DNA of 64,000 bases. Origin: Archaeoglobaceae archaeon. Lineage in GTDB: Archaea; Halobacteriota; Archaeoglobi; Archaeoglobales; Archaeoglobaceae. Positions 1-64,000 of this stretch are shown piece by piece. The translations under genes and the position numbers were made by a program. The stretch lies in assembly GCA_025058735.1 (NCBI GenBank), contig JANXDX010000017.1, positions 1-64,000 on the forward strand, given 5' to 3'. Under the pieces are notes generated by a model that ran no database searches, was not told where the DNA came from, and was given only the letters and a program-made list of their open reading frames with translations. Within the stretch, counting starts at the first letter, position 1. Every line of letters starts with the position of its first letter.

Positions 1-1757
1 AATTTTTTGATTACAAAATAGTAACGAGGAATTAAATTGTGATCAAGTATCCAAAGAACTTTTTTCGCATGCTCGATCCAAGTCTCTCTCATGAGTATCA
101 AATCCTCTTGAACTACACTTCTATTTAAATTATGTATCTCAGGCTCAAATGAACTTATCGCTCCAGGGAGGTTGAGATCAAATAAAAGTCCTACGTCTGG
201 AGAATACCGAGCACCACAAATAACATAGAATTCGAATGGAATTACTTCTTCCTTACTTTTAATTAGTTTTAAAGTGTATTTACTTTCATAATCGTCAAGT
301 ATAGGATTTTCGTCCACTTTATATATCTTAATACCCTTTTCTGTAAGCTTGTTCACTTTACTCATTAAAACTCTTGCATCAACATTTATTCTTGGTAGTG
401 CTAAAAGTTTCTTTATTTCAAGGGATTCGGGATTTTCATGAATTGCAACATCACACAAAAAAACTTCTCTGACATTTTGCTCAACTCTTGCTCTATTACC
501 TTCATAAACTGCTCTTGCAAGCCCTCCTAGCCTTTGATAGAATAATGCAAGATCCATGAAATGCTTAAAATGACCTGAAAGTATGTTGTTAACAAGTTTT
601 ATTTCGGTATCCCAGTCCAAAGTGAAAACATTTCCTCCTTTATTAATTTCAGAAATTGTATTGTCAACAAACTCTTTCAAATAAGGAGCGTATGGATTAC
701 TTGTATCTTTAGTAAGCCCAAAAACATGAAACTCTCCTTTTCCACCCCATCTCGAACATCTACCAGCTCTTTGGACTAGTGCATCGATTGGAGCGGCTTC
801 AGAAAAAATGACAGGAGAAGAAATATCCATACCAACTTCAACAACCTGGGTACACACAAATACACATTCACCCTTACCGTTCTTACCAAATATCCTGTTC
901 AGAAGTTTTTCTTTTTCTAACCTATCTTTTTCGAGATATCTTGAGTGTAAAATTATTACAGGAAGTTCTACTTTTTTCTTTAGATCAAGATACAGTCTTT
1001 GTGCTCGTTCAACAGTATTAACCACTACAATAATTTTTTTAGAGTTCTCAATCTCCTTTAAAACAGCATCTGCAGTCAACTTTTCTTCAGTTCTATTAAT
1101 AAGTTCAACTCTTCTTTTTTTCCTTGATTCAATTTTTGATTCATCTTCTACTTTTACTGTTTCAACTTTACCCCCATTTTTCCTCATTCTTTCCTCTATA
1201 CATTCTATAAAGATGTCTGGTAGGGTTGCAGACATAATTATCGATGGAAAGCCAAGCTTTGCAGATTGTATAGCTATTGCTGTAGCTGTCTGAAGACCTT
1301 TTTCTGGATGAAGAATATGCACTTCGTCAAAAACAACTAAAGCTGAAGCTACACCACCAACGAATATGTTTCCCCACTTCCTAGGCATACTCAATGGAAC
1401 GCTTAAATAAGCACCAGCAGTTTGGTCTATTGTTGTGACAATTATATCCTCTTCAAAAAGGCTACTCGTCACTTTTTTGCCATGATGGATAGCTACTCTA
1501 AGCTTTTTAAAAGAGGCATATTTCGTCGCCCGTTCTCCGATACTTTCGACTAACGTTCTTGTAGGTAGGGAATAAATTAATTGAGGTGGAAGGAGATCAT
1601 TAACTAAATAAATAAAAGGAATAACAGCTAATTCTGTTTTCCCTGCACCAGTTGGAGCTCTTATAATCAGTGATTTTCCTTCTTCTAGATATTCCATAGC
1701 CTCTTTTTGATATTCGTATGGCTGATACGTAGTTAACTTGCGGAAAAATTCGTTCAT
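1..1757 (-). CDS. cas3: CRISPR-associated helicase Cas3' (3' end outside the window)
   Basis: The frame stays open to base 1, so the C-terminus is outside the window; about 585 codons are visible. The ATG shares its A with the TGA of cas6 (TGATG), so the two are translationally coupled. Superfamily 2 helicase motifs are present: Walker A APTGAGKT at residues 34-41, DEVH box at 144-147, SATL starting at 176, and a QRAGRCSRWG motif VI. Cas3 is the ATP-driven translocase that unwinds target DNA after Cascade binding in type I systems. The protein begins directly with the helicase and has no N-terminal HD nuclease domain. In split-Cas3 systems (typical of type I-A) the HD part is a separate Cas3'' protein, which I infer lies further left. 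Confidence 0.9.
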   Translation of the reverse strand, partial: MNEFFRKLTTYQPYEYQKEAMEYLEEGKSLIIRAPTGAGKTELAVIPFIYLVNDLLPPQLIYSLPTRTLVESIGERATKYASFKKLRVAIHHGKKVTSSLFEEDIIVTTIDQTAGAYLSVPLSMPRKWGNIFVGGVASALVVFDEVHILHPEKGLQTATAIAIQSAKLGFPSIIMSATLPDIFIECIEERMRKNGGKVETVKVEDESKIESRKKRRVELINRTEEKLTADAVLKEIENSKKIIVVVNTVERAQRLYLDLKKKVELPVIILHSRYLEKDRLEKEKLLNRIFGKNGKGECVFVCTQVVEVGMDISSPVIFSEAAPIDALVQRAGRCSRWGGKGEFHVFGLTKDTSNPYAPYLKEFVDNTISEINKGGNVFTLDWDTEIKLVNNILSGHFKHFMDLALFYQRLGGLARAVYEGNRARVEQNVREVFLCDVAIHENPESLEIKKLLALPRINVDARVLMSKVNKLTEKGIKIYKVDENPILDDYESKYTLKLIKSKEEVIPFEFYVICGARYSPDVGLLFDLNLPGAISSFEPEIHNLNRSVVQEDLILMRETWIEHAKKVLWILDHNLIPRYYFVIKK

Positions 1758-2467
1758 CAAACCATCTTAACCATACCAAATCCCATCGAATTCTTCGCTC
1801 CAAAACCTGCTTTGTAACCGATCTCAAGCAGTTCTGGATTTCCCTCTGCTTTGAAAACCATTTCAACACAACGGTGCCACGTGTTCTTGATCTTAATTCT
1901 TTTAGGCTTAAAAACTATTGGCTCAAATTCAAGCCAGTTGCATTCTGGTTCTTTGTTGTAAAAGAGGCAGTATTTCTTAACAAGATTTTGCTTCAAAACG
2001 TCATAGAACTCTTTTTGTGTTGGATATAAATCTACTGCTTTTTTTGTTTTTTGATCGACTTTCGAAACATTTATCGGGCTCAGTGTTACAAACTTCTCCT
2101 TTTCACTGATCTTTTTCTCTTCAAGAACTTCTACCTGTGACAAGATGAACTTCGAAGGGCCAATTTTTATTTCGGGTTTTAAAAACAATCCTTCAACAAG
2201 CTTCTGAGCCAGCTCGTTTTTTGGAGTGGAGAAAAAGAAGTGAACAGTTTCAGATTCTACAATGATTTTGTCAGCTTCGATCTTCATCTCTGGGATCATA
2301 AGCTTGCTGAAAGTGAAAAACTTTGGAACGTTTGGAAAATGTAGATCTATCGAAGTTCTCGGACTTGCCCTTTCGATCGCTTTGTAAATTGCGGATGAGA
2401 GATGGTAAGAATAATTTACATCTATGACTGCAGGAGGAGTAGAGCGAAGTGAGATCTTCAACCTCAT
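1757..2467 (-). CDS. cas6: CRISPR pre-crRNA endoribonuclease Cas6
   Basis: A 236-residue protein of typical Cas6 length. The C-terminus has the glycine-rich loop of Cas6/RAMP proteins (GFGAKNSMGFGMV, last 15 residues), the most diagnostic feature of the family; the rest diverges, as is usual for Cas6. Cas6 cuts the repeat part of CRISPR transcripts to release crRNAs. It starts at ATG 2467 and is probably the first gene of a leftward cas operon, followed directly by the cas3' helicase. A possible TATA element (GATATATC) lies about 20-30 bases upstream. I cannot identify the catalytic residues with certainty. The subtype cannot be fixed from two genes. Confidence 0.85.
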   Translation of the reverse strand: MRLKISLRSTPPAVIDVNYSYHLSSAIYKAIERASPRTSIDLHFPNVPKFFTFSKLMIPEMKIEADKIIVESETVHFFFSTPKNELAQKLVEGLFLKPEIKIGPSKFILSQVEVLEEKKISEKEKFVTLSPINVSKVDQKTKKAVDLYPTQKEFYDVLKQNLVKKYCLFYNKEPECNWLEFEPIVFKPKRIKIKNTWHRCVEMVFKAEGNPELLEIGYKAGFGAKNSMGFGMVKMV

Positions 2468-2840
2468 AGCAAAATTTCAAATTATTGATATATCTCTTTT
2501 ACTATTTCTTTTATTTTTTATAATACTATTTTTATACTATTCTGTTGTCTAACTACTGTCTAGTTGTTGATTTGAGAGATCGAACAAGCACCTTTAAAAA
2601 ATCGTTGCTACAACAAAACAGCAGTGATTTGAATCAAAGATAACATCGATATCAATATTCTATCAGAAATCGCATCGAAACAGATATTTGTGCTCAGCGT
2701 ATCAATGTGAGGGTGATCACTAAAATAAATAGATAGCAGTAAGTTTAAAATCTGTAAATTGTTCATTAACGGAGTTAGCTACAGCTGATAAAATTTAGAC
2801 TGCGCTGGTTAATTTAAAAAATAGTCTCAGGCTATAGTAC
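2468..2840. other. Intergenic stretch upstream of cas6, no gene seen
   Basis: About 370 bases between the divergent-end of the cytochrome module and the start of cas6. I looked for CRISPR repeats, a leader, tRNA-like folds and coding potential and found none. The part next to cas6 is very A+T-rich and probably holds its promoter. Confidence 0.5.
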
Positions 2841-3266
2841 TCATCTACGAGTTTTCGTCGAATGTGGATCGTGGCAGTAAGTGCATCTAACTCCCTTTCC
2901 ATGATCTTCTTCAACAACAACGATGTTTCTACCCTCAACTTTCTTGTGACAGACCATACAGGCATCTCTAGTGTTTTCAACGATTATGCTTTCCTTAGTT
3001 CTAAGTTTTGTATGCATACCTCCAACTCCATGGCAGCTTTCACATTCAACTGTTGAATGATTACCCAACTGCAACGCTGTAAAGACTTTGAGATGACAAT
3101 GTCTGCAAACATCACTCTGCATATAACTTGGCTTCTTGCTCGTTTCTTTTTGTATCCAGTTTTCAATACTACTTTGCTTTACCATTGGTGAAAAGCCGAA
3201 GGTGTATCCGAAGACGATTCCATAGAGAATCAACAACAAGATCAAACCGATCAAGATCGCCTTCAT
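2841..3266 (-). CDS. Membrane-anchored tetrahaem c-type cytochrome
   Basis: A 141-residue protein with one N-terminal hydrophobic segment (residues about 3-25), best read as a signal anchor, then four CxxCH haem c sites at C54-H58, C75-H79, C103-H107 and C128-H132. The haem domain should lie outside the membrane. It is the last gene of a leftward three-gene unit and overlaps the ferredoxin gene by 4 bases (ATGA). In related quinone-linked complexes (Dsr, Qrc, Hmc, Nrf types) such small cytochromes pass electrons between an NrfD/ferredoxin module and an outer partner. The sequence does not say what that partner is. Resemblance to NrfH/NapC is limited to the anchor plus four haems. Confidence 0.85.
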   Translation of the reverse strand: MKAILIGLILLLILYGIVFGYTFGFSPMVKQSSIENWIQKETSKKPSYMQSDVCRHCHLKVFTALQLGNHSTVECESCHGVGGMHTKLRTKESIIVENTRDACMVCHKKVEGRNIVVVEEDHGKGVRCTYCHDPHSTKTRR

Positions 3267-3997
3267 AGATCTACCACCATGTCGAGGTTCAGGTAAAATA
3301 CTCTTGGAAAAGTTCCCTCTTCTGGCTTCAGAACCAAAGTCATGTTTTTCTTTATCATCTCTTGAACTTTGCTACCTTCTTCCAATTTTCCAAAGTTTCT
3401 AGCTTCTGTTGGGCATAAAAGAACGCACACAGGTGTCATGCCTTTTTTAATTCGATGATAGCAAAAGGTACACTTGTCGGTCACTTTTTCCTTCGGATGC
3501 AGGAACGTTGCACCGTATGGACAGGCTACTATGCAATACTTACAACCGATGCAGGTATCTTTGTCGACAAGAACTACTCCATCTTTTGTATGAAATCTCG
3601 CATAAACTGGACAGACCTCTATGCAAGGAGCGTTTGCACAATGGTTACAAAGTTTAGGAACGTAAAAAGTCTTTTTTCCTTTTGTACCTTCAATCCAACT
3701 TTTCTCAAGGAATGGATTTTTAGATGTACTAAGAACTTCTTTCCTAACTTTGATTTCTTTAATTGAAGCTCCTATATCTACCGAATAACCCTCGATCCAG
3801 GTTCTAGATAACTTAGAATCCATTGGAACATCGTTTTCGATTTTACATGCAACAACACATTTTCCGCAACCTATGCATTTACTAACGTCAACGACCATTG
3901 CATAACTTTTTTCTGAACTTCTCGTACCTTGAGATCTGAAAATTGCTGTAGCTGGTATTAATCCAGCGATCATCTTGAGAAAATCTCTTCTGTTCAT
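3263..3997 (-). CDS. Tat-exported four-cluster ferredoxin subunit (NrfC/DsrO/DmsB type)
   Basis: The 244-residue protein begins with a twin-arginine signal (RRDFLK at residues 3-8 followed by a hydrophobic stretch), so it should be exported folded with its clusters. Four cysteine groups follow: CIGCGKCVVAC near residue 41, CNHCANAPCIEVC near 117, CIGCKYCIVAC near 149, and CTFCYHRIKKGMTPVCVLLC near 176. Together they can bind four [4Fe-4S] clusters, the pattern of NrfC, DsrO and PsrB subunits. It overlaps the NrfD gene upstream and the cytochrome gene downstream by 4 bases each, so all three are probably made as one complex. No molybdopterin or other catalytic subunit is encoded beside it. Confidence 0.9.
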   Translation of the reverse strand: MNRRDFLKMIAGLIPATAIFRSQGTRSSEKSYAMVVDVSKCIGCGKCVVACKIENDVPMDSKLSRTWIEGYSVDIGASIKEIKVRKEVLSTSKNPFLEKSWIEGTKGKKTFYVPKLCNHCANAPCIEVCPVYARFHTKDGVVLVDKDTCIGCKYCIVACPYGATFLHPKEKVTDKCTFCYHRIKKGMTPVCVLLCPTEARNFGKLEEGSKVQEMIKKNMTLVLKPEEGTFPRVFYLNLDMVVDL

Positions 3998-5220
3998 TTT
4001 TTCACCTCCATCGGTAGCAACTTGTATCCGATGTAGTATAGGAAGGCTGCTAAAGATAAAAAGCCGATCGTCCCAAAAACTTCAAATGGATGGTAAACCG
4101 GTGATGGAAAGTTCATTCCAGTGATGTGCTTAAGTGCAAGTCCACCCATTACAAGGTCGATCCTAAGGAAAAAGATCCCAACTATTGTAAAGAGAGATGC
4201 TAAAAAGATCCATTCAACTTTTCTTCCAGTATGTGGTAAAGTCAGCAAGATAAGTGGCACAACAAGTCCGATCAAGACTTCAAGTATCCAGAAATTGAAC
4301 GCAAAGTTTCCATGTACAAAGACCTCTACACTTTCTCTTGACATCAACGTGGAAGTAGGATAGGCTTTAACTATGAACTTCCAAGCTGTGAAAAGCATTG
4401 TAACTACAATTGTAAAGCCAAGAATTATCCTCAACATCTGAAAAGCTTCATACCTCTCACCTTCAATCTTGATCCCTCTGAAATAGTCAGCGATGTAAGC
4501 GCCAATTATCGTCAACGCAGCACCAGAGACTACAGCTGATAGAATGAAGTAAATTGGAAGAAACGGGCCGTGCCAAAATGAAATATAGTTAACTCCAAAA
4601 AGTGCTCCAAGATTACTGTGAGCAATTATTGCTGTAAAAACAGTCAAAAAACCGACAACTTTTGTCAAATCTTTTGTTTCTGTTAATTTTGGTGTAGTGA
4701 GGATTCTTGCAACTAACCCTCTTAATCCTCTCTCCTCTCTCTGTTTGAGAAGGTCATCTCTAAAGTAGAGCCACATCTCTACAAGTAGAAAGACTACGTA
4801 AAGGACGTAGAGCATGATCATCCGGTACATCATACTCATAGGATTTGCATGTCCAGCTAAGACAAAATAGCCCCTCGTAACTTGTTCAATTTCAAGACCT
4901 ACGGTTACAAGATCTACAAGTATCGTTACGAGGGCCATTAGGAGTCCTTCTTTAACTATTGGTTCAAGTTTTTTGAAACCAAAAACTTCTCCGAGCGAAG
5001 CTACTATACAAAGACCGGTTGTTGAGACGACGAAGAAAACATAGAGAGCAACAAGAAGTCTCCATGGAATACCTTCTGCAGGCTCAAAAGGCTCTATTGG
5101 AAGTTTTATTGGTATAGGTAATGGAAAATGCATTAAGTATACGCTCACAAATCCTAAAACTATTAGAACTATAGATACTGAAACAAAAACAGCCTCAACT
5201 TTTTTCAACATCTCACCCAT
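3994..5220 (-). CDS. nrfD: NrfD/PsrC-family quinone-interacting membrane subunit
   Basis: The 408 residues are dominated by long hydrophobic segments, about eight to ten membrane helices, in the arrangement of the NrfD/PsrC/DsrP family. Members exchange electrons between membrane quinones and an attached ferredoxin subunit. First gene of the leftward nrfD-ferredoxin-cytochrome unit, with an ATGA overlap to the next gene. Archaeoglobi carry several such modules (for example DsrP and Hme type); lacking neighbours such as DsrK or HdrD, this one cannot be assigned to a named complex. The start ATG at 5220 gives a short charged N-terminus (MGEMLKKVEA) before the first helix. Confidence 0.88.
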   Translation of the reverse strand: MGEMLKKVEAVFVSVSIVLIVLGFVSVYLMHFPLPIPIKLPIEPFEPAEGIPWRLLVALYVFFVVSTTGLCIVASLGEVFGFKKLEPIVKEGLLMALVTILVDLVTVGLEIEQVTRGYFVLAGHANPMSMMYRMIMLYVLYVVFLLVEMWLYFRDDLLKQREERGLRGLVARILTTPKLTETKDLTKVVGFLTVFTAIIAHSNLGALFGVNYISFWHGPFLPIYFILSAVVSGAALTIIGAYIADYFRGIKIEGERYEAFQMLRIILGFTIVVTMLFTAWKFIVKAYPTSTLMSRESVEVFVHGNFAFNFWILEVLIGLVVPLILLTLPHTGRKVEWIFLASLFTIVGIFFLRIDLVMGGLALKHITGMNFPSPVYHPFEVFGTIGFLSLAAFLYYIGYKLLPMEVKK

Positions 5221-5422
5221 CTTCGGATCAGTCTTCAGCTTTTAAGTTTTTCCATAGTTTAAAACGCTCTTGAAGATCGATTTTCAAACAGAAATAAAAA
5301 ATCTGTAGCTGAAAAGAGGAGTAGTAGAAGTTTTCCAAGATTGATTGCAAAAATTTTTAAAGAAATTTATTTAAAGAAATTTAATTGTTTTAAAAACAAA
5401 TTGATTCTTCGATTGAAACATC

Positions 5423-5439
5423 TTTCCAATATTTGGAAA
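5423..5439. repeat. Dyad TTTCCAA-TAT-TTGGAAA upstream of orc1/cdc6
   Basis: Two perfect 7-base arms separated by three bases. The TTCC/GGAA halves resemble the dyad half of an Orc1/Cdc6-binding ORB, but the adjacent G-run is missing and the arms are one base further apart on each side. It could be an autoregulatory Orc1 site or chance in A+T-rich DNA. Confidence 0.3.
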
Positions 5440-5557
5440 TTAAGTACTCCCTTCATGCAAGCTTTGCTTTCAAAGTACAAGATTAAAAAATCTTTTAAAA
5501 TATAGTGTTTTTGAGTTGAATATAACTTGAAAATAAATTTTTTCAAGCTTTGAGCTT

Positions 5558-5566
5558 TTTATATAC
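5558..5566 (+). promoter_or_regulatory. Probable TATA box of orc1/cdc6
   Basis: TTTATATAC is a good archaeal TATA element. It lies about 75 bases before the ATG at 5642, which would leave a 5' leader of roughly 50 bases. Confidence 0.45.
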
Positions 5567-5641
5567 GGAGTGGTACAATTGTCAAAGTTCGCATCGGATC
5601 GTTTGACATAAAACCTATAAGTTCAGAAGCTAAATCCATAC

Positions 5642-6868
5642 ATGAACATATTCGAACGTTTTTTATCTTCATCGAAGATTTTTAAAAATAGAGAAGTTTT
5701 GTGGCACAGTTACACTCCAGATTATCTGCCTCATAGAGAGGAGCAAATTGAACAACTTGCAACTTTACTATCTCCAATTTTAAAGGGTGGAAATCCTTCG
5801 AACATATTCATATACGGAAAAACAGGTACTGGTAAAACGGCAACTGTGAGATTTGTAACAAAACAACTTTTAGAGATCTGCAAAAAGTTGAATTTAAATT
5901 TGAACGTTGTTTACTTGAACTGCGAAATAGTCGATACGACTTTTAGAATATTGGCTAAATTAGCTAAAGCTTTAGGAAGAGATATTCCAGATACTGGATT
6001 GTCGATAGATCAAGTTTATTCAGAGATTTTGAAAGTTTTTGAGAAAAGAGAGAACAGTAAAGTGTTGATCGTATTGGATGAAATTGACAAGATCGTAAAG
6101 AGGGCTGAAGAGGCTTTGTACAGTATTACAAGGATCAATTCAGAGATCGGCACTGCAAAAGTTAGCATTATAGGAATAACGAACAACTTAAAGTTCAAAG
6201 AATCTCTAGATGCTAGAATTTTGAGCAGTTTAAGTGAGGAGGAAATAGTTTTTCCACCTTACAATGCTGAGCAGCTTGAAGACATACTGAGGCAGAGAGC
6301 TGAGATGGCTTTCAACGACGGTGTAATAGAATGTGGAGTAATTGAACTCTGCGCTGCAATAGCTGCCCAAGAGCATGGAGATGCCAGAAAAGCTCTAGAT
6401 CTTTTAAGAGTTAGTGCAGAGATAGCTGAAAGGCTTTGTGAAGATAAAGTCAAAGTTGAACACGTTAGGATGGCTTTGAAAAAGATAGAATGTGATCGAG
6501 TTTCCGAAACAATAAAAACTCTACCCGTTCACAGCAAAATTTTGCTTTACGGAATAGCAATCCTTTCAGACATGTACGAAAAATTTACAACTGGAGAAAT
6601 ATATACAGTCTACAAAAGGCTTTGTGGAAAAGTTGGATTAACTGCTTTAACTCAAAGAAGGATAAGTGATCTGATCTCAGAACTAGATATGCTTGGAATA
6701 CTAAACTCTGTAATAATATCTAAAGGGAGATACGGTAGAACTAGAGAAATAAAGTTAGAAACTGATTCAAAATTCATAAAATCTGTTCTTGAAGAGGATT
6801 ACAGACTTAAAGACCTGAGGAGTTACGAAGATGAAATAAAGAAGTTTGCAAAACTAATTCTGGAGTAG
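5642..6868 (+). CDS. cdc6: Orc1/Cdc6 replication initiator
   Basis: A 408-residue AAA+ ATPase with Walker A GKTGTGKT at 59-66, Walker B VLDEID near 143-148, and a C-terminal winged-helix region (about residues 300-408). Orc1/Cdc6 binds ORB elements at origins, melts the A+T-rich unwinding element and loads MCM. The length is normal for the family. The gene stands alone with its own promoter. Inverted ORB-like elements lie about 22 kb to the right, so the initiator is not immediately beside the best origin candidate. Archaea often have more than one paralogue, and the sequence alone does not show which one acts at that origin. Confidence 0.95.
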   Translation: MNIFERFLSSSKIFKNREVLWHSYTPDYLPHREEQIEQLATLLSPILKGGNPSNIFIYGKTGTGKTATVRFVTKQLLEICKKLNLNLNVVYLNCEIVDTTFRILAKLAKALGRDIPDTGLSIDQVYSEILKVFEKRENSKVLIVLDEIDKIVKRAEEALYSITRINSEIGTAKVSIIGITNNLKFKESLDARILSSLSEEEIVFPPYNAEQLEDILRQRAEMAFNDGVIECGVIELCAAIAAQEHGDARKALDLLRVSAEIAERLCEDKVKVEHVRMALKKIECDRVSETIKTLPVHSKILLYGIAILSDMYEKFTTGEIYTVYKRLCGKVGLTALTQRRISDLISELDMLGILNSVIISKGRYGRTREIKLETDSKFIKSVLEEDYRLKDLRSYEDEIKKFAKLILE

Positions 6869-6978
6869 TTTTCAACTTTTTCGAACCTTTTTTACAGCTC
6901 ACATCAACTGAAATTTAACATTTTATCTGCCAATGAGCCTTTAAAAAAAGAGAATATTTTTTTAGTAGAAGTAGGGTT

Positions 6979-7980
6979 ATGAAGAGATCGATCTTGGTAA
7001 TCCTAATCCTAGCTCTGTTGATCTTCTGTGCAGAAAAAGTTCAGCAGGAAGATGTTAGAGTAAGTTATCAACCAACATGGCATCACGTAGCTCTTTTTGT
7101 TATAGTCGAAAAAGGCTGGGATAAGAAGGTATTGGGGAAAGAGTTGAAGATTACAAAGTTCCCTACCGGGCCTGAACAGATGAGCGCCTTTGCTGCAGGA
7201 GAACATGATATAGCTTACGTAGGCGCTGCACCACCTTTATCGTTGATCGCAAGAGGTTATAAAGCTAAGATCGTTGCCGTAGCAAATGTTGAAGGATCTT
7301 CAATAATATCTCAACCAGATCTTGTCTACGATGGTCCAAAATCTTTTGAAGGGAAAACTGTTATGACTTTTCCACCTGGATCGATCCAGCACACTTTACT
7401 TTTGAGTTGGTTGAAGGAGAGTGGAGTAGATTTAAATAAAGTTAATATAAAATTTGGAGATGCTGCAGAGATAAGAGAAGCTCTTAGAGCTAGAGCAATA
7501 GATTTAGGTTTTGTCCCAGATCCAACTCCTTACATTGCCTTGAAAGAAGGTTATGCAAAAATACTGATCCATTCAAAAGACTTTGCCCCAAATCATCCAT
7601 GCTGCGTAATTTTGATGAGAGAAGATTTTATCAGCAAGGAAAATGCGAAGAAGTTCCTGGCTTTACACATAATAGCTAGTGAGTACGCATCAGATCCAAA
7701 GAACAAAGATGAGATCGAGAAGATCTTGATAAAATGGCTTGGAATAAGGGAAGATGTAGCAGAAACTTTTCCAGGAACAACGAATTTACAAACAGATCCT
7801 AGGAATAAGGAATGGTTGAAAGGTCTACAAAAGTTATGCTATGCTCAGTACGAAGCTAAACTGACAAAAAATGAAAAAGGAGAAGTAATTTTACTTAAAA
7901 CAGAAGATATAGTATACTTAAAACTCTACGAAGAAGCTTTAGAACTTGTTCCAAAGATAAAGAAAGAGCTAGGCTTATGA
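6979..7980 (+). CDS. ABC transporter substrate-binding lipoprotein, NitT/TauT type
   Basis: A 333-residue solute-binding protein with an N-terminal hydrophobic stretch ending in a lipobox-like IFC (Cys17), so it is probably lipid-anchored outside the cell. The body has features of the SsuA/TauA/NrtA/ThiY superfamily: QPTWHH near the N-terminus, the AFAAGEHDIAYVGAAP segment near residues 65-80, and a second lobe from about residue 110. First gene of a three-gene ABC cassette; its TGA overlaps the permease ATG (ATGA). The substrate cannot be read from the sequence; nitrate, sulfonate, taurine and thiamine-precursor binders all belong here. Confidence 0.85.
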   Translation: MKRSILVILILALLIFCAEKVQQEDVRVSYQPTWHHVALFVIVEKGWDKKVLGKELKITKFPTGPEQMSAFAAGEHDIAYVGAAPPLSLIARGYKAKIVAVANVEGSSIISQPDLVYDGPKSFEGKTVMTFPPGSIQHTLLLSWLKESGVDLNKVNIKFGDAAEIREALRARAIDLGFVPDPTPYIALKEGYAKILIHSKDFAPNHPCCVILMREDFISKENAKKFLALHIIASEYASDPKNKDEIEKILIKWLGIREDVAETFPGTTNLQTDPRNKEWLKGLQKLCYAQYEAKLTKNEKGEVILLKTEDIVYLKLYEEALELVPKIKKELGL

Positions 7981-8738
7981 AATTTCTGACATCTCTTGCA
8001 GTTTTTTTCATATCTTGGGAAGTTTTTTACCACTTACTGATAAACGATCCTTTCCTTCTATCTCCACCTTCAAAAGTTATTCCAACTTTTTTGCAACTCC
8101 TACTTGGCAAAGATGAACTTTTTTTTATCCCACTAGATACTCTTCACAGCTTGTACCATTATGCCTATGGATTCCTCGTAGCTCTTTCTACAGGTCTCTC
8201 GCTTGGCCTCGTAGCTGGACTTTACAGATCTTTCAGAGATTTCATACATCCAACGATCGAACTTCTCCGACCGATCCCACCGATCGCATGGATACCCATA
8301 TCTATAATGCTTTTCAAACTTACGCATTCCGCTGCAGCTTTTATAATATTCATTGGAGCTTTCTTTCCAATTTTGATAAACACAATTCACGGAGTTTCTT
8401 CAGTTGAAAGAAAATATATTGAAGCTGCAAAAACTTTAGGTGCAAAGACGAGAGATGTGTTTTTTAAAGTTGTAATACCAGCATCTCTTCCATCTATTTT
8501 TACAGGTATTAGGATAGCTTCTGGAGTAGCTTGGATGTGCGTAGTAGCTGCTGAACTTTTTGGAGTATCTCAATTTGGCTTAGGATACAAGATCCAGCTT
8601 GCAAGGTATTACCACTCGATGGACGTGTTGATAGCTTACATGCTTGCGATAGGGATCGTTGGGTTGACTTTAGACCATTTTTATCGATCTTTAGAAAAAA
8701 AGTTTTTGAAGTGGAGAAGGGGGCTTACGATTGAGTGA
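7977..8738 (+). CDS. ABC transporter permease, SsuC/TauC type
   Basis: A 253-residue integral membrane protein with about six helices. It carries the binding-protein-dependent permease (EAA) loop around residues 145-165 (IEAAKTLGAKTRDVFFKVVIPASLPSI), where the ATPase subunit docks. It is translationally coupled to the binding protein upstream and overlaps the ATPase gene by 8 bases downstream, so the three form one importer. Confidence 0.9.
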   Translation: MKFLTSLAVFFISWEVFYHLLINDPFLLSPPSKVIPTFLQLLLGKDELFFIPLDTLHSLYHYAYGFLVALSTGLSLGLVAGLYRSFRDFIHPTIELLRPIPPIAWIPISIMLFKLTHSAAAFIIFIGAFFPILINTIHGVSSVERKYIEAAKTLGAKTRDVFFKVVIPASLPSIFTGIRIASGVAWMCVVAAELFGVSQFGLGYKIQLARYYHSMDVLIAYMLAIGIVGLTLDHFYRSLEKKFLKWRRGLTIE

Positions 8739-9477
8739 TGTTTTAGTAGTTAAAAATTTGTACAAGAGGTTTGGAGAAGTTTTAGTTTTAGATGGAATCA
8801 GTTTTAATGTAAAAGAAGGAGAATTTGTTTCAATATTAGGTCCATCTGGCTGTGGAAAGACTACTCTGCTTAGAATCATAGCTGGGCTTGAAGATTATGA
8901 AGGAGAAGTTCTTTTGGAAAACAAATTAGTAAACAGTCCAGGACAGGACAGAGTAATGGTTTTTCAAGACTATGCTCTATTTCCTTGGAAAACTGTATTT
9001 GAGAACATTTCTTTTGGACTTGAAGTAAAAAAATTTCCGAAAAAAGTGATAAAAGAGAGGACAGAAAAAATTTTAAAATTAGTAGGTCTACAAGGATTTG
9101 AAAACTTTTATCCACATGAAATTTCTGGTGGAATGAAGCAAAGAGTTGCTTTAGCTAGAGCTATTATCTGCGAACCAAGAATTCTTCTTATGGATGAGCC
9201 ATTAAGCGCTCTCGATGCTCAGACGAGAAATTACATGCAGGAGGAGTTGATCAGGATCTGGAAAGAGATAAACTGCACGATCCTCTACGTAACTCACAGC
9301 ATAGAGGAGGCGATTTTTTTATCTGACAGGATCGTTGTTTTGACAAAAAGACCTGCTAAAGTAAAAAAGATCGTTAATGTAAATTTGGAAAGACCTAGAG
9401 ACAGATTTTCCAACGAGTTTGTTAGGTTGAAGGCTGAAATACATAAAGATGTTAAAGATGAGTTTGAACTGGTATAA
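8731..9477 (+). CDS. ABC transporter ATPase, SsuB/TauB type
   Basis: A 248-residue ABC ATPase with Walker A GPSGCGKTT near residue 38, signature ISGGMKQRVALARA near 132, and Walker B ILLMDEPLSALD near 153. The start is TTG at 8731: it follows a purine-rich ribosome site (GGAGAAGGGGG at 8713-8723) and gives the expected N-terminus MSDVLVVKNLYKRF. The nearby ATG at 8738 is out of frame. It powers the importer of which the two preceding genes are the other parts. Confidence 0.92.
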   Translation: MSDVLVVKNLYKRFGEVLVLDGISFNVKEGEFVSILGPSGCGKTTLLRIIAGLEDYEGEVLLENKLVNSPGQDRVMVFQDYALFPWKTVFENISFGLEVKKFPKKVIKERTEKILKLVGLQGFENFYPHEISGGMKQRVALARAIICEPRILLMDEPLSALDAQTRNYMQEELIRIWKEINCTILYVTHSIEEAIFLSDRIVVLTKRPAKVKKIVNVNLERPRDRFSNEFVRLKAEIHKDVKDEFELV

Positions 9478-9576
9478 TATTAAAATAAACATTAAAAAAT
9501 ATATATCTATAAATTTTTAAATGGAAGTGATAAGAATTTAAAAACAAAAGTAAGAATATCAAAAGGTGATGAGAAG

Positions 9577-11571
9577 TTGTCTGTAGATGAGTTAGAAAAA
9601 TTCATTGGAAAGTTCGCTGTAAACGTTCTAAAAGAGATCGGTATAAAAGAGCTCTTTCCTCCACAGAGGGAGGCTTTGAAGCTTATAATGTCCGAGAAAA
9701 ATATTTTACTTTGCATGCCAACTGCTTCTGGAAAAACGTTGCTAGCTGAAATTGCAATGGTAAGAAAAGCTATAGAAGGTTTTAAAAGTCTTTATATTTC
9801 TCCATTGAAAGCCATAGCTAATGAAAAGTTTAAAAGTTTCAAAAAATGGGAAAAAATAGGCTTAAATGTTGGAATTTCTACTGGAGATTACTCTTCAACG
9901 GATGAACATCTTAAAGATTGCGATATAATAGTTACAACTTATGAAAAAGCTGATTCCTTGATTAGGAACAAAGCTAAATGGTTGAAAGACGTTAGATGTT
10001 TGGTCGTTGATGAAGTTCATCTGATAGACGATTTTGAAAGAGGAGATAAAGTTGAAGTTTTGATAGCTAAAATGGTAGACAAAGTTAGAATAATAGCCCT
10101 CTCAGCTACTATAAAGAACTACGAGGAGTTAGCAGATTGGTTGAATGCAGACTGTTACTACAGCGAATGGCGTCCAGTCCCACTTTTGGAGGGTTACTAC
10201 GTAAACGGTTATCTTTATTTAAATAAAAAAGCTGAAAAAAAGAGCTTCCTTGAAATTGTTGAAGAAGGTACTCTAATATTTGAACAAACAAGAAAAGCTG
10301 CAGAATCTACAGCTTTAAAACTAGCTGAAATAGGGTTTGCTGAATGTAGAGAACTTGAAAAAAAAGTTCTTGAAGAAAACGATGGAGAGATGAGTAGAAG
10401 GTTGGCAAAATGCGTTTCAAAAGGTGTTGCTTTTCATCACGCTGGCCTTTTACCTTATCAGAGAGAGTTGGTTGAGGAGAGTTTTAGAGAGGGGGAGATA
10501 AAAGTTGTTGTGGCTACACCAACTCTTGCAGCAGGAGTGAATTTGCCAGCAAAAAAAGTAATAATTAAATCTCTTTATCGTTACGAAGGTTTTTCCAAGC
10601 CTATAAAAATTATGGAGTACAAGCAAATGGCTGGAAGAGCTGGAAGACCAGGATGCGATTTTGGTGTATCTATACTGTTTGCAAGTAGTAAAAAGTTAGC
10701 TGAAAAATATATAAATGGAGAAGTTGAGCCAATAACTTCAAAGCTTGCAGTAGAGAGCAAGATAAGATTCCATACACTGTCGTTGATCTGCGAAAACTAT
10801 TCAAAATTAGAAGATCTAAAAAGATTTTACGACAAAACTTTATTCAGAAAACAAAGAGATGAAGATCTAGGATATTTAATAGAAAACGTAGTTTTACAAC
10901 TTGAAAATTGGGGAATGGTAAAATTTAACAAAGAAATATTTCCCACTGAACTTGGAAGGCTAATTTCAAAACTATACATAGATCCTCTCACAGGATTCCT
11001 GTTTCAAGATTCTTTGAGAGAAGATCTGTCAGAGATAGGCATACTTCATCTTATATGCAGAACTCCAGACATGGAGAGATTGAGTTTGAAGTCTAACGAT
11101 TATTGGGTTGAAGAAAAGGCTTACAAGTATAGAAAGGAATTGATTTACTATCCTCCAAGACATTCAGCTGAATATGATTGGTTTTTAGAAGAAGTTAAGA
11201 CTGCTTTTTGTTTAATGGATTGGATAAATGAAGTTGATGAGGAGAGAATTTGTCAAAAATATTCTATTGCTCCTGGAGATTTAAGAAGGATCGTTGAAAC
11301 TGCTGAATGGTTGGGAAGTTCTTTGGAAAAGATTGCAGATTTAAAAAAGAAGAAGATAAACATCAGTACAAGGATAAGGTATGGGATCAGGGAAGAACTC
11401 TTAGATCTCGTGGAACTTCATGGAATAGGTAGGATTAGAGCTAGAAAGCTTTTCAATGCTGGAATAAGAACAAAAGATGATCTTTTAACAAAAAGAGATC
11501 TTGCAGAAAGATTGCTGGGATACAAAGTTGTTGAAAATGCGATAAGATCTGTTCAAAAAACGAAAACTTGA
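9577..11571 (+). CDS. hel308: Hel308 family DNA helicase
   Basis: A 664-residue SF2 helicase: Q-motif LFPPQREAL at 26-34, Walker A MPTASGKT at 47-54, DEVH at 145-148, SATIKN motif [13 protein letters not shown] motif VI, and a C-terminal helix-hairpin-helix region ([15 protein letters not shown]). This order is that of archaeal Hel308/Hjm, which unwinds lagging strands at stalled forks. It is slightly shorter than the roughly 700 residues usual in the family. TTG at 9577 is chosen because AGGTGAT (9564-9570) sits at proper spacing. The gene is separated from the ABC cassette by about 100 bases and seems to be monocistronic. Confidence 0.93.
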
Positions 11572-11601
11572 AATTTATTTATTAATTTTAAAAACTATAA
11601 T

Positions 11602-11961
11602 TTAATTTAAGTATTTTTTAATTATTTCGATCAGTTTTTTCTTTGTAAATGGTTTTTCTAAAGTTTCTTTAGCACCGACGTCAAGGATCTCTTTTCCCCT
11701 TGACCTAGCGTAAGCTGAAACTGCTATTATTTTTGCATTTGGATCTCTTTTTACTATCTCCTTTGTAGCTTCAACTCCGTTCATCTCAGGTAAAGCTATG
11801 TCCATCAAAACTAAGTCAGGTTTGTAAGTTTCATAAATTTTAACAGCACTTTTTCCATCTGTAGCAAGAATAACTTCGAATTCTTCTTGCAGCATAATTT
11901 TCAAAACTTCGAGCAATGCTAAATCGTCTTCAACCACTAGAATTTTAGGCTTAGTCGTCAT
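11602..11961 (-). CDS. Single-domain response regulator (CheY-like receiver)
   Basis: A 119-residue receiver domain with the acidic pair D12-D13, phospho-acceptor D54 (LVLMDIALPEMNG), S82 and K103 (EKPF), all the canonical residues of an active phosphoacceptor. There is no output domain. No histidine kinase or chemotaxis gene is visible in the window, so it is an orphan here. It ends close to, and convergent with, hel308. It might be a phosphorelay intermediate or act by protein contact; the partner is unknown. Confidence 0.93.
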   Translation of the reverse strand: MTTKPKILVVEDDLALLEVLKIMLQEEFEVILATDGKSAVKIYETYKPDLVLMDIALPEMNGVEATKEIVKRDPNAKIIAVSAYARSRGKEILDVGAKETLEKPFTKKKLIEIIKKYLN

Positions 11962-12102
11962 GATGTAGATTGTTTAAGGTAGATTATTAAATTTTTTTGT
12001 TTATTTTATTTGATTTTTAAAATAAAATATATATATTTTAACTTTTTATACTAAGTTTTAAAGAACAGAAAATTTTTAAGTAGAGAAGCTTAATTTCTAT
12101 AG

Positions 12103-12196
12103 CCCGCCTTAGCTTAGTGGTAGAGCGTGGGCCTGTAGCCGGTGTCTCCGCTCGGCGGAGAGCCCATGGTCCCCGGTTCGAATCCGGGAGGCGGGA
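12103..12196 (+). tRNA. tRNA-Tyr (GTA) with a 22-base intron
   Basis: All arms can be drawn. The acceptor stem is 12103-12109 paired with 12189-12195, with discriminator A12196; the anticodon stem TGGGC pairs with GCCCA; the anticodon GTA is 12135-12137; the T arm is 12172-12188. C1-G72 is the archaeal/eukaryal Tyr identity pair. The anticodon loop is interrupted after position 37 by a G+C-rich 22-base insert at 12139-12160, the canonical site of archaeal tRNA introns cut by the splicing endonuclease. Without it, a 72-base tRNA remains. Confidence 0.95.
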
Positions 12197-12473
12197 TTTT
12201 ATTTTTAATTCTACGCTTTCAACTTAGCGATTTTATTTTAGTTTAAAAATATAATACTTCCGAACAGCAGAATCCTAAGGTGAAGACGTTTACTATAGAC
12301 TTCTCATACATGAGAAATTTCAAAGCAAAATGATTCTTAAGTTCTTCTGCTAACGATAATTCTTTTAGATTAGAATTCAAAAGGAATTTCTATTTTACTT
12401 TTTAACAACGACATTCAAAAGTTCCTTGGAAAGTAGATCAACGTTTTTTAAGAGCTGAGAAAAATAAATATTT
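12197..12473. other. Intergenic, no gene seen
   Basis: About 280 bases between tRNA-Tyr and the end of the deacetylase gene. I see no open frame with protein-like composition and no stable RNA fold. Confidence 0.4.
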
Positions 12474-13199
12474 TTATTCAAATCCTTTTATGAAAGATTT
12501 GACATTTTTCCCTAAAACTCTGTGATTGTAACCGCCCTCAAGGACTGCAAACCTTCTACCTTTGCATTTTTCTGAATATTCTCTTATAATTCTACCAATT
12601 TCTCTGTAATCTTCTGTCTCCAAAATACCACCCCAGTCATCTACATGTTTATCAAATCCTGCAGAAACTGCTATTATATCGTATTCAACTTTTTCTAGGA
12701 AATTAGCTATACTATTTACATCTCCTCCAGGCATGTGAAAGTACCTGACGTTTTTATCCATAGAAAAGATGTTCGCTGTTCCATCGCCGTAGTGCAGATC
12801 GAAATCAACCACTGCAGCTTTTAAAATGTCACCATCTTTTTGAAGTTTTCTTACAGCTATAGCTACGTTGTTGAAATAACAAAATCCCCAGCTAGAGTTT
12901 TGACTTGCATGATGACCTGGAGGTCTTGAAAGTGAGAAAGCAGGTTCATATAAGCTTATTTTTGCTGCTCTAATTGCTGCTCCTGCTGAAAGAGCAGAAA
13001 TTTCGTACAATCCTTCACTTCTGACATCTTCTAAATGTCTTTTTGTATGAACTAAAAGTATTTCTTCTTCACTTGCCATTGATGGTTCTACAAATTCGTA
13101 TTCTTTTAACTCTTCAACTATAGCTTCCAACCTTCCAGCTGAAGCTGCAGGATCGCTTGTATATACAGCAAAGAATTTCGGGCTGAAAACTATTTTCAT
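12474..13199 (-). CDS. Histone-deacetylase superfamily amidohydrolase
   Basis: A 241-residue arginase/HDAC-fold enzyme. The catalytic His pair is H96-H97 (PPGHHAS), zinc ligands are D134, H136 and D183 (VDFDLHYGDG, AGFDKH), and a catalytic Tyr candidate is Y224 in EGGYN. The active site is therefore intact although the protein is short compared with AcuC-like members (about 330-380). Likely activity is removal of acetyl or acyl groups from lysine or small amines; the substrate is unknown. Transcribed divergently from the mevalonate kinase operon with under 50 bases between starts. Confidence 0.88.
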   Translation of the reverse strand: MKIVFSPKFFAVYTSDPAASAGRLEAIVEELKEYEFVEPSMASEEEILLVHTKRHLEDVRSEGLYEISALSAGAAIRAAKISLYEPAFSLSRPPGHHASQNSSWGFCYFNNVAIAVRKLQKDGDILKAAVVDFDLHYGDGTANIFSMDKNVRYFHMPGGDVNSIANFLEKVEYDIIAVSAGFDKHVDDWGGILETEDYREIGRIIREYSEKCKGRRFAVLEGGYNHRVLGKNVKSFIKGFE

Positions 13200-13246
13200 A
13201 CTACAATTTCGAAAAATGTTTTTAAATTTTTTACTGATCCTCTTTA

Positions 13247-14098
13247 ATGATAGTCTCGGCTCCAGGAAAGATCATACTCTTTGGAGAACATGCAGTAGTT
13301 TATGGAAAACACGCTTTAGCTACAGCTATCGACTTGAGATGTAAGGTTTACGTTGAAAGAAATGATGAATTTCAGATAGATTCATCTTTAGGAAAAACTG
13401 GAATCGATTTTAAAGTACATCCATACGTAAGTTTTGCGATAAAGAGGTTCTGCGAAATAAATAAAATTAAAGGTGCAAAAATAAAAATAGAAAGTAGTAT
13501 TCCTGTAGCATCAGGTTTGGGAAGTTCAGCAGCTGTAGCAGTTGCAACTTTGAAAGCTTTAAGTGAGGAGTTTGAAGCTGGGCTTAGTGATGAAGATATT
13601 TTTAAAATTGCAAGACAAGTAGAAATAGATGTTCAAGGAGCTTCAAGTGGTATAGATCCTTTTGTTTCAACCTTTGGTGGTACCTGGCTTTTTCCTGACA
13701 AAAAAAAAGTAGAATTAAAAGAGAAAGAGTTTTTTTTGATAAAAATTGGTGAAAGAGCTACTAAAGAAATGATTTCAAAAGTTGCAGAAATGAAAAAAAG
13801 ATATCCAGAACTGTTTGAAAAAATAATCGATGCTATAGATGTGATAACTTTAAAAGCTGTAGACGGTCGCAACTTGGATGAACTGATATATGTAAATCAA
13901 TCTCTCCTAAGAGCTCTAGGTGTCAGCAACGCTGAGATCGATTCAAAGATATCTGAGCTTGAAAAAATTGGATTAAAAGCTAAAATAACTGGAGCCGGTG
14001 GAGGAGGATGTATATTTGGCATATTCAAAGGTTTTATTCCAGCTGGAAGTTTCTTAGTCAGAGTTAGTGAAGAGGGTGTTAGAGTTGAAGGTACTTAA
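13247..14098 (+). CDS. mvk: Mevalonate kinase
   Basis: A 283-residue GHMP kinase with motif 1 PGKIILFGEHAVVYGKHA near residues 5-22, the ATP-loop PVASGLGSSAAVAV near 86-99, and the C-terminal KITGAGGGGCIFG motif near 245-257. It phosphorylates mevalonate with ATP in archaeal lipid synthesis. It is the first gene of a four-gene isoprenoid operon. An A+T-rich TATA-like run (TTTTTAAATTTT) about 20-30 bases before the ATG suggests a leaderless or nearly leaderless transcript. It overlaps the isopentenyl phosphate kinase gene. Confidence 0.95.
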   Translation: MIVSAPGKIILFGEHAVVYGKHALATAIDLRCKVYVERNDEFQIDSSLGKTGIDFKVHPYVSFAIKRFCEINKIKGAKIKIESSIPVASGLGSSAAVAVATLKALSEEFEAGLSDEDIFKIARQVEIDVQGASSGIDPFVSTFGGTWLFPDKKKVELKEKEFFLIKIGERATKEMISKVAEMKKRYPELFEKIIDAIDVITLKAVDGRNLDELIYVNQSLLRALGVSNAEIDSKISELEKIGLKAKITGAGGGGCIFGIFKGFIPAGSFLVRVSEEGVRVEGT

Positions 14099-14771
14099 AA
14101 TCGGTGGGTCTGTTATAACCGATAAAAGCTTAGGATCTTTTGAAGTTTTGAAAAAAGAAAAAATTTCAGAGATCTGTGAAGTTATTGCGGAGAAGTACGA
14201 TAATTTAGTAGTAGTTCATGGTGTTGGATCTTTTGGTCATCCACACGTCAAGATTTATGGTCTAAAAGATCAAGTTTCAATTTCAAAGATACATCTAGCT
14301 TGTTTAAAATTAAATCAGCTGATCTGCGAAGAACTTTTGAAAAGAGGCGTACCGGCTTTACCGATCCATCCGATCGAGGGAATAAACTTTGATTTTATAA
14401 AAAAATCTGTTAATAATGGTTTTGTTCCTGTCTTGCATGGAGACGTTACTGTTGATAGCAGAATTATTTCTGGAGATGATATCGCAGTTGAACTTGCAGA
14501 AAAACTAAATTCAAAATTTTTAGGTTTTGCAACAGATGTAGATGGAATAATTTTGAATGGAAAAGTTATAAAAAAGTTTTGTCCAGAAATGCTAGAAGCT
14601 CTTTGGATTGTAGAGAAAAAAATCGATGTAACTGGAGGAATGAGGAAAAAAGTTGAAAAGATCCTAAGTTTGAAAACTGATTGTAGAGTTTTTATATTTA
14701 AAGGTGATGCAGGAAGTTTGCGTAAGTTTTTAAATTTCGAACCGGTTGGCACTGAAATATGCAGACAATAA
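14085..14771 (+). CDS. ipk: Isopentenyl phosphate kinase
   Basis: An amino acid kinase family protein of about 228 residues, with LKIGGSVITDK at the N-terminus and the GVGSFGHPH segment carrying the catalytic His diagnostic of IPK. It makes isopentenyl diphosphate from isopentenyl phosphate in the alternative archaeal mevalonate route. I prefer TTG 14085 because it gives the family-typical start just before LKIGGS and has GAGGGTG (14072-14078) at proper spacing; in-frame GTG codons at 14067 and 14076 are alternatives. It overlaps mvk by 14 bases and the isomerase by 13. Confidence 0.93.
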   Translation: MKVLKIGGSVITDKSLGSFEVLKKEKISEICEVIAEKYDNLVVVHGVGSFGHPHVKIYGLKDQVSISKIHLACLKLNQLICEELLKRGVPALPIHPIEGINFDFIKKSVNNGFVPVLHGDVTVDSRIISGDDIAVELAEKLNSKFLGFATDVDGIILNGKVIKKFCPEMLEALWIVEKKIDVTGGMRKKVEKILSLKTDCRVFIFKGDAGSLRKFLNFEPVGTEICRQ

Positions 14772-15835
14772 CTTCGAACAGAAAACTGGAACACATTAAG
14801 ATCTGTCTGGAAATGGATGTTGAAACAAAGTACACTGGATTAGAAGACATTACTCTATTGCACAAAGCTTTGCCCGAAATAGATTTTGATGAAATCGATA
14901 CCTCTACAAAAATTTTTGGAAAAAAACTTAGTTTTCCATTTTTAATAGCCTCAATGACTGGAGGACATCCTGAAACAAAAAAAATCAACGAAAATCTAGC
15001 TGAAGCTGTTGAAAAAACAAAAATAGGTATGGGAGTGGGAAGTCAAAGAGCTGCTATAGAGAACAAAAGTTTGGAAGATACTTTTTCAGTTGTTAGAGAT
15101 AAAGCTCCAAAAGCTTTCATATACGCTAATATAGGTGTTCCACAGCTTTTACAGCACGGCGTAGAGATAATAGATAAAGTAGTAGAGCTTGTAGATGCTG
15201 ATGCTGTAGCTGTTCATCTAAATTTCCTGCAAGAGATCCTACAACCTGAAGGAGATAAAAAGGCAAAAGGTTGCATGAAACTTATTGAGGAGGTATGCAA
15301 ATATTCAAAAGTTCCTGTGATAGTTAAAGAAACTGGAGCTGGAATAATTAGAGAAATAGCTTTAGAATTGAAAAAAGTAGGTGTATCAGCTTTAGACATA
15401 GGTGGAAAAGGTGGAACTAGTTTTTCTAAGGTTGAAAGTTATAGAGCAAGCGAAGAGATCTGGAAAAAAGTTGGAGCAGATTTTTGGGACTGGGGAGTTC
15501 CTACTGCTTTTTGCATAGTAGATTGCAAGGATGTTTTACCAACTATAGCTACAGGTGGATTAAGGAGTGGAGTGGATGTTGCAAAGTGCTTAGCTATAGG
15601 AGCTAAGGTTGCGAGTGCTGCCCTTCCTTTTTTAAAGGATGCGATGAAAAGTAGTGAGGACGTTGAAAAAAAGATAGAGTATTTTAAAAGAGGTCTAAAA
15701 ACTTGCATGTTTTTGATGGGTTGCAAAAAGGTAGAAGAACTTAGAAGTCTAAAGATCTTTGTCTCAGGTAAGTTTAGGGATTGGTTAGAGTTTAGAAAAA
15801 TAGATGTTTTCAAGTTCATGGAGGGAGAAAGATGA
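14759..15835 (+). CDS. fni: Type 2 isopentenyl-diphosphate delta-isomerase
   Basis: A 358-residue FMN-dependent IDI-2 enzyme interconverting IPP and DMAPP. Recognisable segments are PFLIASMTGG near residue 60, VHLNFLQE with the catalytic-region Gln near 155, and the phosphate-binding GGKGGTSF near 215 with ATGGLRSG near 260. It starts inside the end of the kinase gene and ends with an ATGA overlap to the prenyl synthase gene, so the four isoprenoid genes are one transcript. Confidence 0.95.
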   Translation: MQTITSNRKLEHIKICLEMDVETKYTGLEDITLLHKALPEIDFDEIDTSTKIFGKKLSFPFLIASMTGGHPETKKINENLAEAVEKTKIGMGVGSQRAAIENKSLEDTFSVVRDKAPKAFIYANIGVPQLLQHGVEIIDKVVELVDADAVAVHLNFLQEILQPEGDKKAKGCMKLIEEVCKYSKVPVIVKETGAGIIREIALELKKVGVSALDIGGKGGTSFSKVESYRASEEIWKKVGADFWDWGVPTAFCIVDCKDVLPTIATGGLRSGVDVAKCLAIGAKVASAALPFLKDAMKSSEDVEKKIEYFKRGLKTCMFLMGCKKVEELRSLKIFVSGKFRDWLEFRKIDVFKFMEGER

Positions 15836-16773
15836 TAGAACATTATGTATCTCTAGTAAATGAGGCTATTGAAAAATTTTTACCTATGAAAAATCCAGAA
15901 GGTCTATACAAAGCCTCCAGACACTTGATAAAAGCAGGAGGTAAAAGATTGAGACCTGTTCTATGTTTACTAGCTGCAGAAGCTCTAGGAAAAGATTATA
16001 AAAAGATACTACCGGCTGCGGTAAGTATAGAGAGTATCCACAACTTCACACTCATCCACGACGATATAATGGATAGAGATGATATGAGAAGAGGTGTTCC
16101 AACAGTTCATAGACTCTATGGAGAATCAACAGCAATACTTGCTGGAGATACTCTTTTTGCAGAAGCTTTCAAGATCCTTGCAGAGTGTGAAGTTGAAAAG
16201 AAAAACATCTTAATGGCTTCCAAGCTGTTGGCTGAAGTTTGTGTAAAGATATGCGAAGGCCAGTACTTGGATGTTAGCTTTGAAAAAAGAGATGATGTAA
16301 GTGAAGAAGAATACGTGGAGATGGTAAAACTGAAAACTGGCTACTTAATAGCTGCATCAACCTCTCTACCAGCAATTCTTTTTGGTGAAGAGAAGTATTT
16401 TCAAGACCTTTGGGATTTTGGAATGCTTTGTGGGATAGGATTTCAGATACATGATGACGTACTAGGGATCACGAGTGAAGAGACTGGAAAAGATTTTGGA
16501 AGTGATATATTAAAAGGAAAAAAGACCTTGATAGTAATAAAAGCTTTCAAAGATGGTGTAAAGTTAAAAACCTTCGGAAAACAGAAAGCTGAATTAAAAG
16601 ATGTTTTAGAAGATGTAAAGGCACTAGAAAAATGTGGAGCAATAGATTATGCTAGGAAAAAAGCTAAAGAATTTGTTGGAACTGGAAAAAGTAGGTTGAA
16701 AAATCTAAAAGATAGTGAGGCTAAAAACACTTTGCTGAGTTTAGCAGACTACTTGATCTCGAGGAGAAAGTAA
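15832..16773 (+). CDS. idsA: Polyprenyl (geranylgeranyl/farnesyl) diphosphate synthase
   Basis: A 313-residue trans-prenyltransferase. The first aspartate-rich motif is HDDIMDRDD (D77-D81) and the second is HDDVLG with following acidic residues near 205. It condenses IPP with allylic diphosphates to the C15-C25 precursors of archaeal ether lipids. It completes the mvk-ipk-fni-idsA operon. Product length cannot be fixed by eye, although residues 4-5 positions before the first motif (F72, T73) would be the ones to examine. Confidence 0.95.
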   Translation: MIEHYVSLVNEAIEKFLPMKNPEGLYKASRHLIKAGGKRLRPVLCLLAAEALGKDYKKILPAAVSIESIHNFTLIHDDIMDRDDMRRGVPTVHRLYGESTAILAGDTLFAEAFKILAECEVEKKNILMASKLLAEVCVKICEGQYLDVSFEKRDDVSEEEYVEMVKLKTGYLIAASTSLPAILFGEEKYFQDLWDFGMLCGIGFQIHDDVLGITSEETGKDFGSDILKGKKTLIVIKAFKDGVKLKTFGKQKAELKDVLEDVKALEKCGAIDYARKKAKEFVGTGKSRLKNLKDSEAKNTLLSLADYLISRRK

Positions 16774-16804
16774 AAGATATATAGTTTAAAAATTAGTCGA
16801 TCCT

Positions 16805-17047
16805 ATGGAGATAGGTGCTAGAAACTTAGCAAGAAAAGTAGTAGTGTTGACGGATGGAACTATAGTAGGTACACTTTACAATATAACTGTTGATTATAAA
16901 ACAGGTGCTTTGTTGAATTTGATCGTAAGACCGAGAACTGAGATTCCGGAATTTAATAAAGAAGAAAACATGTATATAATTCCTTTTGAATACGTTAGAG
17001 CTATTAAAGATTACATCGTGGTTGATAGAAGGAAGGTAAGGTCTTGA
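16805..17047 (+). CDS. PRC-barrel domain protein
   Basis: A single 80-residue PRC-barrel domain, with beta-strand-rich segments such as VVLTDGTIVGTLYNITVD and a charged end. Such small proteins occur widely in archaea, sometimes linked to RNA metabolism or cell division (CdpB-like); no role can be assigned here. A TATA-like stretch (ATATATAG) lies 20-30 bases before the ATG, suggesting a leaderless message. It overlaps the next gene by 4 bases (TTGA). Confidence 0.85.
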   Translation: MEIGARNLARKVVVLTDGTIVGTLYNITVDYKTGALLNLIVRPRTEIPEFNKEENMYIIPFEYVRAIKDYIVVDRRKVRS

Positions 17048-17736
17048 GAGACTACATCTTTCCTCCCCTCCACTTACCTTTCTTTTTAATTTTTATTTTA
17101 TTACCTTTATTTTTAACTTTTCTCTTAGTACCGACTGTTTTTCAGGTACTTTTCGGAGTTGAGAAGGAGGTAGCTTTGCTACTCTTCCTACTCATAGTTA
17201 TAGGTAGCTTTATAAATATACCCGTATACAAAAAACCGGCGACTTTCTACAGCTATCAGTACAACGTGTTCGGAATAATTTACTACGTTGTTAGAAAAGG
17301 GAAAATCGTAGTAGCTGTAAACTTAGGAGGTTGCATTTTTCCATCAATCTTAGCTTTTAAAGCTTTTCTAGATACTCTAATCTTTATCAATTTTGTTTAT
17401 TTCTTTATTTTTTTAGCTTTAGCAACGATTTTAAGTTACGCCGCAGCAAAACCTGTAAGACATGTTGGCATAGTTATGCCGATGCTTTTTCCTGTACTAA
17501 TAGCGATTTCATCGTCGATCCTAGTAGTCTTTCTATCCTCAGCCCCTCTCTACGTTCTTCCAAAGTTATCTTTTACAATAGGTGTTTTCTCAACGATCTT
17601 AGGTGCAGACATCCTACACCTCAAAGACATTGAAAAGATAGGCGAAGGAGTTGTAAGTATAGGAGGGGCTGGAACTTTTGATGGAATATTTTTAACTGGA
17701 ATATTTTCAGCGCTAGTTTCTATACTTATGATCTAA
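17044..17736 (+). CDS. DUF1614 family membrane protein
   Basis: A 230-residue hydrophobic protein with about seven membrane segments, matching the archaeal DUF1614 family by its N-terminal PPLHLPFF segment and the later AAKPVRHVGI and GAGTFDGIFLTGI segments. Its function is unknown. The TTG start at 17044 overlaps the stop of the PRC-barrel gene and has the purine-rich site GGAAGGTAAGG upstream. Its 3' end overlaps the convergent epimerase gene by 24 bases. Confidence 0.8.
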   Translation: MRDYIFPPLHLPFFLIFILLPLFLTFLLVPTVFQVLFGVEKEVALLLFLLIVIGSFINIPVYKKPATFYSYQYNVFGIIYYVVRKGKIVVAVNLGGCIFPSILAFKAFLDTLIFINFVYFFIFLALATILSYAAAKPVRHVGIVMPMLFPVLIAISSSILVVFLSSAPLYVLPKLSFTIGVFSTILGADILHLKDIEKIGEGVVSIGGAGTFDGIFLTGIFSALVSILMI

Positions 17737-18630
17737 AATATCTCTAACAGCCATTCTTACAGCTTCTTCACTTTTGAACTTTGGTTTCCAGCCCAAGCTT
17801 TTCAACTTCTCTATAGATAGAAGCATAACTGGAACGTCCCCTACCCAACCTCTCTTCCCGCCAGTGAACTTGAACTTTGGAGACAAGTTCATTTCTTCAC
17901 AAACTATTTCTGCTATTCTTCTAACTTTCACCTGATCTTCAGATCCTATGTTGAAGATGTTCACTCTTTCATCTGCCTTTTTCAATCCAAAAGACATTGC
18001 TTCCACACAATCGCTTATGTAAATGTAAGACTTGTTCTGCTCTCCATCCCCAAGTATTTCGAGTTCCTTTGGATTTTTCTTGAGTTTCATTATGAAATCG
18101 TATATAACTCCATGTGTACTCCTTTTCCCAACCACGTTTGCAAATCTGTATATCCAACATTTCATGTCAAAAGAGTGACAATAAGAAATGATCATAGCTT
18201 CGCATGCAAGTTTTGATGCTCCATAAACACTTATAGGTTCCGGAGGATAGCTCTCTGGAGTAGGTATGACTTTCGCTTCACCGTACACTGTGGAAGTTGA
18301 TGTAAAAATTATTTTTTTTACTTTGTTTTTCCTCATAGCCTCCAACAGTCTAAACGTTGCTAGAACGTTGTTTCTATAGATCTGCTCAGGATCTTCCGAA
18401 CCTATTCTGACATCTGGATTTGCAGCCAAATGCCAAACCTCCTCAGCCTCTTTCAGCGTTTGATCTATGTTGTCTTTCGCTAAATCAACTAAAACTAGTT
18501 CAGCCTCTGGATTGACGTATTCTTTTTTTCCACTTGATAAGTTGTCTAAAACAACAACTTTGTCCTGTTTTACGAGCATGTCGACAACATGACTACCTAT
18601 GAATCCTGCACCACCAGTAACCACAATCAT
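17713..18630 (-). CDS. NAD-dependent sugar epimerase/dehydratase (GalE-like)
   Basis: A 305-residue extended short-chain dehydrogenase. The NAD-binding motif GGAGFIG is at residues 6-12, the catalytic-region STSTVYGE and YGASK (Tyr, Lys) lie near 112-150, and GERVN-type C-terminal sequences follow. Probable UDP-glucose/UDP-N-acetylglucosamine 4-epimerase or dTDP-glucose dehydratase relative; the substrate is uncertain. It stands alone and is divergent from the LSm gene. Confidence 0.85.
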   Translation of the reverse strand: MIVVTGGAGFIGSHVVDMLVKQDKVVVLDNLSSGKKEYVNPEAELVLVDLAKDNIDQTLKEAEEVWHLAANPDVRIGSEDPEQIYRNNVLATFRLLEAMRKNKVKKIIFTSTSTVYGEAKVIPTPESYPPEPISVYGASKLACEAMIISYCHSFDMKCWIYRFANVVGKRSTHGVIYDFIMKLKKNPKELEILGDGEQNKSYIYISDCVEAMSFGLKKADERVNIFNIGSEDQVKVRRIAEIVCEEMNLSPKFKFTGGKRGWVGDVPVMLLSIEKLKSLGWKPKFKSEEAVRMAVRDILDHKYRN

Positions 18631-18681
18631 TGGAAAGTTTTAAATTTTACTAGTAATATACTTTTTTCTACGGTGATCGTA

Positions 18682-18903
18682 GTGTTACCTACGCAGATGG
18701 TAAAATCTATGATCGGTAAAGTTATCAGAGTTGAAATGAAAGGAGAAGAAAGCGAACTCGTAGGAAAATTGGAAGGAGTAGATGACTACATGAACCTTTA
18801 CTTGGTCAACGCTATGGAATACAGGAAAAATGAGAAGATTAGAAATTTGGGTGAAATTGTACTTAGAGGGAACAACGTAGTTTTAATATTGCCCGAAGAA
18901 TGA
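18682..18903 (+). CDS. Sm-like archaeal protein (LSm/SmAP)
   Basis: A 73-residue protein containing Sm1 (IGKVIRVEMKGEESELVGKLEGVDDYMNL region) and Sm2 (IVLRGNNVVLILPE) motifs. Members form heptameric rings binding U-rich RNA. GTG 18682 is preferred over the longer open frame because GGTGATC lies just upstream with fitting spacing and the length then matches SmAPs (70-80 residues). It is coupled to the next gene by ATGA. Confidence 0.93.
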   Translation: MLPTQMVKSMIGKVIRVEMKGEESELVGKLEGVDDYMNLYLVNAMEYRKNEKIRNLGEIVLRGNNVVLILPEE

Positions 18904-19274
18904 TAGAGTTTAAAGATACAAAAGACGAAGTACTTAGGATAATAAAAGAAAGAGGAGGAGTCCTTCAAAAGGACTTGTGGAAAGAGTTGAACATAGATAG
19001 TAGTAAATGTTCAAGAATTCTTAGAAAACTAGAAAAAGATGGATTAGTCAAAAGAATAGAAGTCGTAGTAGATGGTGTAAAAACTTTTAAAATAGTACCA
19101 GTTGAGCTGCTGGAAGGGAAGAAAGATGAAGAATTAGACTTGAGACATATCTTAGAAAGGCCAGATGCTTCTTTTCTACCACCCTGTTTTGCTTGTCTTG
19201 AAAGGAGCTGTGAAGCTACGAGTTGTTTGAAGTTGGAAGCTTGGTTTTTAAACAGGTGTAGATCACCTTTATAA
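18900..19274 (+). CDS. Winged-helix regulator with a four-cysteine C-terminal site
   Basis: A 124-residue protein. Residues about 5-60 are a winged helix (EVLRIIKERGG, LWKELNIDSSKCSRILRKLEKDGLVKR). The C-terminal tail has cysteines in the pattern CFACLERSCEATSC plus further Cys residues, which could bind zinc or an Fe-S cluster. It is probably a metal- or redox-sensing transcription regulator; the target is unknown. It follows the LSm gene with an ATGA overlap and precedes lonB. Confidence 0.8.
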   Translation: MIEFKDTKDEVLRIIKERGGVLQKDLWKELNIDSSKCSRILRKLEKDGLVKRIEVVVDGVKTFKIVPVELLEGKKDEELDLRHILERPDASFLPPCFACLERSCEATSCLKLEAWFLNRCRSPL

Positions 19275-19276
19275 AC
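19267..19276 (+). promoter_or_regulatory. Probable TATA box of lonB
   Basis: TTTATAAAC overlaps the stop codon of the winged-helix gene and lies 20-29 bases before the GTG of lonB, the right distance for a leaderless transcript. Confidence 0.5.
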
Positions 19277-19295
19277 TTATGAAAATATACTGTTT

Positions 19296-21158
19296 GTGAA
19301 CGAGAGTGAAGTTAAAGAGCTGTTAGGTAACTTAGAATTTGAAACTACTGCAGAAATTGAAGTTCCAAAAAGATTGATCGATCAAGTTATTGGACAAGAT
19401 CATGCTGTAGAAGCTATAAAAAAGGCTGCAATTCAAAGAAGGCATGTTTTACTCATAGGTTCTCCAGGAACTGGAAAATCTATGCTAGCAAAAGCTATGG
19501 CTGAGCTCTTGCCAAAAGAAGAATTGGAAGACATCTTAGTATACCCAAATCCCCAAGATTCTAACCAACCGAGAGTTAAAACTATTCCAGCTGGAAAAGG
19601 AAAAGAAATAGTTGAAGCTTATAAAATAGAGGCGATGAAGAAAGTTCAAGCTAGGAACATGCTACTTTTCACCTTGGTCTTTCTAATAATAGGTTACGTA
19701 ATAATAACTGGGGAAAGTTTGATCTGGGGTTTAATAGCTGCAATACTCCTCCTCATGCTTGCTCGCTACTTTATGCCAAGGGAAGAAAGAAACATACCAA
19801 AGTTGCTAGTTGACAACAGTGAAAGAGTTACAGCTCCTTTTGAGGATGCAACAGGTGCACATGCAGGAGCTTTGTTTGGAGATGTAAGGCACGATCCTTT
19901 CCAAAGCGGTGGTTTAGAGACCCCTGCACATGAAAGGGTTGAGGCTGGAGCAATTCACAGAGCTCACAAAGGTGTTTTGTACATAGACGAGATAAACACA
20001 TTAACGATCGAATCTCAGCAAAAACTGCTAACAGCTTTACAAGAAAAGAAGTTTCCAATAACTGGACAGAGTGAAAGAAGTAGTGGAGCAATGGTTAGAA
20101 CTGAACCGGTTCCATGCGATTTCATATTAGTGGCTGCAGGAAACTTAGATGCTTTAATGGGAATGCATCCAGCTTTGAGAAGTAGAATAGAAGGTTACGG
20201 TTATGAAATATACGTCAACGACACTATGCCGGATACACCTGAAAATAGGAGAAAGCTTGTAAGATTTGTAGCTCAAGAAGTTATTAAAGATGGAAAGATC
20301 CCACACTTCGACAAATACGCTGTAGCAGAAATAATAAGAGAAGCTAGAAGAAGGGCTGGAAGAAGAGGACATTTAACTTTAAGACTTAGAGAACTTGGAG
20401 GTTTAGTTAGAACTGCTGGAGATATAGCCTTAAGTGAGAAATCAAATGTTGTCAGACTTGAACACGTCCTCAAAGCTAAAAAGATTGCAAAAACCGTTGA
20501 AGAACAGATAGCTGATAAATACATAGAAAGAAGAAAAGATTACAGGCTTTTCTTGACAGATGGATTCGAAGTTGGAAGGGTAAATGGATTAGCTGTTATA
20601 GGTGAAGGTGCAGGGATAGTTTTACCGATAATCGCTGAAGTAGCACCTGCGATGAGTAAAAGTGAAGGTAAGATCATAGCCACTGGAAGGTTGCAAGAGA
20701 TTGCAAGAGAGGCAGTTTTAAACGTTTCAGCAATAGTAAAGAAGTATTCTGGAAAAGATGTTTCTGATTATGATATACATATACAGTTCGTTGGAACTTA
20801 TGAAGGTGTCGAAGGAGATTCTGCAAGTATAAGTATAGCTACTGCAGTCATTTCAGCTTTAGAAGGTATTCCTGTTGATCAATCAGTAGCAATGACTGGT
20901 AGTCTGTCTGTCAAAGGAGACGTGTTACCAGTTGGTGGAGTTACACAAAAGATCGAGGCTGCAATACAAGCTGGTCTCAAAAAAGTGATAATACCAAAAG
21001 ATAACATCGAAGATGTTTTGTTAGACGCTGAGCATGAAGGGAAAATAGAGATCATTCCAGTTTTCAGGATCGAAGAAGTTCTAGAACATGCCTTGGAAGA
21101 CGGTGTAAAGAAGAGACAGTTGATAAACAAGATGAAAGAGATCGCGGCTAGAGCTTAA
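19296..21158 (+). CDS. lonB: Archaeal membrane-anchored Lon protease (LonB)
   Basis: A 620-residue AAA+ protease. Walker A GSPGTGKS lies near residue 53, then two membrane helices (residues about 126-165) are inserted before Walker B (VLYIDEIN near 230), which is specific to archaeal LonB. The C-terminal protease domain has catalytic Ser in GDSASISIATAV (near 508) and Lys in GVTQKIEAA (near 551). It degrades misfolded and membrane proteins. The GTG start has a TATA box about 25 bases upstream. This is normal full length for the family. Confidence 0.95.
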   Translation: MNESEVKELLGNLEFETTAEIEVPKRLIDQVIGQDHAVEAIKKAAIQRRHVLLIGSPGTGKSMLAKAMAELLPKEELEDILVYPNPQDSNQPRVKTIPAGKGKEIVEAYKIEAMKKVQARNMLLFTLVFLIIGYVIITGESLIWGLIAAILLLMLARYFMPREERNIPKLLVDNSERVTAPFEDATGAHAGALFGDVRHDPFQSGGLETPAHERVEAGAIHRAHKGVLYIDEINTLTIESQQKLLTALQEKKFPITGQSERSSGAMVRTEPVPCDFILVAAGNLDALMGMHPALRSRIEGYGYEIYVNDTMPDTPENRRKLVRFVAQEVIKDGKIPHFDKYAVAEIIREARRRAGRRGHLTLRLRELGGLVRTAGDIALSEKSNVVRLEHVLKAKKIAKTVEEQIADKYIERRKDYRLFLTDGFEVGRVNGLAVIGEGAGIVLPIIAEVAPAMSKSEGKIIATGRLQEIAREAVLNVSAIVKKYSGKDVSDYDIHIQFVGTYEGVEGDSASISIATAVISALEGIPVDQSVAMTGSLSVKGDVLPVGGVTQKIEAAIQAGLKKVIIPKDNIEDVLLDAEHEGKIEIIPVFRIEEVLEHALEDGVKKRQLINKMKEIAARA

Positions 21159-21179
21159 ATCTTTATATATTCATATTTT

Positions 21180-21199
21180 ATAGAATAAAATTATTCTAT
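21180..21199. repeat. Perfect 9-base-arm palindrome between lonB and cbiM
   Basis: ATAGAATAA and TTATTCTAT are separated by two bases. It lies about 57 bases before the cbiM start and 22 bases after lonB. It may be an operator for a metal-responsive regulator of the transporter, or a transcript-end hairpin of lonB. Confidence 0.4.
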
Positions 21200-21255
21200 G
21201 TAAATATGTATTAGTAAAATGGAAAGAATTATTAACACACATTAGTTTATTTTTT

Positions 21256-22128
21256 ATGCACATACCAGACGGCTTCCTCGATCTATATATAGCTACGACG
21301 ATGTTCTTATTAAGTTTTATCGTTGTAGGAATATCGATCTTGAAAGTAAAAGCGATTCCACAGAAATTTGGTATAATAGCGGCTGCAATATTTGTTGCAC
21401 AGATGTTAGATTGGCCGATCCCAGGAGGTACTTCTGCACATTTCATGGGCGGATCTTTAGCTGGAATTTTGCTAGGCCCATACGCTGGATGTTTAGCTAT
21501 GACGACAGTACTTCTAATTCAAACCCTTGTTTTTGCAGATGGTGGATTAACTGCTATAGGTGCAAACGTCTGGAACATGGCAGTTGTAAATGTTTTCTTA
21601 GGATACTGGATTTATAAAGGATTTGAAAGATTCAACAGAAAACTGGCTGCATTTTTAGCTGGCTGGCTAGGTGTTACTGCAGCAGCGATCTTCTGTGGGA
21701 TTGAAATAGGGCTTTCAAAGTACTTTGTTTACGGTCTAACCATAACAGTTCCGATCATGGCAATTTGGCACGCAGTTCTTGGAATAGTTGAGGGAACAAT
21801 TACAGCTTCAGTTGCAAGTGTTGTAAAACCTGTTGAAGTTGTTCAGTCGAAAACTTCGATCGCTTTAATCGCTACTCTTATAGCACTGACACCGCTCTTC
21901 GCTTACGCAGCTGAACTTGTAGGATACAGAGAACCTCTAGACTTCGTAGCCGATAAACTAGAACTAGAAGGAGAAATGATTTATAAAGGAATAATTCCAG
22001 AATATACAATTCCAGGGCTAGATCCGTACTTCAGCGCATTGATCTCTGCTATAATAGGTACTTTCGTAGTCTTTTCGATCGTCAAGCTATGTATGAACTT
22101 ACAGAAAAAATACTCAAAGAGTCTGTAA
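21256..22128 (+). CDS. cbiM: Cobalt/nickel ECF transporter CbiM with a C-terminal PDGLE/CbiN-like part
   Basis: A 290-residue membrane protein starting with MHIPDGFLD, whose His2 is a metal ligand in CbiM/NikM. Several helices follow. The last 90 residues (AAELVGYREP, then YTIPGLDPYFSALISAIIGT) look like the PDGLE/CbiN module that is separate in other organisms, so this is a fused substrate-specificity unit. With the next two genes it forms an energy-coupling-factor importer for Co2+ or Ni2+; the metal cannot be told from the sequence. It overlaps cbiQ by 40 bases. Confidence 0.9.
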   Translation: MHIPDGFLDLYIATTMFLLSFIVVGISILKVKAIPQKFGIIAAAIFVAQMLDWPIPGGTSAHFMGGSLAGILLGPYAGCLAMTTVLLIQTLVFADGGLTAIGANVWNMAVVNVFLGYWIYKGFERFNRKLAAFLAGWLGVTAAAIFCGIEIGLSKYFVYGLTITVPIMAIWHAVLGIVEGTITASVASVVKPVEVVQSKTSIALIATLIALTPLFAYAAELVGYREPLDFVADKLELEGEMIYKGIIPEYTIPGLDPYFSALISAIIGTFVVFSIVKLCMNLQKKYSKSL

Positions 22129-22811
22129 AGTATTTTCAAAATTTCTTCATCCACGAATACTACAAAAAAAGCTTTCTACATTTTGTAGATGTTAGAATAA
22201 AATTTTTAACTGCTCTCATCTTTGTAATGTTAGCTGTAACAACTTTTAACTTTGAAAAAGTTTTGTTTTTGCTTTTTTCAATTTTAGCAATAGCAAAAGC
22301 TGCGGGAATAGATATTAAAAATTTGATTCGTCGCTCCTACCTTTTTCCAGCTTTTTCTTTCATCGTACTCATACCTACAAACCTTAGCTATGCAGCGATC
22401 TTTTCTCTTAGAGTTTTCACAGCTATAATAATTTTGCAACTACTTGTAATAACTACTCCATTCAACGAAATCTGCGCAGCTCTTAGGTATTTTAAATTTC
22501 CTAGGAGTTTAGTTGAATCGATGTGGATCTCTTACAGGTACATACTATCTCTTTTCTTCGATCTACTAACGACTTTAATTGCTAGAGAAAGTAGAAGGGT
22601 TTCCAAAATTGGTTACTTAGATGTTTGGAAAAAAGGTGGCAAAGCTGTTGGAACTTTCTTTTTAAAGAGTATTGAAAAGTCTGAAAAAGTAGAGCTTGCA
22701 ATTTTGGCAAGGGGTAAAGCTGTGTGGAAAAAAGATTGGAAAATAAAAAGCAACGATCTTGTTTTCTTAGCAATAGTTGCTTTTGTTGTTTTCTGGTGGT
22801 GGTTGATCTGA
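22089..22811 (+). CDS. cbiQ: ECF transporter transmembrane protein CbiQ
   Basis: A 240-residue EcfT-family membrane protein. It has hydrophobic segments and the cytoplasmic coupling helices carrying Ala-Arg-Gly type motifs (LIARESRRV near 160, AILARGKAVW near 202) that contact the ATPase. The start at 22089 overlaps cbiM, and the sequence from FVDVRIKFLTAL onward matches the family. Middle gene of the cbiMQO unit. Confidence 0.88.
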   Translation: MYELTEKILKESVKYFQNFFIHEYYKKSFLHFVDVRIKFLTALIFVMLAVTTFNFEKVLFLLFSILAIAKAAGIDIKNLIRRSYLFPAFSFIVLIPTNLSYAAIFSLRVFTAIIILQLLVITTPFNEICAALRYFKFPRSLVESMWISYRYILSLFFDLLTTLIARESRRVSKIGYLDVWKKGGKAVGTFFLKSIEKSEKVELAILARGKAVWKKDWKIKSNDLVFLAIVAFVVFWWWLI

Positions 22812-23518
22812 TCGTTGAGATGCAAAACGTATCTTTTATTTATCCAGATGGAACTGTTGGAGTGAAAAACGTTACATTGAATGTTTTAGAAAAGGATAAA
22901 ATTGCTTTGATCGGCCCAAGTGGCAGTGGAAAAACTACTTTGATATTTTTAATGGCTGCTTTAATAAAACCAACTAGTGGAAATTTGAAAGTCTTTGGAA
23001 TAGATGTGAACAACAATAAAAATTTTTCTAAAAATATAGAAAAAATCAGAAGAAAAATAGGTGTTGTCTTTCAAAACCCAGACGACTTTCTTTTCAATCC
23101 TACTGTCAGAGATGAACTTTTGTACGTTCCACTTCAACTTAACTGGAAGGATGATTTAGTTAAAAGTAGGTTTGAAAGAGTTGTAAAAGATTTTGGAGTT
23201 GAAAACATCTTAGACAAACCACCTTTTAGATTGAGCATGGGAGAAAAGAAGAAGATAGCGATAGCGAGTGTCATGATCTATGAACCAGAATTTCTGCTTC
23301 TAGACGAACCAACTGCAAACGTCGATGGAAAGATAAGGAGGTTTGTTTTAGATTTATTGAAAAGAGATAAGACTATAGTAGTAGCTACTCACGACGTTGA
23401 ACTTGTGAAAAAGTTTGCAGAAAAAGTGATAGTTCTTGAAAAGGGAGAAGTAGTTTCAATCGGCGGTTTAGAGTTAGTTGAAGATCTCGAACTCTTGGAA
23501 AGGATAGGCATCATCTAG
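22799..23518 (+). CDS. cbiO: ECF transporter ATPase CbiO
   Basis: An ABC ATPase of about 239 residues: Walker A GPSGSGKTT, signature LSMGEKKKIAIA, Walker B LLLDEPTAN, and a switch His in ATHDVEL. The open frame extends upstream inside cbiQ, but sequence there is not CbiO-like. GTG 22799 or ATG 22820 (MQNVSFIYPDG) are the plausible starts; I list the former since CbiO proteins usually have a few residues before the first strand. The 3' end overlaps the convergent map gene by 8 bases. Confidence 0.88.
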   Translation: MVDLIVEMQNVSFIYPDGTVGVKNVTLNVLEKDKIALIGPSGSGKTTLIFLMAALIKPTSGNLKVFGIDVNNNKNFSKNIEKIRRKIGVVFQNPDDFLFNPTVRDELLYVPLQLNWKDDLVKSRFERVVKDFGVENILDKPPFRLSMGEKKKIAIASVMIYEPEFLLLDEPTANVDGKIRRFVLDLLKRDKTIVVATHDVELVKKFAEKVIVLEKGEVVSIGGLELVEDLELLERIGII

Positions 23519-24383
23519 TAACTAAAAGTGCTCCATCCTTTTCAACTATCACAGTATGCTCCCACTGACTAACTTTTCCATTACTGACCTCGTACAGAAC
23601 TGGATAACTTCTTAAAACTCCTTCTTTGATCAACTTCGAAAAGATTATTTCTGAAACTTTTATCCACCTTCTAGCAAAGGGTAAAGATCTGTACTTCTTC
23701 GATATTTCATCCATCAATTCTTTCGCCTGCTTCATCCTGATCGACCTGATCGACGTCAAACTGTATATTTCACACTCCTTTCTCTCAACAACTCTACCGA
23801 CTCCGTTGGTTGCAAACGGTTCTATAGCTATTATCATACCTTCTTCCAATTCAAAACCTTTTTGCGAGGCGTAATTAGGTATAGAAGGAGGGGAGTGGAC
23901 TGAGTAGGGCTGTAAACCATGACCAGTTAGGTTTACTATTGGTCTATATCCGTAACTTTTTATCGTGCTTTCTATAACTTCCCCCAACTTCGAAGTACTT
24001 GTCCCAGCTTTAACAATTTCTACAGCAGCCTCAACTGCCTCTCTCGCAGCTTTTATAAGATCTGAATGATCTCCTAAATCAACACTGATAGCCATGTCAG
24101 CTATGTAACCATCTAAATGAACTCCGTAATCAAGTTTTACAAGATCTCCTTCTTTAAAAACTCTGTTATCGTTTGCCTTTGGTGTAAAATGTGCTGCATC
24201 GCTGTTTATCGATAGGTTACAAGGAAAGGCAGGCTTTGCTCCAAGTTCTTCAGTTCTTCTTTCTATAAACTCCGCAACTTCTAAAATTTTTATTCCAGGT
24301 TTTATTTTTTCTTTTGCCTCTTCTACAACTTTTTTTAGAATTTCACCTGCTTTAAGAGTTTTCTCGATCGCTTCGTTCATCAC
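23511..24383 (-). CDS. map: Methionine aminopeptidase, type II
   Basis: A 290-residue pita-bread fold enzyme removing initiator methionine. The five metal ligands are recognisable: the two Asp of KLDYGVHLDGYIADMAISVD, His in GHGLQPYSVH, Glu in AIEPFAT, and Glu in WEHTVIVEKDG near the C-terminus. The type II insert lies between the His and second Glu. ATG at 24383 or 24380 could start it. It is monocistronic and convergent with cbiO. Confidence 0.95.
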   Translation of the reverse strand: MMNEAIEKTLKAGEILKKVVEEAKEKIKPGIKILEVAEFIERRTEELGAKPAFPCNLSINSDAAHFTPKANDNRVFKEGDLVKLDYGVHLDGYIADMAISVDLGDHSDLIKAAREAVEAAVEIVKAGTSTSKLGEVIESTIKSYGYRPIVNLTGHGLQPYSVHSPPSIPNYASQKGFELEEGMIIAIEPFATNGVGRVVERKECEIYSLTSIRSIRMKQAKELMDEISKKYRSLPFARRWIKVSEIIFSKLIKEGVLRSYPVLYEVSNGKVSQWEHTVIVEKDGALLVTR

Positions 24384-24933
24384 TTAAAATTGATTGTAAG
24401 ACTTATCATCTTTTTGTTTAAATTTTATAAATTTTGTTTGCTTGGATTGCAGGTTTGAACTATGTTTTAGTTTCTAGATTTTAGCTTTTTCGATTCGAAC
24501 TCTTCAAAGTAAAGATTAAAATTGAAATGCAAAGGTAACGCGTTTCTTTTTGTTAGAGTTATTCGAAGTAAAAACATCACTTAACTCTTTTTTAGTGAAA
24601 AAACTTGTAAATTCTAACTTCTGAAAATTTAAAATACAGATCAAGAATCTGACAGTTTGTACACTGAAAGGAATTATCGATCAATTTTTAACGGTTTGAG
24701 GTTGATAAAAGAAGGTTTGGAGTCTAAAAACACTTCAAACAACGATAAAAAATTTACAACTCTTGAATAAAAATCAAACCTAAAAGATATGACTTCATGT
24801 GCAAAATTTCAGTTACAACTCTAAAATTAGAGACGAAAATAAAAATTTTTACAGCTTTAAACAGAAACCAAGTAATTCTAAGCAGATAGAATTTGACAAA
24901 GATTTTTTAAATCCATTAAATTTTAATAAAATC
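24384..24933. other. Intergenic; its right end is the duplicated tRNA 3' flank
   Basis: About 550 bases without a convincing gene. The last 80 bases before tRNA-Ala are clearly related to the stretch beside tRNA-Val (see the repeat at 24856-24908). The open frame running across the tRNA is discussed under rejected items. Confidence 0.5.
24856..24908 (-). repeat. tRNA 3'-flank repeat, copy beside tRNA-Ala
   Basis: Fifty-three bases that align without gaps to 50738-50790. By my count 40 are identical, and 12 of the 13 differences are transitions. Each copy ends exactly 25 bases from the 3' end of its tRNA, in the same orientation. Confidence 0.7.
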
Positions 24934-25005
24934 TGGACTCGCCGGGATTCGAACCCGGGGCCTCCGCCCCGCAAAGGCGGCGCTCTACCGCTGAGCTACG
25001 AGCCC
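24934..25005 (-). tRNA. tRNA-Ala (TGC)
   Basis: A full cloverleaf of 72 bases. The 7-pair acceptor stem includes the G3-U70 alanine identity pair, the anticodon stem CCGCC/GGCGG encloses TTTGCGG (anticodon TGC), and the T arm is CCGGG-TTCGAAT-CCCGG. CCA is not encoded. It lies just downstream of the 4-hydroxybutyryl-CoA dehydratase gene on the same strand. A TATA-like GTTTAATAA lies about 20-30 bases upstream. Confidence 0.96.
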
Positions 25006-25021
25006 TTAAAAAAGTATTGTC

Positions 25022-25036
25022 AGAATTATTAAACTT
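25022..25036 (-). promoter_or_regulatory. Probable promoter of tRNA-Ala
   Basis: On the minus strand GAGTAAAGTTTAATAAT lies about 20-35 bases before the tRNA. The same GAGTAAARTTTAAT string precedes tRNA-Val. Confidence 0.45.
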
Positions 25037-25040
25037 TACT

Positions 25041-26480
25041 CTAAGGTGGTGGGATCTCTTTCAATATACCGACCAAGTACTTTGCTATCTCTTTGCGCTT
25101 TTCGAAGTCGTAAGATCTCCAAACCATTATCTCTTCCATAACAGGTGATCCTCCACCGTGGACACCTGCAACTGCTTGGACTCCACCTAGAGAAGAGCAT
25201 AGTATGTTCGATATTCCATAAAGACAGCGATATACGTGTTCAGCAGGCACATCTTTTCTTCTTTTAATGTACTTTTCTATCAGAGGTCTAAGTTCAGGGT
25301 TTAAGTAGTCTTCAGCAAAAGGTAAACAAGCTGGTAAGCCGCCTGAAAGTTCAGCTAAAATTTCTAGTTCTCTGTAGTAATTTAAACCTGCATGTCTTCT
25401 GCCTATGTTTGCATAAACTTCATTCGGTATAAATGCTACAGGTGTTTTTCTACCAAATATAGCTGAAGCTACACCAGCAGCATAAACTAGCTCAGCTGTA
25501 GCAGCTAATTCGACCAACCTTTCTCTCACGTTAGGTCTATCGTAAACTCCGTTGAAGTCAGATATTAAAGCTCCAAAGCCGATCATAATGTCCGTACTTG
25601 CTGGTTTGCAGCCTGTATAGCTGTGTCTATGGAAAAGTGCAAAAAGATGTGCAGCTAGAGTTGCATATCTATTTTCTTCACAAATGAAAACTCTTTCCCA
25701 TGGAACAAAAACATCGTCAAAGATTATCAAATTTTCATCATCTCCTATCTCACTCTGTGGCATTTCAAACCCTTCAGGGGCTCTAAGTTTCGTAGTTCTA
25801 GAAACTATTTTTATACCATCAGCATCCGCAGGGACTGCAAACGCTACTGAATAATCTTTATCCTTCTCAGTCATCGCTCTAGTCGGTACAACTAATATTT
25901 CATCTGCGATAGCTGCCATCGTTATGCAATTCTTAGCTCCCCTAACTACTATTCCATCGCTTCTCTTCTCAACAACTCTAACATACATGTCTGGATCGTC
26001 TTGCTCGTGTGGTCTTTTACTTCTATCACCCTTCACATCGGTTTGTGCACAAGCAGCTACAAAGTCTCTTTCCTGAAAGTCTTTAACGTACTCAACAAAC
26101 CTTCTATAGTAATCAGTTCCATGCTCTTGATCGCAGTAGTAAGTAGCTACAGCTAAGCCATTTATGGCATCACAACCCATGCACCTCTGAATACAACCAC
26201 CAACTAAACGACATATTTTTCTAGTAAGCTCCTGCTTTTTCATTAAGTCTTCAACAGATTGATTTATATGAGTGAAGCGGTTGATCTTTTTTCCTGTTAA
26301 ATGAGAATGTGCAGTTAAGAGATCTTTGAAGTACTCATGATCTACAAGTTCAAACGTTTTCGAAATTACATTTAACCCTCCGCTCAATTCAGTAGAATTT
26401 CTCGAAACTCTTTTTCCTCTGATGTATACGTTTGGTTTCATCTTGTAAAGATCTGCTTTGTACTCTTCAGCTGTTCTCAT
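25041..26480 (-). CDS. abfD: 4-hydroxybutyryl-CoA dehydratase / vinylacetyl-CoA isomerase
   Basis: A 479-residue flavin and [4Fe-4S] enzyme of the HpaB/4-BUDH family. The cluster ligands of the clostridial enzyme (C99, C103, H292, C299) have counterparts here with identical spacing: C96 and C100 (GGCIQRC), H284 and C291 (HRHSYTGC). This separates it from true 4-hydroxyphenylacetate hydroxylases, the usual misannotation. It converts 4-hydroxybutyryl-CoA to crotonyl-CoA, a step in 4-hydroxybutyrate/aminobutyrate fermentation and in the archaeal hydroxybutyrate carbon-fixation cycles. Directly downstream of a thiolase gene (1-base gap), so co-transcribed. Confidence 0.92.
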   Translation of the reverse strand: MRTAEEYKADLYKMKPNVYIRGKRVSRNSTELSGGLNVISKTFELVDHEYFKDLLTAHSHLTGKKINRFTHINQSVEDLMKKQELTRKICRLVGGCIQRCMGCDAINGLAVATYYCDQEHGTDYYRRFVEYVKDFQERDFVAACAQTDVKGDRSKRPHEQDDPDMYVRVVEKRSDGIVVRGAKNCITMAAIADEILVVPTRAMTEKDKDYSVAFAVPADADGIKIVSRTTKLRAPEGFEMPQSEIGDDENLIIFDDVFVPWERVFICEENRYATLAAHLFALFHRHSYTGCKPASTDIMIGFGALISDFNGVYDRPNVRERLVELAATAELVYAAGVASAIFGRKTPVAFIPNEVYANIGRRHAGLNYYRELEILAELSGGLPACLPFAEDYLNPELRPLIEKYIKRRKDVPAEHVYRCLYGISNILCSSLGGVQAVAGVHGGGSPVMEEIMVWRSYDFEKRKEIAKYLVGILKEIPPP

Positions 26481-26481
26481 C

Positions 26482-27681
26482 TCAAGCCCTCTCTAAAACT
26501 ACAGCAGCTCCCTGCCCACCACCAATACAAGCTGTAGCAAGGCCATAGTCTTTGTTTTCTAATTTAAGTATCCTTGAAAGAGTTCCAACAAGTCTAGCTC
26601 CAGTTGCACCTAATGGATGTCCAATTGCAATTGCTCCACCTTTTACATTTACTTTTTCTGGCTCTATTCCAAGTTTTTTGATAGCAAAAAGGGTTACAAC
26701 TGCAAAAGCTTCGTTTATTTCCCAGTAATCTATATCTTTAACCTTTAGATTTGCTTTTTCTAGAGCTTTAAGGCTTGATGGGACTGGGCCTTTGCCCATA
26801 ACATGCGGTGGAACTCCAGCTGTTCCGTAACTTATTATTTTTGCTAGAGGTTCTATCCCAAAATCCTTTACTTTTTCCTTACTCATCAACATTATCGCTG
26901 CAGCTCCAGCGTTTAGTGGAGATGAGTTTCCAGCGGTGATAACTCCTCCAGGCTTAAAAGCTGGTGGAAGCTTTTCTACTGCTTCAAGGGATGTATCTGG
27001 ACGAATTGATTGATCCGTTTCCACTAAGATCTTCTTTCCATCAGCTTGTTCAGCTTCAACAGGTATTATCTCTCCTTTAAAATAGCCCTCTCTTAAAGCC
27101 TTTGCAGCATACCTATGACTTCTCACTCCCCACTCATCTAGATCTCTTTTGCTTAACCCAAATTCTTGAGATGCCTCCTTAAAAAGTTCTTCAGCTGTCA
27201 AACCCATGACAAAACCTATGTCCATTCTGTAGTCCTTGTATTCTTCACTCAGAAGTTTAGGATTTATAGATACGTATGGATTTTCTGCACCCATCGGAAT
27301 TCTTGTCATATGCTCAAATCCACCAGCAATTACTACATCGCAGTAACCAGCGGAGATTTCAAGATAGCCATAGATTGCAGTCATAAGAGATGAAGCGCAC
27401 TGCATATCTATCAAAGAAGTAGATACTTCTGCTGGGTACTTAGCTAATAAAACAGGAGACTTTCCACCGTAGACCCAATTTTCATAAACTGGAAACGCAC
27501 AACCTATAAGAATTCTATCAACATCTTTTTTTTCTATCCCTAAACGTCTTGGAAGTTCATCTAAAACTGTTGCCATCAATTCATCTCCTCTTATTTTATA
27601 AAAAACATCTCTTTCAGGTTCTCTTGGCCTACTTCTTGAAAAAGGTGTTCTTAGAAATCCAGCAACATACACTTCTCTCAT
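26482..27681 (-). CDS. Acetyl-CoA acetyltransferase (thiolase)
   Basis: A 399-residue thiolase with nucleophile C95 (MQCASS), NEAF near 315, His in [16 protein letters not shown] near 350, and the second active Cys in CIGGGQG near the C-terminus. All catalytic residues are of the classical degradative/biosynthetic type. It probably cleaves acetoacetyl-CoA or a longer 3-ketoacyl-CoA. It is first of a two-gene leftward operon with 4-hydroxybutyryl-CoA dehydratase, and its start is the closest leftward gene start to the proposed origin. Confidence 0.93.
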
Positions 27682-28103
27682 CCGATCACCTTAGACTGTT
27701 GGATCGATTGATTTTAAATGTTTCGCTCTTAGTGAACTTTGGGAAAAAGCTTTTCGTAGAAGATGAATTTATATTTTAAAAGTTTACGTTGATACGATAA
27801 GTCTTGAAATAATAAAATATATATTTAATAATAAAATTATACTAAACTTACTAACCCCCTCCCCCCTCCATTTCCTGTGGAAACGTTGGAAGGTCGATCT
27901 GTCAAACTGAAATTTTAAATTTAACTTTTAAAGTTTGTTCTTACAAAAAACAATGGAAATTTTTCTCTAATTTTACTGAAAACTTTTTAAAACAGTTAAA
28001 TTACTAATTAAAGTTTATAAGAATCTTAATTGAATTAACTTAGACGATCTATTTTAATTTTGTAAAGCGGAGAATTTATTACTAAGTCGAGCTCAAGTTT
28101 TCT
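27682..28103. other. Intergenic region holding the left origin element
   Basis: About 420 bases between divergent genes. Apart from the ORB-like element at 27855-27886 it is A+T-rich, with no gene seen. It must hold the promoters of the leftward thiolase operon and of the small rightward gene. Confidence 0.5.
27855..27886 (-). repeat. ORB-like element, left copy
   Basis: Read on the minus strand: TTTCCACAGGAAATG, then GA, GGGGGG, A, GGGGG. The dyad TTCC-ACA-GGAA followed by a G-run has the same layout as the archaeal origin recognition box (TTCC-N3-GGAA, short spacer, G-run). It matches the right copy apart from the spacer and one base between the G-runs. Confidence 0.8.
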
Positions 28104-28328
28104 ATGGACGAAAAGATCCAGGAAATAGAATCCAAAGTTAAAGAACTTAGCAAAGCTATTGAAACCATAATAAAAGAGTTGACGTTTATAAAGGCTGAAA
28201 TAAAAAGTATTAAAGATTTACAGGACAAAAGAGGGCAAAGTAAAGTAGTCAAAAAGATTGAGGGTGAGCAAAAAGAAGAGGAGAGTTTAGAAAAAAAAGA
28301 TGATTCTAGTATAATAATTTGCGATTGA
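28104..28328 (+). CDS. Small coiled-coil protein inside the proposed origin
   Basis: Seventy-four residues starting at ATG 28104. Residues about 3-45 show a regular heptad pattern of I/L/V with charged residues (a coiled coil), followed by a Lys/Glu-rich tail ending SIIICD. I recognise no family. The strongly helical, acidic/basic composition is protein-like and unlike random A+T-rich translation, but a short open frame in such DNA is not proof. It ends at the edge of the A/T tract. A role in replication is only a positional guess. Confidence 0.5.
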   Translation: MDEKIQEIESKVKELSKAIETIIKELTFIKAEIKSIKDLQDKRGQSKVVKKIEGEQKEEESLEKKDDSSIIICD

Positions 28329-28360
28329 TATATAATAATAATTATATATAATTATATTTA

Positions 28361-28405
28361 ATTTAATTATATTTGATTTTATTTTATTTAATTATATTTG
28401 ATTTT
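28361..28405. repeat. Pair of 20-base direct repeats in the A/T tract
   Basis: The 20-base sequence at 28361-28380 recurs exactly at 28386-28405, five bases apart (period 25). Both are in the A/T tract of the proposed origin and each contains the only G of the immediate area in TTTGATTTT. Confidence 0.7.
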
Positions 28406-28740
28406 TATATATAATATAATAAGATTACGAGAGATCTTATATTTAGGCAAATTTGTCATATTTAATAATAATATATAAAATTAATATATTTTTTAATTTT
28501 AATTTAAATTAAAAATTTAATTTTTAAATTTATTTTAATTATTAAATTTCATATATTTATTAAATCTCACATTTTTTACCTTATTTTTTTAAGATATTAG
28601 AAAATAACAGTTATTTTTGAATAAAAAAGGTTTTTGATTAAAATTTTACAATTTGAAGTAAAATCTCCATTTTCTATTGAATTTAAAGATGTAAGCAGTC
28701 TTTTTACTTTTAGCGATCACTTCTACTTCACTTTGACAAG

Positions 28741-28769
28741 TTCCACAGGAAATGAGGGGGGTGGGGGGT
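28741..28769 (+). repeat. ORB-like element, right copy
   Basis: Read on the plus strand: TTCCACAGGAAATG, A, GGGGGG, T, GGGGGG, T. Same dyad and G-runs as the left copy, in inverted orientation, with G-runs pointing outward from the A/T tract. Confidence 0.8.
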
Positions 28770-28917
28770 ATTTAAAGATCGTTTGAGGAGAATGTTCAAA
28801 GGTCAGTTCTAAGGGTGAACAGTTATAAATAAATAAAATTAATAAATAAATATATTTTATAATAAAGTTGAAAATAAAAACTGCAAAAATAATTTAAACT
28901 GGAAACTTACTAAGCTT

Positions 28918-29607
28918 GTGAGGATTCCGATGTTCATAGAATTCAGTGGTAAGAATGTAGCAGTGATAGGTGGAGGAGGGGTTGGAACTTCAAGGGCAAA
29001 AAAATTTGTAGAAGCTGGAGCTAAAGTGACGATATATTCTTTAGAATTTTCTGAAGAATTGAAAATTTTGGAAAAAGAAGGTAAGATCTCTCTAGTTAAA
29101 GTAGATGCAAAAGAATTAAACTACGAAGAAGTTTTGAAAAATTACGATCTTGTAGTTGTAGCAATAGGTGATCTCAGTTTGAACGAAAAAATAGTAGAGG
29201 CTGCTAGGAAGAATAAAACTCTTGTAAATTTAGCAAACGACGCCGTTGCTACTGAAATTGTAATTCCCTTTGAAGGGAACGTTGATGGAATAAGGTTCGC
29301 GATCACGACTGAAGGAAAAAGTGGTGTTGTAGCTAGGAAAGTTAAAGAAATATTTGAAGAAGTTCTAAGAAATAGAAAAGATATAAGGTGTTTCTTGGAG
29401 GTTATGGATTTTATAAAGAAGTACATGAAAGAAAACAATATCCCGATAAAAACTAGAATGAAAGTTTACCCATCTTTAAGCTCAAACAAAGAATTTCAAA
29501 ACTTAGTTTTCGAGTGTAGAAGAGATGAAGCTATAGAATTTGCAAAAAATTATGTAAATAAAATAATAAAAGAAAAAATAAAATTAGAAAAGGTGATAGA
29601 ATTCTGA
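28918..29607 (+). CDS. Precorrin-2 dehydrogenase / sirohydrochlorin ferrochelatase family (Met8/CysG-B)
   Basis: A 229-residue protein with an NAD-binding GGGGVGTSRAKKF loop (residues about 17-29) and the N-terminal MFIEFSGKNVAVIGGG segment typical of Met8/CysG-B/SirC. It oxidises precorrin-2 to sirohydrochlorin, and some members insert iron. GTG start at 28918. It leads a rightward group with the siroheme decarboxylase-like gene, fitting siroheme and alternative haem synthesis. Whether it also chelates iron cannot be seen. Confidence 0.9.
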   Translation: MRIPMFIEFSGKNVAVIGGGGVGTSRAKKFVEAGAKVTIYSLEFSEELKILEKEGKISLVKVDAKELNYEEVLKNYDLVVVAIGDLSLNEKIVEAARKNKTLVNLANDAVATEIVIPFEGNVDGIRFAITTEGKSGVVARKVKEIFEEVLRNRKDIRCFLEVMDFIKKYMKENNIPIKTRMKVYPSLSSNKEFQNLVFECRRDEAIEFAKNYVNKIIKEKIKLEKVIEF

Positions 29608-29621
29608 ACATCAATCTTTTA

Positions 29622-30518
29622 ATGGCTTTACAGTACAATCTACCAATTTCTACAACTCCTCTAGAAGATCTAGCTTCAAATCTAAAATTAGATTATGAAG
29701 AAGTGGAGAAAAATCTTAAGAACTACAAATTGCAAGGGATTTTGAAAAGGTACGGTGTAAATTTTAACTACAGGGCTTTTTCAAATTACAAAAACGCAGC
29801 TTTAGTAGGTTTAAAAGTTGACGATGTAGAAAAAGCGAAAGCGATAAACAAGTTTGACGAAGTAAAAGTTAAGCACAACTTTTTAAGAAGTGCTGAATTC
29901 AACGTATGGTTCACGATAAAAGGTAGAACTTTGGAGGAAATTGAAAAAGATGTTTTAGATGTTGTTGAAGAATGTAATGCTTCAGATTACGTAATTTTAC
30001 CAACAAAAAAAATCTACAAAATGGATGTAAAATACGATCTTATCAAAGGTATTTCTTGGAGTTATAGAGCTGAGCCAGAAGAAGTTCCTACGATTGAAAG
30101 TTTTGGAATAGATGAAGATCTAGCAAGAAAACTTGAATCTCTACCAATAGCAAGAAGACCGTTTAAGTTCGAAGGATACAAAGAAGAAGAAGTAGTTTCA
30201 ATAGTGGAAGAGTTGATAAAAGTTGGAATTGGGAGAGATTTTAGTGGTATTTTGAATGAGAGGAAAATAGGTTTTAATGAAAACGGTATGTTTGTTTTAA
30301 AGACAAAAGATCCAGAGAAAATTGCTAAAAAGCTTTTAAAAGATTACCCACAGATAACTCATTTAGTAGAAAGAGTTCCAAGTAAAAAGTGGAATTACTC
30401 TTTGTACTTTGTTGTTCACGCTGTGTCGAAAGATCCGATAGAGAAAATTAGGATAGAAGTAGAATCTTTTGTTGACGAAGTTAGAGTAATTTATAGCTTG
30501 AAAAACTTGAGAGTATGA
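29622..30518 (+). CDS. ahbAB: Siroheme decarboxylase, apparent AhbA-AhbB fusion (Lrp/AsnC-like)
   Basis: The 298 residues consist of two halves, each like the siroheme decarboxylase AhbA/AhbB (usually about 150-170 residues each): an N-terminal winged helix with an AsnC-like domain (1-145), then a second copy from about 155 (LARKLESLPIARRPF, RKIGFNENGMFV). AhbA/AhbB removes two acetate carboxyls from siroheme to give 12,18-didecarboxysiroheme. It lies 14 bases after the precorrin-2 dehydrogenase gene. The ATG start looks late: homologous sequence (ILNINLL) continues upstream in frame, and the ribosome site GGTGAT at 29592-29597 better fits a non-AUG start at 29601 or 29604. Confidence 0.8.
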   Translation: MALQYNLPISTTPLEDLASNLKLDYEEVEKNLKNYKLQGILKRYGVNFNYRAFSNYKNAALVGLKVDDVEKAKAINKFDEVKVKHNFLRSAEFNVWFTIKGRTLEEIEKDVLDVVEECNASDYVILPTKKIYKMDVKYDLIKGISWSYRAEPEEVPTIESFGIDEDLARKLESLPIARRPFKFEGYKEEEVVSIVEELIKVGIGRDFSGILNERKIGFNENGMFVLKTKDPEKIAKKLLKDYPQITHLVERVPSKKWNYSLYFVVHAVSKDPIEKIRIEVESFVDEVRVIYSLKNLRV

Positions 30519-31420
30519 AGTGCTCTAAGTGTGAAAGGGATGCGGTTTATTTTCAAAGGCATTCAAATAGACCTCTTTGCAAAAGACATTTTGTAGAAGA
30601 TTTTGAAAGAAGAGTTAAGTACTCAGTAAACAGGTTTAAAATGATCGAAAGAGGAGATAGAATAGCTATAGCTTTAAGTGGTGGAAAAGACAGTACAACT
30701 TTGACTTTTGTTTTAAAAAAACTTTACAGTCAGATAAAAGATTTGGAATTTTTTGCAATAACGGTAGATGAAGGTATAGAAAATTATAGAGAAAAAACTG
30801 TTAAAGTTGCGGAGAAAATTTGCAGAGAATTAGATTTAGAGCACGTAGTTGTAAAATTCAAAGATTATTTTGGACTGACGCTAGATGAAATTGTCAAAGT
30901 TGGAGAGAAGAAACCTTGTACATACTGTGGAGTTTTTAGAAAATATCTGTTGAACAAAACTGCAAGAGAGCTTGGAGCTACCAAATTAGCTACTGCACAC
31001 AATCTAGACGATGAGGCTCAAACGATAATGCTGAACTTCATAAATGCGGACGTAGAAAGACTTGCAAGGTTAATTCCACAGAGGAAGCAAGAAGGTCTTG
31101 TAATGAGAATAAAACCGTTCAGGGAAATATATGAAAGAGAGATCGTAGTTTACGGATTTTTGAACGATCTACCTATAATTTTCGACGAGTGTCCTTATTC
31201 AGAAACTCCAGTAAGAGCTCCTGTAAGAGATTTTCTTTATGACTTTGAAAGAAAATATCCTGGAAGGAAATTTTCAATACTGAGATCTTTTGAAAAAATA
31301 CTACCTGCTTTACATTCGATGTATCCCCAAATAAATTTAAACAAGTGTGAAAGATGTAGTGAACCTACGCCGAGAAAAATTTGTCAAGCTTGCAACTTGT
31401 TGTCGGAAATTATGAAATAA
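30515..31420 (+). CDS. ttuA: tRNA 2-thiolation ATPase, TtuA/NcsA family
   Basis: A 301-residue PP-loop ATPase (SGGKDST near residues 53-59) with an N-terminal zinc site (CSKCERDA and later C-x-x-H), the conserved CTYCG cluster-binding cysteine pair near 131, and a C-terminal zinc site (CERCSEP, CQACNL). This is the two-zinc-finger layout of TtuA/Ncs6 proteins, which put sulfur on tRNA uridines (position 54 or 34) using an Fe-S cluster. It overlaps the decarboxylase gene by 4 bases. I cannot tell which tRNA position it modifies; thermophily would favour the 54 enzyme. Confidence 0.9.
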   Translation: MKCSKCERDAVYFQRHSNRPLCKRHFVEDFERRVKYSVNRFKMIERGDRIAIALSGGKDSTTLTFVLKKLYSQIKDLEFFAITVDEGIENYREKTVKVAEKICRELDLEHVVVKFKDYFGLTLDEIVKVGEKKPCTYCGVFRKYLLNKTARELGATKLATAHNLDDEAQTIMLNFINADVERLARLIPQRKQEGLVMRIKPFREIYEREIVVYGFLNDLPIIFDECPYSETPVRAPVRDFLYDFERKYPGRKFSILRSFEKILPALHSMYPQINLNKCERCSEPTPRKICQACNLLSEIMK

Positions 31421-31421
31421 T

Positions 31422-31619
31422 TCAACTTTTTATTTTAGCTTCGTATCCAGCATCTTCTACAGCTTTCACAAGTTTTTCAACATCATCATCGTATATTTCA
31501 ACTGTTGCTTCGCGCATGTTTATGTCTAAGATCTTTGCACCAACACCTTCCAAAGCCCTTCTTATAGCTTTTAAACAAGCTCCACAAGATAGTCCATAAA
31601 GTTCTAGTTTTACTAGCAT
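31422..31619 (-). CDS. Heavy-metal-associated (HMA) domain protein, copper-chaperone-like
   Basis: Sixty-five residues forming a single ferredoxin-like HMA domain. The metal site is GLSCGAC (Cys12 and Cys15), and the C-terminal KAVEDAGYEAKI is typical of CopZ-type chaperones. It probably binds Cu+ or a similar ion in the cytoplasm. No copper ATPase is seen in the window. It ends almost at the stop of the convergent thiolase gene. Confidence 0.9.
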   Translation of the reverse strand: MLVKLELYGLSCGACLKAIRRALEGVGAKILDINMREATVEIYDDDVEKLVKAVEDAGYEAKIKS

Positions 31620-31687
31620 GTTAATAGTTACTTTTCAGTATGATAAGTTTTTCGACCAAATAAATTATTTTTATACAAAATATTAAT

Positions 31688-32443
31688 TTAATCTAAAAAT
31701 TTCCAGAACTTCTGTGGAACGAAGTATTTTGAGTCGATTCCACAAGCCTTAGCAAAGCTATATACCATTAGATATCCTGCTAAATGAAATGGGGATTCTC
31801 CGAGTTCTGGATCTCTATTCATGCTCGCTGTACATGGGTAAGAACATTGATGCTTATGGACTTCGCTGTAAAGGCTTTGCTCATCTTTTAAAATGAATCC
31901 TGACATCATCTTTGCAACGTAGTATGAACTTCCACAAGGATCACTCCTCAGAACTCTGACTTTCCTTATAGCATCTCCATCTAGATCTACTTCAAATTCT
32001 GGAAAACCGATCTTAAATTCATCTGAAAATTTTTTTATTAATCCTTTACCTTTCAGAGAACAAAAAGGTTTTGGAGCGGCAAAATCTATTCCAAATTCTT
32101 CGCACAATTTAGAAACTTGCAATCTTAATCCAGGCCTCAACCACCTTGGATCTTCTACTGGAACTATTAAAGCTTTAAACTCTACATCGAAGATGTTTAA
32201 AAGAACGTCTGGATGAACGTTTAAAACCACTAAAACGTCGCATTCAAAAGGATCGATTTTAAATTCTTCAAGATCTCCAGAGTTTGGAACTTTTTCAGCA
32301 AAAACTACACTACTTGAATAGTCGTAGTTTTTGCAAAAATCACATGAAACTCCGCATGCTCCAAAAGTTGAACAGTACTTTGGAAAGGCAAAGTTGCAGA
32401 CAAATCTTTCACAGTTCTCACCGTATATGAATGCAACTCTCAT
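31688..32443 (-). CDS. DUF166 family protein, long form
   Basis: A 251-residue protein of the archaeal DUF166 family (sometimes misnamed thymidylate synthase). It has an extra N-terminal cysteine cluster (CGVSCDFC near 30-37). It shares with the second DUF166 protein of the window the motif VLRxxxCGxxxYVA (near 164) and a later PC-x-AS motif (YPCTAS). Function is unknown; the cysteines suggest a metal or cluster. It is 4 bases overlapped with the membrane winged-helix gene upstream. Confidence 0.8.
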   Translation of the reverse strand: MRVAFIYGENCERFVCNFAFPKYCSTFGACGVSCDFCKNYDYSSSVVFAEKVPNSGDLEEFKIDPFECDVLVVLNVHPDVLLNIFDVEFKALIVPVEDPRWLRPGLRLQVSKLCEEFGIDFAAPKPFCSLKGKGLIKKFSDEFKIGFPEFEVDLDGDAIRKVRVLRSDPCGSSYYVAKMMSGFILKDEQSLYSEVHKHQCSYPCTASMNRDPELGESPFHLAGYLMVYSFAKACGIDSKYFVPQKFWKFLD

Positions 32444-33111
32444 TTTTTCAAGAATATTATATTTCCCCTACCTTTTTTAATTTTTTCTATCAACCCAAGC
32501 CTTTCTAGATCAGCTATTATCAAACTCATCTTTGCTTCACTGTAGCCTAGTTTTTTTCTAAGATCTTTCTGCGTAATTCTTCCGCCCTCTTTTTTTATGA
32601 TTTCTAAAACTAAATTTAAATCTTCAGGTAAAACTTTTTCCTCTTTTCTCCTTTTCTCTTTTATCTTTAAGTAATAAAATAAAATTAAAATAAAGAAAGT
32701 TGTTAAGATCGCAAAATAGTGCATGTAACTTCTATCTTCTTCAACTTCGATGAATTCGATTTTTGGGAAGAGAATAAGATCAAACCTGATCTTACCTTTC
32801 ACAGTTACATTTTCAGCTACTTCCAAATCTCTCCACTTAGCAATTATTATATAATTTCCGTCTTCAACTGTAAAACTGTAGCTTCCATTTTCAGCGATCA
32901 TCCTTTGAAAAACTCCGTTTCTTATCTCAACTATCGCATCTACAACCTCTAAAGTATCCCATCTGTAAACTTTTCCATAAATTTCTCCGGCATCAGCCGA
33001 AAAAATTAAGATCAGCAGAGCAAATCCCGCAATTTTAATATTTCTGGAAAAGATCTTTTGTGTTGAGAATTTTTTATCATCTTTTCTACTTTTTTGAACT
33101 TTTCGTCGCAC
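32440..33111 (-). CDS. Membrane-anchored winged-helix protein with an external beta domain
   Basis: A 223-residue protein with a basic N-terminus and signal-like helix (about 29-41), then a carboxypeptidase-regulatory-like beta domain (IYGKVYRWDTLEVVDAIVEI, ENGSYSFTVEDG), a membrane helix (about 128-148), a Lys/Arg-rich linker, and a C-terminal winged helix (about 160-220, ITQKDLRKKLGYSEAKMSLI). This gives an outside sensor joined to an inside DNA-binding domain. The GTG start is supported by GGGGTGA 6-7 bases upstream, but that means 100 bases of overlap with nadE. Ligand and target are unknown. Confidence 0.75.
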   Translation of the reverse strand: MRRKVQKSRKDDKKFSTQKIFSRNIKIAGFALLILIFSADAGEIYGKVYRWDTLEVVDAIVEIRNGVFQRMIAENGSYSFTVEDGNYIIIAKWRDLEVAENVTVKGKIRFDLILFPKIEFIEVEEDRSYMHYFAILTTFFILILFYYLKIKEKRRKEEKVLPEDLNLVLEIIKKEGGRITQKDLRKKLGYSEAKMSLIIADLERLGLIEKIKKGRGNIIFLKK

Positions 33112-33773
33112 CTCTTTTCACCCCTCTCTATAGCTTTCAATATTTCGTCCAATTCAAAGTAACTCATTCCTATCTCATCTTCATCAGTCTGTCCAACCCA
33201 CAGACCTGCAGTAGGTTTTTTTCTTATGATCTTTTCTGGAACTCCGAGAAACTTAGCTAGTTCCCAAACCTCAGTTTTGTAGAGATCGCCTATTGGCATA
33301 AAATCTGCAGCCCCATCACCGAACTTTGTGAAGTAGCCGATCATTATCTCACTCTTGTTACTAGTTCCAACGACCAAGTAATTTAATTCGTTTGCATAGT
33401 AGTAATTCATGATCATCCTTATCCTCGGCTTAAGATTTGCAACAGACATTCTTCTACCTTCTCCAAGTTTTTCAACGAGCATCTTTACAAAGTCTGATAT
33501 TTCAATAATTTTATATTTTATTTCTAAAGTTTCTGCTACAAACACAGCATCTTCTAGATCTTCTTTACTTGTCACACCTTCCTCGGGCATTATAAGAGCT
33601 AAAATTTCATCCTTTTTTAAAGCCCTCTTGCAAAGATATGCAACAACTGTACTATCTACTCCACCGCTCAAACCAAAGACAACACCTTTTGCATTTGCGT
33701 TTCTTACTTTTTCTCTTATGAATTCTTCTATTCTTTTGACCACTTCATTCCACATGTTTAGGAACGTTTGCAT
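33012..33773 (-). CDS. nadE: NAD+ synthase (ammonia-dependent)
   Basis: A 253-residue N-type ATP pyrophosphatase with P-loop SGGVDST near 36-42, GTSNKSE near 137, and the substrate-region FGDGAADFMPIGDLYKT near 150-166. It amidates deamido-NAD+ to NAD+. There is no glutaminase domain, so free ammonia is the donor as in other short NadE proteins. Its 3' end overlaps the next leftward gene by 100 bases. First gene of a leftward run nadE, winged-helix protein, DUF166. Confidence 0.95.
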   Translation of the reverse strand: MQTFLNMWNEVVKRIEEFIREKVRNANAKGVVFGLSGGVDSTVVAYLCKRALKKDEILALIMPEEGVTSKEDLEDAVFVAETLEIKYKIIEISDFVKMLVEKLGEGRRMSVANLKPRIRMIMNYYYANELNYLVVGTSNKSEIMIGYFTKFGDGAADFMPIGDLYKTEVWELAKFLGVPEKIIRKKPTAGLWVGQTDEDEIGMSYFELDEILKAIERGEKRCDEKFKKVEKMIKNSQHKRSFPEILKLRDLLC

Positions 33774-33888
33774 AGATAAAATCTTTTCTTTTTAATATTA
33801 CTAATTTTCAATTAAGTAAAAAAATAATTATTTTTTATTTATTTATTGTTTGTTGTAAAAATTTTTAATTTTTCAGAGAACGGATCTC

Positions 33889-34947
33889 GTGGATATAAAG
33901 ATCGCCGGCGGTGGCTTGTCAGGCCTTTTAACAGCTTATTTTATAAAAAATAATTTTAAAAAAATTAATATTGAAATTTTCGAGAAACTTAAACTTGAAA
34001 AGTATAGAATTGATTGTGCAGAAGGTCTCGTTAATCAGAGGAATTCTTTCAAAATATTAGGGAAGCTAGTAAAACAATTTATTGTAAATAAACTTAGTAA
34101 GGTTGTTTGGATCTTCGTTTTAGATAAAGATGAAATTAGAAGATCGGAAATTAGAAACAAAAACTTCTGTCTGATGATAGACCGTTTGAACTTCCAACTT
34201 TCTTTGATCAAAAACTTAGAAAAGGTCGGTGTAAAAATAAATTTTGGAGAAAAAGTTGAAAAAGTTGAAGATCTAGATGGAGAAATAGTAGTTGATGCGA
34301 GAGGTTCAAAACCTGGAGAACATTGCAACGTTGCAGTCTATAAAATTTTATCTGGAAACTTTGAAAAAATAAAGGATGTAAACTTTTGGACAATAAAAGA
34401 TCGCGAACCAGAAACTCTCTACTGGATCTTTCCATTGGGAAAAGATAAAGCAAACTTCGGATGTGGTGGAAAAGCTAAGATGGTAAAACTCAATGAATTC
34501 ATAAAATTTTCTTCAGATCTTTTGAACTTAGAAATCGACAAGTGTGTTAAAAAGGGTGCAGGTCTTTTGGATCATAGCTATGCAGCTATGCTTTATCAGG
34601 GAAAAGAAAAAGAAGTAGTTTTCGATCTTGGTAAAAAGAAGGTCGTAAAAGTTGGAGATGCTGCAGGTTTAGTTGATCCTTTTTACGGTGAAGGTATAAG
34701 TGGTGCTGCCTTATCAGCTTACTTACTTTCAAAACTTGATTTAGAGAACTACAAAAAATTACTTAGGAAAAACAATGAGTTTTTAAAAGAAAGAATGGCA
34801 GCGGTAATAGATAGGATAAAGAACTTTGAAACCTTCATGAAGTACATGATCATGCTCGATGGTGTCGATGCAAAGTATTTGAAGTTCAAACCTTTGTTTA
34901 TTCTTAGGTACCCTCTAAAGTTTTTGAAGATCATGAAAGAAGTTTAA
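33889..34947 (+). CDS. Geranylgeranyl reductase family FAD-dependent oxidoreductase
   Basis: A 352-residue flavoprotein with the FAD-binding GGGLSGLLTA near residues 7-16 and the second FAD motif GDAAGLVDPFYGEGISGA near 255-272, the signature of geranylgeranyl/digeranylgeranyl-glycerophospholipid reductases. It probably saturates double bonds of archaeal lipid chains, or of quinone or dolichol chains. GTG start at 33889 right after an A+T-rich promoter region. Substrate not determinable. Confidence 0.85.
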   Translation: MDIKIAGGGLSGLLTAYFIKNNFKKINIEIFEKLKLEKYRIDCAEGLVNQRNSFKILGKLVKQFIVNKLSKVVWIFVLDKDEIRRSEIRNKNFCLMIDRLNFQLSLIKNLEKVGVKINFGEKVEKVEDLDGEIVVDARGSKPGEHCNVAVYKILSGNFEKIKDVNFWTIKDREPETLYWIFPLGKDKANFGCGGKAKMVKLNEFIKFSSDLLNLEIDKCVKKGAGLLDHSYAAMLYQGKEKEVVFDLGKKKVVKVGDAAGLVDPFYGEGISGAALSAYLLSKLDLENYKKLLRKNNEFLKERMAAVIDRIKNFETFMKYMIMLDGVDAKYLKFKPLFILRYPLKFLKIMKEV

Positions 34948-35008
34948 TCTTTTATCATTTTCAATTGCAACGCAACAGTCAAGTATACTGAGTAAAAGGG
35001 TTGAAGAG

Positions 35009-35779
35009 ATGAAGATAGCTGTATCTGGAAAGGGTGGTGTTGGCAAAACTACAATTGCATCTATGCTAGCTTACATTTTTGCCAAAAAAGGGTACAAAGT
35101 TACGGCTATAGATTGCGATCCAGCATCAAACTTGCCTTCAGCTTTGGGTGTTAAGTCCCCTAGACCTCTATCTGAACTAAAGGAATTGATAGAAGAAAGA
35201 GTTCTTGGACCAATGGGACTGTACAAATTGAATCCCAAAGTTGACGATGTTTTCGAATTACATTCTGTAAAGAACAGTTTTGGTGTAAGAGTTCTAGTAT
35301 TAGGTACAATAGAAAAAGGTGGAGAAGGCTGTTTCTGCCCTGAAAATGCTTTTTTAAGAGCAGTTCTAAGGCATGCAATATTTAAGGAAAAAGATGTACT
35401 GATAATGGACATGGAAGCTGGAATAGAACACCTCGGTAGAGGAACTGCAAAAGGAGTAGATCTTTTGATCACTGTAATTGAGCCAGGAAGCAGAGCACTA
35501 GAAACGCTTGAAAAGATCGAAAAGTTGGCAAAAGATATTGGTATAGAGAAAATAGCTGTGATAGTGAACAAGTTTATCGACAACGAATTGTCAAGAAATT
35601 TGATAAAAAAAGTAAAGTATCCTATATTGGGTTTTATACCTTTCAGCGAGTGCTTTATCAGGGCAGACGTAGAAAACAAACCCCCATACGAACTCTGCGA
35701 TACAAAAATTTTTGAAGAAATTGTTGAAAAAATAGAGGTGATGCTGAGTGAAAGTAGGAGTAGTAGCGAGAAAAGATAG
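35009..35779 (+). CDS. cooC: CooC-type nickel-insertion ATPase
   Basis: A 256-residue MinD/SIMIBI ATPase with a deviant Walker A GKGGVGKTT at 7-15 and the paired cysteines CFC at 108-110, the C-x-C site that binds nickel across the dimer in CooC of carbon monoxide dehydrogenase maturation. The CooC call is therefore stronger than a generic ParA label. No CODH gene is in the window. The DUF166 gene that follows starts 32 bases inside this gene, so the two products are probably made together. Confidence 0.9.
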   Translation: MKIAVSGKGGVGKTTIASMLAYIFAKKGYKVTAIDCDPASNLPSALGVKSPRPLSELKELIEERVLGPMGLYKLNPKVDDVFELHSVKNSFGVRVLVLGTIEKGGEGCFCPENAFLRAVLRHAIFKEKDVLIMDMEAGIEHLGRGTAKGVDLLITVIEPGSRALETLEKIEKLAKDIGIEKIAVIVNKFIDNELSRNLIKKVKYPILGFIPFSECFIRADVENKPPYELCDTKIFEEIVEKIEVMLSESRSSSEKR

Positions 35780-36386
35780 TAGAAAAAGGGAAATAGAACT
35801 TTTTTCAAAATTTTTCGAAGTTCTAGTTTATGAGATCCCAAAAGAATTGCCAGAATTGATAGAAAACCCATCACAGTATCTAAACTTTCCAGAAAACTTT
35901 AAACCAGAAATATTGGTATCTTTTGCTAACCATCCAGATATAAACATCGAGCTGATAAAAGAGGCTGCAAAAAGGAATGTGAAAATTGTGATCTTCTCAG
36001 GCTCTAAAGCAGGATCAAGAGCTCAGCTGAAAAATGAAGCTGAAAAACATGGAATAAAGATTCTTGTTGAAGAGGTATGTTGCACAACACCTAAAATAGA
36101 TCATGAGTTTTTTGAAAAATTTGGAACTCCAGAATTTGAAGTTTCGATTGAAGGGGATAGGTTGAAAGAAGTTAAAGTCCTAAGAGCAGCCTTTTGTGGA
36201 GCAACTTTCTACGTTGCTGAGAAAATAAAAGGTGCAAAAATTGATGAAGCTGGAAGACTTGCTGGCTACTACACTCAAATATTTCCATGTTTAGCATCAA
36301 GAGGTATTAAAGGTGGAATCCATAAAGCTGCAAAGGCACACAAAAAAGCTATAGAAAAAGCTATCAAGAAAGCGTTTCAATCTTAA
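35748..36386 (+). CDS. DUF166 family protein, short form coupled to cooC
   Basis: A 212-residue paralogue of the 31688-32443 protein. The shared motifs are VLRAAFCGATFYVA (near 143-156) and FPCLAS (near 181-186). It also has EEVCCTTP near 107, but not the N-terminal CGVSCDFC cluster. GTG start at 35748, inside cooC. The tight coupling suggests a role with the nickel ATPase in metal-centre assembly, which is an inference. A basic Ala/Lys-rich helix ends the protein. Confidence 0.8.
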   Translation: MKVGVVARKDSRKREIELFSKFFEVLVYEIPKELPELIENPSQYLNFPENFKPEILVSFANHPDINIELIKEAAKRNVKIVIFSGSKAGSRAQLKNEAEKHGIKILVEEVCCTTPKIDHEFFEKFGTPEFEVSIEGDRLKEVKVLRAAFCGATFYVAEKIKGAKIDEAGRLAGYYTQIFPCLASRGIKGGIHKAAKAHKKAIEKAIKKAFQS

Positions 36387-36444
36387 CACATTTATTTCTT
36401 TAATTAAAATTAATTTATTTTAAAATAAATCTCTAGGAACGATT

Positions 36445-36789
36445 TTACTGTTTAATTTCCGAAACTTCAACGATCTCAAGTGGAACATCTTGTAGCCTTT
36501 TACCGATCTCAACTTTTGCAATTTTGGCTGCATGCTCTTTACTTGTTGCGTTGAATACTTTCATCTCAAGTACAAGTCCAACTAATGCTGTATTAGCTAC
36601 TAAAAAAACAGATTTCAAAGCAGAGCCACATTTAGGACATTCTGTATCTCCAACATCTATTCTAACGTTGCTGAGATCAGGATTCAATCTCTTCCCTACT
36701 TCAGCAACTGCTATGTTCATAGCATCTATCGGACTTTTAGCTTTTCTCACTAACCAAGCGGCTTGCAAAGTTACCAGGTAGTTTGGCAT
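36445..36789 (-). CDS. UPF0212 (DUF555) family protein
   Basis: A 114-residue protein conserved in euryarchaea. The N-terminus MPNYLVTLQAAWLVRKAKS is characteristic, a CPKCG motif near 52-56 could be part of a zinc site (the other ligands are not obvious), and the C-terminal half resembles the N-terminal half, suggesting an internal repeat. Function unknown. Divergent from the thiolase operon to the right. Confidence 0.88.
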   Translation of the reverse strand: MPNYLVTLQAAWLVRKAKSPIDAMNIAVAEVGKRLNPDLSNVRIDVGDTECPKCGSALKSVFLVANTALVGLVLEMKVFNATSKEHAAKIAKVEIGKRLQDVPLEIVEVSEIKQ

Positions 36790-36883
36790 ATTTCTTACGC
36801 TCTACAATATAATTTCAGTTGTTTCTAGCTTCATTATAAATTTTTCTATTTCATCTCTCAGCGAAGAAAGTTGATCGAGAAAA

Positions 36884-36892
36884 GTTTAAATA
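36884..36892 (+). promoter_or_regulatory. Probable TATA box of the thiolase-DUF35-HBD operon
   Basis: GTTTAAATA lies 24-32 bases before ATG 36916, consistent with a leaderless transcript. It also argues against the longer TTG start at 36871. Confidence 0.5.
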
Positions 36893-36915
36893 ATTTAGTC
36901 TATAAAAAGCTTTTA

Positions 36916-38103
36916 ATGTCAGAAAACGTTGCAATTATTGGAACAGGACACTCAAAGTTTGGAACAAGAAAAGATGTTAATGTAGCAGAACTTTGCTGGG
37001 AATCGATAAAGCCTGCTTTTGAATCTGCAGGAGTTGAACCAAAAGACATAGATTATTTTGTAGTAGGTACCGCTGGGATGTGGAGCAGTGAAGCTGCCGT
37101 TCCAGCGTTAATAGCTGAGTATGCTGGACTAGAACCCAAAGGTTCTATGCGTGCAGAAGCTGCTTGTGCAACTGGAAGTGCAGCAATAAGAGTTGGTTAC
37201 ACGACGATAAAATCAGAATTAGCTGATCTTGTACTAGTTTTAGGTGTTGAAAAAATGCAAGAATCACCAAGTTCAACAGTAATTGAATTAATTGGTAGAT
37301 TTGGAAGTTACTTCTGGGAGTTTGAAAACTTCGGTCTGACTTTTCCTGGATATTATGCGATGTATGGAACTGCTTACATGATAAAGTACGGTGCTACAGA
37401 GGAGGATTTTGCTAAAGTTGCAGTGAAAAATCATTACTATGGAGCAAAAAATCCATATGCTCAGTTTCAGAGAGAGATAACTGTTGAAACTGTCTTAAAA
37501 AGCCCGTACATTGCTTGGCCTTTCAAACTCTACGACTGTTCACCTATAACCGATGGATCGGCTTGCGTTATACTTGCGAGTGAAGAGAAAGTAAAAGAAC
37601 TAGGCGTTGAAGAGAAAGTCTGGATCCTTGGACAAGGAACTGGAACTGGAACTGCAAATTTAAGTAAAAGGAAAGACTTTACATCTTTACCTTCTGTTGT
37701 TCATGCAGCAGAGATCGCTTACAAGATTGCTGGGATAGATAAAGACGATCCTGTTAAGTATTTAGATGGTGCAGACGTGCACGACTGTTTTACAGCTGCT
37801 GAAATAATTGCTTACGAAGATCTGAACTTCTGTAGAAGAGGAGAAGGTATGAAACTTGTAAGGGAAGAACAAACTTACATAGGAGGTAGAATACCTGTAA
37901 ACATAGACGGAGGATTGAAAGCTAAAGGTCATCCGATCGGCGCTACTGGAGTAAGTCAAGCTATTGAAGCTTACAAACAATTACTTCAAAAAGCTGAACC
38001 TGGAAGACAGGCAGACATTGTTAAGGGTAGATGGCTTGCACACAACGTGGGAGGTACGGGTCATTATGCATACGTTACTGTTTATGGATTGGAAAAAAGG
38101 TGA
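36916..38103 (+). CDS. Archaeal-type thiolase (acetoacetyl-CoA thiolase-like)
   Basis: A 395-residue thiolase of the SCP2/archaeal subgroup: nucleophile C84 (EAACATGS), HDCFTAAE near 297, and GHPIGATGVSQ near 340. The C-terminal motif is HNVGGTGHYAYV, where classical thiolases have a second catalytic Cys. Such proteins pair with a DUF35 protein, exactly as here (gene follows within a few bases), and in methanogens this pair joins HMG-CoA synthase. ATG 36916 is chosen over the upstream TTG because a TATA box sits in between. Confidence 0.9.
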   Translation: MSENVAIIGTGHSKFGTRKDVNVAELCWESIKPAFESAGVEPKDIDYFVVGTAGMWSSEAAVPALIAEYAGLEPKGSMRAEAACATGSAAIRVGYTTIKSELADLVLVLGVEKMQESPSSTVIELIGRFGSYFWEFENFGLTFPGYYAMYGTAYMIKYGATEEDFAKVAVKNHYYGAKNPYAQFQREITVETVLKSPYIAWPFKLYDCSPITDGSACVILASEEKVKELGVEEKVWILGQGTGTGTANLSKRKDFTSLPSVVHAAEIAYKIAGIDKDDPVKYLDGADVHDCFTAAEIIAYEDLNFCRRGEGMKLVREEQTYIGGRIPVNIDGGLKAKGHPIGATGVSQAIEAYKQLLQKAEPGRQADIVKGRWLAHNVGGTGHYAYVTVYGLEKR

Positions 38104-38108
38104 TCTTG

Positions 38109-38594
38109 GTGGAACAGAAAAAGAGTATTGAAGAGTTTGGTTTTCCTTTAGTAGTTGATGAGAAAAGTGGAGCTTTGCAGTGGTTAGATGTTAGAGAACT
38201 GAACATACGTTATACTATATCGATAGAAAATATAAAGCCCTTCTACGAAGGGCTAAGACAGGGGAAATTGTTGACTACTAGATGTAAAAAGTGCAATGAA
38301 CTTTACTTTCCGCCACAAAAAGATTGTTATAAATGTTTTTCTTCAGATATGGAATGGATAGAGTTGAAAAGAGAGGGAACGTTAGAAACTTTAACTGTTA
38401 TATTTGTAAGACCTCCAAGTTTTAGTATGTACGATCCTTACACTGTAGCTGTTGCCAAGCTGGATGATGGTCCAAAGATACTAGCTTGGCTTAAAGGTGA
38501 TCCTAGAAAAATTCGTCCTGGGCAGAGAGTTAGAGTAGAAATAGGTAGAAGGAAAGAAGGTTATATGATGTATGAACTAGTTCCTCTAGGGTGA
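38109..38594 (+). CDS. DUF35 zinc-ribbon/OB-fold acyl-CoA-associated protein
   Basis: About 161 residues, with a zinc ribbon (CKKCNELYFPPQKDCYKC, near 60-77) followed by an OB-fold. Partner of archaeal thiolases, thought to bridge acyl-CoA between active sites. GTG 38109 is chosen because GGTGAT at 38099-38104 precedes it; the open frame extends further back inside the thiolase gene. It sits between the thiolase and the fused HBD/crotonase in one operon. Confidence 0.88.
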   Translation: MEQKKSIEEFGFPLVVDEKSGALQWLDVRELNIRYTISIENIKPFYEGLRQGKLLTTRCKKCNELYFPPQKDCYKCFSSDMEWIELKREGTLETLTVIFVRPPSFSMYDPYTVAVAKLDDGPKILAWLKGDPRKIRPGQRVRVEIGRRKEGYMMYELVPLG

Positions 38595-38598
38595 TCTT

Positions 38599-40548
38599 AT
38601 GATAAAAAAAGTTGCAGTTCTTGGAGCTGGAGTAATGGGTCATGGAATTGCCCAGGTTTGTGCAACTGCAGGTTATCAAGTAACTGTAAAAGATGTAGCT
38701 CAAGAGATCCTTGATAAAGCAAAAAAAGCTATCGAGAAAAATCTTACAAAAGCAGTTGAAAAGAAAAAAATAAGCGAAGAAAAAGCTAAAGAAATTTTAA
38801 ACAGAATTGTTTTTACTTTGAGCTTTGAAGAAGCTGTTAGAGATGCAGATCTTATAATTGAAGCAGTTCCGGAGATCATGGATTTAAAGAAAAAAGTTTT
38901 TAAAGAAGTTCAGAAGTATGTAAAAAAAGATTGCATATTTGCAACGAACACTTCTGGTTTAAGTGTTACAGAATTAGGAAATTCGACAGATAGACCAGAA
39001 AAGTTTGTAGGTTTACACTTCTTCAATCCTCCACAAGTTATGCAGTTAGTAGAAGTTGTTAGGGGAGAGAAAACTAGTGATGAAACAGTTAAAGTTTCTG
39101 TTGAGTTTGTAAAAAGTCTTGGAAAGACTCCGGTTGTAGTTAAAAAAGAAGTTCCCGGATTTATAGTCAACAGAATATTAGTTCCTTACTTAACTCTCGC
39201 AATCGATGACGTTGATAAAGGATTGGCAAGACAAGAGGAGATAGATGCGGCTATGATTTATACATACAACTTTCCAATGGGTCCAATAGAACTTTCCGAC
39301 TTCATAGGATTAGATGTTTTATTCTTTGCAACTAGACAGTGGGGACTTGTAAAAGCTCCAAAGATCTTGGAACAAAAATTTGAAGCTAAACAACTTGGCG
39401 CAAAAACAGGAAAAGGTTTCTATGATTGGAGTTCTGGAAGGCCAAAAATTCCAAAGGAAGTTGGGAAGTACGATCCTCTACGTTTGATAGCTGCTATGAT
39501 CAACATAGCAGCGGAACTAATACAGATGGGGGTTGCGGATGCTAAAGAAATAGACACCGCGATGAAATTGGGGACAAACATGCCAAAGGGTCCATGCGAG
39601 ATTGGAGATGAGATAGGTTTAGATTTTGTTAAAAATAAGTTAGAAGAACTTTACAAAGAAAAAGGGTTTGAAGTTTTAAAACCTGTAGAACTTTTGAGCA
39701 AAATGGTTGAAAATAAGAAACTTGGAATTAAAAGCGGAGAAGGATTTTACAAGTACGATACAAAGTTCAAGAACTTAATTGTTGAAAAAATAGAAAACAA
39801 CAGGATAGCTAAAATAACAATAAATAGACCTCAGAGGCTAAATGCTTTGTCGATCGAAACTCTAGACGAGATCTACGAGGCTTTGAAAATGCTGGAAAAA
39901 GATAGCGAAGTTAGAGTTCTGATATTCACTGGAGCAGGAGACAAGGCTTTTTCAGTAGGATTCGATCTTCAAGATGCAAAAGATCTTACACCTTTCAACT
40001 CGATGAAAATAGCATCTAAAGGTGAGTTCGTTTTTACGCAAATTGAAAGATTTCCAAAGCCAGTAATAGCTGCGGTAAATGGATACGCATTTGGAGGTGG
40101 GTGCGAACTAGCATTAGCTTGTGATTTTAGAATAATGAAAAAAGGTGCACAAATAGGTCTTACTGAATTGAGTTTAGCTTTAATACCTGGCTGGGGAGGG
40201 ACGCAGAGATTACCTAAAATTGTAGGACTTGCTAAAGCTAAAGAGATGATCATGTTGGCAAAAAGGATAGATGCTGATGAAGCTGAAAAAATTGGATTAG
40301 TTAATAAAGCCGTGGATGCAGAGAAGTTCGAGGAGGAAGTTATGAACTTGGCTAGGCAGTTAGCAAATGGACCACCGATAAGTTTAGCTGTAGCGAAGTA
40401 TGCTATAAACTTTGGTTACGAACTTCCAGTAGAAGTTGGACAAGTAATTGAAGCGGCAATGTTTGGTATTGCAACTTCAACACAAGATGCAGCTGAAGGA
40501 ATATCTGCTTTCTTTGAAAAAAGAAAGCCCGAATTTAAAGGTAGATAG
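38599..40548 (+). CDS. Bifunctional 3-hydroxyacyl-CoA dehydrogenase / enoyl-CoA hydratase
   Basis: A 649-residue fusion. Residues 1 to about 385 form an NAD-dependent 3-hydroxyacyl-CoA dehydrogenase (GAGVMGHG at 9-16, HFFNPPQVM near 140, two C-terminal helical domains with MGP motifs). Residues about 395-649 form a crotonase (FGGGCELALACDF and GLTELSLALIPG carrying the two catalytic Glu). The order and length match the crotonyl-CoA hydratase/3-hydroxybutyryl-CoA dehydrogenase of archaeal hydroxybutyrate cycles (about 650 residues). It converts crotonyl-CoA to acetoacetyl-CoA in two steps, or serves beta-oxidation. Confidence 0.93.
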   Translation: MIKKVAVLGAGVMGHGIAQVCATAGYQVTVKDVAQEILDKAKKAIEKNLTKAVEKKKISEEKAKEILNRIVFTLSFEEAVRDADLIIEAVPEIMDLKKKVFKEVQKYVKKDCIFATNTSGLSVTELGNSTDRPEKFVGLHFFNPPQVMQLVEVVRGEKTSDETVKVSVEFVKSLGKTPVVVKKEVPGFIVNRILVPYLTLAIDDVDKGLARQEEIDAAMIYTYNFPMGPIELSDFIGLDVLFFATRQWGLVKAPKILEQKFEAKQLGAKTGKGFYDWSSGRPKIPKEVGKYDPLRLIAAMINIAAELIQMGVADAKEIDTAMKLGTNMPKGPCEIGDEIGLDFVKNKLEELYKEKGFEVLKPVELLSKMVENKKLGIKSGEGFYKYDTKFKNLIVEKIENNRIAKITINRPQRLNALSIETLDEIYEALKMLEKDSEVRVLIFTGAGDKAFSVGFDLQDAKDLTPFNSMKIASKGEFVFTQIERFPKPVIAAVNGYAFGGGCELALACDFRIMKKGAQIGLTELSLALIPGWGGTQRLPKIVGLAKAKEMIMLAKRIDADEAEKIGLVNKAVDAEKFEEEVMNLARQLANGPPISLAVAKYAINFGYELPVEVGQVIEAAMFGIATSTQDAAEGISAFFEKRKPEFKGR

Positions 40549-40558
40549 GGGTGGTGGG

Positions 40559-41299
40559 ATGAAGGTGTTTGTTTTAGCAAAACATGCTGCAGATCCGGAA
40601 TCTGAGATAAAAGTTTCTAGCGATGGGAAGAATGTGGAAACTTCTGGATTGATTTTTGATATAAACGATTGGGATAGATATGCGATCGAGGAGGGTATAA
40701 GGATCAAGGAGAAGATCGGTGGAGAAGTTGTAGTTGTAGGAGTTGGGAAAAACTGCGACGATACACTCAGAAAATGTCTTGCAATGGGAGCAGATAGAGC
40801 TATAAAGATTCCAGTAGATACCAACGATGCTTATCAAATTGCAGAACTGATAAAAAAGGCTATAGAAAAGGAGAAGTTTGACCTGATCATCGCAGGCTAC
40901 ATGAGTCAGGATATGAACTATTCATTGGTAGGAGCTTTGCTTGCTGGAATGTTGAATTTACCATTTGCAACAGCAGTTACTAGTTTGAAGATCGACGGTG
41001 GAAAAGTTGTTGCAGTTAGAGAGCTAGAGGGTGGATATAAGGAAGAAGTTGAACTACAAATTCCTTGCTTAATTACTGTACAGAGTGGAATAAATGAGCC
41101 AAGGTACGTTTCGGTAATGGGTATAAAGAGGGCTAGAACAAAAGAAATTAGAGAAGTTAAATTAGAACTGCCACCATCAGCTGTTAACATCTTAAAGATC
41201 TATCCTCCTCCGATAAAGTTGGCTGAAATTTTAACTGGTGACGCATCGCAGATAGCTGCTAAGATCGTTGAAATAGTAAAAAGTAGGGGGTTGATATGA
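40559..41299 (+). CDS. etfB: Electron transfer flavoprotein, beta subunit
   Basis: A 246-residue EtfB (MKVFVLAKHA, VGKNCDDTLRKCLAMGADRAIKI near 60-85, and the AMP-region LREL-EGGYKEEVELQIPCLITVQ). With EtfA it carries electrons from acyl-CoA dehydrogenases or related flavoenzymes. ATG 40559 follows the strong ribosome site GGGGTGGTGGG; the open frame extends upstream inside the hydratase gene but is not EtfB-like. It overlaps etfA by 4 bases. Confidence 0.94.
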   Translation: MKVFVLAKHAADPESEIKVSSDGKNVETSGLIFDINDWDRYAIEEGIRIKEKIGGEVVVVGVGKNCDDTLRKCLAMGADRAIKIPVDTNDAYQIAELIKKAIEKEKFDLIIAGYMSQDMNYSLVGALLAGMLNLPFATAVTSLKIDGGKVVAVRELEGGYKEEVELQIPCLITVQSGINEPRYVSVMGIKRARTKEIREVKLELPPSAVNILKIYPPPIKLAEILTGDASQIAAKIVEIVKSRGLI

Positions 41300-42252
41300 T
41301 GAGGATCTTTTGCGTTGCTGAACACAGGTTTGATCAGTTGAACCAGATCAGTTTAGAAATTCTGAACTTAGCGAACAAGATAAAAGGTAAAGGAACTTCT
41401 GAGGCAGTAGTTATAGGTAAAAAAGTTGATGCTTTTGCAAAAGAACTTGCAAACTATTCAGACGTAGTTTGGAAGATCGAAGATGAAAGCTTAGAAAACT
41501 ACAATCCAGAACTTTACATAGATGTACTGATGCAGCTCCTATCTAAAGAAAAAGCCGATCTTATATTGATAGGAAATACTGCCTATGGAAGCGAGTTTGC
41601 TCCTTACTTAGCTGTAAAAATGGGTGTACCAATAGTTACAGACGTAGTTGGTGTAAACGTCGTTGACGGTTTAAAAGTTACGAGGTACATATTTCAGGGA
41701 AAACTGATGGTTGATCTAGCTGTGAAAACTCCTTGCATTTTAACTGTAAGACAAGGAGTATTTAAGGAAAGTGTAAATTTGAATGGAAAAATAATTGATT
41801 CCAAAATTAAGCCATCTAAAGCTGCAGTTAGAAAATTTAGAAAGTTCATAGAACCAGAGGTTGGAGAAGTTGATATAAGTAAAGCAGATGTAATAGTGGC
41901 TGTTGGAAGAGGAATAGAAGATGGAGCAAACGTTCCATTAGCTGAAGAGTTAGCAAAATTGCTAGGAGGAGTAGTAGCTGGAAGCAGGCCAGTAATAGAT
42001 TCAGGATGGTTACCAAAGGATAGACAGGTAGGTATCTCTGGAAAAATCGTAAAGCCGAAACTTTACTTAGCTTTGGGGATAAGCGGTGCGTTCCAGCATG
42101 TTATGGGTATGAAGGACAGCGAACTTATAATAGCTATAAACAAAGATAAAAGTGCACCAATATTCGGCGTAGCTCACTATGGAGCTATAGCAGATATTTT
42201 TGAAATTGTGCCGGAGCTAATAGATAAGTTAAAGAAAATAAAAAAAAGTTAA
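41296..42252 (+). CDS. etfA: Electron transfer flavoprotein, alpha subunit
   Basis: A 318-residue EtfA. The C-terminal FAD domain is clear: VGRGIEDGANVPLAEELAKLLGG, GSRPVIDSGWLPKDRQVG, and LYLALGISGAFQHVMGM near 255-271. It partners EtfB from the previous gene. Ends the thiolase-DUF35-HBD/ECH-etfB-etfA group; no acyl-CoA dehydrogenase or ETF:quinone oxidoreductase is in the window. Confidence 0.95.
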   Translation: MMRIFCVAEHRFDQLNQISLEILNLANKIKGKGTSEAVVIGKKVDAFAKELANYSDVVWKIEDESLENYNPELYIDVLMQLLSKEKADLILIGNTAYGSEFAPYLAVKMGVPIVTDVVGVNVVDGLKVTRYIFQGKLMVDLAVKTPCILTVRQGVFKESVNLNGKIIDSKIKPSKAAVRKFRKFIEPEVGEVDISKADVIVAVGRGIEDGANVPLAEELAKLLGGVVAGSRPVIDSGWLPKDRQVGISGKIVKPKLYLALGISGAFQHVMGMKDSELIIAINKDKSAPIFGVAHYGAIADIFEIVPELIDKLKKIKKS

Positions 42253-42301
42253 TTTCTTTTTCTTTAGAAAACTTTATCTTCTTTAGATAGTTCGATCTTC
42301 T

Positions 42302-42826
42302 ATGGCTAGAAAACCTGCAAGGATGTGGAGAAGGTTGGAAAGACCTTACGTTAGAATAGAGTACATCGATGGAGTACCAGGAACTAGAGTGAAGATGTTC
42401 GACATGGGAAACAGATCAGCTGATTTTCCAGTTCAAGTTACTTTAGTTGCCAAGGAAGCTATACAGGTAAGAGACAACGCTTTAGAGGCTGCTAGAATCA
42501 TGGCTAACAAGTACTTATCTAGGATGGTAGGTGAAAACAATTACAAGATGAAGCTCAGGATCTATCCTCACCACATACTAAGAGAGCATAGGATGGCAGT
42601 AGGTGCAGGGGCTGATAGAATATCGCAAGGAATGAGAGCTGCCTTTGGAATACCAGTTGGAAGAGCTGCTCAAGTTAAGCCTGGAACGAAGATAATTTCG
42701 ATCTGGATAAATCCGGAACATTTTGAATTTGCCAAGGAAGCTTTGAAGAGAGCATCGATGAAGTTACCTACTTCAACTAAGATCGTAGTTGAAAAGGGTC
42801 AAGAACTTTTAAAAGGTAAAATTTAA
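42302..42826 (+). CDS. rpl10e: 50S ribosomal protein L10e (uL16)
   Basis: A 174-residue L10e: N-terminus MARKPARMWRRLERPY, central YPHHILREHRMAVGAGADRISQGMR region, and FGIPVGRAAQVK. It lies at the base of the L7/L12 stalk and near the peptidyl transferase centre. Monocistronic, about 50 bases after etfA, with its own promoter region. Confidence 0.97.
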   Translation: MARKPARMWRRLERPYVRIEYIDGVPGTRVKMFDMGNRSADFPVQVTLVAKEAIQVRDNALEAARIMANKYLSRMVGENNYKMKLRIYPHHILREHRMAVGAGADRISQGMRAAFGIPVGRAAQVKPGTKIISIWINPEHFEFAKEALKRASMKLPTSTKIVVEKGQELLKGKI

Positions 42827-42894
42827 ATAAACTTTTTAGCCTCTTACATCTTTGCAAAACAGAGCAAAAGTTAAAGTATTGATTCTATTTTTCT

Positions 42895-43644
42895 ATGGAA
42901 AGGGGAGAAGTTTTTGTAAGTGGAGTAAGAATTTCTTACTTGAAATGGAAAGAGTTTCCAATTGTCTACATCCATGGTTCTGCTTGCGACGCAACGATCT
43001 GGAAAGACCAAGTTGAAGAGATCGGTGGTTATGCACTAGACCTTCCAAACCATGGAATGAGCGATAAAGTAGAAGTTAGTCGGATTGATGATTATGCTTA
43101 TTTTGTAGCTAAGTTCGTTGAGAAAAAGCTAAAAAAAGCTGTTTTAGTTGGTCATAGCCTTGGTGGAGCCGTAATCCAAAAAGTTTACGAAAATTACAAA
43201 GAAGTTGTAAAAGCTTTAATACTTATAGGAACTGGAGCTAGGTTGAGAGTTCTTCCAGATTTTTTGATTGGACTTAAGGAGAGACCAAGAGAGACAGTAA
43301 AAATCTTTTTAAAGTACGCTTTTAGCAATGAAAAGATTGCAGAAAAATTTTTAGATATTTTTGTTGAAAGATCTTTTATTCTTTTGAAAGATCTAATTCT
43401 TTGCGATTCTTTTGATCTGTTAGACAAGTACAGGAGTGGTGAGTTTAGGATAGAGGTTCCTACACTTATAATCGTTGGTAGCGAAGATAAACTTACCCCA
43501 GTGAAGTATTCTCAGTTCTTTAAAAACAACATACCAAGTTCAAAACTTGTTGTAATTGAAAATGCCAGTCACATGGTCATGATCGAAAAGCCGAAAGAGG
43601 TAAACGATGCGATCAAAGAATTCTTACGTATTAATTTTGTTTAA
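42895..43644 (+). CDS. Alpha/beta hydrolase
   Basis: A 249-residue alpha/beta hydrolase with the oxyanion segment YIHGSACDATIWKDQ near 25-39, nucleophile Ser in GHSLGG near 83-88, acid residue in VGSEDKLTP near 200, and His in NASHMVMIEKP near 224. Possible esterase, lactonase or peptidase; the substrate is unknown. It overlaps the next gene by 38 bases. Confidence 0.9.
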   Translation: MERGEVFVSGVRISYLKWKEFPIVYIHGSACDATIWKDQVEEIGGYALDLPNHGMSDKVEVSRIDDYAYFVAKFVEKKLKKAVLVGHSLGGAVIQKVYENYKEVVKALILIGTGARLRVLPDFLIGLKERPRETVKIFLKYAFSNEKIAEKFLDIFVERSFILLKDLILCDSFDLLDKYRSGEFRIEVPTLIIVGSEDKLTPVKYSQFFKNNIPSSKLVVIENASHMVMIEKPKEVNDAIKEFLRINFV

Positions 43645-43960
43645 TCAAAAAAATTTTAAATTAAAAATAAGTTCTTTTGACTTAAATTTTAAACCTGGTT
43701 TTTACTACTACGTTGGTAGCTTAAACTCTTTTTCTAGAATTTTAAGACATTTTAAAAAAGAAAAAAAGAAAAAATGGCACATAGATTACATTTCTGAGCT
43801 CATGATACCGATATGTGCCGTAATTTTAAAGGAAGAAGAATGTAATGTTGCAGGAAAATTTAAACTTGAAAAAATACCAAAGTTTGGTTGTTCAGACTGT
43901 AGTTGTGATTCACATCTATTCTATTCACAGAATCTAACCTTAGATTTTTTATCTACGTGA
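43607..43960 (+). CDS. DUF123 family (GIY-YIG-like) protein
   Basis: A 117-residue DUF123 protein, the domain sometimes fused to endonuclease III. The NSYVLILF start, GFYYYVGSLNSFSRILRHF (a GIY-YIG-like block near 31-49), KWHIDYISE, and the GCSDCSCDSHLFY cysteine region near 94-106 are all typical. Proposed to act on DNA or nucleic-acid ends; function not established. The overlap with the hydrolase gene is needed because homology begins right at ATG 43607. Convergent overlap of 40 bases with the following gene. Confidence 0.85.
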   Translation: MRSKNSYVLILFNQKNFKLKISSFDLNFKPGFYYYVGSLNSFSRILRHFKKEKKKKWHIDYISELMIPICAVILKEEECNVAGKFKLEKIPKFGCSDCSCDSHLFYSQNLTLDFLST

Positions 43961-44496
43961 GCTTCTAATTCTCCTTTTTTGTTCACTTTTATCAGACAAT
44001 TGAAAATTTCAACGCAATCACCTATATCTACTACGTCGTAAACTTTCTTTTCCATGAGCAAAACTTTTATTCTTCCGGTTTTGTCTGATAAATATATTTC
44101 TCTAGCAAAGTCTACATCACCCAACCCGCTAACTCTCCCTCTCAAGTTCGATCTCTTACCTGAAACGAGTTGGGAAATTGGAGTAAAGTTAGCTGTTATC
44201 TCTAGATCCTTCACATTTTTTACTTCAATTTTCCCTTCGGACAAAAAACCTCTAACACTAACATCTAACCCCTCAAAAACTTCGATTTTTGCAGCCTCTC
44301 CAAGAAGAACTACCTTTATTTTTGAATCTAACAGTAATGTTTTTGTTTCAGAATTTTCATAAACTCTTTCAATTTTTCCTTTAGCATCTTTCAACTCTCT
44401 TTCTCCTTTTAAGTACTTTTTCAGGATCTCTCTAGTCTCATCATCTATCAAATTGCCAAAGTGTTCTAGAAGATCAAACGAATCTTTCAATTTCAT
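43921..44496 (-). CDS. OB-fold nucleic-acid-binding protein (RPA-like)
   Basis: About 191 residues: an N-terminal helical part (about 1-60) and a predicted OB-fold in the C-terminal half (LRGRVSGLGDVDFAREIYLSD, then GRIKVLLMEKKVYDVVDIGDCVEI), as in archaeal single-strand-binding RPA domains. There is no zinc finger. The start is unsure: ATG 44496 limits overlap with dph5 to 23 bases, while ATG 44535 would overlap by 62. Probably a ssDNA or RNA binder. Confidence 0.7.
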   Translation of the reverse strand: MKLKDSFDLLEHFGNLIDDETREILKKYLKGERELKDAKGKIERVYENSETKTLLLDSKIKVVLLGEAAKIEVFEGLDVSVRGFLSEGKIEVKNVKDLEITANFTPISQLVSGKRSNLRGRVSGLGDVDFAREIYLSDKTGRIKVLLMEKKVYDVVDIGDCVEIFNCLIKVNKKGELEAHVDKKSKVRFCE

Positions 44497-45220
44497 CTGG
44501 AGCGTTTGCAAAAATTCTAAGGTATTCGCATTCAACTACATGCAACTTTGGCGATAAAACTACTAAGCAGTGCGGTGGTGATCCAAAGTCGTATTTCTTC
44601 AACTCTTCCATCTTGTTGCACAAAACTAAGTTATCATATCCAACCCTTGCAACACCTACCGCGTACATCTTTGACAAGTTCTCGTCTACTTCCTGAAGTT
44701 TTTCGATCGCATCACTTATCTTCATAGCTGGATGTAGATCGAGCAGTAAAAGAGTATGTGCATTTATACTTCTGTTTGCAAAAATAACATCTACTGGAGC
44801 TCTGGATTTTGTCCAACTTACAGTTGCAGATTTGCCAAATTTGTAGCTTTGTAGTCCTGTAATTCCGCATATTGCACTTATTATACTTGAAGAGTGTATT
44901 ATTTTACTTTCAACTCCAATTTTTTTTGCTTCAACTCTGAGAGCTGTATGAGTTGTAGCAACCATCGGATCTCCTGGAACTAGAATTGCTACATCTTTAT
45001 TTTTAGCCTCTTCCAGTATTACTCTACAGTTCTCCTCAAGATCACTTCTCTTCAAAACTTCAACTTCTTTTCCCAGGATCTTAGATATTTCATCGACGCT
45101 AGAAAAAAACAAAGAAGTATAAAATTCTACGTATACTTTCTCAGCCCTCTTAGCAACCTCTAGCCCTCTCAGGGATATATCTTTTATATCCCAGAGTCCT
45201 AAACCTATGAATATTAGCAT
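44474..45220 (-). CDS. dphB: Diphthine synthase
   Basis: A 248-residue SAM-dependent methyltransferase of the tetrapyrrole methylase fold, with LIFIGLGLWDIKDISLRGLE at the N-terminus, GDPMVATTHTALRVEA near 95-110, and VARVGYDN near 204. It methylates the modified His of elongation factor 2 during diphthamide synthesis. It shares one base with the stop of rtcB, so translation is coupled. Confidence 0.95.
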   Translation of the reverse strand: MLIFIGLGLWDIKDISLRGLEVAKRAEKVYVEFYTSLFFSSVDEISKILGKEVEVLKRSDLEENCRVILEEAKNKDVAILVPGDPMVATTHTALRVEAKKIGVESKIIHSSSIISAICGITGLQSYKFGKSATVSWTKSRAPVDVIFANRSINAHTLLLLDLHPAMKISDAIEKLQEVDENLSKMYAVGVARVGYDNLVLCNKMEELKKYDFGSPPHCLVVLSPKLHVVECEYLRIFANAPDEIERFV

Positions 45221-46662
45221 TAACCTTTGGTTACTCCTAGAGGTATAAGTTTAGCTACGAGTCTAGAGATCCCTGCTCTATGAACAACCTCTACAACATC
45301 GTCACTACTTTTGTAAGCTTCTGGAGCCTCTTCTGCAAGTAAGCCGACTTCTGCAGCTCTTATATATATTCCTTTATTTTCTAACCTTCGCTTAATTTCA
45401 CTACTTCTGAGTTTCTTCTTTGCAGCTTCTCTACTCATCACTCTACCACTCCCATGACAAGTACTTCCAAAAGTTTCTTCCATAGCTTTTTCTGTTCCAA
45501 CTAAAACATAACTTGGAGTTCCCATGCTTCCTGGAATTAGTACCGGTTGCCCAACGTCTCTATAGTCTACAGGTATATCTGGAAATCCTGGACCAAATGC
45601 CCTCGTAGCTCCTTTTCTATGAACACAAACTTTGATCTTTTTGTTGTCAACCCTATGCTCTTCAAACTTTGCTATATTATGTGCTACATCGTATATTACA
45701 TCCATTCCTAGATCTTCTTCACTCATCTTGAAAACTTTTTGAAAACTCTCTCTTGTCCAATGTGCAATTATTTGTCTATTACACCAAGCGTAGTTCGCTG
45801 AAGCGGCCATTCCTGCAAAGTAATCTTGTCCTTCCTTGCTATTTATAGGTGCACATGCAAGCTGCCTATCTGGGAGCTTTATTCCATATTTCTTTACAGC
45901 CCTATCTAAAATTTCTAGAAAGTCTGTACAAACCTGATGCCCAAGTCCTCTACTTCCGCAGTGGATCATGACAGTTACCATACCCTCTTCAAGTCCAAAA
46001 ACTTTTGCAACTTTTTCATCATATATTTTATCTACGTATTGTACTTCTAAGAAGTGATTTCCACTTCCCAAAGTTCCTAGTTGCGGTCTACCCCTATCTC
46101 TAGCTTTTTTACTCACAACTTCTGGTCTTGCACCTTTCAAAGCCCCCTCTTCTTCGCACTTCTTCAAATCTTCCTCGTGTCCGTAACCATTTTCAACTGC
46201 CCACTTTGCTCCACTGACAAATATCTCATCTAGATCTCTATCACTAACCCTCAACCTACCTTCACTACCGACTCCAGAAGGTATTGCTACGAAAAGTTCA
46301 TCTATGATCTCTTTCATCTTCGGCTTAACATCTTCCAACTTCAAGTTTGTTCTTAAAAGTCTAACTCCACAGTTTATATCAAAGCCTACTCCGCCAGGTG
46401 AAATCACTCCCTCGTTTAAATCAAATCCTGCAACTCCACCAATTGGGAATCCGTAACCTACGTGGACATCTGGCATAACAAGAGATGCAACTTGAATTCC
46501 TGGCATGGTAGCAACATTTGCAGCCTGTTCAACTGCATCTTTTTCAAGTATCTGCATGAGTTTTCTGTTTATGTAAAAGTAAGCAGGAACCTTCATTCCT
46601 TGTTTGTAATTTGTTGACAATTCCCATTTATAGTCTGTAACTTTCTTGAGTATGTTCTCCAT
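45220..46662 (-). CDS. rtcB: RNA-splicing ligase RtcB
   Basis: A 480-residue RtcB with the metal-binding FDINCGVRLL near 95-104, GTLGSGNHFLEV near 200, HCGSRGLGHQ near 235, and the guanylylated-His region CHGSGRVMSR near 400. It joins tRNA halves after intron excision, using GTP, and repairs RNA. Many archaeal rtcB genes carry an intein; this one does not. Leftward transcription with dphB. The intron-bearing tRNA-Tyr in this window would be a natural substrate. Confidence 0.96.
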   Translation of the reverse strand: MENILKKVTDYKWELSTNYKQGMKVPAYFYINRKLMQILEKDAVEQAANVATMPGIQVASLVMPDVHVGYGFPIGGVAGFDLNEGVISPGGVGFDINCGVRLLRTNLKLEDVKPKMKEIIDELFVAIPSGVGSEGRLRVSDRDLDEIFVSGAKWAVENGYGHEEDLKKCEEEGALKGARPEVVSKKARDRGRPQLGTLGSGNHFLEVQYVDKIYDEKVAKVFGLEEGMVTVMIHCGSRGLGHQVCTDFLEILDRAVKKYGIKLPDRQLACAPINSKEGQDYFAGMAASANYAWCNRQIIAHWTRESFQKVFKMSEEDLGMDVIYDVAHNIAKFEEHRVDNKKIKVCVHRKGATRAFGPGFPDIPVDYRDVGQPVLIPGSMGTPSYVLVGTEKAMEETFGSTCHGSGRVMSREAAKKKLRSSEIKRRLENKGIYIRAAEVGLLAEEAPEAYKSSDDVVEVVHRAGISRLVAKLIPLGVTKG

Positions 46663-46839
46663 GTTGATTTTTCTCCTTTCAGTTTAAAGAGTTTTGGCCT
46701 CTATACAATGATGCTAAAAATTATAAGAAATTTTAATTAATTATAAATAATGAAGTAGTTAATCGTTCAAAGTTTTCTCAGCTTTTTAAAATTTTATAAT
46801 AATATTATATATTAAAATTTTATTTTTTAAATTTCTGCA

Positions 46840-46852
46840 AAACTTTAAAAAA
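46840..46852 (+). promoter_or_regulatory. Probable TATA box of tRNA-Glu
   Basis: CTTTAAAAAA about 20-30 bases before the tRNA 5' end, in the expected place for archaeal tRNA promoters. Confidence 0.4.
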
Positions 46853-46871
46853 CCTGAGATTACTATTTTCA

Positions 46872-46946
46872 GCTCCGGTGGTGTAGCCCGGTCAAACATA
46901 GGGGACTCTCGATCCCCTGCCCCGGGTTCAAATCCCGGCCGGAGCA
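46872..46946 (+). tRNA. tRNA-Glu (CTC)
   Basis: A 75-base cloverleaf: acceptor GCTCCGG/CCGGAGC, anticodon stem GGGGA/TCCCC with loop CTCTCGA (anticodon CTC), T arm CCGGG-TTCAAAT-CCCGG, discriminator A. It sits alone between rtcB and the convergent tRNA-Gly. Confidence 0.95.
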
Positions 46947-47068
46947 TACTTTTAAGAAGTTGGTTTTTATTTAATTTTTATTTTTATTAATTATAGATTT
47001 TAGAAATTGAATAAACAAATAGAAGTTTTGTAGTATTTATATAAAAATTATAAATTAAATAGATAAGA

Positions 47069-47139
47069 TGCGGTCGCCGGGATTCGAACCCGGGCTACGG
47101 GCTCGGGAGGCCCGTGTCCTGCCACTAGACTACGACCGC
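47069..47139 (-). tRNA. tRNA-Gly (CCC)
   Basis: A 71-base cloverleaf on the minus strand: acceptor GCGGTCG/CGACCGC, anticodon stem CGGGC/GCCCG with loop CTCCCGA (anticodon CCC), T arm CCGGG-TTCGAAT-CCCGG, discriminator A. Convergent with tRNA-Glu, 122 bases apart. Confidence 0.95.
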
Positions 47140-47164
47140 TTACATGTATTTGTTAATCCATGGT

Positions 47165-47176
47165 GCTATAAAAATT
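47165..47176 (-). promoter_or_regulatory. Probable TATA box of tRNA-Gly
   Basis: On the minus strand TTTTTATAGC lies about 26-37 bases before the tRNA 5' end, a good archaeal TATA element. Confidence 0.5.
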
Positions 47177-47502
47177 TTGTCTTGTGAAGTTCAAAGGGTA
47201 ATGTGCTATGTCTATTATTTTTTTATTTTATATTTAATTTAAAACTATTCAGAAAGAACTTTAAAAATACTTTTAGACAATTCTTACAAACAATACTAAT
47301 TTTTTTAATTTTGAGAGGATTTTTTTATGATAAACTTCTTTTTTGAGTTGTTTCGAATCTTTATAACAAAACAAAAAATATATTATAAAAATTCAAGAAG
47401 CAGATAATTTGGATAGAGTTTAAAGTTTTGTAAATTAAATAAATTACTAAATGCAAAAAAATTTATATAGTCGTTAGTATTATGATCTTTAGGTGATAAG
47501 AT
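47177..47502. other. Intergenic, no gene seen
   Basis: About 325 bases of A+T-rich DNA. It should contain the promoter of the winged-helix gene; AGGTGAT right before its ATG is a clear ribosome site. No RNA or protein gene recognised. Confidence 0.4.
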
Positions 47503-47862
47503 ATGGAAACTCAAGTGGACGAAAGAATGGTTGAACTGTTAACTGAGACTGGGTTAAATAGAAATATAGCGAAAGTTGTAGCTTTTTTAGCTAAAGTCGG
47601 CGAAGCAGTTTCTAGAGATATAGAAAGAGCTGCAAATTTAAGACAACCAGAAGTAAGCTTAGCTATGAAAGAACTTAAGGAACTAGGATGGGTTAAGGAG
47701 AGGGAGTTGAAGAAGAAAGGTAAGGGAAGACCTTTAAAAAGCTACAAACTTACAAGAGAGCTAAAAGAAATAGTTGCTGAATTAGTAACAAAGAAGAAAG
47801 AAGAGATTAAGAAGATCGAAAAAGATCTAGAAGAACTTGAGAGCATAGCTGGATTAAGGTAA
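47503..47862 (+). CDS. Predicted winged-helix transcription regulator with coiled-coil tail
   Basis: A 119-residue protein of a family widespread in euryarchaea (COG3355-like). Residues about 15-85 form a winged helix (NIAKVVAFLAKVGEAVSRDIERAANLRQ) with a basic wing (KKKGKGRPLKSYKL), followed by a charged coiled coil (KKKEEIKKIEKDLEELE) for dimerisation. The regulated genes are unknown. It shares one base with the hydrolase gene that follows. Confidence 0.88.
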   Translation: METQVDERMVELLTETGLNRNIAKVVAFLAKVGEAVSRDIERAANLRQPEVSLAMKELKELGWVKERELKKKGKGRPLKSYKLTRELKEIVAELVTKKKEEIKKIEKDLEELESIAGLR

Positions 47863-48575
47863 TGTTCATCGATAAAAAGATCGGTAGAAATTACTGTAGA
47901 CTATCTGTAGAACGTTGTGTAATAATATGTCACGGATTACCTTACGAAGCTGGATCAGTTATTCAAAAAGGTTATTACGAATTAGCCAAAAACTTTTCAT
48001 CTAAGGTAGCATCACTTATTTTTGATTTTTCTGGAACTGGTTTGAGTGAAGGCAATTTTAATCTACTCAACTGGAAAGAAGATTTGGAAAGAATTTCTTC
48101 AGAATTCGAAAAAGTCATTTTGCTAGGTTACAGTATTGGAGGAGCTATAGCTATAAGCGCCGCTTCTGAACTTAAAAACGTTGAAAAGCTCATAGTAGTT
48201 TCAACTCCTTGTTGTTTGGAATTTTTCAACGAAGAAAACTTGAAAGCTATCTATCTGAATGCTACATCTAAAAGTTTGCTTAGTGGAATTGGAAGTTATG
48301 AAAATTTCAAAGAAAAATTCATCAAAGATTTTATGGAGATTGAACCTTTAAAATGGATTTCAGTTATTTCAATTCCAAAGTTGATAGTTCATGGATCAAG
48401 AGATCAGATAGTTCCACTCGATCATGCGGAAAAACTTTATAGTAAAGCTAGAAAACCTAAAACGTTGTTAATAGCTAAAGATGGCGATCACTTTTTGAGA
48501 AAGAGAGAAGATGTAACTGGTAAGATAATCGATTGGCTAGAAGGCAAGTTTGGAGAAGGGATATTTTTCATATAA
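47862..48575 (+). CDS. Alpha/beta hydrolase
   Basis: A 237-residue alpha/beta hydrolase. ICHGLPYEAG carries the oxyanion region near 25-34, the nucleophile is Ser in GYSIGGA near 90-96, the acid residue in GSRDQIVPL near 182, and His in DGDHFLRKRE near 208. Similar to YtfL/BAAT-type esterases; substrate unknown. Probably co-transcribed with the winged-helix regulator upstream. Confidence 0.88.
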   Translation: MFIDKKIGRNYCRLSVERCVIICHGLPYEAGSVIQKGYYELAKNFSSKVASLIFDFSGTGLSEGNFNLLNWKEDLERISSEFEKVILLGYSIGGAIAISAASELKNVEKLIVVSTPCCLEFFNEENLKAIYLNATSKSLLSGIGSYENFKEKFIKDFMEIEPLKWISVISIPKLIVHGSRDQIVPLDHAEKLYSKARKPKTLLIAKDGDHFLRKREDVTGKIIDWLEGKFGEGIFFI

Positions 48576-48598
48576 AAATATTAATTATTAATAATATA

Positions 48599-49255
48599 TT
48601 AAATTTTATTTTTTATTTTAACAATCTTTGTTATCTCTTCAAATATCTCATCTATACTTTTTGTCCCATCTACGTTGAAAAGAACATTTTTTTTCCTATA
48701 ATATTCTATCAGCGGCTCAGTCCTTTCTACGTAAACTTTGTACCTCTCTTTAACAGTCTCTTCTCTATCATCATCCCTTTGATAAAGTTCTCCTCCACAT
48801 TTGTCACAAATCAAATTTTTCTTAGGTGGGTTGTAGATGATGTTGTAGACCGTTCCACAATTTCTACAAGAACGTCTGTAAGAGATCCTTTTTATAACTT
48901 CCTCCTCAGAAACAAATATGTTTATCACTGCATCGATCTTCATGTTCATCTCTTTTAGAATCTTATCAAGTTCTTCTGCTTGCCTTAAAGTCCTTGGAAA
49001 ACCATCTAGTATAATACCTTTATTGCAATCAGGTTCTTTAAGTCTCTCTTTAACGATCCCTATAACTATCTCATCTGGAACTAGTAAACCTTTGTCCATG
49101 TATTCTTTAGCTTTTTTTCCAAGTTCTGTACCCTTAGCAACTGCTTCTCTCAAAATATCTCCAGTAGATATGTGTACAAAACCATACTTCTCTTTTAGCA
49201 TTTTAGCTTGAGTACCTTTTCCAGCTCCTGGTGCTCCAAGCAGTATTAGATTCAT
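48599..49255 (-). CDS. adk: Adenylate kinase
   Basis: A 218-residue adenylate kinase of the bacterial-type (long LID) family. P-loop GAPGAGKGT at 7-15, DGFPRT near 84-89, and a zinc-binding LID with CRNCG and CDKCG near 129-155. It balances AMP, ADP and ATP. The zinc LID is common in thermophilic and Gram-positive enzymes, whereas many archaea use the short trimeric AdkA instead. Single gene, convergent with the hydrolase. Confidence 0.95.
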   Translation of the reverse strand: MNLILLGAPGAGKGTQAKMLKEKYGFVHISTGDILREAVAKGTELGKKAKEYMDKGLLVPDEIVIGIVKERLKEPDCNKGIILDGFPRTLRQAEELDKILKEMNMKIDAVINIFVSEEEVIKRISYRRSCRNCGTVYNIIYNPPKKNLICDKCGGELYQRDDDREETVKERYKVYVERTEPLIEYYRKKNVLFNVDGTKSIDEIFEEITKIVKIKNKI

Positions 49256-49379
49256 GCAGCTATTTAGATCAGGAGGATTAAACTTTTTTGCTTTTAAGCT
49301 TACCTAGAAAAATAATATATTTTCAAATAATAAATATAAATATTTAGAAAATTTTAAAAGTTGCAACTAAACTAAGATC

Positions 49380-49805
49380 ATGCGAAGGTATCTAGCAATA
49401 GTCCTTTACTTAGCTTTAGTTACCACTGGTTTAGCAACAACAGTTCTCTTCAGCAGTAAAATTTCTTTGAACGTAGTTGAAAGTGATGTTACAGTTTACC
49501 CTTCATACATCAGTGTAAACGTGTCTAGGGGAGTAGAATATGTAAAAAGCGTAAAGGTCAGCAACTATGGTGGAGAAAAGTGCGTGTATTTCACCGAAGT
49601 TGTAGAGGGACCAAGTCCAAACGAAATAGATGTTTTTTACAGAAGAACTAACGGTACTAGTATAAACTACTACAACAAACTTTGCTTGGGAAGTGGAAAT
49701 GCAAACAATCCCTACAACGTCACAGTAAACGTTCATGTAAGGGTGAATTCCACAGCTCAAACTGGTTGGTACAACATATACTTAATGTTGAAAAGTTCTA
49801 GTTGA
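49380..49805 (+). CDS. Secreted or surface protein, unknown
   Basis: A 141-residue protein with an N-terminal basic residue pair and a hydrophobic segment (about 3-24), probably a signal peptide or anchor. The rest is beta-rich with many Ser, Val, Tyr and Asn and four N-glycosylation sequons (NVS, NGT, NVT, NST), as in archaeal envelope proteins. Cysteines 60 and 98 or so could form a disulfide. I recognise no family; it resembles short archaeal envelope or pilin-associated beta domains. Monocistronic. Confidence 0.6.
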   Translation: MRRYLAIVLYLALVTTGLATTVLFSSKISLNVVESDVTVYPSYISVNVSRGVEYVKSVKVSNYGGEKCVYFTEVVEGPSPNEIDVFYRRTNGTSINYYNKLCLGSGNANNPYNVTVNVHVRVNSTAQTGWYNIYLMLKSSS

Positions 49806-50815
49806 ACTTTGTTAATGTAACAAAATTCTTTGAAGTTTCGAGCATCTTTATAGAAAGAGCTGAATGTACTGAGACTTTTTCAAAATTAGAACTAAATTAT
49901 ATTTTAAGAATCAGAGCTTTTCACTAAAAAGAGAGCTAAAGATTTCACAGAAAAATATATAATATAAATTTTAAGTTGATACAATAAAAAATTATAACCA
50001 ACAATCACAATTAATAATAACAATTAATGATATTATCTACTTGCAATAAAAGTGTGCTAGGACATATGAAGTACGTTTAAGACTAATTATTATTTATCGT
50101 GTAATATTAAAAACTCCACTTGTAGATCGTTCAAGAAATCGATTCAAAAAAGGAAGAAAGTAGAAAGAGATTAAAATAATTTCTATTCACAAATTGAATG
50201 TTTTCATAATTCCACAATTTCTAATCTTCCGCAAATCCACAGTACAGAGTATTTTTGATGCTAAGAATTCAAAATACTAGCGTTGAATAACTTCATTCTA
50301 GAAATCCTTACTAAGCATCGAAATCGTATTCCGTTTAAAGTATTTGTATGTTTAAAGAAAATAGAGCTTGAAAACTTCTACGATGAGATCTTTTGGATCT
50401 TTTCTGAACTTTTCAAGATCTTTATCAAAAACGTTAGCTTTTACAATTCTAAAGTACGTGTGAACTTCTCTAATTAAAAATTATCAAAAAGTTAGTATTT
50501 GTAAATAAAAAAGACTTTAAATACTCAATTTTAACTTTTTATGTAGAATTTCCTCACTTAATCGATTTGAAGCCACGAACAGTCGACTCCAGGAAGAGAG
50601 TTGGCAACTATAAAAATGGAGATCTTTCTGAAGACTTAGCAGACTCAGCTTTAACTCCCGAAGAGAAAGAACTGATAAGGAAGCTTAAAAAGCTTAAAAA
50701 GGCAGCTCTAAGATCGACAATGAAAATAAAATTTTTATTTAAACGAAAATCAAGCAATTCTGAGCAGGTAGAGTTAAACGAAAATCTTTCTAAAGCTTTT
50801 AACTCCTGTAAAAAC
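49806..50815. other. Long intergenic stretch ending in the duplicated tRNA flank
   Basis: About 1 kb. Short frames exist (50283-50477, and one starting at 50567 that runs through tRNA-Val antisense). The piece encoded by about 50627-50710 has rather protein-like, charged composition and may be a relic of a small gene, but I cannot support a call. 50738-50790 is the repeat shared with the tRNA-Ala locus. Confidence 0.45.
50738..50790 (-). repeat. tRNA 3'-flank repeat, copy beside tRNA-Val
   Basis: Aligns without gaps to 24856-24908 and lies the same 25 bases from its tRNA. It also contains a perfect 13-base direct repeat, TTAAACGAAAATC, at 50739-50751 and 50774-50786 (period 35). Confidence 0.7.
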
Positions 50816-50888
50816 TGGGCTCGCCCGGATTCGAACCGGGGATCTCCGCCTCGTAAAGGCGGCGTCATAACCACTAGACTACGAGCCC
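50816..50888 (-). tRNA. tRNA-Val (TAC)
   Basis: A 73-base cloverleaf: acceptor GGGCTCG/CGAGCCC, anticodon stem CCGCC/GGCGG with loop TTTACGA (anticodon TAC), T arm CCCGG-TTCGAAT-CCGGG, discriminator A. It lies just downstream of hemB on the same strand. Its acceptor and anticodon stems closely resemble those of the tRNA-Ala in this window. Confidence 0.96.
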
Positions 50889-50906
50889 TATATGAAATTG
50901 TGCTTG

Positions 50907-50923
50907 GGAAATTAAATTTTACT
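50907..50923 (-). promoter_or_regulatory. Probable promoter of tRNA-Val, overlapping the end of hemB
   Basis: On the minus strand GAGTAAAATTTAAT lies about 20-35 bases before the tRNA and includes the hemB stop codon. The same string (one base different) precedes tRNA-Ala. Confidence 0.4.
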
Positions 50924-51880
50924 CAACTTTTCAGCTATCTCTTTTGCATGGTACGTTATTATTATGTCTGCTCCAGCCCTTTTTATTGCTACTAACACTT
51001 CGTAAATTATTTCCTCACTCAGCCAGCCATTTCTTATTGCAGCTTTTATCATACTATACTCACCGCTGACGTTGTAAGCAGCAATCGGTAAATTGAACCT
51101 TTCTTTAGCTTTACTTATTATATCTAAATAAGCTAGAGCAGGTTTGATCATAACTATATCAGCACCCTCCTCAACATCGAGTTCAATTTCCCTCAAAGCC
51201 TCTCTAGCGTTGTGGAAATCCATCTGATAACTCTTTCTATTTCCAAACTTGTATCCACTTTCAGCAGCCTCTCTAAAAGGGGAATAGAAGTTTGAGGCAA
51301 ACTTAGCTGAGTAGCTCATTATAGCTACATCCTGATAGCCTTCAGAATCCAGAGATTCTCTTATAGCTTTGACCATTCCATCCATCATTCCAGATGGGGC
51401 AACTAAATCTGCTCCAGCTTCAGCGTGGCTTACAGCAATTTTTCCTAGAATAGATAAAGTTTCATCATTCAAAATTTTCCCATTTTTAACTATTCCACAG
51501 TGACCATGGACTGTGTATTCACATAGACAAACATCTGTTATCAGTACAACATCGTCGTAGTTTCTTTTTATCCTTCTCAAAGCTCTTTGAATTACTCCTT
51601 CTCTATCAAAAGCAGAACTTCCAACATCATCTTTGTACTTTGGAACTCCAAAAAGTATGAAAGATTTTAGACCTTTTTCTAAGCATTTCCCAACTTCATC
51701 TTCAACTTTTTCTAACGGAACTTTGTAATAGTCTGGCATAGATGTTATAGGTTTGTATTCAGATATTTTTTCATCAACAAAAACTGGTACTACGAGCTGT
51801 TCCAAGTTCAATTTAACTTCACTCACAAATTTCCTCAAATTTTCTTTTCTTAACCTCCTCATCCTTACTTTCGGAAACAT
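50912..51880 (-). CDS. hemB: Porphobilinogen synthase (delta-aminolevulinic acid dehydratase)
   Basis: About 322 residues. The two Schiff-base lysines are in [17 protein letters not shown] and [10 protein letters not shown]. The metal-site region [14 protein letters not shown] carries the zinc-type cysteines (near 112-125). It condenses two aminolevulinates to porphobilinogen. ATG 51880 ([11 protein letters not shown]) is preferred, since it matches the family start and follows GGTGGTGA; the open frame reaches TTG 51892. The start lies inside the end of hemA, so the two are coupled. Confidence 0.95.
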
Positions 51881-53099
51881 TTTCACCACCAAATAGATAG
51901 CAAATCGAATCTATATATGTAGATTTTCCATTTCTTGCAGCCTCTTTAAGTCTTTCTGTTGGCAAGGCAAGAAACTTCTTTATCAAAGATCTAGCGAAGC
52001 AGTAGATCAATTCTCTATCATGAAAGTTGTACCTTGCAAGTTTTGGCATTATTTCTTCAACTTCCTCTTCTATAAATTTTTCTGCCAATAAATACATGCT
52101 AGCTATAGCTCTCCTGGCTTTCAGATCTTCAAGTAAAAGCTTCAAATGCTCAAGCTCCTCTTCAACAATCTTTTCAGCCTTTTTAGCCTCTTCAATTCTA
52201 GATTTCAAATTTTCTTCACTTATAATTCTAAGATCGTCTATAGTGAAAAGAAAAACGTTTGGAATTTGGGAAACAGACTCTTCAACATTTCTTGGTAAAG
52301 AAATGTCTATTATGATCAAGTTTTCTTTCTTTTCACTGTTAAAATTCTTTTTCTTTATAGCTTTCTCAACTGCATCTCTAGTTAAAACTACGTGTGGAGC
52401 TGCAGTTGCTGAAAATACAACGTCAACATAAGCTAGGTATTCTTCAAATTTGTCAAATCTGACTGCAATTCCATTTACTATCTTTGCAAGTTCTTGGGCT
52501 CTTGAAAACGTTCTATTTGCAATTATTATAGTTTCAGTACCTTTATCTTTTATAGCTTTAGCAACTGAAGACCCCATTTCTCCTGCTCCAATTATCAACA
52601 CCTTTTTTCCTTTAAGTCCGTTCAGAACTCTTTCTGCAAGTTCTACTGCTGCAGATCCTACTGAAACAGCTCCTCTAGATATCTTGGTTTCCATCCTAAC
52701 TCTAATACCAGTATTTATAGCTTTACTGAAAACTCTCGAAAGAAACTCCTTACAAAGACCAAGCTGCTTGCATAGATTGAAGTAATGTCTTATTTGACCT
52801 AATATTTGATCTTCTCCTACTACCATCGATTCAAGACCTGAAGCCAATCTTAAGATGTGTCTTAAACAATCATCTCCAACAAAAATTTCAAACTTTTTAA
52901 AATTTGATGCAAAATCTTTCAAAAATTTTTCAGCATCATCATCAAAAACGTAAACTTCAAATCTGTTACAGGTGAAAATGAAAGCAGATTCTTTGAGAGG
53001 TTTCAAAACTTCGACCAATTTATCTACACCGATCCAAGCTTTTTCGATTTCTCCAATATTGGCAATCTTGTGAGAGATACTGAGACAGGCTATTTGCAT
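51819..53099 (-). CDS. hemA: Glutamyl-tRNA reductase
   Basis: A 426-residue GluTR. Catalytic Cys is C44 (TCNRFEVY), [15 protein letters not shown] is near 90-104, the NADP-binding loop is [12 protein letters not shown] near 172-183, and a C-terminal dimerisation helix follows. It reduces glutamyl-tRNA-Glu to glutamate-1-semialdehyde, the first step of archaeal tetrapyrrole synthesis. It forms a hemA-hemB leftward pair. Divergent from pheT with about 60 bases between. Confidence 0.96.
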
Positions 53100-53162
53100 G
53101 AACTAAAGTAGTTTCCTGAATTTAAACCTTAAGTTTTTTATTGCGCAAACATTCTTTAGCTA

Positions 53163-54812
53163 ATGCCAGTAATCAGACTTTACTGGAGAGAACTTGAAGA
53201 ACTCGTTGGAGTTAAAAGAGATGTTATACTGAAAAGAATTTCAATGCTTGGCTGTGATGTTGAAAGAGTCTATGAAGATTACATAGATGTTGAATTTTTC
53301 CCAAACCGTCCAGATCTTTACAGTATAGAAGGTGTGGCAAGAGCTCTTAGAGGGTTCCTTGAAATTGAAAAAGGCCTGAAAGACTACAAAAAAAGTGTAA
53401 AAGTTGATGAAACAAAATGGAAAATATTCGTTGAAAGTAGTGTTTTAGATGTTAGACCTAGGATCGCTGGATGCGTAGCAAAGAACGTTAAGATGAGCGA
53501 CGAATTCATAAGAAGTTTGATCAGTTTGCAGGAAGATCTGCATTGGACAATTGGTAGAAATAGGAGAAAGATGGCAATTGGAATTCATGATCTATCCAAA
53601 ATATCTTTTCCTTTGATTTACAAAGCTGTAGATTCAAAATTTTCATTTGTACCTCTAGATTTCAACTTTAAAATGACTGTTGAAGAAATCTTGAAGGATC
53701 ATCCTAAAGGAAAAGCTTTCTCCTTTATATTAGAAGGGAAAGAGAAGTTTCCAATGATAATAGATTCAGAGGGAGATGCAATATCTTTTCCTCCAATAAT
53801 AAATTCTGAAAAGACAAGAGTTACAGAAAAAACTAAAGATCTTTTCATAGACGTTACTGGATTCGATGAGAACGTTGATAGGGCTCTAAACATAATAGCT
53901 TGCATGCTAATAGATAGAGGAGCTGAGATAGAGAGTGTTGTAGTACATTCTAGTAGATTTGAAGTGTTTCCAAAACTTGAAGCAAAAGTAATCGAGATTG
54001 AAAGAGATGAAATATACTCTCTCCTAGGTTTCAAGTTGAACGATGAAGAAATAAAAGATTCTCTGGAAAAGATGAGGTTTGGTTGTGAAATTGGGGAAAA
54101 AATAAAAGTTTTTGTTCCAGCTTACAGAGTTGATGTGATGCATGCATGGGATGTAATCGAAGATATAGCAATTGGACTTGGTTACGATAAAATAATTCCA
54201 GAATATCCGAAAACGGAAGGAGTAGCATCACCTCACCCATGGAATGAAGTGAAAGATTTGGTAAAGGAAGTAATGATAGGATTGGGCTTTGTAGAAGTTT
54301 TAACTTTTACCCTATCAAATGAGAAAGAAATGTACGTAAATATGAAAAGAAAAGCAAAACCTTGGGAAAACTACGTTCCACTTATGCATCCCCTAACATC
54401 AGACCACACGTTAGTAAGGACAAGCATATTACCTAAGCTCTTGGGTGTTCTAAATTTCAACAAGCATCACGAAGTTCCACAGAAGATCTTTGAAGTTGGA
54501 GATGTCGTTAGAGCTATGAAAAATGAACTGCACTTAGCAGCTTGCATAACTCATCCAAGGACGAACTTCTCAGAGATCAGAGGTTACGTTCAAGCTCTGA
54601 TGAGAGATCTTGGAATACCTTGGGATGTGAAAGAAAGTGAAGACGAAGCCTTTTTAGAAGGAAGAAGAGCTGACATAATAGTTAACAAAGAGGTTGTTGG
54701 AACTTTTGGAGAAATAAATCCAGAAGTTCTTGAAAATTTTAAAATAGAAATGCCAGTAACGGCATTTGAAATAGATCTCAGTAAGATCTTCGATCTAGGT
54801 GAAATCTTATGA
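53163..54812 (+). CDS. pheT: Phenylalanyl-tRNA synthetase, beta subunit
   Basis: A 549-residue archaeal/eukaryal-type PheT, shorter than the bacterial form because it lacks the N-terminal tRNA-binding and C-terminal anticodon domains. B3/B4 editing region ([20 protein letters not shown] near 42-61), B5 domain, and the catalytic-like core ([19 protein letters not shown] near 409). Its alpha partner, pheS, is not in the window. It overlaps the next gene by 4 bases. Confidence 0.95.
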
Positions 54813-55927
54813 AGTATTTAATTTTGATACCAGATGGAATGGCCGACAGGAGAATTGATAGAATAAAGGGGACACCTTTGGAAGTTTCTGAGCATCCAAA
54901 CATGGATCAGATAGCTAGGGAAGGAGCTTGTGGAATTGCAAAAACAATTCCAGATGGTTTTGAAGCTGGAAGCGACGTAGCAAATCTTACAATACTTGGA
55001 ATTGATGTCAAGAAATATTACACTGGAAGAGGGCCAATAGAAGCTCTGTCTAAAGGAATTGAAGCTAAAGCTGTCTTCAGATGTAATCTAGTTAAGGTTT
55101 CCGATGACGTTTTGTTAGACTACTCCGGTGGAAGGATAAGTGATGATGAAGCTAGGGATGCTATAAGAGAGTTGAACAAACAAAAAAAGTGGGAATTTAT
55201 AAAATTTTATGCTGGAAAAAGTTACAGAAACCTTATGACAGTCGATCTTGAAATAGAGGAAGTAAAAACATTTGCACCTCACGACATACAAGGTAAAAAA
55301 ATTTCAGAACATTTGCCAAAAGGTGAAAAAACTGCAGAACTTTTAAAAGAAATAATGTTCTGGTCTAAAGGTGTTCTTGAAAGTATAGAATGCAGAGCTA
55401 ACATGGTATGGCTTTGGGGTGGAGGAAAAATGCCAAATTTTCCAAAGATCAAAATGAGAGGGGCTATGATAACAGAAGTCGATCTCTTGAAGGGGATTGC
55501 GAGAGGTTTAGGGTTGGACTTTGTAGAAGTTGAAGGAGTTACTGGTTACATAGATACAAACTACCGCGGACTTGTTAGAGCTACTTTAAGATCACTTGAA
55601 AAATACGATCTTGTAATTTTGCATACAGAAGGGATCGACGAAGTTAGCCATGAAGGAGATGTTGAGAAGAAGATAGAGGCGATAGAAGTTTACGATGAGA
55701 AAGTAGTTGGTAAAATTTTAGATAATTTGGAAGAGAACGTTAGAATCATGCTGATACCAGATCATGCAACTCCGATAGAGTTGAAGACCCACTCATCCGA
55801 TCCAGTTCCATTTGCAATACATGGAGTTAAAAGGGATGATGTGAAAAGGTTCGATGAATTTAGTTGCGCGAAGGGAAGGTTCGGATTTGTAGAAGGTATC
55901 AAACTAATGGAGATTTTATTATCATAA
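54809..55927 (+). CDS. apgM: Archaeal 2,3-bisphosphoglycerate-independent phosphoglycerate mutase
   Basis: A 372-residue alkaline-phosphatase-superfamily protein. The metal and phosphoserine residues are in LIPDGMAD (N-terminus), [12 protein letters not shown] (Ser near 55), [13 protein letters not shown] near 273-285, and [18 protein letters not shown] near 315-332. It interconverts 3- and 2-phosphoglycerate. It is shorter than typical 400-residue ApgM. A homoserine kinase-like role has been proposed for some relatives, so the activity is probable, not certain. Confidence 0.88.
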
Positions 55928-55942
55928 ATTTATAATGTTGTC

Positions 55943-56911
55943 ATGATCATAATAAAAAGCGATCCAGAAAATCCAGGTGATGAAATAAGGGCTGCAGCAG
56001 AAATAATCAAAAAAGGTGGTCTCGTTGCATTTCCAACAGAAACTGTTTACGGATTGGGAGCAGATGCGCTGAATGAAGATGCAGTTGGAAAAATTTTCAA
56101 AGCAAAAGGTAGACCAGCTGACAATCCTTTGATAGTCCACGTAAGTAGCTTTGAGCAGTTCTACGAAATAGCCGACGTTAACGAGATCGCTGAGATGTTG
56201 ATGAAAAAATTCTTTCCAGGACCACTAACTTTAGTTGTAAAAAACAAAAAAATACCAAAGATAGTAACCGCTGGGTTAGATACCGTAGCTGTAAGGATGC
56301 CAAACCACAGAGTTGCTTTGAAGCTAATAGATATGAGCGAAAGACCAATAGCTGCACCCTCTGCAAACAAAAGTGGAAGACCAAGTCCAACAAAAGCTGA
56401 GCACGTTATTGAAGATTTTGGGGAAGAGATAGATTGTATAATAAACGCTGGAGAAACTAAAATAGGTTTAGAATCAACAGTAATTGATACAACAGTTTAT
56501 CCTGTAGAAATTCTAAGGCCAGGAGCTATTACAAAAGAGGAACTAGAAAAGTATGTTGAAGTAGGTGAGGCAAAACCTAGCTCAATTCCAAGAAGTCCAG
56601 GAATGAAGTACAGACATTATGCTCCAAGATGTGAACTGATCGTTTTAGTTGGAAAAAATTTTGAAGAGAAAGCATTTGAATTGGCAAAAGAATTTGAAAA
56701 AAAAGGATACAGAGTTGGTGTAGCAGGGATGGGTGTTGGATACGATTTAGGAAAGAACTTAGAAGAATTCGCAAAAAACCTCTTCAAAGCCTTAAGAGAT
56801 CTTGAGAAAGTTAACGACATCATAATTATGCAAGGTGTTGAGGAAGTTGGAATTGGAAGAGCTATAATGAACAGACTGAAAAAAGCTGGAAAAGTTTACA
56901 GAATAGATTGA
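55943..56911 (+). CDS. sua5: Threonylcarbamoyl-AMP synthase (Sua5)
   Basis: A 322-residue protein with a YrdC domain (residues about 1-200; GGLVAFPTETVYGLGADAL near 32-46, FPGPLTLVVK, APSANKSGRPSPT) followed by a linker (SPGMKYRHYAPR) and the Sua5 C-terminal domain. It makes threonylcarbamoyl-AMP for the t6A37 modification of ANN-decoding tRNAs. Starts 16 bases after apgM, so probably co-transcribed. Confidence 0.95.
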   Translation: MIIIKSDPENPGDEIRAAAEIIKKGGLVAFPTETVYGLGADALNEDAVGKIFKAKGRPADNPLIVHVSSFEQFYEIADVNEIAEMLMKKFFPGPLTLVVKNKKIPKIVTAGLDTVAVRMPNHRVALKLIDMSERPIAAPSANKSGRPSPTKAEHVIEDFGEEIDCIINAGETKIGLESTVIDTTVYPVEILRPGAITKEELEKYVEVGEAKPSSIPRSPGMKYRHYAPRCELIVLVGKNFEEKAFELAKEFEKKGYRVGVAGMGVGYDLGKNLEEFAKNLFKALRDLEKVNDIIIMQGVEEVGIGRAIMNRLKKAGKVYRID

Positions 56912-56981
56912 ATTTTAGTTTTTAAGTTTTGAATTTTTTACTTATATAATATTTAAGAATAAAAATATAAAATAATAGAAT

Positions 56982-57401
56982 TTAAGTGTAAAGTTTTTTC
57001 ACTTTTTCAAGTGTAGTCGCGACTTTTTCTAGTGATTCGGTAAGTTTGTATATCTCTTCTGCATTGTTGCTGGAAGCTATAAGTTCTGCAACTCTTGTTA
57101 CTGCCTTTTCAACTGCAGAAATAACTGTAAAATCGATTTTTTCTTTAATTTTAACTTTTTCGAATTGTTCCTCTTCCTTTTTCTCCTCTTTCTCTTTAAG
57201 TATCTTTTTACCTTCAACTTCAACTATTTCAAAATTCTTTTTACACGAAACACAGAAAATTTTTGAATCTTTTTCAAAAAGTGGCATTTTACAGTCTGGG
57301 CAGTGAAAGCTCAACATTTTAGCCCCTTTCAATAGGATCTCTGCAGCTTGTGTTATAACTTCGTCCGAAATTTTTTTATCACTCACGATCTTATGTATCA
57401 A
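56982..57401 (-). CDS. Autoantigen p27 (SSSCA1) family zinc-ribbon protein
   Basis: A 139-residue protein with an N-terminal helical part, a zinc ribbon (CPDCKMPLF and CVSCKKNFE, near 34-58), a Lys/Glu-rich linker, and a C-terminal helix. This matches the archaeal homologues of the Sjogren syndrome/scleroderma autoantigen p27. Function unknown. The N-terminal SDKKISDEVITQAAEILLKGAKML is characteristic. Divergent from UPF0147 with about 30 bases between. Confidence 0.88.
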   Translation of the reverse strand: MIHKIVSDKKISDEVITQAAEILLKGAKMLSFHCPDCKMPLFEKDSKIFCVSCKKNFEIVEVEGKKILKEKEEKKEEEQFEKVKIKEKIDFTVISAVEKAVTRVAELIASSNNAEEIYKLTESLEKVATTLEKVKKLYT

Positions 57402-57433
57402 CTGGTCTATAAAATAGTTCTGGGGTGATAAGC

Positions 57434-57685
57434 ATGGCCAAAGTGCCGGAAAACGTGTTAGAAGCTCTTAACAGAATAATATTCGATGACAGTGTTCCTA
57501 GAAACGTTAGAAAAAAGGCAAGTGAAATTAAAGAAAGATTACTAAAAACTAACAAGCTAGCTCTAGAGGCTGCAACAGCTATTTCAGTACTTGAGGACAT
57601 ATCCTCAGATCCAAATCTACCAATGCATGTAAGAACGATGATCTGGAACTTGACTAGCCAACTGGAGAAGATAGCAGTTGAATGA
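57434..57685 (+). CDS. UPF0147 family protein
   Basis: An 83-residue all-helical protein conserved in archaea (VPRNVRKKASEIKERLL, DPNLPMHVRTMIWNLTSQLE). Function unknown. ATG 57434 (MAKVPENVLEAL) is preferred over the in-frame GTG at 57425, because GGGGTGAT is then the ribosome site at proper spacing. It overlaps the next gene by 8 bases. Confidence 0.9.
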   Translation: MAKVPENVLEALNRIIFDDSVPRNVRKKASEIKERLLKTNKLALEAATAISVLEDISSDPNLPMHVRTMIWNLTSQLEKIAVE

Positions 57686-58232
57686 ATTAGTTAGAAAAGC
57701 GATACATGTTTCTGGGATCCTGTACATTCCGATCTACTCGTTTTTAGGAAAAGATAATATTATAATACTTTTATTAATTTTAATACCCATTTCTTTTGTT
57801 TTTGAACTTCTAAGGATAAGAAGAGGTCTATTAACTAGAATTTTCAGGGAATATGAAAGAAGAAGATTTGCTAGTTACTTCTACTATTTGATAGCAATTT
57901 TTCTTGTAACTATTTTTTTTAGCAGAGAGGCTTGTTTTTCAGCGGTAGTTTGTTCCAACATTGGAGATTTTGTTGCGGGAATTGTTAGAAAATGGAAAGA
58001 CTTTTTTTCAAGTATCTTCATGTTTCTTTCAAGTACACTGTTTTTGTTTTTCATAGGACTTGGACTTTCTTCTATTTTTTCTGCAGCAGCAGCAACTCTA
58101 GTTGAAAGATTGAGAAGATTTGATGACAACTTCACAGTTCCTATTTTTGCAGCACTTGTGACAGAGATCAGTTTGAACTTTAAAATTTTTATTAATATAA
58201 TTTTAAATTATATTTTATCTGTGTCATCTTAA
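57678..58232 (+). CDS. Polyprenol/phytol kinase-like membrane protein
   Basis: A 184-residue protein with about five membrane helices. RKAIHVSG (near 5-12), CSNIGDFVAGIVRKW (near 92-106) and RFDDNFTVPIFAALV (near 146-160) are the conserved blocks of the SEC59/DGK1/VTE5 family of CTP-dependent dolichol, diacylglycerol or phytol kinases. It probably phosphorylates an isoprenoid alcohol or lipid. Coupled to the UPF0147 gene. Confidence 0.82.
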   Translation: MNELVRKAIHVSGILYIPIYSFLGKDNIIILLLILIPISFVFELLRIRRGLLTRIFREYERRRFASYFYYLIAIFLVTIFFSREACFSAVVCSNIGDFVAGIVRKWKDFFSSIFMFLSSTLFLFFIGLGLSSIFSAAAATLVERLRRFDDNFTVPIFAALVTEISLNFKIFINIILNYILSVSS

Positions 58233-58268
58233 AAAAAAACAAATATATTTTTTAAACAGAAGAGTAAT

Positions 58269-60170
58269 ATGGAAAGGAAATTTCTGATGGAGCACGAGTC
58301 TAAAGATCTACTCGAAAAGTATGGAATAAGAACTGCAAAATGTATTTTTTCAAGAAATTTGAACGAAGCTATAACTGCAGCAAAAAATTTAGGTTTTCCA
58401 TTAGTTATGAAAGTTGCTTCAAGAAAAATAGTTCACAAGAGCGAAGTTGGAGGAGTTAGATTTGTTTACAATGAAAAGGATCTTGTAAAAAACTTCGAAG
58501 AGTTGATGAAGATAAGAGGTGCTGAAGGTGTAAATGTACAGCAGATGTTCGAAAGGGGTTTTGAACTTTTTGTTGGAGTTGCAGAGGATCAGCAGTTCGG
58601 AAGTTTTTTAGCAGTAGGACTTGGAGGTGTATTTTTCTCTGCAATAAAAGACTATTCTATAAGACTTTTACCGGTTTCAAGGAAAGATCTGGAAGAGATG
58701 TTTAGAGAACTAAGTTCTCGTGAAATCTTAATGAAGCTCGATACGGAAGCTGTGATAAATCTATTGCTGAAGTTGAACGAATTTGTTGAAAAAGAGAACG
58801 TAATTGAAATGGATCTAAATCCTGTTTTTGTTTACAAAAAGGGTTACGTGGTAGTTGATGCTAGAATAGTTGTTGGAAAAAAGAAAGATTTTAGTAGAGA
58901 GATTAGAAAAGTCATCCTTGATCCTGAAAGTGTAGCAGTTGTCGGAGCATCGAACAACCCTAGAAAAGTTGGATATGCAGTAGTTCAAAGTTTAAGATCG
59001 AACAAGAATTTAAAGATTTATCCAGTAAATCCAAACCTGAAAGAGATAGATGGAATTCCTACCTACAAAATTGAAGATCTTTCTGTGGATTTAGCTGTAA
59101 TCTGTTTACCAGCTGAAAAAGTTGTAGAAACTGTAGAGAAATTAGTTGGGAGGGCTAAAGAAGCTTTAATAGTATCTGCAGGATTTAAAGAAGCTGAAGT
59201 TGAAGAAGGAAAAATTAGAGAAGAAAGACTAAGGGAGCTCAGTAGGAATATAAGAATAATAGGACCAAATGTTTTTGGATTTGTAAACGTTATCAAAAAA
59301 ATTAACGCTAGCTTTACACCAACTTTTAGCAATTTAAAAGCAGGTAGAATTGCTTTAGTCTCCCAGAGTGGTGGAATATGTCACTACATACTCCACAAGT
59401 TTGATGTTGGCTTCAGTTACATTGTACATCTAGGAAATAGATGTGATGTAGATTTTCCAGATGTCTTCGATTTTTTAGAAAAAGATCAAAATACGAAAGT
59501 TGTAGCGGTTTACGTTGAGGGAGTTGACAATGGAAGAGCATTTTTTGATGGAATAAGAAAGCTAAGAAATTCTGGAAAATATGTAGTAGTTCTAAAAGCT
59601 GGTAAAAGTTCAGTAGCTGATGTAGCATCTCTAAGCCATACTGGTAGCTTAGCTGGTGATTACAGGATCTTTGCTTCTTCGATGAAACAAGCTGGAGCTG
59701 TATTAGTTGAAGATCCTGTAGAATTGATCGATTCAGCAGTTTTACTTGAGAAGTACGGAGAAATTAAAAGTGTAGCGATTGTAGCTATCCAGGCGGGCTT
59801 AGGTATTGTTGCTGCAGACATTATAGAATCTCGAGGAGGAAAACTTGCAAAACTCAGTGAAAAGACTTTGAAAGAAATAAAAAATATTCTTCCACCAATA
59901 ACTTTTAGAGAGAATCCAATAGATGTTTCTGCTAGTGGTTTAGATTCTGAAAAGCTGAGAAAAATATTTGAAACACTTTGGAGTGATGAAAACGTTGGAG
60001 TAGTATTGTTTTGCTACGCCGAAGCTCCTCCAGTTTGGATAATTTCAGAAGATGTTTTTAAGAAAGAAATTGTTGTGTGGATACCAGAAAAAAGATTGAA
60101 GGATGTTGTTGTTTTTGATTCGATTGAAAGAGCGGCAAAGGCTTTAGCTGCTATAACGAAATGTTTTTAA
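58269..60170 (+). CDS. ADP-forming acyl-CoA ligase, ATP-grasp-first fusion
   Basis: A 633-residue single-chain enzyme of the acetate-CoA ligase (ADP-forming) family. Residues about 1-215 form the ATP-grasp (beta) part (LGFPLVMKVASRKIVHKSEVGGV, DLNPVFVY). From about 222 the CoA-binding and ligase (alpha) parts follow (VAVVGASNNPRKVGYAV, LVSQSGGICHYI), with the phospho-His in SLSHTGSLAG near 457. It makes ATP from acyl-CoA and ADP, or activates an acid. The domain order beta-then-alpha is the reverse of the more familiar alpha-beta fusion. The acid is unknown; 4-hydroxybutyrate is a possibility given the neighbours. Confidence 0.9.
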   Translation: MERKFLMEHESKDLLEKYGIRTAKCIFSRNLNEAITAAKNLGFPLVMKVASRKIVHKSEVGGVRFVYNEKDLVKNFEELMKIRGAEGVNVQQMFERGFELFVGVAEDQQFGSFLAVGLGGVFFSAIKDYSIRLLPVSRKDLEEMFRELSSREILMKLDTEAVINLLLKLNEFVEKENVIEMDLNPVFVYKKGYVVVDARIVVGKKKDFSREIRKVILDPESVAVVGASNNPRKVGYAVVQSLRSNKNLKIYPVNPNLKEIDGIPTYKIEDLSVDLAVICLPAEKVVETVEKLVGRAKEALIVSAGFKEAEVEEGKIREERLRELSRNIRIIGPNVFGFVNVIKKINASFTPTFSNLKAGRIALVSQSGGICHYILHKFDVGFSYIVHLGNRCDVDFPDVFDFLEKDQNTKVVAVYVEGVDNGRAFFDGIRKLRNSGKYVVVLKAGKSSVADVASLSHTGSLAGDYRIFASSMKQAGAVLVEDPVELIDSAVLLEKYGEIKSVAIVAIQAGLGIVAADIIESRGGKLAKLSEKTLKEIKNILPPITFRENPIDVSASGLDSEKLRKIFETLWSDENVGVVLFCYAEAPPVWIISEDVFKKEIVVWIPEKRLKDVVVFDSIERAAKALAAITKCF

Positions 60171-60393
60171 TTTTTTAATTATTATATTTTCTATATAAAT
60201 TTTTAGAAGAAACTTGTAAAAAACTTCTGAAGTTTAAAAGTGTTGAGAAAAAATAACTAACGAATTTTTGAAAAATTTTCAACGACAAGTAGTTTTTCAA
60301 ACCCTTTTAATTACTTTTTCTTTAAGAAATTGTAAAGTAAAAATGGCTTTTTCTAAGATAATTTCAGGCTCAACGTTCATACTATTCGTAATG

Positions 60394-60402
60394 TTTATAA
60401 AA
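60394..60402 (+). promoter_or_regulatory. TATA box of tRNA-Ile
   Basis: TTTATAAAA centred about 26 bases before the tRNA 5' end: a near-ideal archaeal TATA element. Confidence 0.65.
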
Positions 60403-60423
60403 CCTACTTCCAATCTCTCTCAA

Positions 60424-60498
60424 GGGCCCGTGGCTCAGCCTGGTAAGAGCGTTCGCCTGATAAGCGAAAGGTCCGGGGTTCAAACCCCCGCGGGCCCA
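60424..60498 (+). tRNA. tRNA-Ile (GAT)
   Basis: A 75-base cloverleaf: acceptor GGGCCCG/CGGGCCC, anticodon stem TTCGC/GCGAA with loop CTGATAA (anticodon GAT), T arm CGGGG-TTCAAAC-CCCCG, discriminator A. Preceded by a strong TATA box. Isolated between the acyl-CoA ligase and the convergent isomerase gene. Confidence 0.96.
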
Positions 60499-60576
60499 TT
60501 AAATGTAAAAGTTTGATGCTAGAAAACTGATTTTATGATCTTCTGATGTGCACTCTGATCGATTTTGTACAAAATG

Positions 60577-61356
60577 CTAACAAAAAGATTTCAAAACTTT
60601 AAGACTTTTTTCAAGTTCAAAGTCTGTAGCAAAAATCTTGTACGGTACTTTCCAAAATATTTCTAATGAGATGTATTTTGGTTTGATTCTTTCTAGAAAC
60701 CACTTCAGTAATTTAAGATCAAGGTCTCCATCACCAAGAGGAAGGTGATCTAGTGAAGATTCAAGGTCAACGTCGTGTAAATGAGAAACCAAGATCTTTT
60801 TCCCGTACTTCTTACAAAAGTTCTTTAACGTACTTTTGTAATCTTCCCCTCGTCGTTTAGAATCTATAACCAAATGACCAACATCCAAAGTAACTTTCAA
60901 ACCTTCAAATACGAAGTCTTCGCTGAAAAACATATCGTTTTCGATGCAAACTTCAAATCCTACTTCTTCGCTATAACTTAGAAGCAACTTAACTGCATCT
61001 TCAAAATTTTTCAGCCCTTTCTGACGTATCTCTGGAAATATGAAAGTTGGTGTGAGATGAGATACGTGAAAGTTGAAGTAGATCGGATCGAATTTCTCTA
61101 TAAATTTTAAACATTTCTCTAAAACATTCTTTGAAGCATCAAAAATTTCATTTCTTGGACTCGCAAGTAAAATTTCGATGGGAGCATGAAAAGCCGGCCT
61201 TATGTTGAATTCTTTGATGATTTTCTCTATTTCTATACCTTCTTCAGGAAATGGAAAGTCCATGGAAATTTCAAAATATTCAAATCCTAGATCTATCAAT
61301 TTTTTAAATCTCTCCTTGAAAGGTCTATGTCCGTACCAAACAGATGTGCCTATCAT
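60577..61356 (-). CDS. Sugar phosphate isomerase/epimerase-like TIM-barrel protein
   Basis: A 259-residue xylose-isomerase/AP-endonuclease-2 superfamily barrel. AFHAPIEILLASPRNEI near 54-68, VCIENDMFF near 135, TLDVGHLVID near 155, and HLHDVDLESSLDHLPLGDGDLD near 192-212 supply the His, Glu and Asp residues of a metal site. Substrate unknown. It could also be an endonuclease IV relative, but the usual nine metal ligands are not all evident. Confidence 0.8.
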   Translation of the reverse strand: MIGTSVWYGHRPFKERFKKLIDLGFEYFEISMDFPFPEEGIEIEKIIKEFNIRPAFHAPIEILLASPRNEIFDASKNVLEKCLKFIEKFDPIYFNFHVSHLTPTFIFPEIRQKGLKNFEDAVKLLLSYSEEVGFEVCIENDMFFSEDFVFEGLKVTLDVGHLVIDSKRRGEDYKSTLKNFCKKYGKKILVSHLHDVDLESSLDHLPLGDGDLDLKLLKWFLERIKPKYISLEIFWKVPYKIFATDFELEKSLKVLKSFC

Positions 61357-61445
61357 GGTGTCAACTTCAAACTTTTCAATTTAAATTTTATCAATCATTA
61401 ATATATATATTATAAATGATAAATAAATTTAATAAAATAATAAAG

Positions 61446-62657
61446 TTAACTCCTAGGTTTAAACCTCAGTATAGCAGCAATACCACCAAAAGCCTTGTAA
61501 AGAATTTCTCCTTCTTCAGATTCTGTTGAAAGGAACTCTACTCTTGAACCCATCTTTTCAGCAAGTTCAGACAGTTCTAAAACTATGTCCTTTCTTTCGA
61601 CTTCTTCCATCACAATTCCATCGCATACAACTTGTTCATCTTCTTTCTCTTTTATTGTTTTCTCAATTTCCTTACCACAAACTTGGCATCTATACTTAAC
61701 CCTCTCGTACCTCAGATCTTCTGACAAAAGTAAAACTTCTACAGCTCCAAGTTCTAAGTACTTTCTAACTTCCTCCTCTCCATAAGCTGCTAAACCATCC
61801 TTTGATAGTTCAGAAAGGAACCTTTGTATTAAATTTTTCTCTCTTATCAATTCAACCTCTTGAAGAGCATCTTTAGCTTTTTCTACAAGTTCATAAAGAC
61901 CACTTTCATCTGTATAGCCTACATCGAATAAACCTATAACTTTCTTCTGTAACTCGTAATGCAAGTACTCTCCCTGGTAAAATTCCTCCTTAGTTGGTGA
62001 CGGGCCGCCTATGAGGATCCCTATTAGCTGATCTTTATATTGAAGTAAAGCGTTATTTGCCATTTCACCAACTTTTTTGTAAAACTCATGTATTGCTATC
62101 TCTCTCAACCTTTCAAACCTAACACTACTCTGACCACCTTGTCTATGCTTTCCTGGGACCATAGATGTATCGTAATCTAACTTCTCTATCCTTTTACCTT
62201 TCAACACTCCAATAGTAGCTTCTCTTCTATCTAAAACTATTAAACCATAAACTTTTTTCTCCCTCAACATATCTTTTAAAGGATCCAAATAGAACTTTGA
62301 ATTGCAATGGTATTTGTAAAGGGGAATTGGCTCAGGAGGCTCGATTATTTCAGTTATATGTTTTTCTTTTCCATCTATGTTAACTACTCCAGTAAATATA
62401 GCTAATCCATTCTCTGGAGGTTTTCTGTAAAGTTTCAATCTGTTAAGAATAACTTCCAACCCAGCTATTACGTTTGTTCTAGTTTGTTTAGATTTGATGT
62501 TTTGAGCTTGACTAAGCTCCTCTCTCAACTGATTAGTAACATCAGCTACGTTTCTTCCAGGAGGAATGTAAAGTGATATCAATTCAGTACCTTTACCCTT
62601 GTACTTTTCCAACTCTTCAAGTTTTCTTTTGAACTCGTAGAGTAGTTTTGTCGACAT
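61446..62657 (-). CDS. prf1: Peptide chain release factor aRF1
   Basis: A 403-residue archaeal release factor with NIKS at 53-56 (stop-codon decoding), GGQ at 174-176 (peptidyl-tRNA hydrolysis), and the C-terminal aRF3/Pelota-binding domain, which includes a zinc-like CQVCGKE site near 328. It recognises all three stop codons. Leftward, followed by nothing within 90 bases; the start ATG is at 62657. Confidence 0.97.
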   Translation of the reverse strand: MSTKLLYEFKRKLEELEKYKGKGTELISLYIPPGRNVADVTNQLREELSQAQNIKSKQTRTNVIAGLEVILNRLKLYRKPPENGLAIFTGVVNIDGKEKHITEIIEPPEPIPLYKYHCNSKFYLDPLKDMLREKKVYGLIVLDRREATIGVLKGKRIEKLDYDTSMVPGKHRQGGQSSVRFERLREIAIHEFYKKVGEMANNALLQYKDQLIGILIGGPSPTKEEFYQGEYLHYELQKKVIGLFDVGYTDESGLYELVEKAKDALQEVELIREKNLIQRFLSELSKDGLAAYGEEEVRKYLELGAVEVLLLSEDLRYERVKYRCQVCGKEIEKTIKEKEDEQVVCDGIVMEEVERKDIVLELSELAEKMGSRVEFLSTESEEGEILYKAFGGIAAILRFKPRS

Positions 62658-62672
62658 ACAAAAAATTCCTCA

Positions 62673-63425
62673 TCAAGCTTTATAAATATTGAGTCTCTGC
62701 TGCCAAGACCTTATCGCTCTCAGAAAATCTATTTTTCTAAAAGATGGCCAGTAGATGTCACAGAAGTAGACGAAACTGTTTGCAGACTGCCAAGGAAGAA
62801 AATTTGATAACCTTTGTTCACCTCCAGTTCTAATGACTATATCAACTCTCGAATAGTAACCGTCTGAATACAAATTTTCCTCTACAACTTTTTCATCTAT
62901 TTTCTCTGGACTTATTTTTCCCTCTTTAACTTTTTTTAATATCTTCCTTGCAGCATCTACTAACTCTTGTCTTCCTCCGTAAGCTATTGCAACGTTCAGA
63001 AAATAGTTATCATGATCTTTCGTTCTTTCTTCAGCATCTCTTATCAGTTTTTGCAAACTTTCTGGAAGCATATCTACTCTCCCAACAACTTTAACTCTAA
63101 CTTTTTCCTCGTAAATTTTTTTATCGTTCAAAACTCTTTTAAACTCTTTTTCCATCAAGCTGAATAAATTTCTTTTTTCTTCCTCACTTCTTCTAAAGTT
63201 TTCAGTTGAAAAAGCGTAAAGAGTTAACATCTTCACTCCCAACTCCCAGCACCACTTCACAACTTCTTCAACTTTTTTTGATCCAAAGAAATGACCAAAG
63301 TAAGGTGGAAGACCTTTTCTACTTGCAAACCTTCTATTTCCATCCATTATTATTGCTATATGTTTTGGTATCAGACCGGACTTTACTTTTCTAAAAAGCA
63401 GGATTTCATATAATTTTCTGATCAT
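62673..63425 (-). CDS. uppS: Cis-prenyltransferase (UppS/decaprenyl-cis-transferase family)
   Basis: A 250-residue cis-prenyltransferase with the IAIIMDGNRRFA catalytic Asp motif near 24-35, FSTENFRRSEEE near 72, NVAIAYGGRQE near 144, and RTGGEQRLSNFLPWQSANS near 200-218. It builds long cis-polyprenyl diphosphates, the precursors of archaeal dolichol-type glycan carriers. It overlaps the DUF2551 gene by 4 bases and lies 15 bases upstream of prf1 on the same strand. Confidence 0.95.
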   Translation of the reverse strand: MIRKLYEILLFRKVKSGLIPKHIAIIMDGNRRFASRKGLPPYFGHFFGSKKVEEVVKWCWELGVKMLTLYAFSTENFRRSEEEKRNLFSLMEKEFKRVLNDKKIYEEKVRVKVVGRVDMLPESLQKLIRDAEERTKDHDNYFLNVAIAYGGRQELVDAARKILKKVKEGKISPEKIDEKVVEENLYSDGYYSRVDIVIRTGGEQRLSNFLPWQSANSFVYFCDIYWPSFRKIDFLRAIRSWQQRLNIYKA

Positions 63426-63712
63426 TTCAGCAACTCTCTCAGCAAATTCTCAAATTCCCTTTTCAAATAGTACTTGTTTTTTTCACCTAACTCCGTTCTA
63501 AGAATTCCAAGTTTTGCGCTTATCAAGCCGATCATTGCGGAAACTCCCCTCTGATTTATATAGTATCCTTTACTCAAAAGCTTTCTATGAACATCCTCAG
63601 TCGTTATTACGTTGCTTTCAAGGATTATTCTAAGAATTTCTTTTCTTATTCCTTTTCTATCTCTTTCCAAATATTTTCTTATTCTCTTTTCTATCTCAAC
63701 GACTTCCATCAT
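63422..63712 (-). CDS. DUF2551 family winged-helix-like protein
   Basis: A 96-residue protein of the euryarchaeal DUF2551 family. The core (IRKEILRIILESNVITTEDV, then GYYINQRGVSAMIGLISAKLG) resembles a winged helix, and the ending LRELLK is helical. Possible transcription regulator; function unknown. ATGA overlaps on both sides place it in a four-gene leftward run with the small protein upstream, uppS and prf1. Confidence 0.85.
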   Translation of the reverse strand: MMEVVEIEKRIRKYLERDRKGIRKEILRIILESNVITTEDVHRKLLSKGYYINQRGVSAMIGLISAKLGILRTELGEKNKYYLKREFENLLRELLK

Positions 63713-63981
63713 ATCTCCACTGATTCAACTAATGTAGCATCGTAAGTTGGATACCTTTCAACCAAGTAAACTTTCAGTTTTTCAGCCTTTAAAAGTTCTC
63801 CGATCTTTTCTACAATTTCAACAGATGTTTCTATAAAATTTTCAAATTTTATATATTCAAACCCTCTTTCCTGCAAGATCTTTTCAGCCTTTCTAAGCTT
63901 ACCAACGTCTCCATCAATTCTTGCACACAAAACTGTTCCATCACTTGTTACCAAGTAGAATTCTGGCATGTTCATTCCCAT
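63709..63981 (-). CDS. Small conserved-looking protein of unknown function
   Basis: Ninety residues with alternating beta and alpha segments (FYLVTSDGTVLCARIDGD, LRKAEKILQERGFEYIKFENF, KVYLVERYPTYDATLVESVEI). The composition is protein-like, and the gene overlaps DUF2551 by 4 bases, so it is very probably real. I do not recognise the family. Three Met codons (63981, 63975, 63969) could be the start; the third (MPEFYLVTSDG) is the most family-like. Confidence 0.75.
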   Translation of the reverse strand: MGMNMPEFYLVTSDGTVLCARIDGDVGKLRKAEKILQERGFEYIKFENFIETSVEIVEKIGELLKAEKLKVYLVERYPTYDATLVESVEI

Positions 63982-64000
63982 CCTTATAAGCCTTCTTCTG

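Follow-up and report, generated by a model that had tools for sequence, protein, structure and literature searches.

The stretch of DNA analysed here (the window) comprises 64,000 nucleotides from the genome of an Archaeoglobaceae archaeon (G000; 1,222,266 bases in 29 unordered contigs, 99.84% complete), and contains two near-identical elements, each consisting of TTCCACAGGAAATG followed by a double G-run, which lie inverted, 0.88 kb apart and with their G-runs pointing outwards (Table 1). The genes on either side diverge, with the thiolase and an HpaB-family gene running leftward and the sirC-like, AhbA/B-like and ttuA genes rightward, as the initial annotation had noted in describing a switch of coding strand across the region. 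Between the elements the DNA is 79.6% A+T; no other 300 bp of the window are as rich in A/T as positions 28329-28628 (92%), and the figure rises to 99% over one 100-bp stretch. The description of the interval as almost pure A/T therefore applies to some 350 bp beside the right element, but not to the interval as a whole; a 74-aa ORF also lies inside it.

Table 1. Features of the window relevant to the paired elements.
Feature	Position	Strand	Remarks
Orc1/Cdc6 initiator	5642..6868	+	presumed ORB binder
Thiolase (acetyl-CoA acetyltransferase family)	26482..27681	-	left flank, transcribed away from the putative origin
Left ORB	27855..27886	-	TTCCACAGGAAATG + GAGGGGGGAGGGGG; G-run leftward (outward); about 180 bp upstream of the thiolase gene
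74-aa coiled-coil ORF	28104..28328	+	homolog, in core and C-terminal IICD, of a small gene that directly precedes smc in relatives
A/T-rich tract	28329..28680		90-92% A+T, up to 99% over 100 bp; candidate duplex unwinding element
Right ORB	28741..28769	+	TTCCACAGGAAATGAGGGGGGTGGGGGG, from 28741; G-run rightward (outward); about 155 bp upstream of the sirC-like gene
sirC-like precorrin-2 dehydrogenase and AhbA/B-like siroheme decarboxylase	28918..30518	+	right flank

Read directly, the minus strand of the left element is TTTCCACAGGAAATGGAGGGGGGAGGGGG, which confirms that the same string recurs, as first claimed, on the plus strand of the right element. Both copies follow the ORB consensus of TTCC-N3-GGAAA and then a G-string, with ACA at the centre as in the published Archaeoglobus ORBs (PMC3035285). 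They lie one to a side of an A/T-rich region with their G-strings outward, so the ORB layout and opposite facing originally read here stand. A 19-mer of the element, allowing up to three mismatches, was found twice in the window against 0.02 matches expected from window shuffles, none of the shuffled windows containing two. The double G-runs, which had been singled out as exceptional, are the only two in the 64 kb on either strand, and all runs of six or more come from them. A genome-wide search for scattered copies of the dyad TTCCACAGGAAA, which had been proposed as a check, returned only three in 1.22 Mb, two in this region and one on contig C12, and a 20-mer allowing three mismatches recovered the window pair and a single site on contig C22. 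The C12 copy and the C22 near match both lie within ORFs and neither is strong against the full element; the window pair represents the sole intergenic copies in the 1.22-Mb genome. Scatter over many non-origin loci, which had been named at the outset as a refuting result, is thus not seen in this genome.

Across the class, the element (consensus YTCCACAGGAAAYRANGGGGK, two mismatches allowed) is present in 56 of 59 genomes, and the reversed pattern gave only a handful of matches. When neighbouring sites on opposite strands were counted within 35 kb, 27 of the 28 pairs had the left-minus, right-plus order that places the G-runs outward, these 27 coming from related, and hence non-independent, genomes of more than ten genera. 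The single reverse-order pair comes from G020, which we take to be A. veneficus, and involves an additional site beside glyS. Each complete genome has one main pair, and some relatives carry further single boxes outside it. The distance between the boxes varies from 0.88 kb in the window, through 1.0-1.5 kb (genera g4 and g12), 3-8 kb and 10-18 kb, to 30.6 kb in G001, with polarity fixed throughout, and this is a new observation. G001, presumably Archaeoglobus fulgidus, has boxes at 1,430,022 and 1,430,247 of 2,178,400 with an inverted partner at 1,399,411; in L036, from A. profundus (we take G015 to be this species), the boxes are 1,265 bases apart, and in G027 a 5.7-kb interval is flanked by three boxes at either end. 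We likewise assume that G014 is A. sulfaticallidus, G023 Ferroglobus placidus, and G026 and G027 Geoglobus species. As a separate observation, the extra box in G020 (L038:18428) lies 74 bp upstream of glyS, a gene that many other genera carry within the box interval or adjoining it.

An element of this kind has been described previously. The available part of PMC3035285 reports a 22-base ORB for the predicted origins of A. fulgidus and A. profundus, placing the A. fulgidus site at 65.6% of the genome, in agreement with the experimentally mapped single origin, and mentioning two near-identical boxes there, though not the inverted partner at 1,399,411; for A. profundus it gives inverted 22-mers 1,264 bases apart. 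These published ORBs are the same element as that in the window (1,430,022/2,178,400 = 65.6%; 1,265 bases), and the match in position and in spacing (1,265 vs 1,264) also fits our naming of the two genomes with the published text. The element is thus already known in kind, as an ORB origin, and the window is a further example of it in unexpected surroundings. It shares with both species the 22-base ORB and a non-adjacent cdc6 (PMC3035285), and with A. profundus the inverted pair, but its interval is shorter (0.88 kb) and its G-run is extended to 6+6. The contents of the interval differ as well, with a homolog of the smc-leader gene in the window, UPF0147/p27-type genes in A. profundus and the smc-scpA operon in A. 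fulgidus.

A. fulgidus has no apparent GC skew (PMC5732400), its sole Ori-Finder 2 origin prediction was not a true positive (PMC4164010), and an ORB could not be identified in the Geoglobus ahangari genome (PMC4600277). Using fourfold sites and correcting for gene orientation, we found no significant replication skew in G001 (40 x 20 kb) or G015 (20 x 20 kb), both complete relatives. A T/A optimum near 1.42 Mb in G001 at first looked suggestive, but a second sample and a test of the pooled data did not bear it out. The missing signal in these two genomes counts against an origin, but skew is uninformative in this family, and the absence of a skew change, initially offered as a refuting result, is inapplicable to the window.

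Searching the genome for the Cdc6 lid domain gave a single match, the Orc1/Cdc6 of the window; its best PDB match is Sulfolobus Orc1-1 (2qby_A, E 8e-121), with Aeropyrum Orc1 also among the closest. By presence and by type, then, a presumably cognate Orc1-1-type initiator is encoded here. Its gene is not adjacent to the boxes but 21 kb away; such adjacency is usual rather than universal, cdc6 not being adjacent in A. profundus either (PMC3035285). In the seven relatives examined (G010, G013, G014, G021, G041, G043 and G045), orc1 is preceded on its own strand by a single box, at a distance of 130-180 bp, and this is an independent link between the motif and Orc1; the orc1 gene of the window has no box upstream. 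These boxes (L103:4647, L104:4155, L105:4732, L106:4000, L107:5486, L113:4237 and L115:3090) are spread over several genera and suggest that Orc1 regulates its own expression in these relatives. One might then ask whether the paired boxes are merely operator sites, at which Orc1 or another regulator controls the divergent flanking genes with no origin involved, since they lie 155-180 bp upstream of those genes, the same distance as that of the single box from orc1 in relatives, and single boxes away from the pair would also suit this function. We consider this improbable, given that the outward pair is kept while the flanking genes change among genera (glyS, thioredoxin reductase, PAS kinases and others) and that in A. 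fulgidus the mapped origin is in agreement with this locus (PMC3035285).

The sirC-like and AhbA/B-like genes also adjoin an ORB in G001 and G002, the sirC-like gene being found beside one in both the window and genus g2. A scan of contigs with the sirC-like protein matched only a korarchaeon, with no ORB.

We therefore conclude that 27855-28769 is very probably a chromosomal replication origin, for which initiator binding, unwinding and firing are predicted by homology with mapped archaeal origins. This conclusion draws on the uniqueness of the intergenic pair in the genome, the recurrence of the element across the class with few reversed-pattern matches, the 27 outward pairs against one, and the identity of the element with the published A. 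fulgidus and A. profundus ORBs, the former at a mapped site (PMC3035285). It also draws on the outward G-string geometry seen in Haloarcula hispanica oriC1 (PMC3936714), the box upstream of orc1 in relatives together with the nearness of the window Orc1 to Sulfolobus Orc1-1, the sirC-like gene beside an ORB in the window and in genus g2, and the homology of the 74-aa ORF to the smc leader in a genome where the SMC hinge, ScpA and ScpB have no match. The distance of the initiator gene, the wide spacing of the boxes relative to Sulfolobus (see below) and the presence of only one box per side count against it. The origin proposed in the initial annotation is hence supported by the class-wide outward pairs, the published ORBs and the type of initiator, its activity being a prediction.

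The oriC1 of H. hispanica, which has been dissected genetically, has the same outward G-strings as the window but an adjacent cdc6 (PMC3936714), and we noticed no inner G-rich inverted repeat in the window such as that origin possesses. The extended G-string, which was termed halophile-specific (PMC3936714), is also found in the window and in genus g12. The ORB3-DUE-ORB2 arrangement of Sulfolobus oriC1 resembles the window in having inverted ORBs, a defined Orc1 polarity and an A/T-rich unwinding region, but this unit spans 130 bp compared with 0.88 kb here, and orc1-1 is located at oriC1 (PMC12141716). Work on Sulfolobus and haloarchaea (PMC12141716, PMC6742236, PMC3936714) provides the basis on which we would expect each ORB to bind one Orc1 whose direction the box dictates, with the TTCC-N3-GGAA dyad read by the winged helix and the G-run by the AAA+ domain. 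With the boxes inverted, the two Orc1 molecules may direct MCM helicases to the A/T-rich DNA lying between them; the duplex would open there, and two forks would depart in opposite directions. Since 0.88 kb in the window and 30.6 kb in A. fulgidus are far larger than the 130 bp of the Sulfolobus unit, both boxes need not share one unwinding site.

The genes between the boxes connect this putative origin with condensin. A divergent UPF0147/autoantigen-p27 pair occupies the interval in most other genera, often with glyS and sometimes with PAS/GAF kinases. In the window's genus (g1) and in g2 and g10, a coiled-coil gene, smc and scpA lie in the interval or beside a box, joined within the interval by scpB in G002, and this placement of the smc-scpA operon in the window's genus and two others is new. 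Most of the genera examined have the coiled-coil gene ahead of smc, even where smc is remote from the origin. The gene has a conserved end, (I/L)-(I/V)-(C/V)-D; it has no convincing Pfam or NCBIfam family. The 74-aa ORF scores 110-132 against these smc-leader genes, compared with shuffle maxima of 71-75 (0 of 300 shuffles reach the score). Coordinates for the leader gene are L042:4853-5296, L188:4593-5096 and L175:3147-3497, alongside the ORF in the window.

No match to the SMC hinge, ScpA or ScpB was found in G000 at its 99.84% completeness, the best SMC_N match being Rad50 in a HerA-Mre11-Rad50-NurA-like cluster (the Rad50 gene lies on C9, L192:2640-5258). The genome appears to have lost SMC, ScpA and ScpB, and deletion of the condensin operon from within the origin interval is the simplest account; loss of these genes with the smc-leader homolog kept would have produced the compact origin seen here. 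The contig is continuous across the 0.88-kb interval, and inverted repeats alone cannot collapse an assembly. One contig of G003 starts at a box, so assembly breaks do happen at such sites.

This association could suggest that the boxes are parS-like loading or boundary sites for condensin, bracketing smc-scpA in several genera, and smc is indeed beside or between the boxes in the g1, g2 and g10 genomes where it was located. The pair is nevertheless kept where smc is elsewhere (G014, G015, G020, G023 and G025-G027) and also in this genome, in which none of SMC, ScpA and ScpB can be detected; the motif, moreover, is that of a standard Orc1 box. All of this makes such a role very unlikely. We give still less credence to a mobile element bounded by the two copies, or to a simple inverted repeat whose cargo changes; inversion, variable contents and the G002 arms, identical over about 280 bp, would fit, but there is one main pair per complete genome, the cargo consists of core genes, the ORB consensus is conserved and no transposase was recognised among the interval genes examined.

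Returning to the origin itself, a broader proposal, which we put forward tentatively and regard as possible rather than likely, is that Archaeoglobaceae origins are split, with 0.9 to 30 kb of core genes, often including the condensin operon, set as an island between two outward arrays of Orc1 boxes. Under this proposal the fixed polarity over such distances implies that the arrays work as a unit, by looping or as two initiation sites sharing one domain, and the window organism would be a euryarchaeon without SMC-ScpAB that deleted condensin from inside its origin and kept the smc-leader gene. An outward polarity maintained over 0.9-30 kb challenges the simple model in which only a short unwinding element separates two Orc1 molecules that face one another. 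With the conserved pair, an entire archaeal class for which skew is no guide gains an origin that is consistent and open to testing; in this class, a paper on a Geoglobus genome had found no ORB (PMC4600277). The connection of the boxes with condensin, together with the apparent loss of condensin from this small genome, provides a natural case for studying SMC-free chromosome organisation in archaea, for which the Desulfurococcales offer a comparison (PMC10769869).

Two further features of the boxes in relatives were seen. The left and right boxes of genera g4 and g7 share 20-40 further identical bases outside the G-run (L036:9007-10350, L102:372-1440 and L096:5760-16020), the conserved element thus extending outward in these genera. 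The box arrays of G002 (L042:4532 and L042:15626) lie in the identical inverted arms mentioned above, which suggests gene conversion between them.
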